Below are positions 1 to 64,000 of a DNA stretch of 64,000 bases, piece by piece (position 1 is the stretch's first letter; each line of letters starts with the position of its first letter). The position numbers and the translations under genes are program-made. Source of the DNA: Elusimicrobiota bacterium. Its GTDB lineage: Bacteria > Elusimicrobiota > Elusimicrobia > UBA1565 > UBA9628. The stretch is taken from contig PLZD01000068.1 in NCBI GenBank assembly GCA_003151975.1, forward strand, positions 1 through 64,000, given 5' to 3'. The notes beneath the pieces are model-generated. The model made no database searches. It was not told where the DNA came from and saw only the letters and a list, made by a program, of their open reading frames with translations.

Positions 1-500
1 CGCCGCCCGCGCCGGCTCCGGTGCCCACGCCACCCGCGCCGGCTCCGCCTCCGCCCGCAGCGCCTCCGCCGGCTCCCGCTGCGGCCGTCGTTGCCGCGGG
101 CGCCGAAGACGTTCCCGATAAGACGCCCAAGGAGCAGATCCGCCGCGTCGCCTTCGTGTTCACGGCCGAGCACAAAGAGAAGAAGGACGCGCTGGCCAAA
201 TTCATGTCCTCATCGGCGCAAACGATCTCCAAGAAGCCGCTCTACTTGCGCCGCGTGCTCCATGAGGAAGTCGAACCCAGCGCGGACGGCAAGGGAATAC
301 TCTCGCGCGTCGAGGAGGTCAAGGCCGTCGCGGTGCTCGGCATTCTCGAGGGCCTGCCCGAGTCGAAGGTGCGCGAGCTCACCGAGGTGTTCTCGGGCGC
401 GGGTATTCTGTTCCGCGTCGTGGCTCCGGAGGAGATTCAGAAGCGCTCGATGGCGGTCGACCTCATCGTCGACATGATGCTGTTGAGCTCGGAGAGCTGA
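1..500 (+). CDS. Pro/Ala-rich protein of unknown function (5' end outside window)
   Basis: The reading frame is open from the window edge, so the true start lies upstream; a GTG at 21 is in a Pro/Ala-rich stretch and is probably internal. What is visible is a Pro/Ala linker of about 35 residues followed by a compact alpha/beta domain of about 110 residues (begins near KTPKEQIRRVAFVFTAEHKE, ends LIVDMMLLSSES) that I do not recognise. Its stop overlaps the ATG of the next gene (TGATG at 498-502), so the two are probably translationally coupled. The same style of Pro/Ala linker occurs in that next gene, which suggests a shared complex or shared ancestry. Function unknown. Confidence 0.7.
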   Translation, partial: PPAPAPVPTPPAPAPPPPAAPPPAPAAAVVAAGAEDVPDKTPKEQIRRVAFVFTAEHKEKKDALAKFMSSSAQTISKKPLYLRRVLHEEVEPSADGKGILSRVEEVKAVAVLGILEGLPESKVRELTEVFSGAGILFRVVAPEEIQKRSMAVDLIVDMMLLSSES

Positions 501-2791
501 TGGAGAAGTGGGCCATCCGTCCCGATCCGAGCCCGTTCGATCCCCGCCGGCATGTGCTGCTGGTCAAGGGTACCATGAAGGACATCAGCGCGATCCTCCT
601 TAAATTCGGAGCCCAATGCGGGCGTCCCTCTCCGGTGAATTCTCCCGAAGGGTTCAACTACAGCCTCATCCTGCACGCGATCACCCAGGTCGGCATCGAG
701 CGCCTGAGCGGGGCGCTCAATGTGATGAGCGGCGTCGCGCTGCCCTCGGCGACGTCCACCGCCGGGACCGCGGCAGCCCTCGGGGCCGCTTTCGGCGCGC
801 CGCCGGCGTTCGAACCGCCGTCGATCCAGCCGCCCTCTTTGGGCGAGCCGCCGGCGGTCTTGCCTCCGTCGTTTGAGCCGCCGTCGTTGGGCGAGCCTCC
901 CGTGGTTTTGCCGCCGTCGTTTGAGCCGCCGTCGATCCAGCCGCCCTCTTTGGGCGAGCCTCCCGTGGTTTTGCCGCCGTCGTTTGAGCCGCCTTCGATC
1001 CAGCCGCCGTCGTTGGGCGAGCCTCCCGTGGTTTTGCCGCCGTCGTTTGAACCGCCGTCGATCCAGCCGCCGTCGCTGGGCGAGCCGCCGATGATCCTGA
1101 CGCCCTCGTTGAGCGAGCCGCCGTCGATCCTGCCGCCGGGGCTTGAGCCGCCGCCCGGGCTGACGCCGCCGTCGTTCGAGCCCGCGCTCGGCGCCGCTGA
1201 TGGCGTGGCGCCCTCGAAATCGTTCGAGCCCATGGCGACGATGAAGCTTCCGACTCCGCCGGAGCCGCAGGCGGCCCCGCCCGCGTTTCTCGCGGAACCG
1301 GCCGCGGGCCTCGGCGCTCCCGAGATGGACAAGAGCGCGTTGCCTTCCGATCCTTCTCAGCTCAAGACGCCGACGCCGCCCCCGACGCCGGCTCCCGCGC
1401 CGGAGCTCGTCTCGTTGGCGCCGGCGGCGCCCGGGCCGGAGCTCAGCCTCGCGTCTCCAGCGGCCGCCCCCGCAGGGGGCGAGCCCGCGCCCGCGGCCGG
1501 GCCGGAAATCAGCCTCGCGCCTCCGGCGGCCGCCCCCGGAGGGGGCGCTCCCAGCTTTACGCCGCAGCCTCTGCCGGAACGGCCGATGTGGGGTCTGCCG
1601 GTCGGCCTTAATGCCGAGTGCACTTTCGATACCTTGCTCGTCGGGCCCTACAACCGCTTCGCGCATGCCGCCGCGACCTCAGTCGTGGGCTCGCCCGGCA
1701 GCATGTACAACCCTTTGTTCTTGTACGGCGCCGGCGGCGTCGGAAAGACCCATGTGGCCTTCGCGATCGCGGCGGGCCTCGCCCAAACCTTGACCGCCGA
1801 CGGCGTGATCGTCACCTCGGGCTCGCGGCTGGCGCGCGCGGTGAGCGCGGCGGTCGCTGAGTCGCGGTTCGCCGAGCTCGAGCAATATCTCGCCCAGCGC
1901 AAGGCGCTGGTCGTCGACGATATTCATCTTCTGGCGGTCACCGAGGCCAACAAGGCGCAGCTCGCGCGCGTCTTCGATCTGTTTTTCGGGAAGGGCCTGC
2001 AGGTCGTGCTGACTTCGATCTATCCGCCGAAGGCGCTAGGCGCCCTTGAGGAAGCCCTCAAGATCTCGCTGGGCAAGGGCTGGTCGGTGGATCTCAAGGT
2101 CCCGGGACAAAACGTCCAGCTCGAGCTGCTGCAGGCTTTTTTCGACAAAGCCTCCATTCAAGCGAACAACGAGATCACCAAGTCTTTCCACGAGCGCATC
2201 CTGAGCAATTACGCGGATTGGAAGCGCTGGGCACTGCGCCTTCGGACCCTCAGCCAGCTCAAGACGACCGGCTCGGAGCCGCCCAAAGTCGAGGACATTC
2301 TGCCCATTCTGTTTGATCCCGGCGTGCCGGCCGGGTCTCCTGAGTTCCCGACGCCCGAGGAACTGCAGAGCGTCACCGGCTTCTCCTTCCCGCCGGCCGG
2401 CCCCGACGCGGTGCCCTTGGCGGTCATTCTGCCTAAAGGCCAAGAGCAGATGGGCGCCTGGGTCGCCTCGCGCTTCTTCGAGGCTGGCAAGCTGCACGCG
2501 GTACCCACGACCTTCCGGCAGGTGCTCTTGGAGACTTACGACGCCGGCCAGCCGTTCGGCGTGCCGTTCCAGATCGGCGACATGTGCGTGCGCTCGGGCG
2601 CGCGGGCGGCTCTGATCATCGGGCCGCCGGCCGACAGCGGCTTGGCGGCGCGCGTCGGCGAATTCTCGCACGCGGTGAGCCATATTCTCGATGGGCTCGA
2701 CACGGCCATGGGCTGGGTGCCCCACAACGGCACGACCTCCGCCTCGCATTTTCTGCGCGCCCATCTCGACATCATGAACCGCCCCGCATGA
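500..2791 (+). CDS. DnaA-like AAA+ ATPase with Pro-rich tandem repeats, lacking the DnaA DNA-binding domain
   Basis: 763 residues. Residues 1-90 form an unrecognised folded domain. Residues 104-225 are Pro-rich 21-residue tandem repeats (unit FEPPSIQPPSLGEPPVVLPPS), followed by a Pro/Ala linker to about 365. Residues ~372-600 are an AAA+ module that reads like DnaA domain III: a CTFDTLLVGPYNRFAHAAA entry segment, Walker A GAGGVGKT at 410-417 and Walker B ALVVDDIHLLA near 470-480. The DnaA domain IV helix-turn-helix is absent. The C-terminal ~130 residues are a different unrecognised domain. The ATG overlaps the upstream stop, and the 3' end overlaps the histidine kinase start by 4 nt (ATGA). 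Replication initiation is therefore unlikely; a signalling or scaffold ATPase acting with the neighbouring kinase is my inference. The family call (DnaA/Hda/DnaC-type) is solid, the role is not. Confidence 0.85.
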   Translation: MEKWAIRPDPSPFDPRRHVLLVKGTMKDISAILLKFGAQCGRPSPVNSPEGFNYSLILHAITQVGIERLSGALNVMSGVALPSATSTAGTAAALGAAFGAPPAFEPPSIQPPSLGEPPAVLPPSFEPPSLGEPPVVLPPSFEPPSIQPPSLGEPPVVLPPSFEPPSIQPPSLGEPPVVLPPSFEPPSIQPPSLGEPPMILTPSLSEPPSILPPGLEPPPGLTPPSFEPALGAADGVAPSKSFEPMATMKLPTPPEPQAAPPAFLAEPAAGLGAPEMDKSALPSDPSQLKTPTPPPTPAPAPELVSLAPAAPGPELSLASPAAAPAGGEPAPAAGPEISLAPPAAAPGGGAPSFTPQPLPERPMWGLPVGLNAECTFDTLLVGPYNRFAHAAATSVVGSPGSMYNPLFLYGAGGVGKTHVAFAIAAGLAQTLTADGVIVTSGSRLARAVSAAVAESRFAELEQYLAQRKALVVDDIHLLAVTEANKAQLARVFDLFFGKGLQVVLTSIYPPKALGALEEALKISLGKGWSVDLKVPGQNVQLELLQAFFDKASIQANNEITKSFHERILSNYADWKRWALRLRTLSQLKTTGSEPPKVEDILPILFDPGVPAGSPEFPTPEELQSVTGFSFPPAGPDAVPLAVILPKGQEQMGAWVASRFFEAGKLHAVPTTFRQVLLETYDAGQPFGVPFQIGDMCVRSGARAALIIGPPADSGLAARVGEFSHAVSHILDGLDTAMGWVPHNGTTSASHFLRAHLDIMNRPA
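809..1165 (+). repeat. 63-bp coding tandem repeat (Pro-rich)
   Basis: Four full 63-bp units and one shortened 48-bp unit encode FEPPSIQPPSLGEPPVVLPPS and close variants, then decay into degenerate copies up to about 1165. Neighbouring units are nearly identical at the DNA level, which points to recent expansion by slippage or recombination. The array lies in a disordered linker between two folded domains, so copy-number change would alter only the linker length. Confidence 0.9.
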
Positions 2792-4194
2792 GCGACCACG
2801 GACCCAACGCGGCATACTTTGTGCTCAGCGCGCTCGCCTGCGCGGTCGCGGCCTTCTCGGCCTATTGGTACCTGCGCTTCCGTCACGTCCTGCCGCTGGA
2901 GCGCCAGATTCGGGCCCTGCGCGACAAGGCCGAGGGCTTGCGCCGCTTCTCGATTAAAAAGTCCCGCGAGGCGAGGACTTTGCACGACGTCGCCGCGACG
3001 GTCACTCATGATTCGCAGACCCAATCGGCCTTGGGCGCGGTGGTCTCGATCATCGCGAAGTACCTCGAGGCCGACACCGTGGCCTTCCTGCTCGCCGATG
3101 AGGCTCAAGAAGAGCTCGTGGTCCAGCCCGGCGCTTACGGGCTCGAGAGCGAAGAGCTTCTCTACCGCATCCCCTTGACCGAGGAGGGCTCCTCGTCAGT
3201 GAGGGTCTTCAAGAACGGCGAGGCCTTCCTGACCTCCGACGCGCAGAACGATCCCGGCACCTTGGCGCGCTACGCCAAGCTCTGGCGGATCCATTCGCTG
3301 ATGACGGTGCCCATACGCGCCAAGAACCGGTCGCTTGGGGTGCTCCGAGTCGGCTCTTTTAAACGGGATTTTTTTAAGAAGGAGCACTTGGAACTGCTCT
3401 CCGTCATCGCGGGAGAGGCCGGAATCATCGTCGAAGCGGCGATTTTGAACAAGAAATTGGCCCAGTCAGTGGAACAATTAGGGGCCCTCAATCGTATGAA
3501 AGATGACTTCGTTTCGATGGTCAGCCATGAGTTCAAGACGCCGCTGACCACGATGATGGGGTTCATCACCGTGATGCTCGACGGTGAAACGGGAGAGATG
3601 ACGGAACAGCAGAGGAAATTTTTGAACGTGACCCATAACGCGGCCAAGCGGTTGGAGTACCTCGTCACCGAGCTTTTGGACTTGTCCAAGCTCGAGGGGG
3701 GAGCGCAGATGGAAATGCGCCCCCTGAACCTCGGCGTCATGCTGCGCGACGCCGCCGACAGCCACCGCTCCCACGCCGAGGTCACCGGCAAGAAGCTCTC
3801 CGTGGAGGTCCCCGAGTCCGTGCCTTGGGCCCTGGGCGACGAGCGCTGGCTGACCTTGGTGCTCGACAACCTGATCTCCAACGCGGTCAAGTTCACCAAG
3901 CCCGAAGGCGAGGTCAGGGCCTCCATCGCGGATCTAGTCTCCGCGATCCGGGTCTGCGTCTCCGACGACGGCGTCGGCATCCCTCCGGAAGACCACGAGC
4001 ACATTTTCCAGAAGTTCTACCGCGCGCGCAACGCGGCCGCGGCCGGCGTGTCGGGCACGGGACTGGGCCTGGCCATCGCGCGCGAGATCGTGCTCAAGCA
4101 CGGCGGAAAAATCTGGTTTGAGTCCGAGCTCAACAAGGGCACCAAGTTCTTCTTCGAGATCTCGACGGCGCGCGAGCGGGAGAAGGTCTCGTGA
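2788..4194 (+). CDS. GAF-domain sensor histidine kinase
   Basis: 468 residues from the ATG at 2788, which overlaps the upstream stop as ATGA; longer in-frame starts lie inside the previous gene and are disfavoured. Residues ~7-30 form one membrane segment with a short loop before it, followed by a coiled coil and a GAF domain at about 65-225. HisKA carries the phospho-acceptor His247 in MVSHEFKTPLTTMMGF. HATPase_c shows the N box DNLISNAVKFT, the G1 box DDGVGIP, the F box FQKFYRA and the G2 box GTGLGLA. It should autophosphorylate and pass phosphate to a response regulator, but none is encoded in this window. The signal sensed by the GAF domain cannot be read from sequence. The next gene starts inside its last codons (GTGA). 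Confidence 0.95.
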   Translation: MSDHGPNAAYFVLSALACAVAAFSAYWYLRFRHVLPLERQIRALRDKAEGLRRFSIKKSREARTLHDVAATVTHDSQTQSALGAVVSIIAKYLEADTVAFLLADEAQEELVVQPGAYGLESEELLYRIPLTEEGSSSVRVFKNGEAFLTSDAQNDPGTLARYAKLWRIHSLMTVPIRAKNRSLGVLRVGSFKRDFFKKEHLELLSVIAGEAGIIVEAAILNKKLAQSVEQLGALNRMKDDFVSMVSHEFKTPLTTMMGFITVMLDGETGEMTEQQRKFLNVTHNAAKRLEYLVTELLDLSKLEGGAQMEMRPLNLGVMLRDAADSHRSHAEVTGKKLSVEVPESVPWALGDERWLTLVLDNLISNAVKFTKPEGEVRASIADLVSAIRVCVSDDGVGIPPEDHEHIFQKFYRARNAAAAGVSGTGLGLAIAREIVLKHGGKIWFESELNKGTKFFFEISTAREREKVS

Positions 4195-5264
4195 GGGCTC
4201 CCTGGCTGCTGCCGCTGGCAGTCGCGCTCTTTTGCGGCTGCGTCGAGCGCGAGCTCAAGGACATCGTTGTCGAGACCGGCGGCGCCTCGGCCGTCGAGGC
4301 CCGGCGCGCGGCCGTTTCCGGTCTCTGCGAGCTGTTCGTCTCATCCTCGGCGCTGGCGGCCAACCGCGCGGAAATCGACGAGAAGATCATAGCGCACGCC
4401 GCGGACTTCATTGCGCGTGAAAAAATGATCCTGGTGAAGGGAAGCCCCGCCGACACGCGGCTGAGCGTCATGGTCTCGCTCGACAAGCTGGGGCGCGCGC
4501 TGGACGACTTGGGCCTCGTCAAGCCCGAAGGCGTCGCGGGGCGGCCTCAGCTGCTGGTCCGCGTGATCGAATCAGGGCCCGGTTCGGGCAATCACGCCGC
4601 TTCCGAGGCCATGCGGCGCGCGCTCGCGCAGCAAGGCTACTTCGTCGTCGATCTGAGCTCCGAGACGAAGGCGGCCGCCAACGCGAAGGCGCGCGCGCTT
4701 AAATCGGGGGCGCTGATCCAGGGAGACGTGGAGTCGCGCGCCGCTCCCGACCCGCGACTCGTCGGTTTCCAGCCCGCCGCGGCCAAGATTTCGGTGAGGA
4801 CCGTCGCAGCGCCCGGACCGGAGGCGCTCGAAGAGGTCGAAGCCGACGCCTCCTCGATCGACGCGACGCTTGCGGCCGCCGGCGCCAAGGCGATGTCGGC
4901 CGCCGGCGAGATCGCCGCGGCCAAGCTCCGGCAAGTCCTGGGCTCGCGCTACCGCGAGCGCGTCGAGATGTCGGCGCTCTTCGTCGGCCTCGGCGGTCTT
5001 GAGGCGGCCAAGAAATTGATCGCGGACCTCAGGGCCCAGCCGTTCGTCGCGGGCGCAGCGCTCGATTCCATCGTCGGCGACGACGCCCGGGCCCGCAAGG
5101 GCGACGACGTCAAGATCAGGATTTTCGTGGAAAACCCGTCGGTCGACGAGCTCGCGTCCGAGCTCATGAAGCTGCCCAAGTACGCCTTCAACATACGCGA
5201 CGTCGAAGCGGACTACCGCTACGTGGAGATGGACGCCTCGGGAGGACACTGGCATGCTCTCTAG
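4191..5264 (+). CDS. FlgT/LPP20-like exported lipoprotein
   Basis: 357 residues from a GTG that overlaps the kinase stop (GTGA). The N-terminus is a short hydrophobic signal ending ALFCGC, a degenerate lipobox, so lipid anchoring is probable but unproven. Residues ~30-110 match the pattern of FlgT/LPP20-type domains: an AxxxARRAAVxGLxELFVSSS helix, an IDEKIIAHAADFI segment, and then a strand-rich stretch. Two further alpha/beta domains follow, including LLVRVIESG and the C-terminal VKIRIFVENPSVDELASELM. No flagellar genes are seen nearby, so the role is probably in the envelope rather than in a flagellum. Its 3' end overlaps comM by 11 nt. Confidence in the family is moderate. Confidence 0.65.
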   Translation: MRAPWLLPLAVALFCGCVERELKDIVVETGGASAVEARRAAVSGLCELFVSSSALAANRAEIDEKIIAHAADFIAREKMILVKGSPADTRLSVMVSLDKLGRALDDLGLVKPEGVAGRPQLLVRVIESGPGSGNHAASEAMRRALAQQGYFVVDLSSETKAAANAKARALKSGALIQGDVESRAAPDPRLVGFQPAAAKISVRTVAAPGPEALEEVEADASSIDATLAAAGAKAMSAAGEIAAAKLRQVLGSRYRERVEMSALFVGLGGLEAAKKLIADLRAQPFVAGAALDSIVGDDARARKGDDVKIRIFVENPSVDELASELMKLPKYAFNIRDVEADYRYVEMDASGGHWHAL

Positions 5265-6783
5265 GATTCACTCCGTGGGCGTGCGCGGCGTCGAGGGCTA
5301 TCCCGTGCTCGTCGAGCTCGACATGGCCAACGGCCTGCCGGGCTACACGACCGTGGGCCTACCGGACTCGGCCGTGCGCGAGTCGCGCGAGCGCGTGACC
5401 TCGGCCGTGCGCAATTCCGGCTACAAGTTCCCGCCGCGCAAGATCACCGTCAACCTCGCGCCCGCGCAAGCGCGCAAGGAAGGCACGCACTTCGATCTGC
5501 CCATCGCTCTGGCCGTGCTGTCGGCCTCGGGCCAGCTGTCCTCCGAGGGCTGGCCCGCGCGCTGGTGCTTCGTGGGCGAGCTCGCGCTCGACGGCACGCT
5601 GCGCCCCGTGCGCGGGGTGCTCGCGATGGCGGCGCTCGCCAAAGAGAAAGGATTTGAGGCGATCGTCGTGCCCGCGGAGAACGCCGCCGAGGCGCGCGCC
5701 ATCGGCCTCAAGACCTTGGCCTGCTCGTCCCTGCGCCAGGTCGCGGGGCTGCTCGCCGGCGGCCCTGGGGTTGAGCCCGCGGCCGAGGCGTTTGTCGAGA
5801 ACGCGCCCGATTACGGCGTCGATTTCTCGGACGTCAAAGGCCAAGGCCTGGCCAAGCGCGCGCTCGAGATCGCGGCCGCGGGCGGCCATAACATCCTGCT
5901 GATCGGCCCTCCGGGCGTGGGCAAGTCCATGCTGGCGCGGCGTTTGGTCACCATACTTCCGCCGCTGACGCACGGCGAGTCGGTCGAGGTCACGCGCGTG
6001 CACTCGGTCGGAGCGATGCGCTGGACGGGAGGCCTCATCCTCCGGCGCCCGTTCCGCGCGCCGCACCACACCGCGTCGACGGTCTCCTTGATCGGCGGCG
6101 GCCCCGCGGGCCGTCCGGGCGAGGCGTCTCTGGCGCACGGCGGCGTGCTCTTTCTCGACGAGCTGGCCGAGTTCGGCCGGCAGTCGCTCGAGGCCCTGCG
6201 CCAGCCGCTCGAGGATTTCAAGGTCTCGGTGGCGCGCGCCCGGGAGTCCGTCGAGTTCCCCGCGCGCTTCCAGCTTGTCGCCGCGACCAATCCCTGCGCG
6301 TGCGGCTGGCGCGGCCACAAGACGCGCGAGTGCGTCTGCACTCCGCCGGGCGTGGCGAAGTACATCGCGCGGCTCTCGGGCCCGCTGCTCGACCGCATCG
6401 ATCTGCAGGTCGAGATGGCCCCGCTCGATTTTTCGGAGTGGTCCGGCAAGGATCTCGGCGGGCAGGAACCCTCCGCGAAGATCGCCGCGCGCGTGTCAGC
6501 CGCCCGCGCCCGGCAGGCGGCTCGCTTAAAAAGCTTCGATTTCGCCGTCAACGCCTACATCCCGGCGCGCGACCTTAAAGCCCATTGCGCCCTCGACGAA
6601 GGCGGGCTGGCCCTGCTCGAGACGATCGCCGCGCGACTCTCGCTCTCGGCCCGCAGCCTCGACCGTCTGCTGCGCGTCTCGCGCACGATCGCGGATCTTT
6701 CCGGCGACGCGGCGGTCCGCGCCAATCATCTGACCGAAGCGGTCCAGTTCCGCAGCTTGGACCGAAGCCGGACGCAGGTATGA
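5254..6783 (+). CDS. comM: ComM/YifB family Mg-chelatase-like AAA+ ATPase
   Basis: 509 residues, the usual length for this family. It opens with the typical N-terminal Lon-protease-like fold (MLSRIHSVGVRGVEGYPVLV, GLPGYTTVGLPDSAVRESRE, NLAPAQARKEG). The Mg-chelatase-type AAA+ core has Walker A GPPGVGKS at 218-225 and the ARAPHHTAS-like segment PFRAPHHTASTVSLIGGG, with Walker B VLFLDELAEF. A Cys-rich NPCACGWRGHKTRECVC motif and a C-terminal helical domain follow. ComM is a hexameric helicase that promotes branch migration during integration of transforming DNA, and dprA lies 2.9 kb downstream, so both support natural transformation or recombination. The ATG at 5254 is preceded by a GGAGG box at 5241-5245. 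Confidence 0.95.
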   Translation: MLSRIHSVGVRGVEGYPVLVELDMANGLPGYTTVGLPDSAVRESRERVTSAVRNSGYKFPPRKITVNLAPAQARKEGTHFDLPIALAVLSASGQLSSEGWPARWCFVGELALDGTLRPVRGVLAMAALAKEKGFEAIVVPAENAAEARAIGLKTLACSSLRQVAGLLAGGPGVEPAAEAFVENAPDYGVDFSDVKGQGLAKRALEIAAAGGHNILLIGPPGVGKSMLARRLVTILPPLTHGESVEVTRVHSVGAMRWTGGLILRRPFRAPHHTASTVSLIGGGPAGRPGEASLAHGGVLFLDELAEFGRQSLEALRQPLEDFKVSVARARESVEFPARFQLVAATNPCACGWRGHKTRECVCTPPGVAKYIARLSGPLLDRIDLQVEMAPLDFSEWSGKDLGGQEPSAKIAARVSAARARQAARLKSFDFAVNAYIPARDLKAHCALDEGGLALLETIAARLSLSARSLDRLLRVSRTIADLSGDAAVRANHLTEAVQFRSLDRSRTQV

Positions 6784-6784
6784 T
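6757..6784 (+). promoter_or_regulatory. Sigma70-type promoter for the LysM gene
   Basis: A TTGGAC -35 (6757-6762) and a TATGAT -10 (6779-6784) are separated by 16 nt at the very end of comM. The expected transcription start is about 20 nt before the LysM start codon, and a GGGAGG ribosome site lies between them. Confidence 0.65.
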
Positions 6785-6810
6785 ACGATGAGTTTAGGGA
6801 GGATTCGACC

Positions 6811-7611
6811 ATGAAATCCATTTTGACCGCTGCCGCGGCGCTGGCCCTGGCCGCGGGGCCCGCGCTGGCGCAGGACGCGCCCCGGCCCAAGTCGCACACG
6901 GTCGTCGCCCACGACTGCCTGTGGGAAATCGCCAAGACCTATTACGACAATCCTTACCGCTGGAAAGTCATCTACGCGGCCAATCGCGACAAGATCAAGG
7001 ATCCCAACCTGATCTATCCCGGCCAGGTGCTTTCCCTTTCCGACGCCCCGGCGCCCGAGATCGGCGAAGTGGGCGCGCGGCCCGTCGAGACGGGGGCCGC
7101 GATCACGGTCCCGCCCGAGGAAGCGCCGGCTCCGGTCGAGGCCGCAGCCCCTGTGGCCGCGGCAGCTCCCGAGCCGAAGCCCAAGCCTGAAGCTCCGGCG
7201 GTCGCCCCCGAAGGGGGGGCGTCTGAAACGGTCAGCGAGGACTTGCGGATGGATTTTCCGAAGGGGATGACGGGCATGTATCCCATGATGCCGCGCGTCG
7301 TGAAGCCGCACGATTGGCGCGAGGACGGCACGGTTCTGGAGCCGGGTTGGACCGGGACCGCCGCGGGTCCGGGCGACTCGATCAATGCCAAGCTCGCGAA
7401 CAAGTTAACGGCATCGGCCGGCGACAAGTTCGCCGTCTACCGCCGCGATGCCGCCCTAGTGAGCGACGAGGACAAGAAGGCGGTCTATCTCGTGAAAGTC
7501 GGCGGCGTGCAGGTCGTCAAGTCCATGGGCAAGTCGGTCTATAGCCTGGTGATCCTTGAGTCCGATGACACGTTCCAGGACGGAGACTTGCTCAAGAAGG
7601 AGGCGCAATGA
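6811..7611 (+). CDS. Exported LysM-domain protein
   Basis: 266 residues. The signal peptide MKSILTAAAALALAAGPALA is predicted to be cut before QDAPRP. A single LysM domain spans about 28-76 (SHTVVAHDCLWEIAKTYY, VIYAANRDKIKDPNLIYPGQ), so it should bind peptidoglycan in the periplasm. A Pro/Ala/Glu linker (77-140) contains one of the GC-rich palindromes described in the findings. The C-terminal ~120 residues form a beta-rich domain (GDSINAKLANKLTASAGDKF) like those of LysM proteins whose second part is an SH3- or barrel-like module. It starts after a GGGAGG ribosome site and overlaps the TPR gene by 4 nt (ATGA). A cell-wall role is well supported; the specific role is unknown. Confidence 0.88.
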   Translation: MKSILTAAAALALAAGPALAQDAPRPKSHTVVAHDCLWEIAKTYYDNPYRWKVIYAANRDKIKDPNLIYPGQVLSLSDAPAPEIGEVGARPVETGAAITVPPEEAPAPVEAAAPVAAAAPEPKPKPEAPAVAPEGGASETVSEDLRMDFPKGMTGMYPMMPRVVKPHDWREDGTVLEPGWTGTAAGPGDSINAKLANKLTASAGDKFAVYRRDAALVSDEDKKAVYLVKVGGVQVVKSMGKSVYSLVILESDDTFQDGDLLKKEAQ

Positions 7612-8000
7612 AATTTTTGCTCGTTGTCCTCGGTCTCTACGGCGCGTGGTGGTATGTTTCCAAGCATTACGAGTACCACGACACCTTGGCCTACGCCAAA
7701 AAGAACCCGGCCTCCGCGTGGGCTCAGCCGACCGATTACTACGTGGGGCTGGCCTACTACCAGCGCGCCGATTATCCGCACGCCCAAGAGGCCTTCACCC
7801 AGCTTCTGACGGACTACCCGACGGGCCATTACCAGGCTTCCGGCCTCTTTTACCTCGAGGACGCTGCCGAGTATAACCGGGACTGGGAAACAGCGAACAC
7901 GATGGCCAAGCAGTATGTCGAGGATTTTCCCGACGGCAAGTACGTCGACGTCATGCGAAAGAAGGTCGAACTGCTGCACTATCAGCACGGGACGAACTAG
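7608..8000 (+). CDS. Small membrane-anchored TPR-like protein
   Basis: 130 residues. A hydrophobic N-terminus (MKFLLVVLGLYGAWWYVSKH) looks like an uncleaved anchor. Residues ~38-115 form two to three TPR-like helix pairs (DYYVGLAYYQRADYPHAQEA, then AAEYNRDWETANTMAKQYVE), similar to the repeats of BamD and CpoB proteins. It is short for either family. Overlaps at both ends (ATGA with the LysM gene, TAGTG with the XRE gene) make it part of the same operon, so it may be a partner of the LysM protein in envelope assembly. That partnership is inference. Confidence 0.75.
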   Translation: MKFLLVVLGLYGAWWYVSKHYEYHDTLAYAKKNPASAWAQPTDYYVGLAYYQRADYPHAQEAFTQLLTDYPTGHYQASGLFYLEDAAEYNRDWETANTMAKQYVEDFPDGKYVDVMRKKVELLHYQHGTN

Positions 8001-8416
8001 TGAGCGATCCTTTCGCGCGCCGGGTTTCCGAGGGCATGAAGCGCAGCGGCTTGACGCTGCGCAGCTTTTGCCGCGAGGTGGACCTGGATCCGTCGTTCTT
8101 CTCCAAGGTGCTCTCGGGAAAACGCAGCCCACCCTCCGAGGAAGAAGTTCTGCGGAAGATCGCCAGCCGGCTTTCCCTCGACGCGGCCGAGCTGATCGTC
8201 AGCGCGGGACGCATCCCCGCCGAATGGCGCGCCGTCTACCATGATTCCGAGCTCTTTCACAGCATGAACGAAATGGTAACCGGCAGAAGTTCGCGCACGA
8301 GCATCCGGCTGCAGCCCCCGAAGGGGGTGGGTAGAACGGAGTCCGCGAAGAAGCCCGAACCCAAGCCCATCCAATTCATCGCCCGCCGCCAGGAAATGTC
8401 CGAGGAGCTGCTTTAA
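8000..8416 (+). CDS. XRE-family helix-turn-helix regulator
   Basis: 138 residues from a GTG that overlaps the upstream TAG by one base. Residues 5-65 form an XRE/Cro-type helix-turn-helix (MKRSGLTLRSFCREVDLDPS, FFSKVLSGKRSPPSEEEVL) followed by the family's usual IASRLSLDAAELIVSAGRIP segment. The C-terminus is low complexity and carries an in-frame GC palindrome (8314-8328) encoding QPPKGVG. It probably binds DNA as a dimer, but no operator can be picked out. It lies directly before dprA, so regulation of the competence and DNA-processing genes is a possible but untested role. Confidence 0.85.
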   Translation: MSDPFARRVSEGMKRSGLTLRSFCREVDLDPSFFSKVLSGKRSPPSEEEVLRKIASRLSLDAAELIVSAGRIPAEWRAVYHDSELFHSMNEMVTGRSSRTSIRLQPPKGVGRTESAKKPEPKPIQFIARRQEMSEELL

Positions 8417-8419
8417 GCC

Positions 8420-9541
8420 ATGAGCGCCTATACTCGCCTCGAGGCCATGCTGCGCCTCAACGCGGTCACGGGCCTCTCCACGAAGGCCAGCCTGAAGCTT
8501 TGGGAACGGCTGGGAATGGACTTTCTCCGCGCCTCAGACGCGGCCGTCGCCGAAGCAGGCGAGATCGGCCTGGAGGTCGCCAGCCGCGCGCGCTCCGAGG
8601 CGCGAGCGTTCGACCCGAGCGGCGAGATGGCGCTCGCGTCCAAAGCCGGCGCGCGCGTGCTCTGCTGCGACGATCCCGGATACCCTCAGCTTTTGCGCGA
8701 GATTTACGATCCGCCGCTCATGCTTTACATCAGGGGAGACGCCGATCTCAACGCGGCGCAGACGACCTTGGCGTTCGTGGGCTCAAGAAGGCCCACGCAG
8801 TACGGCCTGCGCATGGCCAAGACGCTGGCGCGCGAGGCGGCCGCGGCGGGTGCTGTCGTCGTCAGCGGGCTGGCGCGCGGCATCGACGCGCAGGCGCACG
8901 CGGCAGCCCTCGAGGTCAAGGGCAAGACTTGGGCGGTCCTGGGTTCGGGCTTGGGCCGCATCTACCCGGCCGAGCACGCGGCGCTCGCCGAGAGGATCGT
9001 GAGCTCCGGCGGCGCGCTCATCAGCGAGTGGCCGATGCAGGCGCCGCCGTTTAAAGGGGCGTTTCCACGCCGCAACCGCGTCGTCTCGGGTTTGTGCTGG
9101 GGCACGGTCGTCGTGGAAGGCACGCTGAAGTCCGGCTCGCTGATCACGGCGCGCCTGGCCATCGAACAAGGGCGCGAGGTTTTCGCGGTGCCGGGCCCCG
9201 CCGATTCCCGCCTGAGCGATGCGCCTCACCTGCTGATCAACGAGGGGGCCAAGCTGACCTGCAAGATGGCCGACGTTTGGGGCAAGCTGCCGCCGGGGGT
9301 GGTGCCGTCAGCTTCCTTATATAGTGCGGACGAGCCATTGCCGACTGAAAATCGGCCTGGCCTTTCCTTGGATCAGCAAAAAATACTAAGATGCCTCGGT
9401 CCCGACGCGAGGACCCTGGACGAGCTCGTCCTAACCACAGGTATTGACTTATCGCGTCTTTCCTATATAATCTTCGAAATGGAACTGCGGGATTTGGTCG
9501 TTTCGGTCCCGGGTCAACGCTATGCCAAAAAAGGAAGCTAA
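8420..9541 (+). CDS. dprA: DNA-processing protein DprA
   Basis: 373 residues, the normal length for the family. An N-terminal SAM-like helical domain (MLRLNAVTGLSTKASLKLWE) precedes the Rossmann-fold DprA core with FVGSRRPTQYG, VVSGLARGIDAQAH, WAVLGSGLGRIYP, FPRRNRVVSGL and VEGTLKSGSLITARLA. The C-terminal ~65 residues are a DML1-like winged helix (LSLDQQKILRCLGPDARTLD). DprA loads RecA on incoming single-stranded DNA in natural transformation. Together with comM it suggests transformability, but other competence genes are not in the window. It overlaps topA by 20 nt and carries the topA promoter inside its coding region. Confidence 0.96.
   Translation: MSAYTRLEAMLRLNAVTGLSTKASLKLWERLGMDFLRASDAAVAEAGEIGLEVASRARSEARAFDPSGEMALASKAGARVLCCDDPGYPQLLREIYDPPLMLYIRGDADLNAAQTTLAFVGSRRPTQYGLRMAKTLAREAAAAGAVVVSGLARGIDAQAHAAALEVKGKTWAVLGSGLGRIYPAEHAALAERIVSSGGALISEWPMQAPPFKGAFPRRNRVVSGLCWGTVVVEGTLKSGSLITARLAIEQGREVFAVPGPADSRLSDAPHLLINEGAKLTCKMADVWGKLPPGVVPSASLYSADEPLPTENRPGLSLDQQKILRCLGPDARTLDELVLTTGIDLSRLSYIIFEMELRDLVVSVPGQRYAKKGS
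9444..9471 (+). promoter_or_regulatory. Consensus sigma70 promoter for topA, inside dprA
   Basis: TTGACT (9444-9449) and a perfect TATAAT (9466-9471) are spaced by 16 nt in a locally AT-rich stretch of an otherwise GC-rich gene. The predicted start near 9478 gives topA a leader of about 44 nt. This would let topA be transcribed separately from dprA. Confidence 0.8.
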
Positions 9542-11963
9542 GAAAGACGTAAAATCGGCCGAGGCGAAAGCCGAGCCCAAAAAGGCTAAGAAAGCGGCCA
9601 AAACGACGAAAAAGGCCTCCGCCGGACCGCGGAGCGGGGCTTCCTTGGTCGTCGTCGAGTCGCCGGCCAAGGAAAGGACGATTTCCCGCTTCCTGAAGGG
9701 CGAATACGTCGTGCGCAGTTCGTTCGGCCACGTGCGCGATCTGCCCTTGCGCAAGATCGGCGTCTCGGTCGAGGATAACTTCGAACCCCAGTACGTGGTG
9801 CTTCCGCGCGCCAAGAAGATGCTCGCCGAGTTCAAGGATCTGGTGAGCAAGTCTCCCTACATTTATCTGGCGACCGACCATGACCGCGAGGGCGAGTCCA
9901 TCGCCTGGCACTTGGTCGAGCTTCTTAACCTCGACCCCGAGCGCGTGCGCCGCATCACCTTCCACGAAATCACGCCCGGCGCCATTCAGGAAGCCATCGC
10001 CGCACCCCGCTCCATCGACATGAACCTCGTGCATGCCCAGCAGGCGCGGCGCGTCATCGACAGGCTCGTGGGCTACAAGTTGTCCCCGCTTTTGTGGGCC
10101 AAGATCCAGAGCGGACTCTCGGCCGGCCGCGTGCAGTCGGTGGCCGTGCGCTTGCTTGTCGAGCGCGAGCGCGAGATCAAGGAGTTCGCCTCCGAGACTT
10201 TTTGGACGCTCTCGGCGGTTCTCGAAAAGACCGGCACGCCGCCGCCGTTCGAGGCCAAGCTCTCGCTGTTCAAGGGGGAGAAGGTCGAGTCGACCCAGAC
10301 CTTCGACCTGTTCGCCGAGCAGTACCGCGTCAAGGCCACTTCGCTAAGAACGCCCGAGGACATCAAGAACGTCGAGTCGGCCGTCGCGGGCTCCCCGTTT
10401 AAAGTTATTAAGGTTGAAAAGAAGGAAGTTCGCCGCCGCGCAGCACCCCCTTTCTCGACCTCGACGATGCAGCAGGCGTCCTCGCAGCGCCTAGGCTTTG
10501 CCGCCGAGCGCACGATGCGCGTGGCGCAGTCGCTCTACGAAGGCGTCGATCTGGGCGCCGGCGATCCCGTCGGTTTGATCACGTACATGAGGACCGACTC
10601 GTTCTTCATCTCGAAGATCGCCGCCGAGGAAGCCGCTTCCTTCGTCAAGCAGAAGTTCGGTCCCACGTACGCTCCGGCAACCCCTCCGTCGTATCAAACG
10701 AAATCCCGCGGCGCGCAAGAAGCCCACGAGGCGATCCGCCCGACTTCCGTCATGCGCACGCCCGACGAGATGCGCGCCTATTTGAACGCCGACCAGGCCA
10801 AGCTCTACGAACTCATCTGGAAGCGCTTCGTCGCGTCTCAAATGGTAGAAGCGGTCTACGACACGGTCGCCTCCGACATCGAGAACGGGCCGGCGCTTTT
10901 CCACTGCACCGGGCGCACGCTCAAGTTCGACGGCTTCCTGCGCGCGCACGCCGACGTGAAGGGGCCCGACGAGGAGGCTGACGAGGCCGATGAGGAAGAG
11001 GAAGGCAACCGCCTGCCCGACCTTAAGGAAGGCGACATCCTCACTTTGAACCAGCTCAAGAGCGAGGAGCACCGCACGAGTTCGCCCCCGCACTACAACG
11101 AAGCCAGCCTCATCCGCGCGATGGAAAAGCACGGCATCGGCCGTCCTTCCACCTACGCGCCCACGATCAAGACCATCGTGGACCGCGGCTACGTGCGCCG
11201 CGGCATCAAGGATCGCAAGCTGATCCCCTCGGACCTGGGCACTTTGGTCACCGAGAAACTCAGAAAGCACTTTCCCGAGGTCGTGAGCCTCACCTACACC
11301 GCCGAGGTCGAAGGACGCCTCGACGGCGTCGCCGAGGGCAAGCAGGAATGGAACAAGGTCGTCGGCGACTTCTACGCGCCTTTCGTCAGCGCGCTCGACA
11401 TCGCGACCAAGGAGATGGAGGTCTCGCGCATCGAGCCGCAGAAGTCCGACGAGTTGTGCCCGCTCTGCAAGAGCCCCATGCTCATTCGTGAGTCGCGCTT
11501 CGGCAAGTACCTCTCCTGCTCGACCTTCCCGAAGTGCAAGGGCAAGATCCAACTGACGCCCGAGGGTCAGAAAGTGGTGCTCGAGACCACCGGCGACATG
11601 TGCGATCTCTGCGGCAAGGCCATGGTCATCCGCACCGGCCGCAAGGGGCGCTTCCTCGCGTGCTCGGGCTACCCGGCGTGCAAGAACACCTATTCATTGG
11701 ACGCCGACGGCAAGAAGATCGAGTCCTCGCGGCCCCTGCAGACCACGCGCAAGTGCACTAAGTCCGAGCACGACATGTGGCTGCGCAAGGGCAAGCGGGG
11801 CTATTTCCTCGCGTGCTCGGGCTTCCCGAAGTGCCGCAACATCCGTCCGGTCTCCAAGGAAGACGGCGAGAAGCTGCGCGTCGAGGGCGAGGCCATCCGC
11901 GCCGAGCTCATCGCCAAGCGCCTGGCCGCCGTCGCCGCCGAGACGCCACCGCCGGCGGCGTAG
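9522..11963 (+). CDS. topA: DNA topoisomerase I (type IA)
   Basis: 813 residues. It has a Lys/Ala-rich N-terminal extension of about 40 residues, then a Toprim domain (SLVVVESPAKERTISRFL; TDHDREGESIAWHL), the gate and hinge domains, and the catalytic Tyr355 in GLITYMRTDSFF. The conserved AHEAIRPTS and YNEASLIRAMEKHGIGRPST motifs are present. The C-terminus holds three zinc-ribbon-type units (CPLCKSPML; CDLCGKAMV; a third starting KCTKSEHD), the third lacking a clear first Cys pair. It relaxes negative supercoils by passing one strand through a tyrosine-linked break. The ATG lies 20 nt inside dprA, and xerC begins immediately after its stop. Confidence 0.97.
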   Translation: MPKKEAKKDVKSAEAKAEPKKAKKAAKTTKKASAGPRSGASLVVVESPAKERTISRFLKGEYVVRSSFGHVRDLPLRKIGVSVEDNFEPQYVVLPRAKKMLAEFKDLVSKSPYIYLATDHDREGESIAWHLVELLNLDPERVRRITFHEITPGAIQEAIAAPRSIDMNLVHAQQARRVIDRLVGYKLSPLLWAKIQSGLSAGRVQSVAVRLLVEREREIKEFASETFWTLSAVLEKTGTPPPFEAKLSLFKGEKVESTQTFDLFAEQYRVKATSLRTPEDIKNVESAVAGSPFKVIKVEKKEVRRRAAPPFSTSTMQQASSQRLGFAAERTMRVAQSLYEGVDLGAGDPVGLITYMRTDSFFISKIAAEEAASFVKQKFGPTYAPATPPSYQTKSRGAQEAHEAIRPTSVMRTPDEMRAYLNADQAKLYELIWKRFVASQMVEAVYDTVASDIENGPALFHCTGRTLKFDGFLRAHADVKGPDEEADEADEEEEGNRLPDLKEGDILTLNQLKSEEHRTSSPPHYNEASLIRAMEKHGIGRPSTYAPTIKTIVDRGYVRRGIKDRKLIPSDLGTLVTEKLRKHFPEVVSLTYTAEVEGRLDGVAEGKQEWNKVVGDFYAPFVSALDIATKEMEVSRIEPQKSDELCPLCKSPMLIRESRFGKYLSCSTFPKCKGKIQLTPEGQKVVLETTGDMCDLCGKAMVIRTGRKGRFLACSGYPACKNTYSLDADGKKIESSRPLQTTRKCTKSEHDMWLRKGKRGYFLACSGFPKCRNIRPVSKEDGEKLRVEGEAIRAELIAKRLAAVAAETPPPAA

Positions 11964-12845
11964 ATGGCGGCCCTTCAGGTCGCCGTCGAGCGGTTCTTGT
12001 CGGAATTGCGCGGCTCGCGCAACTACTCGGCGCACACCTGCCGCGGCTACCGCACCGACCTGGTTCATTTCATCGCGCGCCACGAGTCGCTGGCGCCCTC
12101 CGACCTCTCGCGCTCGCACGTGCGCGCGTACCTCGCCCAGCTTCAGAAGGACGAGGGCTTGGCGCGCAGCTCCCTGCTGCGCAGAATCTCCGCCTTGCGC
12201 TCTTTCGCCCGGCACCTGCGCGAGACGGGCGCGCTCAAGACCGATCCTTTCTTGAATGTGCCGATGCCGAAGAAAGAATCTCGCCTGCCCAAGTTCCTGA
12301 CCGAAACCGAGATGGGGAGTCTCCTCGGCGCCTCGGCTCCCGCGGGCGCCCCGACTCTGCGCGCGCGGGACCGGGCCGTGCTGGAGCTGCTCTATTCGAG
12401 CGGCCTGCGCCGCTCCGAGGTCAGCTCGCTCAACGTCGCCGACGTCGACTTCATGAGCGGCACCGTGCGGGTCTTCGGCAAGGGCTCGCGCGAGCGCATC
12501 GTGCCGGTCGGCGGCGAGGCGCTCAAATGCCTGCGCGATTACCTCAAGTCGCGGGGAGCGGCTCCGGCCGGCGCGCCCCTTTTTCTCAACGCCAGGAAGG
12601 ACCGGCTTTCCGACCAGGGAGTGGCCTGGCTGCTCAAGCGCTGGGTCCGCGCCGCGGGACTCAAGCCCGTCACCCCCCATGTCTTCCGCCACAGCTTCGC
12701 GACCCATCTGCTCGACAAGGGCTGCGACCTGCGCTCGGTGCAGGAGATGCTCGGCCACAAGAATCTCGCGACGACGCAGATCTACACGCACCTTTCCCTT
12801 GAGCAGCTCAAGCGCGTCTACAAGCAGTCCCACCCGAAGGCCTGA
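11964..12845 (+). CDS. xerC: Tyrosine recombinase XerC/XerD
   Basis: 293 residues, the standard size. An N-terminal SAM-like core-binding domain (residues 1-90) is followed by the catalytic domain with the full active-site set: Arg149 (GLRRSE), Lys173 (FGKGSRER), His239 and Arg242 (HVFRHSFATHLL), His265 (LGHKNLATTQ) and Tyr274 (IYTH). It should resolve chromosome dimers at dif. The ATG abuts the topA stop with no gap, and the topA-xerC adjacency is common in bacteria. XerC versus XerD cannot be settled by eye, and a single-recombinase XerH/XerS-type system is possible. Confidence 0.93.
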   Translation: MAALQVAVERFLSELRGSRNYSAHTCRGYRTDLVHFIARHESLAPSDLSRSHVRAYLAQLQKDEGLARSSLLRRISALRSFARHLRETGALKTDPFLNVPMPKKESRLPKFLTETEMGSLLGASAPAGAPTLRARDRAVLELLYSSGLRRSEVSSLNVADVDFMSGTVRVFGKGSRERIVPVGGEALKCLRDYLKSRGAAPAGAPLFLNARKDRLSDQGVAWLLKRWVRAAGLKPVTPHVFRHSFATHLLDKGCDLRSVQEMLGHKNLATTQIYTHLSLEQLKRVYKQSHPKA

Positions 12846-12851
12846 GCCCGA

Positions 12852-13793
12852 ATGCAGGACAAGATCTCGCTGCTGATGGAAGAAACGGGCTGCGATCAGG
12901 GCGAGGCCGAGCTCGCCCTCGAGATGTGCGGCTACCGCGTCGAGGAAGCGATCAAGGCCATCGCGCGCCTGCTGCGCAACATCGTCGTGATCAAGGGCAA
13001 GTTCCGTCACGAGAAGACCAGCCAGTTCGGGCTTTTCCTCGTCATCCTCAACATCAAGGCGCTCGACCTTCTGCGCTGCCGCGCCGTGCTTTCCTTCAAC
13101 CCCGAGGTCTACGCGGTGCCGCTCGATAAAGGGTGGTTTGATTTCGAGAAGTCGCTCTTCGGCTGCCGTCTTTGGGAGGGCAGCGTGCCGGCGGAAAGCC
13201 TCGAGATAGAAAAAAGGCTGACCGCGCACTTCCGAGAGAGCCCGCCCGCGGCGCTCGAGCACCTCGGGCGCCAGGAGACCGCGGCCGTCGAGTCCGACAT
13301 CTCCCGCTTGCTGGCGCGCCACTTCGGCGGCGGAGCTCCGAAGCTGAATTTGCGCAAGGACATCCTGGCGCTGGGCGAGTTCCATTCGCTCGAGGGGCGT
13401 TCGCCGGGCGCGCGGCGCTCGAGCCGCCGGGTCGCCAAGAGCGAGGAGCAGCTCGTGCTCAAGATCGAGCTCGTCGCAGACCAAACGGGGATGTCAGCCT
13501 CCGAGATGCGCGTCGGCGACATGGTCTCGACCAAGATCGTCGACCAGCGCGACATCGCGCAGTATCTTTCGCGCGTCTTCGGCGGGCATTCAGACCTTGG
13601 GCCGGTGCCCATACTGGCTCCCGTCGAGGCGATCGAGTCGTCGGGCGAAGCCGAATTGCTGGCGCGCGTGCGCTTTTCGACGGGCGTCTGCGGGGACGCG
13701 AGCATCCCGCGCGAGGGCCGCTTCAAGGTTTTGAGAGTCGCCGTGCGCAACCAGGAGAGCCATTCCTGGTGGCGGAGATTTTTCAGGGGGTAA
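12852..13793 (+). CDS. Hypothetical protein with N-terminal UBA-like helical motif
   Basis: 313 residues, not recognised as a named family. Residues 1-45 (MQDKISLLMEETGCDQGEAE, ALEMCGYRVEEAIKAIAR) have the three-helix pattern of UBA or EF-Ts-type domains. The rest is alpha/beta without transmembrane segments and probably cytoplasmic. A central segment GLFLVILNIKALDLLRCRAV is hydrophobic but probably a buried strand and helix. A basic, Ser/Arg-rich loop (GRSPGARRSSRRVAK) separates the last domain, which contains LARVRFSTGVCGDASIPREG. It sits between xerC and purA with 6-nt and 3-nt gaps, so it is co-transcribed. No clear ribosome site is seen. Confidence 0.7.
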   Translation: MQDKISLLMEETGCDQGEAELALEMCGYRVEEAIKAIARLLRNIVVIKGKFRHEKTSQFGLFLVILNIKALDLLRCRAVLSFNPEVYAVPLDKGWFDFEKSLFGCRLWEGSVPAESLEIEKRLTAHFRESPPAALEHLGRQETAAVESDISRLLARHFGGGAPKLNLRKDILALGEFHSLEGRSPGARRSSRRVAKSEEQLVLKIELVADQTGMSASEMRVGDMVSTKIVDQRDIAQYLSRVFGGHSDLGPVPILAPVEAIESSGEAELLARVRFSTGVCGDASIPREGRFKVLRVAVRNQESHSWWRRFFRG

Positions 13794-15548
<1,755 letters not shown>

Positions 15549-15556
<8 letters not shown>

Positions 15557-15794
15557 CGGTCAGCCCTCGGACCAGCCTGCGGGCCACGCGCTTCATGCGG
15601 GGAAACACCTTGAGGTTGAGCAGGTGCCGCGCATGCTGGCGTTGCAGGAATCCGACGAGTTCGACGCGGTCTTCCGGCGGCATGGCAAGGTGTTCGGCGA
15701 TGCCTTCGTCTTGATCGGCGTCCGGCCGGCCCTTGAAGCGCCGCACGATCTTTCGATCGAGTCGAAAGGTCCGGCGGGGCGGTCCCTTTGCCAT
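15549..15794 (-). CDS. Small protein paired with nucleotidyltransferase (TA-like)
   Basis: 81 residues from the ATG at 15794; a longer frame begins upstream, but the promoter for this gene sits in that extension. The sequence is basic and helical (MAKGPPRRTFRLDRKIVRRF; MPPEDRVELVGFLQRQHAR). The PPEDRVELVGFLQRQ segment resembles the SPEERLALLEELRRQ-type helix of small proteins commonly found beside nucleotidyltransferases of this class. It probably works with the downstream enzyme as a toxin-antitoxin or regulatory pair. No function has been shown by sequence alone. Confidence 0.65.
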
Positions 15795-15801
15795 TGAATC
15801 T

Positions 15802-15830
15802 AGGATAACCCATGAAACGCGAATCGTCAA
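15802..15830 (-). promoter_or_regulatory. Sigma70-type promoter of the nucleotidyltransferase cassette
   Basis: Read on the minus strand: TTGACG at 15830-15825 and TATCCT at 15807-15802, with 17 nt between them. The -10 ends 7 nt before the ATG at 15794, so the transcript would start on or next to the start codon (leaderless). Confidence 0.7.
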
Positions 15831-15850
15831 GTACAGGGGTGATCGGAGAG

Positions 15851-17044
15851 CTAGGGCCGGCTCAGCTGTTTGACGGCGGCGGCGATCACGCGACGGACTT
15901 TTGGGTCGGTCTCGTGGGCGGCCAGTTTGCGCAGGGCGGGCAAGGCCTCGGAGTCGCCCAGAACGCCGAGGGCACGGGCGGCTAAGGCGCGCACTTCGGG
16001 CTGCTTGTCCTGAAGCAGGGCCACGAGCGGATTGAGGGCCTTCTCGCTGCCGATCTTGCCCAAAGCGTCGGCCGCGGCACCCCGCACGGGGATCGACTTG
16101 TCGTTCAAGGCGGCGATCAGCGGGTCGACGGCATCCATGACGCGCAAGTCTCCCAAAGCGACGGCCGCCTCGGCGCGGGTGGTCTCGTCTTTCGAGCTTA
16201 ACGCTGCGATCAGGGCGGCGTGGGGATCGTTCGACACGGCCGGCTCGGGCGCCGGCGTCTTGCGCGCCTTCGGCTCGACCGAGCCGCTGCCGAACTTATA
16301 GGCGAGACGAAATGTGCCGGTGCGAAGGACCGGGTGGACCTCGTAGGCGAGCGGCCAATTGGTGTCCGGCACCGCGAGTCCGCCGAAATGAAGCTTTCCG
16401 ATGTCGTAGTAGTCGAAGGCGACGCCGGCGATCCAGTGGTCGGTCAGCGCGAAGTCGATGCCGCCGCCTATCATCCAGCCGAGTTGGGTCTGGTCCTGGC
16501 CGAACTCGGTGGGATTGAGGTTGCCCCCGTTATTTTGGTCGGTCCATAGGTGGCTCGCGACACGCCCTCCCGAGATCCCGCCCTTCATCCGAAACAGCGC
16601 GGGGCCCCAGCCGTAGGCGACCTGCGGCGCCAACGAGAATAAGGACATGATCCGAAGGTCCGCGGCTATGGTCGTTCCGGTCCAGTTACTCGAGACCAGC
16701 GCATTTTTGGATTCCACGTTCATGTTGGTCAGGTTGTAAGCGGCTTCAAAGCCCGCTACGAAGCCTTTCCAGACGCGGACGTTGTAGCCGAAGTAAAGCC
16801 CGTAGACGTCGCGGTAGAATTGCTGAGTGTAGTTCCCGTCGTTCGCCTCGCCGGCCGTGCCGGTGCCCGTGCCGAAGAGGCCGTCAGCGTCTCCGTCGCC
16901 GGCGAACTCGGTCGACGCTTGGCCCCAGCCGTGGCCGCCGTTGACGCCGACGTAGGGCCCCGACCAATCATGTTCCGCGCGCGCGGCCGTGGCGAGGACC
17001 GCGATGAGCAGTAGTGCGGTGAAGCGGGTATCGCACCGGGACAT
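15851..17044 (-). CDS. Outer-membrane beta-barrel protein fused to HEAT repeats
   Basis: 397 residues from the ATG at 17044; the frame runs further upstream but the signal peptide starts here. Residues 1-22 (MSRCDTRFTALLLIAVLATA then ARA) are a signal peptide cut before EHDWSGPYVG. Residues ~23-245 have the alternating aromatic and polar strands of an OmpA/OmpW-like eight-strand barrel (SGPYVGVNGGHGWGQAS; YGLYFGYNVRVWKGFVAGFE; GTFRLAYKFGSG at the last strand). A Pro/Ala linker (EPKARKTPAPEPAVSND) leads to four PBS-lyase HEAT repeats (DAVDPLIAALNDKSIPVRGA; ALNPLVALLQDKQPEVRALA). The fusion is unusual; which side of the membrane the HEAT part faces is not clear. The gene is divergent from the riboswitch operon. 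Confidence 0.85.
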   Translation of the reverse strand: MSRCDTRFTALLLIAVLATAARAEHDWSGPYVGVNGGHGWGQASTEFAGDGDADGLFGTGTGTAGEANDGNYTQQFYRDVYGLYFGYNVRVWKGFVAGFEAAYNLTNMNVESKNALVSSNWTGTTIAADLRIMSLFSLAPQVAYGWGPALFRMKGGISGGRVASHLWTDQNNGGNLNPTEFGQDQTQLGWMIGGGIDFALTDHWIAGVAFDYYDIGKLHFGGLAVPDTNWPLAYEVHPVLRTGTFRLAYKFGSGSVEPKARKTPAPEPAVSNDPHAALIAALSSKDETTRAEAAVALGDLRVMDAVDPLIAALNDKSIPVRGAAADALGKIGSEKALNPLVALLQDKQPEVRALAARALGVLGDSEALPALRKLAAHETDPKVRRVIAAAVKQLSRP

Positions 17045-17052
17045 GGACCCAG

Positions 17053-17058
17053 AGTATA
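17053..17058 (-). promoter_or_regulatory. -10 element of the barrel-HEAT gene
   Basis: TATACT on the minus strand ends 8 nt before the ATG at 17044. No good -35 hexamer is seen at 16-18 nt, and no ribosome site lies between it and the ATG. The layout suggests a leaderless start, but the evidence is thin. Confidence 0.35.
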
Positions 17059-17109
17059 GGCATAGCGTGTTGCGTTTTCTTTGCCGCGGGGCCGCGGAGG
17101 CGCTGGGTC

Positions 17110-17138
17110 TTGACGCGTTTTGGGAGCGGGGGTATACT
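17110..17138 (+). promoter_or_regulatory. Upstream sigma70 promoter P1 of the riboswitch operon
   Basis: TTGACG (17110-17115) and TATACT (17133-17138) are spaced by 17 nt. The -35 is embedded in GGGTCTTGAC, which recurs exactly at promoter P2. The following stretch to P2 (about 17145-17305) has lower GC than its surroundings and no convincing gene. Confidence 0.75.
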
Positions 17139-17310
17139 CGCCAAAGCGCCGAGAATCCCGATATGCCCCAAGAAATTCCGTTAACATTCCTGAAACTCAT
17201 CCGCCCGAAAAACAATCTACAGTATGGCCTCATGCGAATTGGAACGGCCTTAAAATCTAGGACCTCGCCGAAAAATACGACGAGAGCTGGACATGTCAAG
17301 AGCCTGGGTC

Positions 17311-17338
17311 TTGACTTTTTTCAGGACTCTGCTATACT
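17311..17338 (+). promoter_or_regulatory. Sigma70 promoter P2 immediately before the riboswitch
   Basis: TTGACT (17311-17316) and TATACT (17333-17338) have a 16-nt spacer. The predicted start near 17345 falls just before the riboswitch, the layout expected for a riboswitch leader. Confidence 0.85.
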
Positions 17339-17348
17339 CAATTTAGCG

Positions 17349-17446
17349 GTTCAGTTAACCGATAAGTGGCAAACCATCCGGGAGGATGGGACGCAAAGCG
17401 AAGGGCCCAGACCGGGTCGCCTGGCTACCGAAGATGACAGGATCGC
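17349..17446 (+). ncRNA. GEMM-I cyclic di-GMP riboswitch aptamer
   Basis: The core matches the class I c-di-GMP (GEMM) aptamer. GGCAAACC (17368-17375) is followed by a 6-bp hairpin capped by a GGGA tetraloop of the GNRA type (17374-17389), then GGGACGCAAAGC (17388-17399), identical to the Vibrio Vc2 aptamer over 12 nt. A second stem-loop follows, beginning GCGA at 17398 and closing with TCGC at 17417, and then CTACCGA (17425-17431), which aligns with the UUACCGA of Vc2. The base that aligns with Vc2 G20 appears to be G (17368), which favours c-di-GMP over cGAMP, though this is an alignment by eye. The aptamer lies between P2 and a strong terminator. Confidence 0.9.
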
Positions 17447-17466
17447 GCGGGAATTTGTCCAGATCC

Positions 17467-17534
17467 GCCCGGCCTCAACTAGCCATCTTCGGGACAGAGG
17501 GGTAAGATGGTTGGTGAGGCCGGGCCTGTTTTTT
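17467..17534 (+). terminator. Long intrinsic terminator, riboswitch expression platform
   Basis: An 11-bp perfect stem (17467-17477 with 17515-17525) continues through a small interior mismatch into a further 7-bp stem (17483-17489 with 17504-17510). A 14-nt loop tops it, and six T follow at 17529-17534. It ends 18 nt before the first start codon of the operon. Its position between the aptamer and the first gene points to ligand control of transcription read-through. Whether ligand turns expression on or off cannot be decided by eye. Confidence 0.92.
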
Positions 17535-17552
17535 GGTAAACGGAATGGGCAA

Positions 17553-18068
17553 ATGACCGGGCTAACCCGGAGAGCCGTAGTCCTCTCAGTCCTGGCCGCG
17601 CTGGTGGCGGCTTGCGCGCTCTCCGTTCCGGTCCACGCCGCCGAACAAGCGGTCGGGCTCGAGGCCCAGGGAGTCGATCCCTGGGCCGCTTTGCATAACG
17701 ACCAGGGCCTCGACATCCGCGACGCGCAAGGCCATCCGGTCTCGGCCGACCTCATCCGCAAGCAGCTGGCCGCGGCTCATGAACAATCGGTCGCGCAAGC
17801 GGCTGCGGTCTCGCGCCTGCCCAAGGCGCGGTCAGTTTTCAGGCTCCTGGAGCTTTTGAACTTCCTGGGAGGCTTCTGGGGCCTGCCCCTTCACGCGCCT
17901 ATCACGCAGAGCCCGCTGGCTCTGCCGCTGCGCTCGCGCTCCGACAAGGATACCGCCGCGCCCACGGAAGTCATCGGGCTGGCGGGCCTGTGCCTCGCCC
18001 TGCTGTGTTGTCGCGCCCAAACGATCTCAAGGCGTTCCCTCCAAAAGACGACCGTCCTCCGCTGCTGA
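17553..18068 (+). CDS. Small exported protein with C-terminal hydrophobic segment, first gene under the riboswitch
   Basis: 171 residues from the ATG at 17553; the frame is open upstream, but that part contains the promoters, riboswitch and terminator and is not coding. Residues 1-27 (MTGLTRRAVVLSVLAALVAA then CALSVPVHA) are a signal peptide cut before AEQAVG. The middle is helical (ADLIRKQLAAAHEQSVAQAA). The C-terminus has a hydrophobic helix (TEVIGLAGLCLALLCCRA) followed by basic residues (ISRRSLQK). This tripartite layout recalls sortase or exosortase recognition tails, but no known signature motif is present. No family recognised. It is the first gene behind the riboswitch and may be a partner of the giant protein. 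Confidence 0.75.
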   Translation: MTGLTRRAVVLSVLAALVAACALSVPVHAAEQAVGLEAQGVDPWAALHNDQGLDIRDAQGHPVSADLIRKQLAAAHEQSVAQAAAVSRLPKARSVFRLLELLNFLGGFWGLPLHAPITQSPLALPLRSRSDKDTAAPTEVIGLAGLCLALLCCRAQTISRRSLQKTTVLRC

Positions 18069-18210
18069 GCCCCCACCGGGGCCAACCCCCCGACGCGAAC
18101 ACCCGTAGGCCGGCCCGCCTCATGACCAGACAGCTCGTCTGACACGCAGGACCTTCGCAAGGAGCTTGTGGGAAAGAAGTCCGTCAACACAGCCGTCTAT
18201 TAAGGAAAAA

Positions 18211-18858
18211 ATGAACACTAACGGGTGGAGTGTTTCTCTTTTGCGCGCGCGCGCGAATGTGTTACTTATAGCGTCGCTGATCCTCGGCGGCGCTTTGCCC
18301 GTTCTGGCCGACTCGGTCTCGGATGCGATCAAGTCCCTGCATGACCGCGACCCTCAGGTCCGCGTCCAGTCCCGGGACACCTTGGTCAAGGCCGGGGCCA
18401 AGGCCGTGGGCCCCATGGTCGCTGCCATGACCAACCGCAACCGGCTCGTCCTGCTGTCGGTCATGTCGCGCATCGGGCGGCCGCTGGTGCCGGCGCTCAT
18501 CGAGCAGCTGGATAATCCCGAGGTGCGCAGCCAGGCCGGGGAGGCCTTGTTTCAGTTGATCAGCCCGGCCGATCGGGTGCAGATCCCCGTTTTGGTCAAG
18601 TGCTTCCAGAAGCCGGAGTTCGCAAGCCACTGCGGGCGGGCTCTGGACAAGATCGTCGATGCCCAGGCCCAAAACCAAGTCCCGGCGCTGACCAAGGCGC
18701 TCAAGAGCCGCGATGCGGGCGTGCGGCTTTACGCAGTGCTGGTCCTGTCTAGGATCGGCCGCGGTGCGGCGGCCGCCAAGCCCGCGCTCAAATTGCTTTC
18801 GAAAGACTCTGACGCGGAAGTTCGGCGGGCGGCGAAAGAGGCGTTGAAGAAAGTTTAA
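18211..18858 (+). CDS. Exported HEAT-repeat protein
   Basis: 215 residues from the ATG at 18211, preceded by AAGGA at 18202-18206. A longer frame starts at 18166 but lacks the signal at its N-terminus. The signal peptide runs MNTNGWSVSLLRARANVLLI to about LPVLA and is cut before DSVSDA. The rest is five to six PBS-lyase HEAT repeats (SLHDRDPQVRVQSRDTLVKA; LLSVMSRIGRPLVPALIEQL; DAGVRLYAVLVLSRIGRGAA; SDAEVRRAAKEALKKV at the end). HEAT solenoids usually bind other proteins. The stop is 7 nt before the giant gene, so co-expression is close to certain. A 13-nt GC dinucleotide run (18243-18255) sits in the signal peptide. Confidence 0.85.
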   Translation: MNTNGWSVSLLRARANVLLIASLILGGALPVLADSVSDAIKSLHDRDPQVRVQSRDTLVKAGAKAVGPMVAAMTNRNRLVLLSVMSRIGRPLVPALIEQLDNPEVRSQAGEALFQLISPADRVQIPVLVKCFQKPEFASHCGRALDKIVDAQAQNQVPALTKALKSRDAGVRLYAVLVLSRIGRGAAAAKPALKLLSKDSDAEVRRAAKEALKKV

Positions 18859-18865
18859 CGGGCTC

Positions 18866-21800
18866 ATGAGAGATCACCAAGGACGGCGGAGCGTGTTGGG
18901 TCGGGCGGGGCTGACGGCGGCCCTGCTGGCCGGCCTTTGCCTGCTGACCGGCACCGCCCGCGCCGCGCAGACCACCCTGACCACCGGCAACGGCTCCGGC
19001 ACCGAGTTCACGGGCCAGCACAACCTCATCTACACCTCGACCGGCGTCTGGGCCTTCTACCACTCGGCCGCGAGCAACGCCGGCGTTTTCCGGTTCTCGC
19101 CGGACGGCATCTCCTGGACCGTGGAGAACGCGATCTTCCCTTTCGCGGCGACCCAGCCCGGCGCCGCGGCGCCCGAGCCCAGCGTCTGGTGGCGCTCCGA
19201 TACCAACGAAATCTACGTCGTGGCCTCCGACGGCGCCGGAGAGGTCCAAGGCGCGGGCTCCATTTCGGGCGCCGGCGGCACGATGAAGGCGTTCTCCAAC
19301 GGAACCAGCGGCAACATCATGTACCTCCAGCACGGTTGGCTCTGCAACGGCAAGACGGGGGGCAACCCTGTCATCAACAAGGACTCCTTCGGCTCCAACG
19401 GCAACGGCTTCGTCTGCCCCACCGGCTATCCTCAGGGCACGATCTACTGGGACCCGTCGGCCGGCATCGTCAAGGAGAAGGACACCGTCACGAGCTTCCG
19501 CGCCTGCCAAAACGATCAGGCGCGAAACCTGACCGGCATGCGCTTCGACGTCCTGGCCCTGCACAGCGCCGTGGTGACCTTCTCGAGCGCCGCGACGGAC
19601 GCGCAAGGCCGCGGCTACGTTTCGGCCTTCGCCGACGCCAGCGGCTACAACGCCGGTTCGCTGTTGTCGATCGGCGTGATCGGCGTGCCGGGCTTCCAGG
19701 CAGATCTGACTGGCTACTTCAGAAACGCATCCAGCACGGCCGCCATCTTCAACTTCTGCTACACCCTCAACAACGCCGGAACGGGAGTCGATCCGTCGCT
19801 CAACGAGGCCGCGGCGCCGGTCGTCGTGCCAGTCGTTCGTAACCCCTCGGTGCTCCAGCCGTTCTTCTCCCCCAAGCTGCTGCTGGGTCTACGCACGCTC
19901 AATAACAGCAACACGCCCATTCCCCAGACCGTCGCCGGCTTGTTAATGAACGGCCGCATGGCCCTCAACGGAGCCGGCAACTCGTGCGCCGTCGCGGCCA
20001 ACAACGTGCTCAACGCCGCCGGCTCCTGCAACCAGGGCGCCATGGTGATCAAACTGTCGAGCGGCTCGTACAACTTCCAGGCCGACAACATGACGGAGTG
20101 GACCACCGGCGGTACGACCCTGGGTGACGACTCCTACGGCATGTCGGCCTTGAACGTGCCGGGCTCCTCGTCGGCCACCTTCGTTTGGACCGACGGCAAC
20201 GGCTCACTGCGCGTCGCCCAGCGCGGCGTGGGCGTGCAGGGCCAGGAGGACAACTGGCTGCAGAACAACCCGGGCGCCGCGCCCATCCTCGACGGCGACG
20301 GCGCGATCTATGCCGGCCACTTGGTCACCAACGTGGGCAACGCTCCGATCGGCCACCCGGCCCTGGGCATCGTTTCGTGCAGTTCGTGCTTGGCCAACGG
20401 CATTCTCAGCGATGTCTACATCGCCTACGCCGACGGAAATTCCATCGACTACGCGATCGTCTCCACATCGTTCACCGGCCTCAATACGGCCGTCTTCCAC
20501 CGCAACTGGCGCGTCAGTTCGAGCCAGGGCGCACTCAACAGCGACACTCCCGGCACGGCCGACAACCCCAAGCTGGGCTTCTGGGTTGCGGCGCCCAATC
20601 CCCTGCCTATCATCTGGCACGACGCCAACTCCATCGGCCAGGACATCGTCTACTACGACAAGATCATCACCTCGAGCTTTCCCGTCTTCAATATGGAGGC
20701 CGCCTTCGTGGCCGGCGCGCCTCCCATCGTCAGCACGTGGACTCCCAACGGCTACGGCGCCAACGTCAACCAGTTGACCAGCCCGACCTACAACCTGCTC
20801 ATCCACGGCAACAACGGCACGGCCAACACCTTCTTCTGGAACATCAACACGGCCGGGGGCAGCCATAACATCGGTTTCAACATCTTGAGGAGCACGCCCA
20901 TCATCAGCCAGAACATCGCGATCACGACCGGCGACGTCGCGCAGACCGACATCATCGTCAACAGCACGGTCTACGTCGACACGGGCGATTTCCTGGCCAA
21001 CATCACTCTGACCAACCATGTCATGGCAGGCAGCTCCTATTATCTGCGCGTCACGATGCCGGACGGACAGGAGTTCCCGGATTACTTCGACCGCAACGGC
21101 TGTCCTTATGCCGGCGTGGGTTGTGCCGGGGCCGAGTTGGCGCCTGCCAGCGACCTCCCGCTGACCTTGCAGCTCAACGTGCCGGTCTCGACCGGCGTCT
21201 ACGGCCACCAGAACTCGCAGAACGGCATCGTGCTCAGCACACAGGCGACCATCGGCCTGATCGCCCTGAACCCGACGCCCGGGCCCTACTACGCCACGAT
21301 GACGGTGGTAGGCTCCGGCTTCGAGAACTGGAGCGGCCTTGGCAACGCGCCGCAAGCTCCCAGCGCCAACACCGTCTCGGTCCAGTTCCAGAACATCAAC
21401 ACGGGCATCATCGAGTCCGGCATCGTCGTGAGCTCGATTTCGTACGCGGCACCGGCCAATAATCCCGGCACCGACCTCGAATTCTACATGCAGGCCTCGA
21501 CCCAGATCATCGCCAACGAGATCGCGGCGGCCATCACGAAGGGCGACGGCGCGCAGTACGGCTTCAACTACTCGAGCGGCCCGTACCGGATCATCATCAC
21601 CAACCCCTCCTCGGGCACGGCCGACACCCAGAGCTTCCTGGGCTTGGGTCTGCCTTACGCCCTGACCGTGGGCGGAACCTTCTTCATCACGATCCCGACC
21701 GCGACGATCACGAGCGGCGGTCTGGGCACGCCGCTCAGCGGCGGCTTTACTCCGGGGGCTAACCCGCTTCCTATATTCAACTGGTACGCCAGCAGCAACG

Positions 21801-24800
21801 TCGCGGTGGTCTACGGCTTCGCGGGCCCCAACAACACCATTCCCAACACCGGCAACCTAACCTCGGCTGTCGAGGTTTCAACGGTGCAGGTTCAGATCAT
21901 GTATACAGGAAGCCTTTATGCCGGCACCACGGTGCAAAATGGCTGGGTCTGGAACGACGGCAAGGGCGCGATGGTCCCGTTCAATGTCACCAACGACGCG
22001 CTCAACTGGAGCACGGCCACTCTTTCCGTGGGAGCTACGGCTTACTGGTTCATCCCCTCGGCCTACAATCCCGCGGGGCAGCCGGCCGACGGCACTTACA
22101 CTATAAAGGTACGCGTGCTGACCAGGGACGGCGGCATCGGCGACCCCTGCGGCTACGGCTACGCTCCCGGCCAGGGCTGCATTCAGACCGTCAATAGCGG
22201 CTTCAACGTGCAATACATCTCTACGCAGGCGATCTCGGTCGTCGCCAATCCGGTGCAAATCACCGATGTCTACGGCTGGAAGGAAAACGTCAACGGCGTC
22301 CTCAGCCAAAGCACCCAGCCGACGATCGGCATGATCACGCAGGACCCCGGGACCCCGACGAACAACGGCACCACTTTCATGTTCTCCACTATCACGGTTT
22401 ACGGCAACGACTTCGTCAACTGGAGCAGCATCGTCAACGCGCCGCAAGTCCCCAGCGCCAACACGGTCTCCGTCAAATTCCAGAACGCCAACACGGGGCT
22501 CGTCGAGCCCGGCATCATCGTGTCGTCGATCGCTTACGGCGTTCCGCATGGTGGCGTTGGCGCCTGCGTGGGCCTCATCTGCAACGACATCGACCTTTAC
22601 ATCAGCGTCTCGACCTCGATCATCAACAGCGAGGGATTCTCCTATTCCAGCGGACCCTACAACATCATTTTGACAAACCCCGTCACGAGCTACGCCGACA
22701 CGGCCTTCCTTCCTCCATTGAGCCTCATCAGCGGCGGCACTTTCTTCATTACGATCCCGACGGCCACGATCACCAGCGGCGGCCTGGGCACTCCGCTCAG
22801 CGGCGGCTTCCTGCCGGGTTCGACGCTCCCGATCTTCAACTGGGTCGCCAGCAGCAACGTCCCGATCGGCTACGGTTTTTCCGGTACCAACAACAAGAAT
22901 CTGACCTCGGCGGTCCTCGTCTCGACCGTCCAGGTGCAGATCATTTATAACGGAACCCAGTCCTCAGGCGCGGTCTCGATGAATGGGTGGGTGTGGAACC
23001 AGGCCAAAGGCGGTTTGATCCCGCCCAGCGTCAACGACGAGGTCAATTGGAGCTCGGCGACGCTCTCGCTCGCTACGACGTTTTGGTATTTCGTGCCCTC
23101 GGCCTACAATCCCGCGGGACCGCCGGGCAGCGGTCCCTACACGCTCAAGGTCCGGGTGCTGACCAACGACGGCGGCGTGGGCGACCCGTGCGGCTACGGC
23201 TATCCCGTCGGACAGGCCTGCGTGCCCGGCAACGGCGCGGTGTTCGTCTCAACGATGGCTTTCACCGTCAACATCAACCCTCCGGTCATCACCGAGGTCT
23301 ACGGCTGGAAGACCAACTCGAGCGGGATCAGCCTCAGCAGCCAGCCCACGATCGGCATGATCATGCAGGACCCCGGCATCCCGAATAACAACGGCACCAA
23401 TCGCATGGTCGACACCATGACACTCTTCGGGAGCAACTTCGTCAACTGGAGCAACATCGTCAACGCCCAGCAAGTCCCCAATGGGAACACGGTCTCGATC
23501 CAATTCCAGAACGCCAACACGGGCATCATCGAGCCCGGCATCACCGTGTCGTCGATCTCTTACGCGCCCGCGATTCCGCCGTTCGGCAGCTGCGTGGGCC
23601 TCACCTGCAACCGCGTCGACATCTATATCAACGTCTCGACCTCGATTGTGAACAGCGAGGGCTTCGCCTACTCCAGTGGACCCTACAACATCATCTTGAC
23701 CAACCCCGACACGGGCTTCTACGACACCGCCTTCATGCCCGCCTCCCAGCTGGTCAACGGCGGCACCTTCTTCGTCACGATCCCGACGGCGACGATCACG
23801 AGCGGCGGCCTGGGCACTCCGCTGAGCGGCGGCTTTCTCCCGGGTTCGACGTTGCCGATCTTCAACTGGATCGGCAGCAGCAACGTCCCGATCGCCTACG
23901 GCTTCGCCGGCCCCAACAACACCATCCCCAACGCGGTCAACCAAATCTCCGCGATTCGCGTCTCTTCGGTTCAGGTGCAGATCATCTATAACGGAAGCCA
24001 ATCCTCGGGGGCGGTCTCGATGAACGGCTGGGTGTGGAACCAAACTCAGGGCGGCTTGGTCCCGCCGAGCGCCAACGACGAGGTCAACTGGAGTTCCGCG
24101 ACGCTTTCCGCGTATGCAACATCGTGGTATTTCGTGCCTTCTCCTTATAATCCCGCGGGGCCGCCGGGCAGCGGTCTGTACACTCTCAAAGTCCGGACGC
24201 TGAGCAACGACGGCGGCGTGGGAGACCCGTGCGGCTACGGCTATCCCGTCGGCCAGGCCTGCGTGCCCGGAAACGGAGCCGTCTTCGTCTCGACGATGGC
24301 GTTCACCGTCAACCTCGATCCGCCGGTCATCACCGAGGTCTACGGCTGGCAAAACAACTCGAGCGGCCCTACTTTCAGCACTCGCCCCACGGTCGGCGTG
24401 ATCACGCAAGATCCGGGCGCGCCGTCGAACAACGGCACCAATCGCATGGTCGACACCATGACGGTCGTCGGCAGCAACCTCGTCAACTGGAGCAGCATCG
24501 TCGGCGCGCAGCAAGTCCCCAACGGCAACACGGCTTCGATCATATTCCAGAACGCCAACACGGGGATCGTCGAGCCCGGCATCACCGTGTCTTCGCTGAC
24601 CTATTCCAACTGCGTGGGCTTGGTCTGCACCCGCATCGACCTCGCGCTCAACGTCTCGACCTCGGTCGTCAACAACGAGACCTTCGCCTACTCCACCGGG
24701 CCGTACAACATCATCTTGACCAACCCCGGCACGGGCTTCTACGACACCGCCTTCATGCCCGCCGCACAGCTCGTCAACGGCGGCACCTTCTTCATCACGC

Positions 24801-27800
24801 TTCCGACCGCGACGATCACGAGCGCCAATCTGAGCGGCGGCCTCTACCAATTTAACTGGTACTCCAGCAGCAACCTCGCGATGGCTTACGGCTACGCCGG
24901 TCCCAACAACGGCATGGTGACGCAGGTGTCGACCGTCCAGGTACAGATTACTTATAACGGAAGCCAGTCCTCGGGCGCCGTCTCGATGAACGGCTGGGTG
25001 TGGAGCCAAAATCAAGGCGCCTTGGTTCCGCCCAGCGTCAACGACGAAGTCAATTGGAGCTCGGCGACCCTCTCCCTAGCGGCGACGTCGTGGTATTTCG
25101 TGCCCTCGAATTACAACCCCGCGGGACCTCCGGCCAGCGGCGTCTACACACTCAAGGTCCGGACGCTGACCAGGGACGGCGGCGTGGGCGACCCGTGCGG
25201 CTACGGCTATCCCGTCGGCCAGGGCTGCACGGCCGCCAACGGCGCGGTGTTCGTCTCGACGATGGCTTTCACCGTCAGCGCCGATCCGCCGCAGATTCTT
25301 GATGTCCTGCCGGTCGCCGGCCCGGGCCAGCGTCCCTCGGCCGCCGTGGTCACGCAGGAAAGCGACGGCGACTTCCTGGGCCTCTGGTCCACGGTGACGC
25401 TGGTGGGCGGCAATTTCGTCAATTGGAGCAGCATCGTCAACGCCAATGAGCCTCTCAGCGCCAACACGGCCCAATTCGCGTTCCAAAACGTCGGCACCGG
25501 GTTGATCGAGCCCAACATCACCGTCAGCGCGGTGAATTACTCCGGCTGCGTGGGACTGCTCTGCAAGGGCCTCACATTCTACGTGAACGCGTCGACTCAG
25601 ATCGCGATCAACGAGGGCGCGGCTCCCGGCAAATGGGGCGGACCCTACAACATCATACTGACCAACCCGCCCACGGCCTATTTCGACACCTCGGTCCTGC
25701 AGGCGGCCGGCACTTTCTACATCACCTTCCCTACGGCGACGATCACCACGGGTTTTCAGGGCAACTTCTGGAACAATTCCGTCAATTTCGAGGTCATCGC
25801 GGGCTCGGCGGCATTCAACGACATGGGAAGTCCGGGCGTCGGCGGCCAATTGGGCAATGGGGCCGGCGGCACGGGCGGCGTGCCGGGGGCGATCACGGCC
25901 GTTCAGATCCAGATTACGTACTTGGGCGTCGGCGCCCACAACGGCTGGATTTGGAACGGCACTCAAATGACGGCGCCCGTCGCCAATAGCGAGGCGGATT
26001 GGGTTCCCGCGACGCTCTCTCCCAACGCCACGGCGTACTGGTACTTCCCTAATAACTTCAACACGGCCCAGGCGCCCGACGACGGCCTTTACAAGATCGC
26101 CGCGCGGTCCTTCAGCAAGGACGGCGGCGTAAGCAATCCGGACGGCTACGGCTCACCCGCGCAGTTCATCAGCACCGAGGCCGTGACCTTGGACCGCAAT
26201 CCGCCGAGCTATACCGTGACCTTGCCCGTGGTTCTCGCGACCAACACGATCGGCGACATCGCGGGCAACGTGTTCGATCAAGGCACGGGCATATCCACCG
26301 TTACTTACCTTATACAAGACATCGGCTTGCCGGTCATGTCGACGAACAACTGGACCGCCATGACCTCTTACGGGCCGAACGGCGGAATCGCTAATCGCCA
26401 GCTTTGGATCGGCACGGGCACGCCCACGATGCCGCTGCTCCCGAATGTGTCCCAGTTGGTCGACCTCTCGTCGGGCCTCTTCAGCCCGCAGTGGCGCAGC
26501 GGCCACCAGTACCGCATCTCGGTGTTCGCCGAGAGCCCGGGCTTCAACTGTTTGGACACTTCCACCGGCACGTACACCGCCGGCGCCAACTACGCATTCG
26601 GCGCCCAGCCCTGCGTGCGCGTCACCGGCGCCTCCAACGGGCCGGCGCAAGGCAGCTCTTACCTCGTCATTTACGACACCAACGCGCCGGCGGTGACCTT
26701 GACCGGTCCGTATCTGCCCTCGCGCAGCTCGGGCACGGCCACCTACATCAACGCGTTCTCGTCGTTTACCGGCACCTACCTTGATAACGTGAACGACCCG
26801 CGCGAAGCGCAGACCATCTACCTGCGCTTCGTGCATCTGCAGGCCAATCAAGTGGCCGAGACCGTCGTTCAATGCTACGACTCAAACCAACTGCTCTTTA
26901 TACCCTGCTCGGGCGTCTCGGCGGGAAATGAGTGGTTCTCCGTCTTCCCGACGGTCAACAGCACCAACACTCCCAACTTCTGGCAATTCCAGCCCCCGGC
27001 CGCGGCGCTGGCGCAAATGGTTCTGGGCGACGTCTACCGCATCGAGGCCTGCGCGACCGACGGCGCGGGCAACTCGTCGGGCACGGCGGTCACGCAGAGC
27101 GTGGACTGCCGCACGGCCCCGCTCTACCAGCAATACTTCCGGTTGGATACGGGCGGTCCTAACTACACGGCGGTCACGATCAGCACGGGCGATTGGAGAA
27201 ACCTCGACGGCGGCGGCAACGGCGCGCTGGAGTTCGGCGCCGGCACGGCCTCGGTGGGTCTCTACACCGTGCCGAACCCGTTGACCAATCCCGGGCCTTA
27301 CGTCTCGACGCCGCCGCTGACCTCGATCCGCTTCAAGCTCTCCGAGGCGGCCTCGGGCATCTCGACTGCGACCGTCATCTGGTCGTTGAGCTACACCGAC
27401 GCCAACAGCGACCTCTTTCAGTGGACTCCCCTCAACCCGGTCGGCACACAGTGGGTCCTGACCGCCAACCGGGTCTGGAACCCCGCGTACTCGACGATGA
27501 CCGCGACTTTGCCCACCAACTCTCCAAGCTGGTACGTCGCCATCGCCTCGGGCATCAACTTCGAGAACCCGTCCGAGTTCTACACCCTGCAAAGCACGGC
27601 CGTCAGCGTGGCCGGCACGGCGTCGTACTACCAATGGAGCTTCATCTACGATACCTCGGCGCCCAACATCCCGCTCAACAGCGTCGACTTCTCGTCGGGC
27701 GTCTCGTTCAGCCGGCCGATCAACCTGCCGCAGGTCCTCAACGGCAAGGTCTCCGACTCGATCTTCAGCGCCTCGAACTACAACACGGGTGCTGCCAACG

Positions 27801-30800
27801 TGGGCGTCGGCATCATGCGCATCGACAGCGTCGGCACCAACTGGTTCACCCCGGGCGGCGGCGGCTCTTGGCAGGCGATTCGCGGCGACCCCAACATCCC
27901 GATCCTCTCGCCCAACAACGTGCCCAACGCGGGCAACGTGCCGTGGAATTACACCTTGGGCACCAATAGCGATCACTTCTGGAACAACGACTCGAACTCT
28001 TCGTACTACGTCTACCTGTATTCACAGGACAACACGATCCCGCAGTTCGTCAACATCACCTCCTCGCTGACATTGTTTGGCACCTTCCAGTGGGACGTGC
28101 AGCCGCCGACCTCGACCCTGACTTGGCCGAACATCGTCCCCGCGGTGTACCCGCCGTCGATCTCTTCGACCAACAACAGCACGGTCTGGTACTCGACGAT
28201 CACCGGCACCGACATGCCGGTCGTTTGGGCCACGGCCTTCGACCAGCCGAACTCCGGCGCGGGCCGCGGCACGAACACCACCTGCACGATGCCCTCATTC
28301 GATCTCAACACCGCGCCCGACGGCTGGCCGGGCGCCTGGCCGGGCGGCGCGTACAACATCTGCGCCGAGCAGATCTCGCTCCAGGACACCAACACCGGCG
28401 GCATCTGGGACGGCTCGACCTTCAATCAGACCTTGGTCGCCGGCACCGACGCGTCTTACCGCACGATGACGACCTCGGGGACGCTCGGCGCGCTCTACAA
28501 GTACGACATGACCGTAGACGGCAACTCCCTGCACATCCTGCAGGACAACCATAAGTACATCGTCAGCGTGCGCGGCCGCGACGCGGGCACAGACGGCACC
28601 GGCACCTGGGACCCCAACACCGAGGCGCCGCCCGCCGAGGCCTGCGCCAACCCCGGGGCCGCGCCGACGATTCCTCTCGGCGTCTACAACGTACGCTGCT
28701 TCGAAATCGACGCGAAGGCGCCGAACTCCGTGGTCACCATTCCCGTCTCCCCGACCAATTCCCCGGTTCCCACGGTCTCGGGCACCGCGCTCGACAGCGA
28801 ATCCGGCCTGGGCGTGACCTATGTGCAGATTTGTAAAGAAGCTGGCGGGGTTTTGGGCCAGAACGTGCCCGAGCAGATCGCCGCCGGCGCCAACTGTCTC
28901 GTGGGCCTTTCCGGCACCGATACCTTCTCGAGCACCAACGCCTTCATTTTTACCTGGACGGGCCAGACCACTCCGCAGACTTGGTCGCTCGATACCCATA
29001 ACGTCTCGTTCACAGTTGGAACCTACGACATCATCGTCTGGTCGACGGACACGGTCAACAACATCGAAGCGCCCAATCAGGGCGTGGCCGTGAACACCAA
29101 CCACGTCAGGATCGTGGTCACTGCCAGCACGCACCAGGCCGACCTCAGCGAGCCGCGCCCGGCCGACGGCCAGGGCAGCTATCCTTATTATACGCCGGGG
29201 CCCGTGCCGCCCAAGGTCACCCAACTGGCCACCATCGCGGGCACGGCGCTCAACGACAGCATCGTCCAGCTGCAGTTGAGGAACACCGACGACAATTACT
29301 ATTACAACGGCGCGACCTGGCAGACCGCGCCCATCTGGTTCCCGGCGATCGGCATCCCCGTCGTGGCCAACGCCTGGACTCAGAACATGGTCGGCACGAC
29401 CTGGCAGCTCAATAGGAATTATTCGCTCGACGTGCAGGGCTGCGGCAACGTCAGCGCCTGTGCCGCGCCGACCGGCGGGCTCTCGGGTTCTCCGCCGGTC
29501 TTCGTCGTCACGTCGTCGAACCCCATCGTCGTCACCGGCGCGCCCGGGTGGCCCTACGTCGACGCCAACGCCTTGGCGGCGATGAGCGGCAACATCAGCG
29601 ACCCGATGGCGGTCACGGGCCAGACCGCGTACTCGGGCATGAACTGGGGCGCGGCCTACTTCCGGGTCGAGCGCCTCAAGGATTTGCCCACTACTCGCTA
29701 CTGGAACTATGTCAGCTCGACCTTCACGGTCACGGCGGTCGACTGCAAAACGACCTTCGACAACACGTGCTTGCCGCTGACGGCCTTCAATAACCTGACG
29801 GGCCTGGTGAGCTACACGACGACTTATCTCACCAGCCACATCATGTTCGAGGACGGCCTCGGCTACAAGGTCGCCATGGTCGCGACCGACCTGGCCGGCA
29901 ACGACACCACGGTCGTCGCCTCGTCGTTCACCTACGACGTCTCGTTCCCGACGGCAACCATCGGCGTGCCGAGCTCGGGGCTCTTCATCGCCCGCGGCGC
30001 CATGTCGACCCTGAGCGGCACGGCGCTCGATCCGCAGCCGCCGGCGAGCTTCGCCAACCCGACGGGCATCTCATCGGTGACCTTGTTCATGCAGTACCAG
30101 ATCACCGGCAAGTACTTCGACGGCGGCAACTTCACGCAGACCGTGCCGTTCCCGTTGAACATCACCCCAGCCAATCTCTACGAGAAAGTGCTCGGCCAAT
30201 CGACTTGGACCTTCACCAACGTCAACCTCACCAACGTCAACGTCCTGCAAAGCGGTTCGTACGTGGTCTATTCCTCGGCGACCGACCGGGCGGGCAATCA
30301 TCAAGGCGACATCGCGTGGTTCGGGAATTACCAATTCCCGGCGCTGAGCTCGTTCACGTTCACGGTCGACAACAGCACGCCCACGATCACGCTCAACCCC
30401 GTGCTGCAGTACTACGCCGCTAATGCGGTGCCGGCCGTCGGCGGCGTCGCCGCCGATGTTACCGATGTCCCGGGCGCCACGCCCTCGGGATTGCTCAACC
30501 CCGGCATTTGCCCATCCGGCACGGTCAGCTGCGGCCAAGACGTCTTGATGTGGTACGTGCAGGGTGCCACGAGCTACTACTGGTCGGCGTCTCCGCCGGG
30601 ATTCTTCTTCGCTGCAGTCACGACCAACTCCTTCGGCGCGACGCCGGCCTGGAGCCTGGTCATGCCGACGCAGGCGCAGTTCCTGGCCCAGGGCGATCAG
30701 AAATATTACGCGCTGGCCCAGGTGCACAACGCCGCGCGCAACCCCGACGGCTCGGTGAACGTGACCACCGGCAACGTCAGCGGCTTCTACGGAACGGCGC

Positions 30801-33800
30801 TCAACACGCCCGAGACCTTCATCGTGGACGGCACGCCGGGCATCTCGTCGATCACTTCGTTGACGGACGGCATCTCGGTCAGCGTGCTCAACGCGATCTC
30901 GGGCACGGCCAACGCGGACATGTCGGGCATAGCACCTCTGGGCAGCGTCCAGCTCTGCATCGCCACCAACACCGTCACCGGCCCGTGGTGGGATGGCGCC
31001 CATTACACCTTCGCGAGCGTCAACACGATCGGCGGCGTCCCCTGCATCTGGTCGACGGCCACCCTCACGACCTCCGGCCTGCCCGCCACCGGCGTCAACA
31101 ACTGGAACTACGCGACCTTCGTTCCCGGCGTGACGTTCGTCGACGGCAGCGAGTATTTCATCCGCTCGGCCGTGACCGACAACGTGGGCAATATCGAGGT
31201 GAGCCCGCCGATTTACGGCGTGGTCTACGCGACGACGCCGCCCAACCTCAGCATCAACTGGCCCGCGGCGACCGTGGGCAACATCAACGGCTACTCAGGC
31301 TACGGCAACATTGCCGTCAACGCAGAGGCCACCGTTCTGACCAGCACCTACACATGGGGCATGGTCTCCGAGCCGCACGCGACCGATCCCGGCATCACGC
31401 AAGTGTGGGTCGCGATCTCATCGGGATTCTACCAGAACCTTCCCGCCGGCGGCGCGCACTGGTGGGACGACACTCTCGGGAACTTCAACACGGTGTCGGC
31501 GACCATCCACTGGACCAAGCAGGTCTACACGGGCAATCCGATCTGGCAGTACGGCCCGGCGGCGCTCAAGGCCCACATGCAGGACGGCGTCATCTACAGC
31601 GTCTACGTCTACGCGCAGGACGGCGCCGTGCCGCCCAACACCGAGAACTTCACCAACACGCCCGACCTCTCGCTCTCCACCTGCACGATGGCCTTCGTCT
31701 ACGACCTCACGCGCGCGACGGCGACCGTCACCTATCCTCCGAACACGACGAGCACGGACACCATACCCGCCTTCTACGGCGTCGCGCAAGACACCGGGAC
31801 GGCGACCACGGTCTCGGGCATCAAGGCCGTCTTCATCGCCGTCCAGCAGGTCTCCGACAACGGCACGGGCAACGGCACCAAGTGGTGGAACTACGCAGGC
31901 GCCGGCGGCTTCACCCTGGCCGACAATAGCCCGCTCAACGCCAACGCCGTCGTGCAGATCGAGACGACCAGTGTGCAGAACCTCTTCAGCGTCCCTTGGT
32001 CGACGCCGCCGCCGACGGGCATGCTCGTCTCTTCCTTCACTTACCGCGTGCTTGTCTGGGCCGAGGACTGGACCGGCAACAATCCCTTCACGGCCGTCAA
32101 CCTGCCCGGCGCGGGTTCGACGTTCCGCTACGACACCCAGCCTCCCGTAGTCGTGACGACTTCGCCCGCCGGCGTGCCGCTCAACGCCGCCAGTCTTGGA
32201 ACACTGGCCGGCACGGCGACCGACGCGACGAGCGGCAATTCCGGCGTGACGCAGGTCCAGATCATCCTGAAGTCCGACTATCAGGGGGGAGGCTTCTTCT
32301 GGAACGGCGGTCGGGCGGGCAATGCCGGCGACTGGAGCGTCAATCCGCAATGGATTACGACCACGCTCACGGCGGTCCCCGGACCTAATGCCAACGTCTG
32401 GAGCATCGCCTATCCGCCGCTGGGCCTTCTCGACTCGAGCCAGTTCCACATCTGGACGCGCGCCACAGACGCGGCCGGAAACACGGGCGCAAGCCCCTGC
32501 TCGACCTGCACCGCCGCCGGCATGCAGTACGACGGCGTGACGCCGGCCCTGAGCTTCATCTACGACAACACGCCGCCGGTGTCGTGGACCACCTCGCCGT
32601 CAACTTACACCAACAGTCCGACTGTGGCGTTTATCTCAGGTACTTCTTTCGATCCTAATCCATTAGGCGCCGGTGTGACTGTGTCGGGCGTGAGCACGCT
32701 GACTTACAAGCTGAAGCGCTCGGATGGCTACTTCTGGGCGAACTGGATTTCCAACGTCGATCCTGGGTTCCAACCCGTCGATGGGTTCCCGTTGGCGCCC
32801 GGTTGGGTGAAGACCATAGGTTCTGGTCAATTCACGGATGGCTACCAATACAGCGTGACCACGAAGGGGACCGACATTGCGACCAATGTCGAGATTCCAA
32901 ATAACACCTTCACCTTCACCGTGGACTTGACCACGCCCACGGCGTCGGTTTACTTCCCCGCGACCTCGCCGGCGCCCACGAGCTGGATCAACCAGAGCCT
33001 CTCGTCCGGACCGGCCGAGGACCGGTTCTGCACGATCAACCCGGCGCAGTGCGACATCCCGCACGTCGGCCGCCATTTCGAATCGGGCATCGCGGCATCA
33101 TCCGTGACGGTCGCGCTCTTCTCGCAGTCCGCCAACCGATATTGGGACAACGGAACGGGCGCTTTTGACCTGCTGACGGCGCTGCCTCTGCCCGGCGTGG
33201 CCTGGTCGACGGCGACATTCGTCGGTTCTTCGTCGGGCACGTGGACCTGGAACATGCCCACCGGCGTCATGGGGCCGCTGAGCCCGAGCACGTTCACGAT
33301 CACCTCGGTCGTCAAGGACCAATCCGGCAACCAATTGCTGGGCGCGGGCGTCTCGACCAACACTTTCGTTTACGACATCACGCCGCCCGTCTCGCTCACC
33401 ACGGCGCCGCTGGACGCGGGCTCAACCTATCACGCTTACGTGACCGTGCTCACCGCGCTTTACGGTACGGCGTGGGACCTCGATCCGGGCCTCATCAAGG
33501 ACGTCTGGGTCTCGATCAAGGAAACCGCCTGCACGGTCGGCCCGGGCAATCCTTGCAATAACGTGGGCAAGTGGTGGGGGGGACCCGCCGCCGGCGGCAC
33601 GACTTGGGTCGGCGCCCAGTTCTTCCTCGATTCCGGCACGCTGGTGGCGGCTCCCGGCTATCCGACGCACTCGCCGCCGGCGGTCATCAACAGCACGTAC
33701 GCGTGGACCATGGACACTTCGCTGGTCAACTGGGACAACACCTCGACCTACACGATCACGGTCGAGGGCCGCGACATGGCGCTCAATTTCGAGGCGACGC

Positions 33801-36800
33801 ACCAGGACCTGACCATCTACTTGCAGGCGGCGGTCGCTTCCGTCAACGCGGCGGCACCCGTGGCCGGAGCGCAGTACAAGAAGCTCGCCATCGGCGCGCT
33901 CACGCCCAACGGCTCGACGGCCAACACCGGACCCGTCAACGGCCTGCAGATCATCCTCAAGCGCCTGACCGAGCCCGCGAGCTATTGGTCCAATACCCAG
34001 GGCACCTGGCTCGGGACGGCGGCGGGGGGATCTACCGCCACTTACATGACCGGCAGCCTGCTCGCTTGGACGACGACTTGGTTCCCGAGCGTGGCGCAGG
34101 GCACGGTCTACAGCGTCGACAACAGCTCCTACGAGCTGACGCTCAACCCCTTCAACGCGGCCCTTCAGCTCGGCACGCCGGAGATCATCGACTACACGAT
34201 CGACAATACGCCGCCGGCTTCCTTTATAGGGCCCGTTCCGCTCGTCCAAAACTGCGGCATCTACAGCACCTGCTTGGGCGTCGCGAGCCTGACCTCGATT
34301 CAAGGAACCGCGACCGATATTCTCAATCCGACCCCGCCGAGCCTCACGGCTGCGGGGCTGTTCGTCCGGGTCAAGACCGGCACCGCGGATAACTGCGCGC
34401 TGGGCGCGGCTTGCCAGTACTGGAACCCCGCGACCAACGGCTTCGACTCACTGGCGCGACACGAGTTCAATCCGCCGGCTGGCGCCAGCTTCGTTTCCAA
34501 CGGACCTCCGATCACGCAGTACACTTGGAGCACGAACACCTTGACGGGGCTCGCGGCCCAGCTGCAGGACGGCACGGTGTACTCGATCCTGACGCGCGCC
34601 GTTGACATCGCAGGCAACGACCAAAGCGGAGGCGTCGAGGGCGGCGAGGCGCACTTCACTCTGATCTACGACACGGTGCCGCCGGTGGCTTATGTCATCC
34701 AGCCCTCGTCGGGCAACGTGTACCTGAACCTGACCAACATCTCGGGCACCTCGAACGACCCGCTGGGCATCGGCGGCAACGCCTCGGGCATGGACCACAT
34801 GAACTTGCAGATCCTGCGCGCGATCGACGGCGCCTGCTGGAACGGCGCGTCGTTCAACTTCGCCTTCTGCACCGGCGCCTCCAACGGCTTCGTCACCGGC
34901 AACAACGTGACCGTCGGCGGCCAGCATACTTGGAGCTACGTCAACGGCTCGCTCAACCCCGCGCTCTCCAACGGCGTCTACTACACGGTCACGGCCCAAG
35001 GCGTGGACCGCTCGACCAACACGCAGAGCGTCTATGTGGCGGCCCTCTCGAGCATGACGGTGTTCATCGACACCAATCCGCCCAACGTGGGGATCGTGGT
35101 ACCGCAGTCGGGCCTCGCCTACAACACGATCAACGCGGGAGCGCCCCTGGCCGGCATTAACGCCATTCAAGGCACGGCTCACGACGCCGAGACTTTCGCC
35201 TATCCGGCGGGCAACGCTCTGCAGCCCAATAGCGTGCAGACGCTGACTTGGTATCTGTCCGACGCCTTCGGCGCCCAGCTGACGGGCAATACGAGCTTCT
35301 ACTACACGGGCGTGCTCAACTATTGCCCGAGCTACCCCGTGCAATGCAGCTCCAACGGCACCAAGTTCTCGTCGAATACCTTGAACAACGTCGGCGGCAA
35401 CGACCCGAACCTCTGGGTCGGGGCCACCGGCACGGCCGTCTGGACGTCGGGATTTACGGGCGCGGATTGGCGGACCGACCGCCAGTACTTCATGCAGGGC
35501 CGCGCCAAGGACAACGCGCTCGACATCACGGGAGCCGTCGTCGGCAACCAGACCAATACCTTCTACCCCGGCCTGAACTACAACTCGTTCATCGTCGACA
35601 ACACGCCGCCGGTCTCGAAGGTGACCCTGCCGGTGGCCTCGGGCTTCCTGACGAGCCTGGCCGCGATCTCGGGAACCTCGAACGCCGATCTCGCGCAAGC
35701 CAACACCTACTACCTCAGCATCTGGTACGTCAGCGGCGCCAACAGCATCTTCTGGAACGGCACGGGCTGGAATCTGGCCTCGCCCAACATCGAGACCCCT
35801 CGTCCCGTGGTCATCTCGGGCTCCGTTCTCTCCACGGGAACCGTCATCTGGTCTTACCCTGCGGGTCAGCTCAACGAGAACTCGCCGTCGATCACCCAGC
35901 CCGCAGGCACGACCTACGGCATCTCGATCATGGCGCGCGACTACGCCAACCAACTCGAGAATCCGACCACCGCGCTTTACGTGCTCGATCAAAGCGGTCC
36001 CGACGTGGCCGTCAGTACGCCGCTGGTCGCCTTCCCGTATTACGGCGCGGCGCGGCCCATCAACAATACGCTCAACAACATGCTGGCGGGAACCGCGATC
36101 GACGTCGGCCCGGCCGGCGTCGCGCAGGTGACCGTCGAAGTCCGCGACTTGTCAGAACAAGACGCGGCGCAAAGCAACAACAACCCGACCTGGAACGGCG
36201 TGGGCTGGACCAACGCCTTGGCGACCGACTACATCCCGGCGTCGGCGTACTCGGGCGTTTCACACATCTGGACCTTGAACGCGCCGGCCTGGCTGCCCAA
36301 CAAGCACTACCAGGTCTCTGTGCTCGCGACCGACAACGCGGGTAACGTCTCTCCTGGCGCGCAGGTCAACCAGATCATCAACGACACGATCTACGACGTC
36401 AACAAGCCCTCGACCACGATCCTCTACCCGCTGACCGCTTGGTTCCCGACGGGCGGCTTCCCGAAGACGATCTTCGGCACGGCGCAGGACTGGGTCAACA
36501 TCTCCACGGCGGAGGCGAAATCGGGTCTGAATAATACCCAGATCGCGATCAAGTGCGTGGCAGGACCGACGTGCGCCGCCGCCAACTATTACCAGGGTTC
36601 GCCCACCAACGGCTTCGTCTTCAGCGCGGTGCCGATCTGGAACGTCGTCTCGTCGAACACGGCCGATCCCGCGAACTGGGCCTGGCCGCCGTCCAACCCC
36701 GCCGGCGACGTGATCCCCGCGTGGCAGGACGGCTATCAATATCAGATCCAGGTCCGCTCGCAGGACAACACAGGCAACCAGGAGACCTCGGCTCTCGCCG

Positions 36801-39800
36801 GCGTGCAGATCGTCAACTTCACCTCAGACCAGACGCTGCCCGTCGTGACGCCCGTGGTGCCCGGCGCGGCTTTCGTGCCGACGGTGGCGGCCTTCTCAGG
36901 CACGATGAACGACCCGCTCGTTAATGGTCAGGCCAGCGGCATGACCGCAGTCGACATCGCCATCCAACAGATCGGCACCAATAAGTTCTGGGATGGCGCG
37001 GCGTTCACGATCAACTGCGCCCCGGTCTGCTCATCGAACCCGTATTTGCCCGCGACGATCAACATACCGGGCGGTACCTGGAACTACACCAACCCGACTT
37101 TGCAAACCTACTTCAACAGCCTCGCCTTCGGCACCGAGTTCAAGGCGTATCTGGCGGGCATCGACGTCGCGAGCAACACCTCGCGCTCGACGACGACAGC
37201 ACCCGGAGGCGCCGCGGACTACGACTTCAACATCGACCATTTCGCGCCGATCGCGGTGACGACCTTCCCGGCCACCGCCTTCCTGCAGGCGGGTGTCGCC
37301 CCGTTGGCGGGCACGGCGATCGATACGCCCGGCGACCTGTCGGTCAACGAGGCGGGCGTGGCCTCCGTCGGACTCAAGGTCATGCGCATCGATTCCGGCG
37401 GCACGACCAATTACTGGAACTTCGGCGGCGCGTGGGTGCCCGGCGATCCGGGCTTCAACCTGGCGACCTTGGTCGGCGGCTCTCCGGGCGGCACCAGCGG
37501 CGCCTGGTACACGCTGACGCCTCCCGAGGCGCAGTTCACGGACGGCTACTTCTACAGAGTCGTCTCCCAAGCCAAGGACTCCGCGAACCCGGCCAACACC
37601 GACCTCGTCTACTCGAGCTTCACCTTCATCATCGACAAGAGCAGCCCGTCGGTCGTCGTTACTCAGCCGGGAGTCAACACGATCTACATCTCGACGGTCG
37701 GCATCGCGCTGACCTCTGGAACCTACACCGACGCGATCTCGGGCGGCGGCATACCGTCGGGCGTGCAGATCGTCTCGGCCACCGTTCAGGACATCTCGGC
37801 GGGCGGCCATCCGATGCCGGGCGGCAACGCCTGGTGGAACGGCGCGACTTGGGGCGCGGGTCCTGTCCCGTTGTCCGGATCGATCAACGCGCCGCTGGGG
37901 ACTTGGCAGTTCACGAATTTCCCGCCGCCGGATCTGACGATCAGCGGCTGGACGCGCGGCGACGCGACTCCCAACGGCCGCCAGTACAAGGTCACGGTGT
38001 GGGCGACCGACCTCGCCCTCAACGCGGGCACGGTCGCGGGCGGCCAGGCCAAGGTCCTGACCTTTACCTTCGACGGCACGCCGCCGACCTCGGGCTTCAT
38101 CTTCCCCGGAGTCGCCGCGACGACGACCACGCTCGACACGGTCTCGGGCACGGCAAGCGACTATCTGTCGAACGCCTCGTCGGCCGACATCAAGACGGTC
38201 TACATCGCGATCCAGAACGACGCCGGAAACGGCGCGCTCGACAGCGACCCGCACGCGGGCTTCTGGTGGAACGCGGTCACGGGCCAGTGGGTCAACACGG
38301 CGTCTCCGATTTGGTCGACCACGACTTGGAACGGCTCCAACTTCAACTGGACCTCGGTCGCGATGGATCAGCCGGGCACCTTGCTGATCAACTCGTTCTA
38401 CAACGTGATTTCGTCGGCCGTCGACAACGCGGGCAACACGCAGACGCCTCTGCCCAGCGCGGGCTCGCCGGGCTACGTCCACATCCAGTTCGAGCCGCCG
38501 GGCTCGGTCACGAGCATCGCCGGCCCCGTGGCCAACATTTACTACAACCAGCTGGCGGCCCTCTCGGGCCCGGCCAACCAGTACACGACCACGGTCCAGC
38601 TCCAGCTCAAGCGCGCCGACACCGGCAAGTGCTGGGACGGCAACACGACCTGGGTCGCCTGCCCGCACATCATCACGCTGGGCGAGCCCGCGTTCAACTC
38701 GCCTTGGACCTGGAGCTTCCAGACCAATGTCTCGTCGTCGATGCCCGATTTCAGCCAGGTCAACAACACGACCTTCACCTTGACCGAGACCGGCTACAAC
38801 TTCGTGCCCCAACCCGAGTGCGGCACGCCGCCCTGCAACAGCCTCAACTTCTTCGTCGATATGTCCTCCCCGACGACCTCGGTGACCTTCCCCGTCGACA
38901 CTCAGGCGACCAACGTCCGGCCGACCTTGCTCGGCAACGTCAACGATTTCAAGCTGGCCGGAGTCAGCGCCGTGGCCTCGGGCATCAAGGACCCGGCCGG
39001 CATCTCGGTGCTCATCCAGCGCATACTCGACAACGGCAATCCCGCCGACGGCTATTACTGGAACCAGTCGGCCAGCACCTGGACGGGCCCGGGCGTGCCG
39101 GCGTTCGCCGCGTCGTCGGCCGTCTACAACGGCCCGGGGTTGAACACGTGGAGCTTTACTTCAAATGTCTCGACGCTGACCTGGATGAACGGCGTCAAGT
39201 ACTCGGTCACCGTGCAGAGCAAGGACAACGCGCAGGGCGCGGGCGGGCCGAACCTCGAGACCGCGGCCCCGCCGATCACCTTCACATATGATGCGACCTT
39301 GCCGACGATCGGCCTCAAGACGCCGGATGCCGCGACGGCGAAGTGGCGCGACCTGAGCACCATCTCGGGCACCTCGAACGTGCCGATCTACGGCGCGATC
39401 TCGCACGTCGACATCCGCATGCATCAAAAAGCGCCGAACCTTTACTCGGATCCCGGCTCGGCGCTGGTCTTTGACGGCGTGACGCCCGACAACGCCTGGA
39501 TCAAGACGAACTTCACGGTCAGCTGGGCGAACTGGACCATATCGACCGGCCCCGGCTCCGGTTGGCCCACCACCTTCCCGATGGTCCAGGGCTCGACCTA
39601 CGTCGTCGAGGCGCGCGCGGTCGACACCGCGGGCAACATCGCCTACACGACCTCGTCGGTTTTGGTGGTCCCGTCGCCCTGGTTCGTCTATGATTCGAGC
39701 CCTCCCATCACAGCAGTGACTTACCCGGCCAGCGGCGCCAATCCGATACCGATCATCAGCCAGCTCGCCACGCTGTCAGGCACGGCCCTCGACCAGCCCT

Positions 39801-42800
39801 TCGTCAACTCGGGCGCGATCACCGCGGTCGGCGTGCGCCTGGAGCACCTGCCCGACGGCAAGTACTGGAACGGCGGCGGCGGCGCGGGCAACTTCGGCGC
39901 CCTCTTCACGATGCAGAGCCCCGCGATGGTCAACCTGCCCAACGTCGCCGGCGACGGCCCGATCGGCTGGAGCGTCGTCACTCCGGGCGTGCTGCCCAAT
40001 AACGGCAGCCTCGTCTCGGGCGATTCGTACTACATCACGGTGATCAGCACCGACGATGCGGCGCAGAACGGCAACGGCTCGGCCTTCGGCGACTACGGCG
40101 GCTACTTCTCGTCGACGTTCACCTTCGACAACGTGGCGCCGCAATCGGGCATCGGCTTCCCGCTGGACAACAGCTTCCAGACGCTGACGGCGGGTCCGAT
40201 CACCGGCAACGCGATCGACAACGTCCAGCTCTCGACTGACTCCCTCAACATCAAGGACAACACCGTCGGCGGCACCAACGCCTGCTACCTGCCCAACGGC
40301 TCGGGCTTCACGAACAACTGCGCGACGGCCTGGTTCCCGGCGCAGGGCAACGCCTGCACGGGAGTGAAGAACTGCGCTTGGTCCTTCAACCTCGGCAGCC
40401 CGCTGCTGCTGACGCGCAACCACCAGTACATCGTCACCTCGTCGGCGACCGACGCGGCGCTGCCCGCCAACGTGCAGATCGCGCGCTCGTCGGCCGCCTT
40501 CGTCTACGACATCGGCATTCCGACGGCGACCTTCACTGTTCCCGGCAACGGCGGCTATCTCAACCAGTACGTGACCTCGATTGGCGGCGTGGCGACCGAT
40601 GATAACTCGGGCGTCGCGAGCCTCAACATCTCGATCTCGGCGAGCGCCGTCGGCACACCGGGCACGTGGTGGGACAACGTGGCGGGAACCTTCACGGGCG
40701 CCAGCGCCGACTTCGTCAGCGTCTTCTCGGCGGCCAACACTGCCAACGCTTACGCGAACTGGACCTGGAACCTGCCGCCGATCAATAAGTTCGTCAACGG
40801 CCAGACCTACGACATCGACTCGCTCACCGTCGACAAAGCCGGAAACCAGCAGGTCCAGAACCTGGGCACCTACACCTTCGACAATCAGAACCCCGTCGCG
40901 GGCATCCTGGTGCCCGTCAACAACGGCTTCTACAACAACGGCGCCAACAACATCACCACGATCTCGGGCACGAGCTTGGATAACGTGGCGATCTCGACGG
41001 TCGGACTGATCGTCCAGGACCAGCAGACGCTCGGTCCCAACAACTGCTACAACCCTAACACCAGCCTCTTCAACGGCTCGTGCACGACGGTCTTCCCCGC
41101 GCAGGGCCTGCCCTGCGCCAACGCGCCGACCTGCTTCTGGCACTTCACGGGCATTCCTTGGCAGACGGGCCACCAGTACATCGTGGTCTCGTCGGCCACC
41201 GACGCGGCGGGCAACCAGCAGGGCCCGATCCCCGCGGCGTTTGCCATCGGTGTCAGCTCGAACATCTTCACTTACGACACGACCGTGCCGACCGTCGGCC
41301 TGACCCAGCCCGACGGCACGCAAGGCCAGCCCTATCGCACCGGCCAGCTCGCGACGATCTCGGGCACATCCAACGTGACGGCGCCCGACCAGCTCGCCGC
41401 CGTCGACCTGCGCGTCGCGCGCGATCTGACCGGCTACTACTGGGATCCCACGCCGGGCTTCCATAACTTCACTTTGGATCCCGCGATCGGCAACAACGCC
41501 GAGATCGCCTTTACGACCGCGACCTACACGGTCAACTGGCTCAACTGGACGCTCTCGAGCGCGATCCCGTGGGTCTCCGGCGAGACCTACCACATCAACG
41601 CGCGTTCGCTCGACAAGGCCAGCAACTACTCCGCGATCGGCAGCTTCCAGGTTGCCTACGACGTCACGCCACCGCAGACCGGCGTGTCCTCGCCCGGAAA
41701 CCTGGCCTACGTCAACGCCTTGCCGACGATCGCGGGCACGACGCAGGATTACCCGCTCTCCAATCCCGGCACCGTGCCCAACGTGAAGGTTCGGGTTTAC
41801 CGGCTCTCCGATAATAACTGCTGGGACGGCGCGAGCTGGCAGATCGCCTCGGCCTGTCCGCTCGACATCGCGGGCGCCGCGGTCATCGTGGGCGCCGGCT
41901 CGTGGAACTTGAAGCCCGGCTTCCCCGTGCTCGGCAACACGCCGACGATGATCACCGGCACTTCCTACTACGTCGTCAGCTCGGGCCAGGACAACACCGC
42001 GCCCGTGGCCAACGTGGAGGGCTTCGGCAACGCGTTGCTGCACGGCGCGACCTTCACTTTCGACAACACGCCGCCGTACTCGGCGATGAGTTTCCCCGTG
42101 GACGGCGGCTTCTTCGCCTCCGTGGCGAGCCTCATCGGCGTGGGCCAGGACAACGTCGGCGTCTCGACGGTCTCGTTGAACGTCAAGGACAAGACTTTCG
42201 GCGGGACCAACGCCTGCTTCCTGCCCAACGGCTCGGGCTTCACGAACAACTGCGCGACCGCGTGGTTCGTGGCCTCCGGCTTGCCGTGCGTTCCGGGCGC
42301 GAACTGCCCGTGGACCTACAACTTCCCCATCGGCACGGCCTTCACTCAGGGCGACCAGTACGTGATCACCTCGTCGGCGACCGACCTGGCGCTCAACCCG
42401 CAGGTGTGGACCTCGACGGCGGGCTTCACTTTCGACGTCAATCTGCCGACGGCGGCCTTCACCTCGCCGACCCCGCCGGGCTTCGTCGGGCCCAGCCTGA
42501 CCTCGATCGGCGGCACGGCGGCCGAGGCTCCGGCGGGCATACAGAGCGTTCAGGTCGCGATCTCGTCGGCGATCGGCGGCACGGGCGTCGGCGGCTGGTG
42601 GGACTACGGCTCGCAGACATTCACGGGCGCCGCGCCCGATTTCGCCAACGTCAACGCGGCGGCGACGACCGCCAACGCCTACGCGAACTGGGGGTGGAGC
42701 TTCCCGACGGGCATGCAGGGCAAATTCGTCAACAACGTGACCACGTATCTCGTCGAGACCTTCACGACGAACAACGCCCACACGACGCGCATCCAGACCT

Positions 42801-45800
42801 CGGACCTCGCGCACGGGGCCTGGAATTTCTCGTACGACAACCAGAACCCCATCGCGGGTATCCAGGTGCCGGCGCTTGGCGCCACGTACAAGAGCCTGGC
42901 CACGATCTCGGGAACCAGCCTCGACAACCTTGCGGTCTCGACGGTCGCGCTGATCGTTCAGGACCAGAAGGCGCTGGGACCCAACAACTGCTACAACCCC
43001 AACACGAGCCTCTTCAACGGCTCGTGCGCGACGGCCTTCCCCGCGATGGGAGCGCCCGGGGCCTGGTTCTTCACGGGCATACCGTGGACGACCGGTCATT
43101 CCTACATCGTGGTCTCGTCGGCGACGGACATGGCAGGCAACCAGCAGGCCACGCCGGGTCAATTCGTGGTCGGCGTGAGCTCGAACTCATTCGTCTTCGA
43201 CACGGGCGCGCCCTCGGTCAACATCACCTCGCCCGCGCATCCCATCACGCGCCAGCAGAACCCGATCCCCGTGGCCGGCGGCGCCACCGAGGCGCCTCCG
43301 GGAGGCGTAGCGGTCGTGCAGGTCCGCTTCCACAAGACGAACCTGCCGGATAAATACGCCGACCCGACGGGCCAGTGCAGCGCGCCGGGCAGCATGACCT
43401 TCTGTCTCGATCCGCTCGTGGTGCCGCAGTCCGCCGAGCTCGCCTGGACCACGGCGACATACTCGGGCGGAGGCAGCTGGGCGGGCTGGACGCTGTCCAG
43501 CGGCGTGGCCGCCAACTTCGTCGCGGGCGACACGTACACGATTGAGGCGCGCGCGGTCAACTTCGCGGGCACCTTCTCCGTGCCCTACGACACGGTCAGC
43601 GTCGTCTTCGACAACATCCCGCCGCAAACGGCCGTGACCTATCCCGCGCCGCAGAATCTGGCGCCGCCGATCGGCCTGAGCTGGCTTTCCTCGCTGGGCA
43701 CGATCTCGGGAACTTCGCTCGACTTCGCGGGCGGCAACCCGGGCAACGTCAACTCGGTCACCCTCTACCTGGTCCGCGCCACCGACAACAAGTACTGGGA
43801 CTGGGGCGGCGCCGGCGGCAACTGGGTGGTCGGCACCCAGCCTTTCACGCTGACACCGCCGAACACCGTCTTCTCCACGAGCTATACGTTCACGGGCGCC
43901 GGCAACCTGCCCGACATCGCGCACCTCAATACCGGCACCTCGTATTACATCGAGAGCTTCGGCGCGGACAACTCGCTACCCTATCCGCCGGGCAACGTCG
44001 AGACCGTGGCCTCGGTGCGCACCTCGACCTTCAGCGCCGACCTCGACGCGCCGGCGTCGACCGTGACGATACCGAGCAACGGCTCGATATTGTCCTCGCT
44101 CTCGCAGATCGCGGGCACCGCGTTCGACAATCTCTCGGGCATACCCGACGCCACCAAGATCCAGGTCGCGATCACCGAGACCTCGCCGGCGTCGTCCTGC
44201 TGGGACGGCACCATCCCGGGCGTCTTCAACGCCGGTCCCTGCGGCCCCGTCTTCTACCCGATCACCAACGTCGCGGGCCTGGTCGGCACCTACAGCCAGA
44301 TCAGCCACATCTGGTCGATGAACGCTCCGACCTTCACGAACCTCGCGACCTACAAAGTCTACGTCATCGCCACCGACAGCGCGCAGCCGGTCGGCAACAC
44401 GCAGTCGATCGCGAGCGCCCACAACTTGACCTTCACGATCGACAGCGGCCTGCCCGGCGCCAATCTGAGCTATCCGACCAACGGCGCGGGCATCAACGGG
44501 ACGTTCGCCCTTTACGGCACCGCGTCGGATCAGTTCGCCGTGAGCGCCGCCTCGGTCGCCTACGAGGAGAGCCTCACCGGGATGTACTACGACAGCCTCA
44601 CTTCGACTTTCTCGGCGACCAGCCTCAATCAGCCGGGGACGAAAGTCTGGCAGGACGCCGGCGCGGTCTGCGGCATCGCCCCGAACTTCAAGTGGGGCAC
44701 GGGAATCGGCGGCTGCGGCACGACCATCGCGCCGGTCAATTTCGGCACGTACGTCACGCAGGGCCGCGACTACAAGATCTTCGTCAAGGCGATCACTCCC
44801 GCCGGCAAGGAGACCAACAACGGCAACGGCGTCTCCCTGACGATCACCTACGACACGGTCAAGCCGCAGTCGGGCGTGACCTTCCCGGCGGCCAACTCGT
44901 ACTACAACACGAACAGCTGGGTCGCCGGCGGCGGCGTCTCCGGAACGGCGTTCGACTCGCCCTCCGCCCCGCCGGCCTCGGGCATCGGGGGGACTCAGAT
45001 TCAGATCCAGAAGAGCCCTCCCGGCGGCCCGTGCTGGACCGGCGCCGACTGGTCGAACCTGACCTGCGACGGGGCCAGCTGGCTGAACTCGGTCCCCGGA
45101 ACCCCGTGGACCAAGAACACGCAGATCCCGGCCGGCAGCAATCAGGCGTTGGGATTGCAGGACGGCGTGCAGTATCTCGTCAACTCGGCCGCTTTCGACT
45201 TGGCGGCCAACACGCAGACGCTGATCTCGGGCACCTCGTTCTTCTTCGATCTGTCCTCGCCGACGGTCAGCATCGCGATCCCCGCCAACGGCGGTTACTA
45301 CAGCACGCTGCCCGCGTTCTCCGGCCAGGCGCAGGACACGGGCGAGGCGAGCCTCCACGGCTACAACGTGGTCTTCCCTCAGGTGCTCATCAAGGACAGC
45401 GGCGGCGGCCCCGCGTACTGGCAGGACGCGGCCGGCGGCGCCAACGGCTGTCCGGTGGGCGGCTGCTGGGGTCCGGCGGTGGCCTGGAACGTGGCCATCG
45501 ACTCATCGAGCACGGGCTCTCCCTTTACCTGGCACTACAACGCGTCGGTCATCAATTGGGCCGGGCACATCGGCAATCAGACCTTGGTCGTCGACGTGCT
45601 CGCCAAGGATCAGGCCGGCAACGCGACGGTGACCTCGTCGACGTTCGGCTTCACGAACGTCAACCCGACCTCGAAGGTCATCTATCCGATCGTCGCCGGC
45701 ACGCGGTTCTCGTCGATGACCGCCATCGCGGGCACGGCCCAAGACTTCATCGCGCCCATCACGCAGGTCTTCGTGACGATGTGGTACCTGAAGGGCAACA

Positions 45801-48800
45801 CCAGCTACTACTACACCCCGAACCCGGTCCCGCCGGAGTGGAACATCAGCGGCGTGCCCGTCTGGCAGAACAGCGGGGCGGGCGGCGCCCCGGGTCCGAA
45901 GTTCGTCTGGACCTACGTGGATTCGCACTTCGCGCCTCCCGGCTCGCCGACCTTCGCCTGGAACGACGGCACCGACGACGGCCTGGTCAATGAGCCGTTC
46001 TCGGGCAACGGCAAGACGATCTACGTCGTGACGCAGGCCCAGAACGCGGCGGGCGTGCTCGAGACCAACCTGTCGACGATGAGCTTCGTCTTCGACAACC
46101 AGCCGCCTTACTCGAGCCCCACGACGCCCGGCGACGCCATCGCCGTCAGCCAGCTGCCCTCGATCTCGGGCGTTTCCTACGACGACGTGCAAGGCAACAG
46201 CGCGATCACGGCAGTGAAGCTGGATATACTCGACGTCGAGGCGGGGAAATACTACGACGGCGCGGCGTTCACGCAAGGGGGCCGTCAGTTCCTGCCGGTC
46301 ACCAAGCTCTACCCCTCGTCGTGGACGTTCGTCAACGGGCCGCTGGCGCCTTCCCCCGTGGGCGTGATGCTCGACGGCCACCACTACGTCTTCACCTCGT
46401 CGGCGACCGACGCCGTAGGCAACGTCCAGAACGCCCTTGGCGCCAACACGATCCTGGTCGACACGACGACGCCCTTGTCGAACATCAGCCCGGCGCTGGG
46501 TCCCGCCAACGGCGTGACCTACCCGGACACGTCGAAGATCTTCGGCACCGCGTCCGATCCCGGCTATCCCGCGACGGGCTCGGGCGTGTTCCCCGGAGCC
46601 TCGCCGACCTGGCAGCAGGGCCACATCATGCTGACCGTCTTCCGGGATACCGCGCCGCTGGTGCCGGGCAACGGCCCGTACAGCTACGGCTCGTGGGACG
46701 CATCGGGCTTCTTCTGGAACGGCTCGACCTGGGTCGCGGCGGCGGGCGGGCCGATCTCCTTCGACGCCGGCACGCCGGATATCTTCGGCAACTGGAGCTA
46801 CACCGGTCTCGACTGCACGGGAGTCCCTCAGCCGCCGAACGTCTGCTGGAACATCGGCGACCGCTACATGTCTTGGAGCCAGGCCGTCGACAACGCCGGC
46901 AACGTCCAGCCCGCGGGCTCCAACCTCGGGCCGGTCTTCTTCATCGCGGCACCCCCCAAGGCGCTGGTCGTGACGATCACGGGCTCCAATCCCCAGGTGG
47001 CGGGAACTGCGAACTCCGTGAGCGTGAAGGCGGTCGACGCGCTCGGGCGCCTGGCGTCGAGCTTCAACGGCATCGTCAGTTTCACCATCGACTCCGGCGC
47101 CGGACCCGAGGCGGCCCAGGTGCCCAACCGCTGGCCGGTCGACGGCGGCGTGGTGGCCCAGGATAATTTCCACGGCCTGCCGCAGAGCTACCAATTCACG
47201 ACGGGCGGAGGGGCGGCCGACAACGGCTTCCATCAGTACACGGGCGAGCTTCTGCTGCGCAGCGCCAACAACGGGACCGCGCGCGTCGTGCAGGCCAACA
47301 GCGCCGGCATGACGCCGGGCACGGCCGCGCTGCTCGTGACGCCCGCGCCCGCCACGCAGATCCAGGTGGTCTCCGACTATCAGGGCTTCGGCGCGCCGCA
47401 AGGCCAGCAGCCGGCGCCGGGCGTGACCACCGGCGGCAGCGAGGGCCGCGCGGGCACGCCGAACTCCTACTTCGCCGGAGATACGATCAACTACCTGATC
47501 CAGGTGGTCGACCCCTATTGGAACCTGGTGCTTTCGTCGGCCGCCACGCTCGACCTGCAGAGCGGCGACCCGCACGACGCGACCCAGCCGCCCAACCCCG
47601 CCAACGACCACGTCGTCTTCGTGGGATCGACGACGGTGCAGCACTCGTTCGTGACCGCGAACATCGTCACGGGCCAGCAGCTCGCGTACGTCGACCAGGG
47701 CAACTTCCCGAACCTCTCGAACGGCGTGGGCCCGGCCGAGACCACGCCGGTCATCATCAAGGGCAATCCCGCGAACCGCATGCTCGTGCTGATGCCGGGC
47801 GAGACGCTCGACCAGGGCAAGTTCGCCGTCCCGCCTTTCGGCAAGACTTATGGGCCCGCCTGCACGTCGGGCAATCTCACGACCTGCCTCAAGGTGGGCT
47901 TGCCGTTCGCAGCGACGACCTACGCGGTCGACACCTACTATAACGTGGACGCGGGCGCGGGCTTTAGCGTCAGCGCGAGCCTCGAGGACCTCTACGCGCC
48001 GACCTTGGCGGCCCAGCCGCTGCTCAACGGCTCGACGGCCTTCTGGTTCACCCCCGTCGTGGCGAGCACGATGACGACCGTGATCTCGACGACGTCTTAC
48101 GCGCTGGGAGCCTCGAAGGTCTACTACACCACCAATCCGGCGACGGGCTTCGATCCCTACACGACTTGGTGGGATAAGCCGGCCGGCTTGCAGCTGGTCG
48201 TCGCGGGCCAGGTCGCCGCACCCGGCGCGCCGCCGTGGAACACCTTCAATCCCACGGCGGGCGGCCGCTCGCAGAGCGCGCCGGCGACGCTGACGGCGGG
48301 TGTCACGACCCAGGTCACGGCCAGCCTCGTCGACCAGTTCTACAACGTCGTCGCGGGCACGACGCCGTTCATGAACGCGGCCCAGCTTAAATCGTCCAAC
48401 ACGTTGGTCGCGGAGCTCTACTTCCCGTTGGACACGAACATCCAGGACGGCTGGCACTTCGAACCCAAGCCGTATCTGATCGGGCTCAACAACGGCACGA
48501 CGAATTTCAGCGTCATCCCGGTCACGCACGGCTCGATGGTCATGGCCGTGCAGGACCACAGCTACGGCTTCTTCTCGACGGACACGGTCACCGGCATCCC
48601 GGTCAACCCGGGACCTACTTCGGGGCTCCAGCTCTTGGTGCCTAATGAATTCGCCATCGAGGGCTCGACCGAGGGCAAGGCCGGCCAGGCCGGCCCGCTG
48701 ACCGCGGGACAGGCCTACGTGCTGACCGTGCGCGCGATCGATCAGTTCAACAACCTCACGCCCGACGTCGACATGATCACCTTCGTGTCGACCGACCCCT

Positions 48801-51800
48801 ACGCGACCCTGCCGGCTAACGGACCGCTGGGCTCCAACGGCGCCGGCCAGACCTTCTACCCCGGCTTCATCCCGAGCATCGCGGCCAACAACCTGCAGGT
48901 CTCGGCGCAGGACATCACCAGCCCGCTGCAGGCCTCGACCGACACCAACATCACGGTCTTGCCGGGCGAGCCCGTGCGCCTGGTCGCGGTGCCGCCGGGC
49001 CAATTCCTCGCGGGCGGCAAGACGACCGCGCCCGTGGGCCTTACCGGGACCGCCTCGACGCAGACGGCGGGAATCGCGTTCAACGCGGCGGTCTACGCGA
49101 CGGACAGCCGCTACAACCTGGTCAGCACGGTGACCAAGCCCTCGATCCTGATGACCTCGTCCGACCCCAATGCCGCCGCCTTGGGCAGCTTCGGCATGGG
49201 CAACGGCACCGCCACGATCGCGGGCCTCGTGCTCTATACCGCGGGCTTCCAGACCCTGACCGCGACCGACGGGACCGGCGCTCCGACGCCGCTGCCTTTC
49301 GCGGGGACCTCGGGCCTCTTTCCCTTGGCACCCAACGCCCCGCACTACGCGCGCATTCTGATGCCTGGCCAAACGGCCGACTCCGGCAACCTCTCCGATA
49401 AGGGCCGCAAGAACGCGCCCGCCAATCAGGCCGCGGGAGTCCCGATCGCGGTCGAGGTCGACCTCACTGATTCGTTCTACAACCTCACGCCCGGCGCGTC
49501 CCAGATGATCACGCTGTCGAACGAGAACGACCCGAATGCCCTGGTCTCCATGAACGGGGGCCCCTACGTGCTGGCGACGAGCACCGCCCAGCTCATCATC
49601 ACCTCGGGCACCTTCAACATGATGGTCTTCGCGTCCAGCCCCAGCGTGACCCTCTTCGCCTCGACCTGGACCGTCACCGTGCCGCGGACCTTCGGCATAT
49701 TCGACGACGAAAGCACGAAGTTCACCGTGACTCCCGGCGGGCCCTACGGCTTCCTGGCCCTGCTGCCGGGCGAGAAGCAGCTGCCGGGACTGCCGACTGG
49801 AAACGGAAAGGACCCGAACTCCCCGCCCAACCTCCAAACCGCGGGCGTGGCGTTCAACGTCGTTGTCTCCGAGGTCGATCAGTTCTACAACACGATTAAG
49901 AATGACCCTCAGCCGCGGACGGCCGGGCTGACCGCGCTGACGACTTTCTACGCGATGCCCATCACTCCAACGCTCGTCTTCGCGCCCGACGGAAGGACCG
50001 ACAATCCGCCGATCAGCGTCACCTTGCGCGCGGCGACGACGTCGTCGTACCTCGTTCCGACCGACGCCACGGGTTCCGGCCTCACCTACATGCCGATCAG
50101 CTCGACCTTCACGGTGCAGCCGAACCTGCCGGTCAGCCTGCAGATGATCCTGCCGGGCCAGACCTTGGTTCCCGGCGCCGGCGTTTACAACATCGGCACC
50201 GGCGTGCTGACCGGCGGCGCGGGCAACAACGTCTCGACTCCGACGGCCGGCGTGCCGTTCACCATCACCGTCGCCGTGGTCGACGCCTACGCCAACGTTC
50301 ACTCCAACTTCTACGACTCCGGCTTCCTGGGCTTGCCGAAGGGCATGAACTTCGCCTCCTCGGATCCGTACGCCATTTTGCCTCCGGCCGCGACGGTCCT
50401 GCCGCCCAACGGAACGGTGCCGCTGACCGTCACGATGATCCAGAAAACGCCGGGCGCGACCCTGAGCGTGGCTCCCGTCGCCGACGTGAACAACCACGTC
50501 TGCACGCCCAACCCGAGCCAGATCTGCGTGGCCAACGCGCCGGCGGCCCAGCCGCCGGGCTTCAAGGTCTACGCGGGCCCCGCCGCCAACCTTCAGGTCC
50601 TGCTGCCCGGCGAGAGCTCGGCGCCCGGCACGCCCACGCAGAAATCGGGGACGCCGGCGGCGTTCGCGATCCTGACGAGCAATTCGCCGACCTACAACCT
50701 GCCGGCGAACGTCTATCTTGTCGACCAGTTCGGCAACGTGGCGACCGAGCTGTCCGGCGTCAACCAGGACAGCAACCCGCCCGCGACGATGCCGACTGTG
50801 TCGGCCTTCACGCCGACCGACTCCGGCGCCCAGGCCGGCTTGACCGCCGCCGGCCCGCAGACCTTGGTCGTGGGCTCCGCGCAGTTCCAGGTCGCGCCGA
50901 CCTCGTCGCCGATCTTCGGCACCTACACCGTCTACGCCGAGACGGTGGCGGCCTCGGCTCTGACGGTCTCGTCGGCGGTCTCGAGCCAGTTCTGGGTCAC
51001 GCCGGGACCGCGCCACCACTTGCAATGGATCAACGTCCCCGTGGCGTTGGTGGCCGGTCAGCACGTCAGCACAACGACGCTCGAGGCCTTCGACGTCTAC
51101 GACAACGTTCTTTCGACGGGGGTCAACGCGATCTCCGACCCCGTGAACTATGTCGGCGAGACCTTCTGCCCCGGAACCCCGCCGAGCTGCGCTAACACCG
51201 TCCAGAACACCGCGTACAATCCGCCGAGCATCATCTTCTCCTCGACGCCGCCCAACGACATGTTCGGCGTGTCGGTGTCGTCGCCGGATTACCAGCTGTT
51301 CAAGGCGGGCAGCTGCGCCATGGGGACCGGCCGCTGGATCAAGGCCCAGGACCTGGCTCCGGGCGCGGGCTCGGTCAACACGGAGTACGGAGCGCCGTAC
51401 TCGGTCAGGCCGTGCATCACGGTCGTGCCGGGACCGCCGGCCTCCGCGCAGGTCAACCTCGGCGGGCCGCCTCAGGTCGGCGCGGGCGGCTCGACGCCGC
51501 CGGACCCCGGCAAGATCCTATTCACCGGCCAGGTCACGGATAAATATCTCAACTCCGTCACCGCGGGACCGCCGGTCGTCATCTCGACGGCGATGACGGT
51601 GGGCACCACCGGCTACATCGGCGTCAGCTTCGACGGCGGCGTGACCTGGCTCAACGTCGGCGGCTCGACGGTGCAGGTCGTCGACGCCACGGGCCAGGTC
51701 GGCATCAGCCCGCAGCTCGCCTACTTCGTGTCCCCGCACTCGGGCGACTCCGCGCGCATCTGGATCGGCAGCACCACCGCGCCCGCCGACGGCAGCACCC

Positions 51801-54800
51801 AGATCAACGACCTGATCGCCAACGGCCTCGACATCTCGGTGCCCCTGGTGACGGTCGGCGGCCATCCCACGCACCTGCAGTTCATCTCCACGCCGACCTT
51901 CCTGCTGGGCGGCGCCCAGTCGGGCGACCCGCTGGCGGGAAGCTACCTGGACGTCGGCGCCGGCGCGGGCTACACCTTGCAGCGCTACGACGACTTCGGC
52001 AACTCGACGACGGAGGGCGCCTCGAACATCCAGCTCTCGGTCTCGCCGATTGCCCCGCATACGACGGCGGGCTGGGTCGAGGGCTTCATCGGCAACGTGG
52101 GCGACTACGGCTTCCGCAACGCGGGGAACAACTTCTTCTACCAGCCCGCGCCCTCGATCGCCTTCACGATCACGCCCGGCTTCACCGGCGCCGAGACGCC
52201 TTTCCGCTACTACGACAAGATGTCTTCGTACTCCGGCTGGGGCGTGTCCTCCAATACGGCGGAGAGCGGCAGGCCCGGCCTGTGGACGATCACGGCGACG
52301 ATGGGCGGGGCCACGGCTACGCACCAGTTGCGCATGGACCCGTACGGGCTTTACCAGGTCGCGGCCGTGGGTCCTTCGTACACCGAGGTCGCCGGAAACG
52401 TCGTCGACGTCACCAATAAGACGATGATCCTGCAGGCCCAGCTGGAAGACAAGTTCGCCAATCCCGAGGTCGCGACCCAGACCGTGGTCGTGAACCTCTC
52501 GACGTTCACGCGCCAGGACTCGATCCACAACAACTACGTCGGCTTCACGTTCTCGAGCGCGACCGTTCCGGGGACGCGCTTCACGGCGCCGTCGTTCGTC
52601 GTGAGCACGCAGACGGTGACGATCCTGCTCGACTCTTATCAGACGACCTTCTTCTACATGGATACCGAGGCCTCGATCGACTACCCCGTCGCGGCCGGCC
52701 CGCAGCCCGTGATCGGGCTCAGCGCCCTCAACTTCGTGTCGGGCACGCGGCCGATCATCATCACCCCGGACCAGATCGATCGCATCGCGATCACGACCGG
52801 CGCGCTGCAGCAACTGCAGGCCGGCACGACCTCGAACGCGTTCGTCTTCGAGACGGAGGACTACTACGGCAATCCCTCGCTCGTTCCGTCGAGCTTCGAC
52901 GCGGGCACGGGCGTGATGGCTTTCCAGGTAAAGACCAACTCCCCGGGCGCGCCCTCCTTCCCTCCGCAGGTCTCGACGCCGACCATCGGCAAATTCAATT
53001 ACCTGCCGTACGAGGCCAACGTCCCCGTCGGCATGTCCTCGGCGACTTTCTACGTGATCGACACCTTGCTCTCGCAGCCGACCTGGCAGCTGACCGTGTC
53101 CGGGATCGCGGGGCAGGCCAACAGCATCGCGACCTGGGTCGTGGGATCGGCCACCTACACGGTGATCCCGGGCCCGGCGGCCCAGATCGGCTGGGCCACG
53201 CCGCAGCGCAGGCTCATCGCGGGAACCACGGTCGAGTACCTCGCCGGCGTGACCACGACGACCTTGATGGCGGTCGGTCTGCAGGACTTGTACGGCAACT
53301 TCACGGCCGCCGCCGGCTACTCGGTCGTATACACCGCGAACAAGCCCACGGCGTATTGGAACTCCAACCCGTTCGCCGTCATTAAGGCGACCGATGCGGC
53401 GTCCAGCAGCTGGCTGCCTACGCCCAGCCAACCCATTCCGATGGTGCCGAGCCTGGCGCCCATCTACATTTACGACACCAGCGTCGGCTCGACGACGATC
53501 ACGGCTCAGGCCAGCACCGGCGGAGGCCCCATCTTCGCCCCGCTGCTGCAGAACATCATCGTGACTCCCGGCCCGGCCTTCTACCTCACGATCCATCACC
53601 CGTGGACTCCGGCCAACCCGCTCAAGACGGGAAATACGGGCGCCATCATGCGCAGCACGACCTCGGTGACCATCAACTGCGGCACGGCCATTTCGCCCTG
53701 CACGCTGATCCCCGACTCTTCCGACGCGCCGCCGCTGCTGGGCGTCACGGCCCGCGACTTGTTCGGCAACATCGCCGCCGGCGATCCCGTCAACGGCCAG
53801 TACTTCACCGACGTCGTCAACTTCCAGACCACGCCGTCGACCAATCCCACCTTGCTCGACAACGGAGTGCTGCCGTCGACTACCTACCACATCTTCCTGC
53901 AGTCGGAGCACGGCGTCTTCACGAGCATTCTGAACCTGACGGACCAGTACCAGGAGATTCTCACGCTCAACGCGACGGACTACAACAACCCGCTCATCTG
54001 GGGCAAAACCAACGACGCCGCGCGCTCGGGTCTGCCGCCTCCGGGGATCGGCTACGGCGGGCTGCGCTCGGACGGCGACATCAACCTCGCCGGCATGAGG
54101 GTGGCAGGCGTCGACTTCGCGCCCGAGGCCGAGCCGCCTCCGGGCGGCCCGATCCCGAACGCGAAGGTGCTGCTCGGCATCAACCGCAAGACCCTGCTCG
54201 AGGGCGACGGCGAGACCACGGCGCTGCCCAACCCCGTGCCCATGATCCACCTGAGCATGGCCATCTCGCCCTCCGGCTCGAACCTGACCTCGTCGCTCAG
54301 CGGCCTCGTCGTGCACCGCAACCCGAACAACTCGCCGCCCGAGCCGTCGCTCAATCCCGTGCAGGTGGCCGAGATTTCGCTGTGGGAAGACACCAACGGC
54401 GGGGCGTTCAACGCGATCAACGACGTGTTCGTGGCGTCAGCGGTCTACGACTCCTTCGTACTGCCCGGGGGCGGCTGGGTCTTCGGCAATCCGGGAGCGC
54501 CCTACAACGAAACACCCCTGCAGGTCGCGGCCCCGGGCAACACCAACTTCACCGCGGCCAAACCCCAAAGGGCGTACTACCTGGCCGTGCGCATCTCCTC
54601 GTACGGCTTCGGACCGACCGACCTGCCGGCGAGCCTGGGCCTCGAGATCCTGGGCCAGAGCGACATCACGCTCAATCCGTCGCAGGTGGGCGTGGCGGCC
54701 AACGGCTTTGCGATCGTCACGACGACGGCCGACGTCGAGCGCTCGCCGGCGACGATCGAGGTCATCGGCCAAGACATCAACGCCTGGTGGCAGCCGCCGT

Positions 54801-57800
54801 TGCTTGCGGTCTCGTCTTACAACTACGTCAACCAGGGCGTCAACAACGTCGGCGTCGTCGGCCTCAAGATCTGGACCGACGCCTTCACGGGCGTCATCGC
54901 GACCGTGACCGTCCACCACCTAACCAGCGCCAACGCTCATGACACCGACATCAGCGGGGTGAGCCTGTATCTTGACGCCGACGCTTTCGGCAATCCCAAC
55001 AACGGCAGCGGCGTCTTTACGCCCACGAGCAACGACATATTGGTAGGCACGGGCCAGTTCCCGCCGGGCGAGACGGGCCAGGCGACGATCGCCATCACCA
55101 ATCCGAGCGGCGTCAACGGAAGCGTCGGCACCTCGACGCATACCTACTTCCTCGCGGTCAACTACACCGTGTCGGCCACGGCCGGCGGCGTGCACCAGTT
55201 CTACATCGTGCCCGGCGTCGGAAACGGTACCGACGTCAACGTGCTGGCCGGCAACGGCAAGCTCAACAACAGCCCCGCGGCGCCGACCTTCATCTCGACC
55301 TCGATCGTGATCGCCGCGACGCTCAACAACCTGACGCTCGACGGCGGCATCGTCGTCTCGCCCAAGCTCACCCAGGCCGACAAGAACGACCCGATCGCCA
55401 TGCTGACCTGGTCGGTGCCGCCGGCGACCCCGGGCGCCGTGGAATGGACCGGCCTCAAGCTCGACCGCTGGATACCGTCGACGATGGATCCGAGCTGCGT
55501 GATCGGCACCTACAGCCCGATCTGCGCCAAGAACAACAAGGCCAGCGACGTCGCCAACATCCGGGTCTACCTCGACAACAACGGCACCGGCATCTTCGAC
55601 GTCAACTCCGACACCTTGGCCAGCGCGTCGCAGGGCTACCACTTCCCGGAAGTCACGCTGGGCACGGCCATCGCCCACACCGACGCCAGCCCCGAGACGA
55701 TCTACGTCAACGGCCTGGCCAATTTCTATCCGCAGAACACGCCGTGGACGCCGACGATCGACCAGGACAACCGGCTCATCTTCAACGACGAGCAGACCGA
55801 CGAGACGCAGAAGGAGGTCGTCCACTGCTACGGCGTCGACCTGTCCTCGAGCGCGTTTACCAACTGCTTCCGCGGCTCGGAGTTCACGACCGAGCAGGAC
55901 TGGTCGACCGGCACGATCATCTCCGGCCCCGCGCGCGTGCAGATCGTCGGCCCCTTCGGCTCGGGCGGCCAGGTCATCGGCATCAACCCGGTCAACTACT
56001 TCATCAACTACGATATCGCCCCGCTGGCCGCCGTCGGCAACCACTCGTTCCTGGGCTTGATCATACCGAACACGAGCTACGTCATGGTGACCTTGCCCAA
56101 GACGGTCGACCCGACCGGCATCGGCATACCCGCGACCATGTTCCTCGTCGGCGACATGGCGCACTACGCCAACGCGCTCAAGGTCGTCTCGACCAACACG
56201 ATCACGACGCCCTTCTTCCAGCAGAACACGACGGCGGCAGTCGCGATGATGACCGTGAACACCAACGTGTCCGACGCCCTGCTCAACTGGCTCGTCATCT
56301 ACGGCACGGGCTCGGCGACCAACGCCGGCCTGATCACGCCCGACGTCGACCAGGTCTCGGTGTGGTACGACAAGCCGGGCACCGGCATCTTCGACATGAC
56401 CAAGGACGTGCTCGTCGGTACCGGCACCTTCACCGACAACCCGCCGCAGGCCCAGGTCACGCTGCTGCCGGCGCCCGACATCGTGACGACCGGGCTGCAA
56501 GCGCAGCCGCAGCGCTACTTCATCGCCTACCACATCTCGCCGACGGCCTCGCCCAACGACGCCTTCGGCAACACGCGGACCTTGGGGCTCTTCATGACGC
56601 CCAACTCCTTCCCGCCGGACACGATCTTGAACTATCTGCTGCAGCCCGCGATCTCCGCGCCCAACTATTACGACACGAATTCGCCGCTGCCGTGGACCAG
56701 CATCACCGCGCCGATCGTGCCGTCGCAGCAGCACGTTTGGATCCAACCCACGCCGGTCTTCACGACCTCGAGCGGCACCTTCAACGCCCCGACCTTCAAT
56801 ACGGCCGTGGTCCCGCTGGCCGCGGGCACGACCGACTGCTGGGTCGTCACCTCGACGGCGGGACTGCCGCTCGCGTCTCCTGGCACGACAGTCTACATGG
56901 AGGCCGACGCCGAGATCGTGACTTATACGGGCTTCAACTCCGCCTGCTCGGCCTTGCCCCACATCGACGTCTATCGCGGCGCGCTCAACACCAACCCCGC
57001 GCCGCACACCGTGGGCACGGTCCTGGCGCCGATCATCGTCCAGGGCGACATCAACAAGGCGACCATGCGTCTCGACGTTTGGACGGACAACTTCCAAGTC
57101 CAATGGAGCCAGCTCGTCTTGAACCGTTTCCTGCCTGCGGGCTTGAACGGCCAGGATGGCGACATCTCGCAGATCCGCGTCTGGCAGTCGGGAACATCCA
57201 ACGGCGCCTTCAACCGCGACCCCGTCTCGGGACTCGACGCGGCGGACACCTTGGTGGGCAGCGCCGTCTTCGGCCAGCCGCCCGACGCCGCCGGCCAGTC
57301 CACGTTCAACCTCAGCGGCATCAACTCTCTGGGGCAGAACCTGCCCTACGTGCTGGTGGCACCCTCGACGCAGACCTTCTACGTCACATTCGACGTCTCG
57401 GCGGCGGCGAAATACTCTTTCCCGACGTTGAGCCCGCCCAACGAGGTCGTCGGCGGCATCGTCAACAACGGCAACTTCGTGGTGACGCCGCTGGCGGCCA
57501 ACCACATTCCCGTGTTCCTGGCGCCTTTGCAGAGCCCGACCTTCGTGGTCGCGCCCCTGGTCAACGTCATCACGGCGACCTTGCAGCAGGAGTCCGGGAA
57601 CACGGCGGTGCAGAACCAGCCGAACGTGCCGATGGTCCGGATGACCTTCAAAACCAACCAAGGCACGGCGAAGATCCTCCAGATCAAGGTCGACCATCTG
57701 ATCGCCAACGGGGCGCTGGACTCCGACATCAGCACCATCAAGGTCTGGGCCGACCTCGACCACAGCGGGCAGTTCGACATCGTCGACTCCTCGCCGGCCG

Positions 57801-60800
57801 CCGACGGCAGCTTCCCCGGCCTGCTGTCGTTCGGCAACGACTCCTTCAGCTCGGGCACGGTCAACATCATCCTCAAGAATCCGCTGACCGTGCCGACGAC
57901 CGGCGTCGACGTCTACATCACCTACGACATCTCGCAGTTCGCGGCCATCGGCGCCCAAGAAGGCGTCGGCGTGCCCGGCGCGAACTACTTCACGGTCCAG
58001 CTGCCCAACTCCGCCATCCAGCCGGGCGGCGCGTTCCTCACCAACCCGCTCGTCACGATCAACAAGGTGCTCTCGAACGTGACGCTGGGCGTCAACGACA
58101 TCGCGGTCAACACGCACGCGGTCAATCAGGCCCAGCAGGACGTGCCTTTCCTGAGGTTCAACCTCGCCACCGACGTGGCGCTGGCGCCCTGGCGCAACTT
58201 GCGCCTGGAGCGCGGCGGCGGCTCTCAAAATCCGCTCAAGCCCTTGGGACGCAACACCGACGTCAAGTTCGTGCGCATCTGGAAGAATATCGATCAAAGC
58301 GACCAGCATGACGCCTCCGACGTCAACGTCTCCGAGGCCTTCACGACCTTGATCACCAAGGTCTCGAGCGCCACGGCGCCGCCCTTCGACATGGTCGTCG
58401 CCTCGACGGGGGGCTTCCCGCGGGACTTCAACAACATCATGACCGCCGGTCAGATCTACGCCAACAACGGCGAGCTCCTAGCCTTCTCCGGCCCCGGCTG
58501 CGCGGCCGCACCCACGCCGGGAGTCGACCCGATCACCGGAAGCCCCTGCATCGCGATCGTCTCGCGCGGCAATCTGCTCGGACTGTTCAACACTCCGCAG
58601 CTCAATCTGCCGGCCGGAGCCCCGATCATCAAGGTCGACGTCTTCGACCAGACCAACGACGCCGACGTGCAGACTCTGGTCACCTTGAACACCGACCAGC
58701 TGATCAGCCCGACGGCCAGCACGTTCTTCATCGCCTACGACATCGGCGACGCCGCCCAGAGCAACGACCTCGTCAACACGACGATCCGCTCTCCCACTTG
58801 GCTCGGCATGCCGTCCGGCGACAATGTGACGCACGTCCTGCGCCTCAACGAGACCCGGACCAATCCTCTCGGGGCGTCGACGACCTCCTATCCGTTCGTC
58901 GGCAGCAACGTGTCCATCGCGCCGATCTCGCTGTCGATGACGGGCTTTACGATCGCGCCGGCGGGCGCGGCGCAAGGCCAGCAGAACGTGCCTCTCGTCG
59001 AGATGTTCCTCAACACGAACCTCGACTTCGTCAACATCGGCGCCCTGCGCATCACGCAGCTGGGCACCGTGCAGACCAGCACCAACGTCCCGCGCGTCGG
59101 CGACGGCGATTTCGCGCGCTTGAGCATCTGGCTTGACGGCGGCTCGCAGGTCTTCACGCCCAACCAAAACGGCGTGACCCAGATCGGCTCGATCAACGTC
59201 AACACGTCGTCGTTTACGATCGGCATCGCCACGATCCCGATCCTCGTCAACGGCCTGCCCTACCTGCACGTCTCGACGACGCCGGTGCTGATCTACCTCG
59301 CGGGAGACATCGGCTTCCTCGACGCGCTGGGCACCACGACCTTGGGCCAGTTCACGGGCGCCCAATTGGCCCACTACGCCGACGTCTTCGGCCCCGGAGG
59401 CAATCTGATCGCGGCGGCGGCCAATCCGCTGCAGCAGCCGCCCATCCAGTCAAACGTCTTCCCGATCGCGCCGCTGACCGTGCCCTCGGTCTCGATCAGT
59501 TCGACGGCCGTGCCCATCATCATCGTCAGGGAGCAGGTCAACGTCTCCAGCGTCGCCGTGGGCTTCCCCGCCTGGGCGAAGGTCGATCCCGTCGCCTGCA
59601 ACAACGGCAAGCCCGCCGCCAACTTGCGCAATAACATCTGCCGCGACTCCAACGGCAACCCGATCCCGGACCAGACCAAGTGGATCTGCGCCAACGGCTC
59701 GAATTGGCTTCTCAACTGCAATAACCAGCACCCCTTGATCGACGTCAACGGCGACGGCGTCCCGGACAACTTTAAGTTCGGCGCCGAGCTCATGCCGACG
59801 CACGTCTCGCTGATCGGCGATGGCATCCCCGCCCGCGACATCACGGGCACCGGCATACTCGACCTCGACTACAACAACGACGGCATCGTCGACTTCGCCG
59901 TGGCCAACCCGTTCGGCGGCTTCCAGATTCTGCTCGGCAACGACCTCACCGATCAGGGCAATACGCTCAAGACCTCGCCCGTTCCCGACCAAGGCTTCGT
60001 TCCCTCGAGCTGGAACGGCCAGAGCAACCAGCTGAGCTTCATGCTGCCGCTGGTCTCGACCTCCGGCGTCTACCAGGTGTCCGTCGGCAAGTTCCTCGAC
60101 GACCAGACGAGCTATACCGGCAAGTGGTCGTCGGTCGCCTTCAACGGCGGCACGGTGTCGAGCATTCGGGCGGGAGCCTTCGACATCATGAGCACGACGA
60201 GGCCGGTGACGTCGGCGACGATCGGCAACCTGACGATTCCGCCGCCGAACACCACGCGCCTGATGACGCCTCTGACGCCGACCACAACGGCGTTCGTGGT
60301 CGCGGATATCTCTCAGCTTGTCTTGCCTGGCTTGCTCTACGTCGGCAGCGAGGTTATGCGCGTCTCGATCCAGAACCCCGAGGGCAAGGTCCTGCAGGTC
60401 AATCCGCAGTTCGGCGATCCGCCTCCCGGAACCGGCCGCGGTCTGCACGGCTCGTCTCCGATCTCGCACCTCATCGGCGAACCGGTCTCGGACGGCGGTG
60501 CCATCCTGTTCACGCGCTTCGTCTCGGCCGTGACCAACAGCACCTCGCCCGTGAGGCCCATGCTGATGTTCCGCGCCGATACCACGCCGCCCACGGCGCC
60601 GGGACAAGTCCAGGCGCTCGAGCTCGGCAAACCGACCTTCGCCTTGCGATGGAACCCGGCGGTCCAGAACGGCTCCGGCATCGGCTTCTACGAGGTGCAG
60701 GAGCGCGGCGGCGCCGCGACGGACTTGGCGGCCGTCGTCGTCTGGAAGACGCTCAACATCATTCCGTCGCCGAGGATCGGCCAGCAAGGCGCGTATACGG

Positions 60801-61267: not shown

Positions 61268-61275
61268 TCGCCGCC

Positions 61276-61305
61276 TTGAAAGTCCTATATAAGGAAAGAT
61301 AGAAT
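61276..61305 (+). promoter_or_regulatory. Sigma70-type promoter for the HEAT/Lys-tail gene
   Basis: TTGAAA (61276-61281) and TAGAAT (61300-61305) with an 18-nt spacer lie in the 44-nt gap after the giant gene. The -10 ends only 6 nt before the ATG at 61312, again a leaderless layout. An AAGGA at 61291-61295 is too far from the ATG to be a normal ribosome site. Confidence 0.5.
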
Positions 61306-61311
61306 CCCCGC

Positions 61312-62484
61312 ATGCGAGTTTTGCTCCTTGCCTTGATTCTAGCCTCCGCCGCGTCCGCCCAAACTACGCCTTCGGGCGGCCTTCAAGACCCATACGGCGC
61401 CTCGATCGAAAAGCTCAAGAGCACAGAGCCGATGCTCCGCCGCCAAGGCGCCGTCGAGCTGGGGGAGATGCGCCGTCCCGAAGCCGCTCCGGCGCTGATT
61501 GGGCTTCTCGGCGATTCGGAACCGCTGGTCCGCTCGGCGGTCGAGGAAGCCCTCGGGATGCTGCGGGCCAACGCCGCGGTTCCGAAGATCTCCGCGCTCC
61601 TGCGCAAGGACCCCGAAGCGCGCGTGCGCCAGGGAGCGGCCGTCGCCTTGGCCTACATCGGCGACCCCGCGGCCGCCGATGCTTTGATAGAGGCGTTTAA
61701 GGACGCCGACCCCGGCGTGAAGTTCTCCGCCGTGCGCACCGTCGGCGTCATGCGCCTGAACAAGGCGCTGGGCGCCCTCGAGGATTGCTTGAAGGATCCA
61801 GACCCCCAGATGCGCCGCGCTTGCGCGGCGGCTTTGGGCCAGCTGCGCTCGAAGGACGCGGTCCCGGCGCTGAAGGCCGCGGTCAAGGATTCCGACGACG
61901 GCGTGCGCATGGAGGCTTTGCGGTCGTTGGGGGCCGTCGGAGATCCGGGCTCCGTCTCCGAGGTCAATTCCGCTCTCTCCGACAAGCGGCTGGACGTGCG
62001 GCTTCAGGCCGCCGAGTCGTTCGCCCGCGTCGGCAATTCCAGCGGCACCGCCGTGGCGCTGGCCGCCCTCAAGGACCCCGACGCCGCAAACCGCCAGAGA
62101 GCCGCCACGATCCTCTCGCTGATCGGCGACGCCAAGACGGGGCTTCCCGCGCTGAACGCCGCCTTCGCGGCGGAAAAGGACGGGCAGACGAAAGTTGTCA
62201 TTGACTTTGCCCGGGTCCAGGTCAAGGCCCGGCTCGGGATCAAGGAAGGCCCGGCGGCCGAAGCCGTGACCGAGGTGCATGTCTCGACGGCCGCGGCCAA
62301 GTCCAAGGCCAGGATCTCGACGAAGAAGAAGGCCGGCAAAAGTCCAGTGACGACGGCCGAGGTTCAGACTTCGACGACGACGGCCAAGGGCAAACTCCCC
62401 GCCAAGAAAAAGCCCGTCACCCGAAAGAAAAAGCCCGAGCCCATAAAGAACCCGGCGCCCGCCCCGTCGGGGTCGACGCCGTGA
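61312..62484 (+). CDS. Exported HEAT-repeat protein with Lys-rich C-terminal tail
   Basis: 390 residues. The signal peptide MRVLLLALILASAASA is cut before QTTPSG. Residues ~28-300 are about eight PBS-lyase HEAT repeats (EPMLRRQGAVELGEMRRPEA; DSEPLVRSAVEEALGMLRAN; DPQMRRACAAALGQLRSKDA; DDGVRMEALRSLGAVGDPGS). Residues ~325-390 are a histone-H1-like Lys/Pro/Thr tail (KARISTKKKAGKSPVTTAEV; KLPAKKKPVTRKKKPEPIKN). It is the second exported HEAT protein flanking the giant gene. The tail could bind nucleic acid, polysaccharide or the acidic giant protein; none of this is shown. It overlaps the cyclase gene by 4 nt (GTGA). Confidence 0.85.
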   Translation: MRVLLLALILASAASAQTTPSGGLQDPYGASIEKLKSTEPMLRRQGAVELGEMRRPEAAPALIGLLGDSEPLVRSAVEEALGMLRANAAVPKISALLRKDPEARVRQGAAVALAYIGDPAAADALIEAFKDADPGVKFSAVRTVGVMRLNKALGALEDCLKDPDPQMRRACAAALGQLRSKDAVPALKAAVKDSDDGVRMEALRSLGAVGDPGSVSEVNSALSDKRLDVRLQAAESFARVGNSSGTAVALAALKDPDAANRQRAATILSLIGDAKTGLPALNAAFAAEKDGQTKVVIDFARVQVKARLGIKEGPAAEAVTEVHVSTAAAKSKARISTKKKAGKSPVTTAEVQTSTTTAKGKLPAKKKPVTRKKKPEPIKNPAPAPSGSTP

Positions 62485-64000
62485 GCGCCGCTGCCGCAAA
62501 GAGCAGGTTCCCGCTGCGCTTCTCGATCGGGTTCTCGCTATTGTTCCTGATCGCCTACTGGCCCGGCTTCATCGGACTGCCTCAAATCACCGGAGCGTTT
62601 TATCACTCCGAGGACGTTTGGGGCGACCACCTTTTCGTGTCGCATCACGATTCCCTTCCTTCGGGAGACCCGCGCATCATCATCGCCGCGGTCGACGACG
62701 ACACGGGCAAGATCTATCACTACCCGCTGCCGCGCCCGGTCTACGCGAACCTGCTCGACAAGCTCAAGAGCTACGGCGTCAAGACCGCGGTCTTCGATGT
62801 GACCTTCCCCGAGCCGAGGGAGGACGACAAAAAAATCATCGATGCCACGAAGCGTTTCGGCAAGGCGATTCACCTCTACACGACGGCGCTCAAGTACACG
62901 CCCGTGGGCCGCCAGTTCGCCGTCGAGATGCCCATCGACGGCATCCGCGACAACGCCGAGTACCTGGGCTTCCCGAACGTGGACCGCGTGCTGGACTCCG
63001 ACGGCCACATCCGGCGCTTCATCTTCTTCGACGCGCGCGGACGCGACCCGCGCCATCCCGACCAGATCGCCCCTTCCGTCGACGCCGTGGCGCTGGCGAG
63101 CTTCCTCGACAAGCCGGTCTCGGACATCCGCGCGATGTTTGGCGACCCTCCGGACAAGATGTGGCTGCTCAATTTTAGGTCCCCGATCTCGTGGCTCAAG
63201 CATCCGATGCGCGACAAAAGGGCGCCTGGCAAGAGCGTCAAGGTCGAGGACCTTTTCGAGGTGCGCTCTCCCTATCAGACGATCTCGGTCCTGGACCTGC
63301 TGAGCGGAGATCTCACCACCGATCAGAGGCGCTCGCTCAAGGGCTCGGTCATCGTGATCGGCTCGACGGCCCTGGGGTATTACGATCACTATCCTAGCCC
63401 TTTCAATCCCGAATCGCCTGGGCTCGAGCTTCACTGCAACGTGCTTGATAACGCCCTGCATAACGACTTCATGCGCCAGCTCGGCCGGGGCTGGGTCGCG
63501 CTGGCGCTGCTGGCCGCGGTCTGGCTGCCGTTCATTCTGATGGGCTTTCCTCCGGTCGTCGGCGCGGTCGTCACCGTCGCGGTCGGCGCGGCATGGTATC
63601 TCTTCGCCGACTGGCAGTTCGGCAGGGCGGTTCGGGTGGATTTCGTAGGACCTGAAGTCGCGCTCGCCCTTTCCTTCCTGGCGCAGACAGTCAACCGCGT
63701 GCTCAAGGAGGGCGCGGAAAAGCGCGCCATTCAGCAGACCTTCGGCCGCTTCGTCTCTCCGGAGGTCGTCAGGGACCTCGCCGAAAACCCCGACAAGGCC
63801 ACGATCGGCGCGCAGGAGAAGGAGATGACCGTCTTCTTCCTGGACATCGCGCATTTTACGACGATCTCCGAGCGCGTCGGCAACAACATCTTCGAGTTCT
63901 TGAACGTCTACCTGTCGGCGCTCACCGAGGTCGTCGAGGGCGAGCAGGGCACCGTCGACAAGTACATCGGCGACTGCATCATGGCGTTCTGGAACGCGCC
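62481..64000 (+). CDS. CHASE2-domain class III adenylate/guanylate cyclase (3' end outside window)
   Basis: 506 residues are visible from a GTG overlapping the previous stop (GTGA), and the frame is open to the window edge. An N-terminal membrane helix (FSIGFSLLFLIAYWPGFIGL) precedes a CHASE2 sensor (residues ~40-330; DPRIIIAAVDDDTGKIYHYP; KGSVIVIGSTALGYYDHYPS) on the outer face of the membrane. Hydrophobic helices follow (WVALALLAAVWLPFILMGF, PPVVGAVVTVAVGAAWYLF and EVALALSFLAQ). The catalytic domain begins near 440 with FGRFVSPEVVRDL, and the two metal-binding Asp are Asp455 (TVFFLDIAHFTTISE) and Asp498 (KYIGDCIMAFWNAP). It should make cAMP or cGMP in response to a periplasmic signal. Substrate choice needs the missing C-terminus. 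Confidence 0.92.
   Translation, partial: MSAAAAKSRFPLRFSIGFSLLFLIAYWPGFIGLPQITGAFYHSEDVWGDHLFVSHHDSLPSGDPRIIIAAVDDDTGKIYHYPLPRPVYANLLDKLKSYGVKTAVFDVTFPEPREDDKKIIDATKRFGKAIHLYTTALKYTPVGRQFAVEMPIDGIRDNAEYLGFPNVDRVLDSDGHIRRFIFFDARGRDPRHPDQIAPSVDAVALASFLDKPVSDIRAMFGDPPDKMWLLNFRSPISWLKHPMRDKRAPGKSVKVEDLFEVRSPYQTISVLDLLSGDLTTDQRRSLKGSVIVIGSTALGYYDHYPSPFNPESPGLELHCNVLDNALHNDFMRQLGRGWVALALLAAVWLPFILMGFPPVVGAVVTVAVGAAWYLFADWQFGRAVRVDFVGPEVALALSFLAQTVNRVLKEGAEKRAIQQTFGRFVSPEVVRDLAENPDKATIGAQEKEMTVFFLDIAHFTTISERVGNNIFEFLNVYLSALTEVVEGEQGTVDKYIGDCIMAFWNA

Follow-up and report, generated by a model that had tools for sequence, protein, structure and literature searches.

We describe a DnaA paralogue of 763 aa that occurs across the phylum Elusimicrobiota, carries neither the DNA-binding domain nor the arginine finger of DnaA, is fused to a C-terminal domain of predicted Argonaute MID-like fold, and is encoded beside pilT and a sensor kinase. 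Reasoning from gene context, we hold with moderate confidence that it serves as an ATP-dependent adaptor in a module that regulates type IV pili, a reading that fits best because its linkage is conserved in differing surroundings and the features with which DnaA forms DNA-opening oligomers are lost (the two strongest facts at hand). DnaA-family proteins are known for the initiation of replication and its control; the conservation of the operon suggests that here a replication protein was reused in the control of surface pili, which, if true, would clearly exemplify the transfer of an initiator ATPase to the regulation of the envelope or of pili. Literature searches found nothing describing this protein or operon. 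Since Elusimicrobium has been cultured, the role of the protein is open to testing.

The window (the whole stretch of 64,000 nucleotides that was analysed) begins with a run of overlapping genes, all on the forward strand. The first, cut by the contig end at the window start, is the 3' part of the gene for a partner protein, P2 (3..500, with a Pro-rich linker and, at about 126-497, a C-terminal domain; recognised by hhalign and contig comparison). Its TGA (498-500) overlaps by 1 nt the ATG, at 500, of the gene for the DnaA-like protein (500..2791; defined from the ORF list, Pfam and an orthologue alignment), and the stop of the latter is overlapped by 4 nt by the ATG, at 2788, of a histidine kinase of 468 aa (2788..4194); hence, the overlaps with both neighbours that the first-pass annotation had reported are present. 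The kinase has an N-terminal hydrophobic segment (recognised by eye) and GAF, HisKA and HATPase domains (Pfam). It ends at position 4194, where its stop is overlapped by the start of a gene (4191..5264) that encodes a lipoprotein-like protein (signal with Cys, seen by eye) and recurs downstream in many relatives. No tRNA genes were found in the 64 kb window (1-64000).

The DnaA-type AAA+ core

Residues 370-530 matched the Bac_DnaA AAA+ core (Pfam PF00308, E 1.3e-29), and the best PDB match, over residues 370-630, was DnaA of B. subtilis (E 1.4e-25), in agreement with the earlier description of a core resembling DnaA domain III. By Pfam, the PDB match and the family alignment taken together, the AAA+ domain spans residues 365-605 (1592..2314). 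Its motifs were compared between 35 family rows and 42 rows of canonical DnaA. The N-box NR (N385-R386) and the sensor II arginine (R580) are kept in 35/35 family rows and the Walker B residues D473 and D474 in 34/35 each, while in Walker A (G410-H418, pattern GxxGxGKTH) the family keeps the Gly-Lys and the following His; judged by its sequence, the protein should bind ATP. The arginine finger, in contrast, is an arginine in 4/35 family rows versus 42/42 canonical ones (S523 in the window), and the same is true of the box VII arginine (3/35 versus 42/42; A519 in the window), these positions being the presumed counterparts, matched by motif, of E. coli Arg285 and Arg281. Also lost from the family are the SDR that follows sensor I and residues belonging to the initiator-specific region; the signature columns of domain IV are all gaps in 35/35 rows, so that the absence of the helix-turn-helix, as first noted, is confirmed. 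A domain IV hidden by divergence was considered and rejected, as an unrelated fold is predicted in its place. The genome itself encodes a separate, intact canonical DnaA that has domain IV (465 aa, stop to stop).

In E. coli, DnaA protomers join head to tail by means of ATP and the Arg285 of the neighbouring protomer, Arg281 is the box VII arginine for such oligomers, and the bound ATP is acted on by Arg334 (PMC5742627). Because the arginine finger, the box VII arginine, the initiator-specific residues and domain IV are all lost, the DnaA-like protein probably neither initiates replication nor oligomerises in the manner of DnaA, and with the finger lost it is more likely an ATP switch or a scaffold than an oligomeric motor of the canonical kind.

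Alternatively, the protein, having kept an ATP site able to accept an arginine finger and lost its own finger, could attach to a DnaA filament at its end, stop its growth and so serve as a brake on initiation under control of the kinase or the envelope. Although such a cap would suit the retention of Walker A, Walker B and sensor II in nearly all family rows, the box VII arginine and the residues of the initiator-specific region are lost as well, the conserved neighbours are pilT, the kinase and envelope lipoproteins (no replication gene being conserved in all), and 108/294 genomes of the phylum have no match to the C-domain; we regard this replication regulator as improbable. That an ordinary DnaA or Hda orthologue was misread at first is barely credible: the NCBIfam models for both match the core, yet neither reaches its equivalog cut-off (TIGR00362, DnaA, 128.2 bits versus 343.9; TIGR03420, Hda, 40.5 bits versus 194.8), domain IV is missing and a separate full DnaA is present. 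A beta-clamp binding motif was represented by a motif-like string in 1/33 orthologue rows only, within the linker, and on this ground and the 40.5 bits Hda orthology was dismissed.

Terminal domains and the partner P2

Residues 1-100 and 601-763 had no Pfam match, and neither 39 N-domain nor 40 C-domain homologues gave a consistent one. A match to DnaA domain IV or to a replication factor was sought for either terminal domain and none was found; the early impression of two unknown domains, accompanied by Pro-rich repeats, thus holds. The N-domain (residues 1-80, 500..739, from alignment and predicted structure) conserves W4, R17, L20, R42 and P43 in the orthologue alignment and was modelled as a ferredoxin-like beta-beta-alpha-beta-alpha arrangement (pLDDT 81, pTM 0.67, weaker than the C-domain model). 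Its best VIA Z was 6.1, a value that reflects the common, non-distinctive ferredoxin-like arrangement, and therefore no relative is named; an identity with DnaA domain I was likewise set aside (no Pfam match, and the best Z only 6.1). The Pro-rich linker (residues 81-364, 740..1591, from the orthologue alignment) contains a tandem repeat, found by repeat analysis of the DNA, of a 63-bp unit in 4.3 copies (862..1138) that encodes PPSFEPPSIQPPSLGEPPVVL-type units, and in the family its length varies from 10 to 347 aa (33 rows). Considering that the architecture recurs in 33 aligned orthologues and that the N-domain is detectable in 56/70 loci, it is not due to chance.

The C-domain (residues 630-763, 2387..2788, from alignment and predicted structure) is confidently predicted to have a Rossmann-like fold (beta-alpha x4) nearest to Argonaute MID domains, the AlphaFold2 model built from the window and 39 relatives reaching pLDDT 92.9 and pTM 0.87. 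Foldseek placed lumazine synthases on top (best E 1.5e-3, none below 1e-3) and gave an E of only 2e-3 for the Argonaute MID match. VIA-align, a second look at Foldseek's own match list, returned Ago/Piwi MID domains for all 50 matches listed (Z 9.9-12.3, rmsd 2.6-4.1 over 114-129 residues; top match Z 12.3, rmsd 2.6 over 119 residues), and lumazine synthase was set aside because of this. Four residues (Y680, G708, P709 and D757) are invariant in 40/40 rows and lie mostly at strand ends, where they may form a binding edge. Kinship with MID domains by sequence was rejected, since the family profile matched no Ago sequence at E up to 10 and the likeness is one of fold only; the Piwi model matches 3/294 genomes of the phylum, the source genome not being among them. 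In RsAgo the residues of the 5'-phosphate motif are Y463, K467, Q478 and K506, i.e. Tyr, Lys at Y+4, Gln and Lys (PMC4919518); a conserved Tyr with Lys at +4 was not found in the 40 C-domain rows.

A MID-like fold beside pilT could point to competence, with the complex, in the company of PilT, ComM and DprA, handling incoming single-stranded DNA at the pilus and the C-domain gripping a nucleotide or the 5' phosphate. ComM and DprA are indeed encoded downstream in many loci of the class Elusimicrobia, with PilT upstream, but loci fetched from other classes (L176-L179 and L186 among them) did not show the comM-dprA-topA flank, the family has not conserved the canonical phosphate residues of MID domains, and the resemblance to Argonaute is confined to the fold; we give this explanation a small chance.

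P2 consists of an ILSDL-type N-terminal motif, a Pro-rich linker and a C-terminal domain. When 70 C-domain rows were aligned with 50 P2 rows by hhalign, the two profiles matched nearly end to end (prob 84%, P 8e-6, score 36; an earlier comparison with fewer rows had given prob 38%, P 3e-4), whereas 40 column shuffles scored at most 18 and the reversed profile 11.6. As the real score lies so far above the shuffle maximum, the adjacent P2 and DnaA-like proteins very probably carry homologous C-terminal domains. In the source genome the 5' part of P2, which begins with the motif ILSDLDTILSD, lies at the end of another contig (C30); that end and the window start share the same repeat, with an overlap of 31 identical nt. 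The best PilT match of the genome (71% identical to the PilT encoded in the operon of a relative) stands 592 bp from the same contig end and is followed by the P2 start. The break in the assembly falls within the repeat that codes for the Pro-rich part of P2 (window 1-83; L169/L175, end of contig C30). In one relative (L037/L077, the same contig, 4610-5254), a P2-type ORF includes a stretch identical to part of the N-domain that lies downstream; it is probably a misassembly and was removed from the P2 profile, L037 being retained as a locus in the gene-order counts.

Distribution and gene order in Elusimicrobiota

All 37 related genomes (37/37) had a match when canonical DnaA was included, and by our reading of the rows the DnaA-like protein itself, whole or partial, is present in 35/37 (not in G035 and G036). 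The alignment of 33 orthologues was used to scan one genome per species (84,980 species), and the best 80 of 361 candidates were retained; among these, 40 (L056-L095) belong to the family (AAA profile in 40, C-domain in 39, N-domain in 38), and the other 40 matched in the AAA+ region only. The titles of 36 of the 40 family loci name Elusimicrobia, Elusimicrobiota or Elusimicrobiaceae, and those of 4 only 'bacterium'. Within the phylum, the C-domain profile matched 186/294 genomes, including some of other classes (E 1e-9 to 1e-15) and no genome of f15 (Endomicrobia-like by inference); in 16 loci drawn from the weak C-domain set, the AAA and C-domain lay within one protein in 16/16. Scanning genome contigs for the C-domain with the single window sequence gave no match; the alignment profile did find the family. 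No viral relatives were found. On this sequence evidence, the family is real and phylum-wide in Elusimicrobiota. Most versions from Elusimicrobiaceae (L094, L095, L146, L147, L155, L160) are about 990-1625 aa long; their low-complexity linkers are very long and their N-domain is divergent. One relative also encodes a third DnaA-type AAA+ protein (G001:C22:139853-140500; open frame of 342 aa).

Gene order was assessed in 70 loci: the window, 33 relatives, 20 loci of the families f7, f8 and f14, and 16 of 20 genomes with weak C-domain matches (G100, G255, G261 and G266 not being included). A canonical DnaA locus (L055) was dropped from the counts, and a C-domain standing alone at a contig end (L054) was counted. 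The typical operon reads pilT, P2, DnaA-like gene, histidine kinase; neither a response regulator nor a gene for a pilus structural component was noticed in it. The kinase is next downstream in 51/65 testable loci, P2 is upstream in 34/55, and PilT (identified by Pfam T2SSE) is upstream in 23/52, in several families and classes (f1, f2, f3, f6, f9, f11, f16, f21, f24, f27 and f28), with the source genome having it across the contig break. In a slot control over 1.01 Mb of loci, which left out those without paired AAA and C-domain (L054 among them), 50/50 kinase ORFs fell in the expected slot and 0 elsewhere, as did 27/28 PilT ORFs, with 1 elsewhere. Families of other classes likewise show the order pilT, DnaA-like gene, kinase (L176-L179, L186). 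The conserved pilT neighbour (on the next contig in the source genome) points to type IV pili. PilT is over the cut-off in 241/294 genomes, nearly universal outside Endomicrobia-like ones, and all genomes with the C-domain have a strong PilT match (rows compared by eye), and its being so common means that co-occurrence at genome level says little. In many f1-f3 relatives (L022-L050) a microcompartment-like cluster, named by eye (shell-type, EutN-like, RpiB-like and aldehyde dehydrogenase-like proteins), lies just upstream of pilT-P2-DnaA-like. In an f8 genome and similar loci, genes for GNA1162-like and CsgG-family lipoproteins follow the operon (L150, 12929-14597).

PilT is absent beside the gene in 11/11 testable f8, all 5 testable f7 and 9/17 testable f1 loci, and the kinase in 6/6 f7 and 5/20 testable f1 loci; in f7, which the L094 and L095 titles suggest to be Elusimicrobiaceae, the DnaA-like protein is kept with neither kinase nor P2 nor PilT in its vicinity. 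Consequently, neither PilT nor the kinase is an obligatory partner, and the ATPase is not a strict partner of the kinase. The first-pass annotation had coupled the protein to the kinase as a DnaA-type motor in a signalling complex and had suggested checking the co-occurrence of the three overlapping genes in other genomes; the linkage with the kinase is conserved (with no kinase ORF elsewhere in the control) and so is that with P2, but the former is dispensable (0/6 in f7, 15/20 in f1), neither neighbour is present in f7, and with the arginine finger gone the word 'motor' is doubtful. The f7 loci, where the gene is kept without its usual company, together with the lipoprotein-like genes directly downstream and the long low-complexity linkers, would suit a general envelope or cell-pole scaffold that is co-transcribed with pilT and the kinase incidentally and has the lipoproteins as its constant partners. 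Against this, the pilT-DnaA-like-kinase order is retained in several classes while the outer flanks differ, and we judge the scaffold unlikely.

The proposed pilus adaptor and known systems

As an adaptor of the pilus module, the DnaA-like protein would not open DNA and would instead switch conformation between its ATP and ADP states. We reason that it may pair with P2 through the homologous C-domains and that the conserved loop edge of its own C-domain probably binds a small ligand or a phosphate group. Long linkers would carry two docking ends, the N-domain in the one protein and the ILSDL helix in P2, by which the complex is attached to the PilT motor and the membrane kinase (a shared operon is no proof that the proteins physically interact). 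The sensed signal and the ATP state might then jointly set pilus retraction or assembly. More speculatively, and as a tentative possibility, the AAA+ ATPase of an initiator could have been recruited early in Elusimicrobiota to provide a pilus-signalling complex with its nucleotide switch. The paired MID-like domains of the protein and its partner would sense a phospho-ligand, such as a nucleotide or a DNA end with a 5' phosphate, and the resulting state would be passed to PilT and the membrane histidine kinase, so that the DnaA-family protein would act on surface motility or DNA uptake and not on the chromosome.

Among known systems, the protein shares with DnaA the AAA+ lineage, with N-box NR, Walker A GxxGxGKTH, Walker B DD and the sensor II Arg, and differs from it in having no domain IV helix-turn-helix, arginine finger or box VII Arg, and in its other N-terminal domain, its added MID-like C-domain and its operon. 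Like Hda, it is a DnaA-like AAA+ paralogue without domain IV that exists alongside DnaA; unlike Hda, which retains the arginine finger, it has lost that residue, lacks the clamp-binding motif, is much longer and bears two extra domains. With Argonaute it shares the predicted fold of the MID domain (by the model, at Z 12.3 and rmsd 2.6 over 119 residues), whereas PAZ and PIWI domains, the canonical Y-K-Q-K phosphate motif and any detectable sequence match are absent. Lastly, pilus two-component systems of the PilS-PilR type likewise have a membrane histidine kinase encoded among pil genes, but the kinase described here, beside which no response regulator was seen, adjoins a DnaA-like AAA+ protein and P2.
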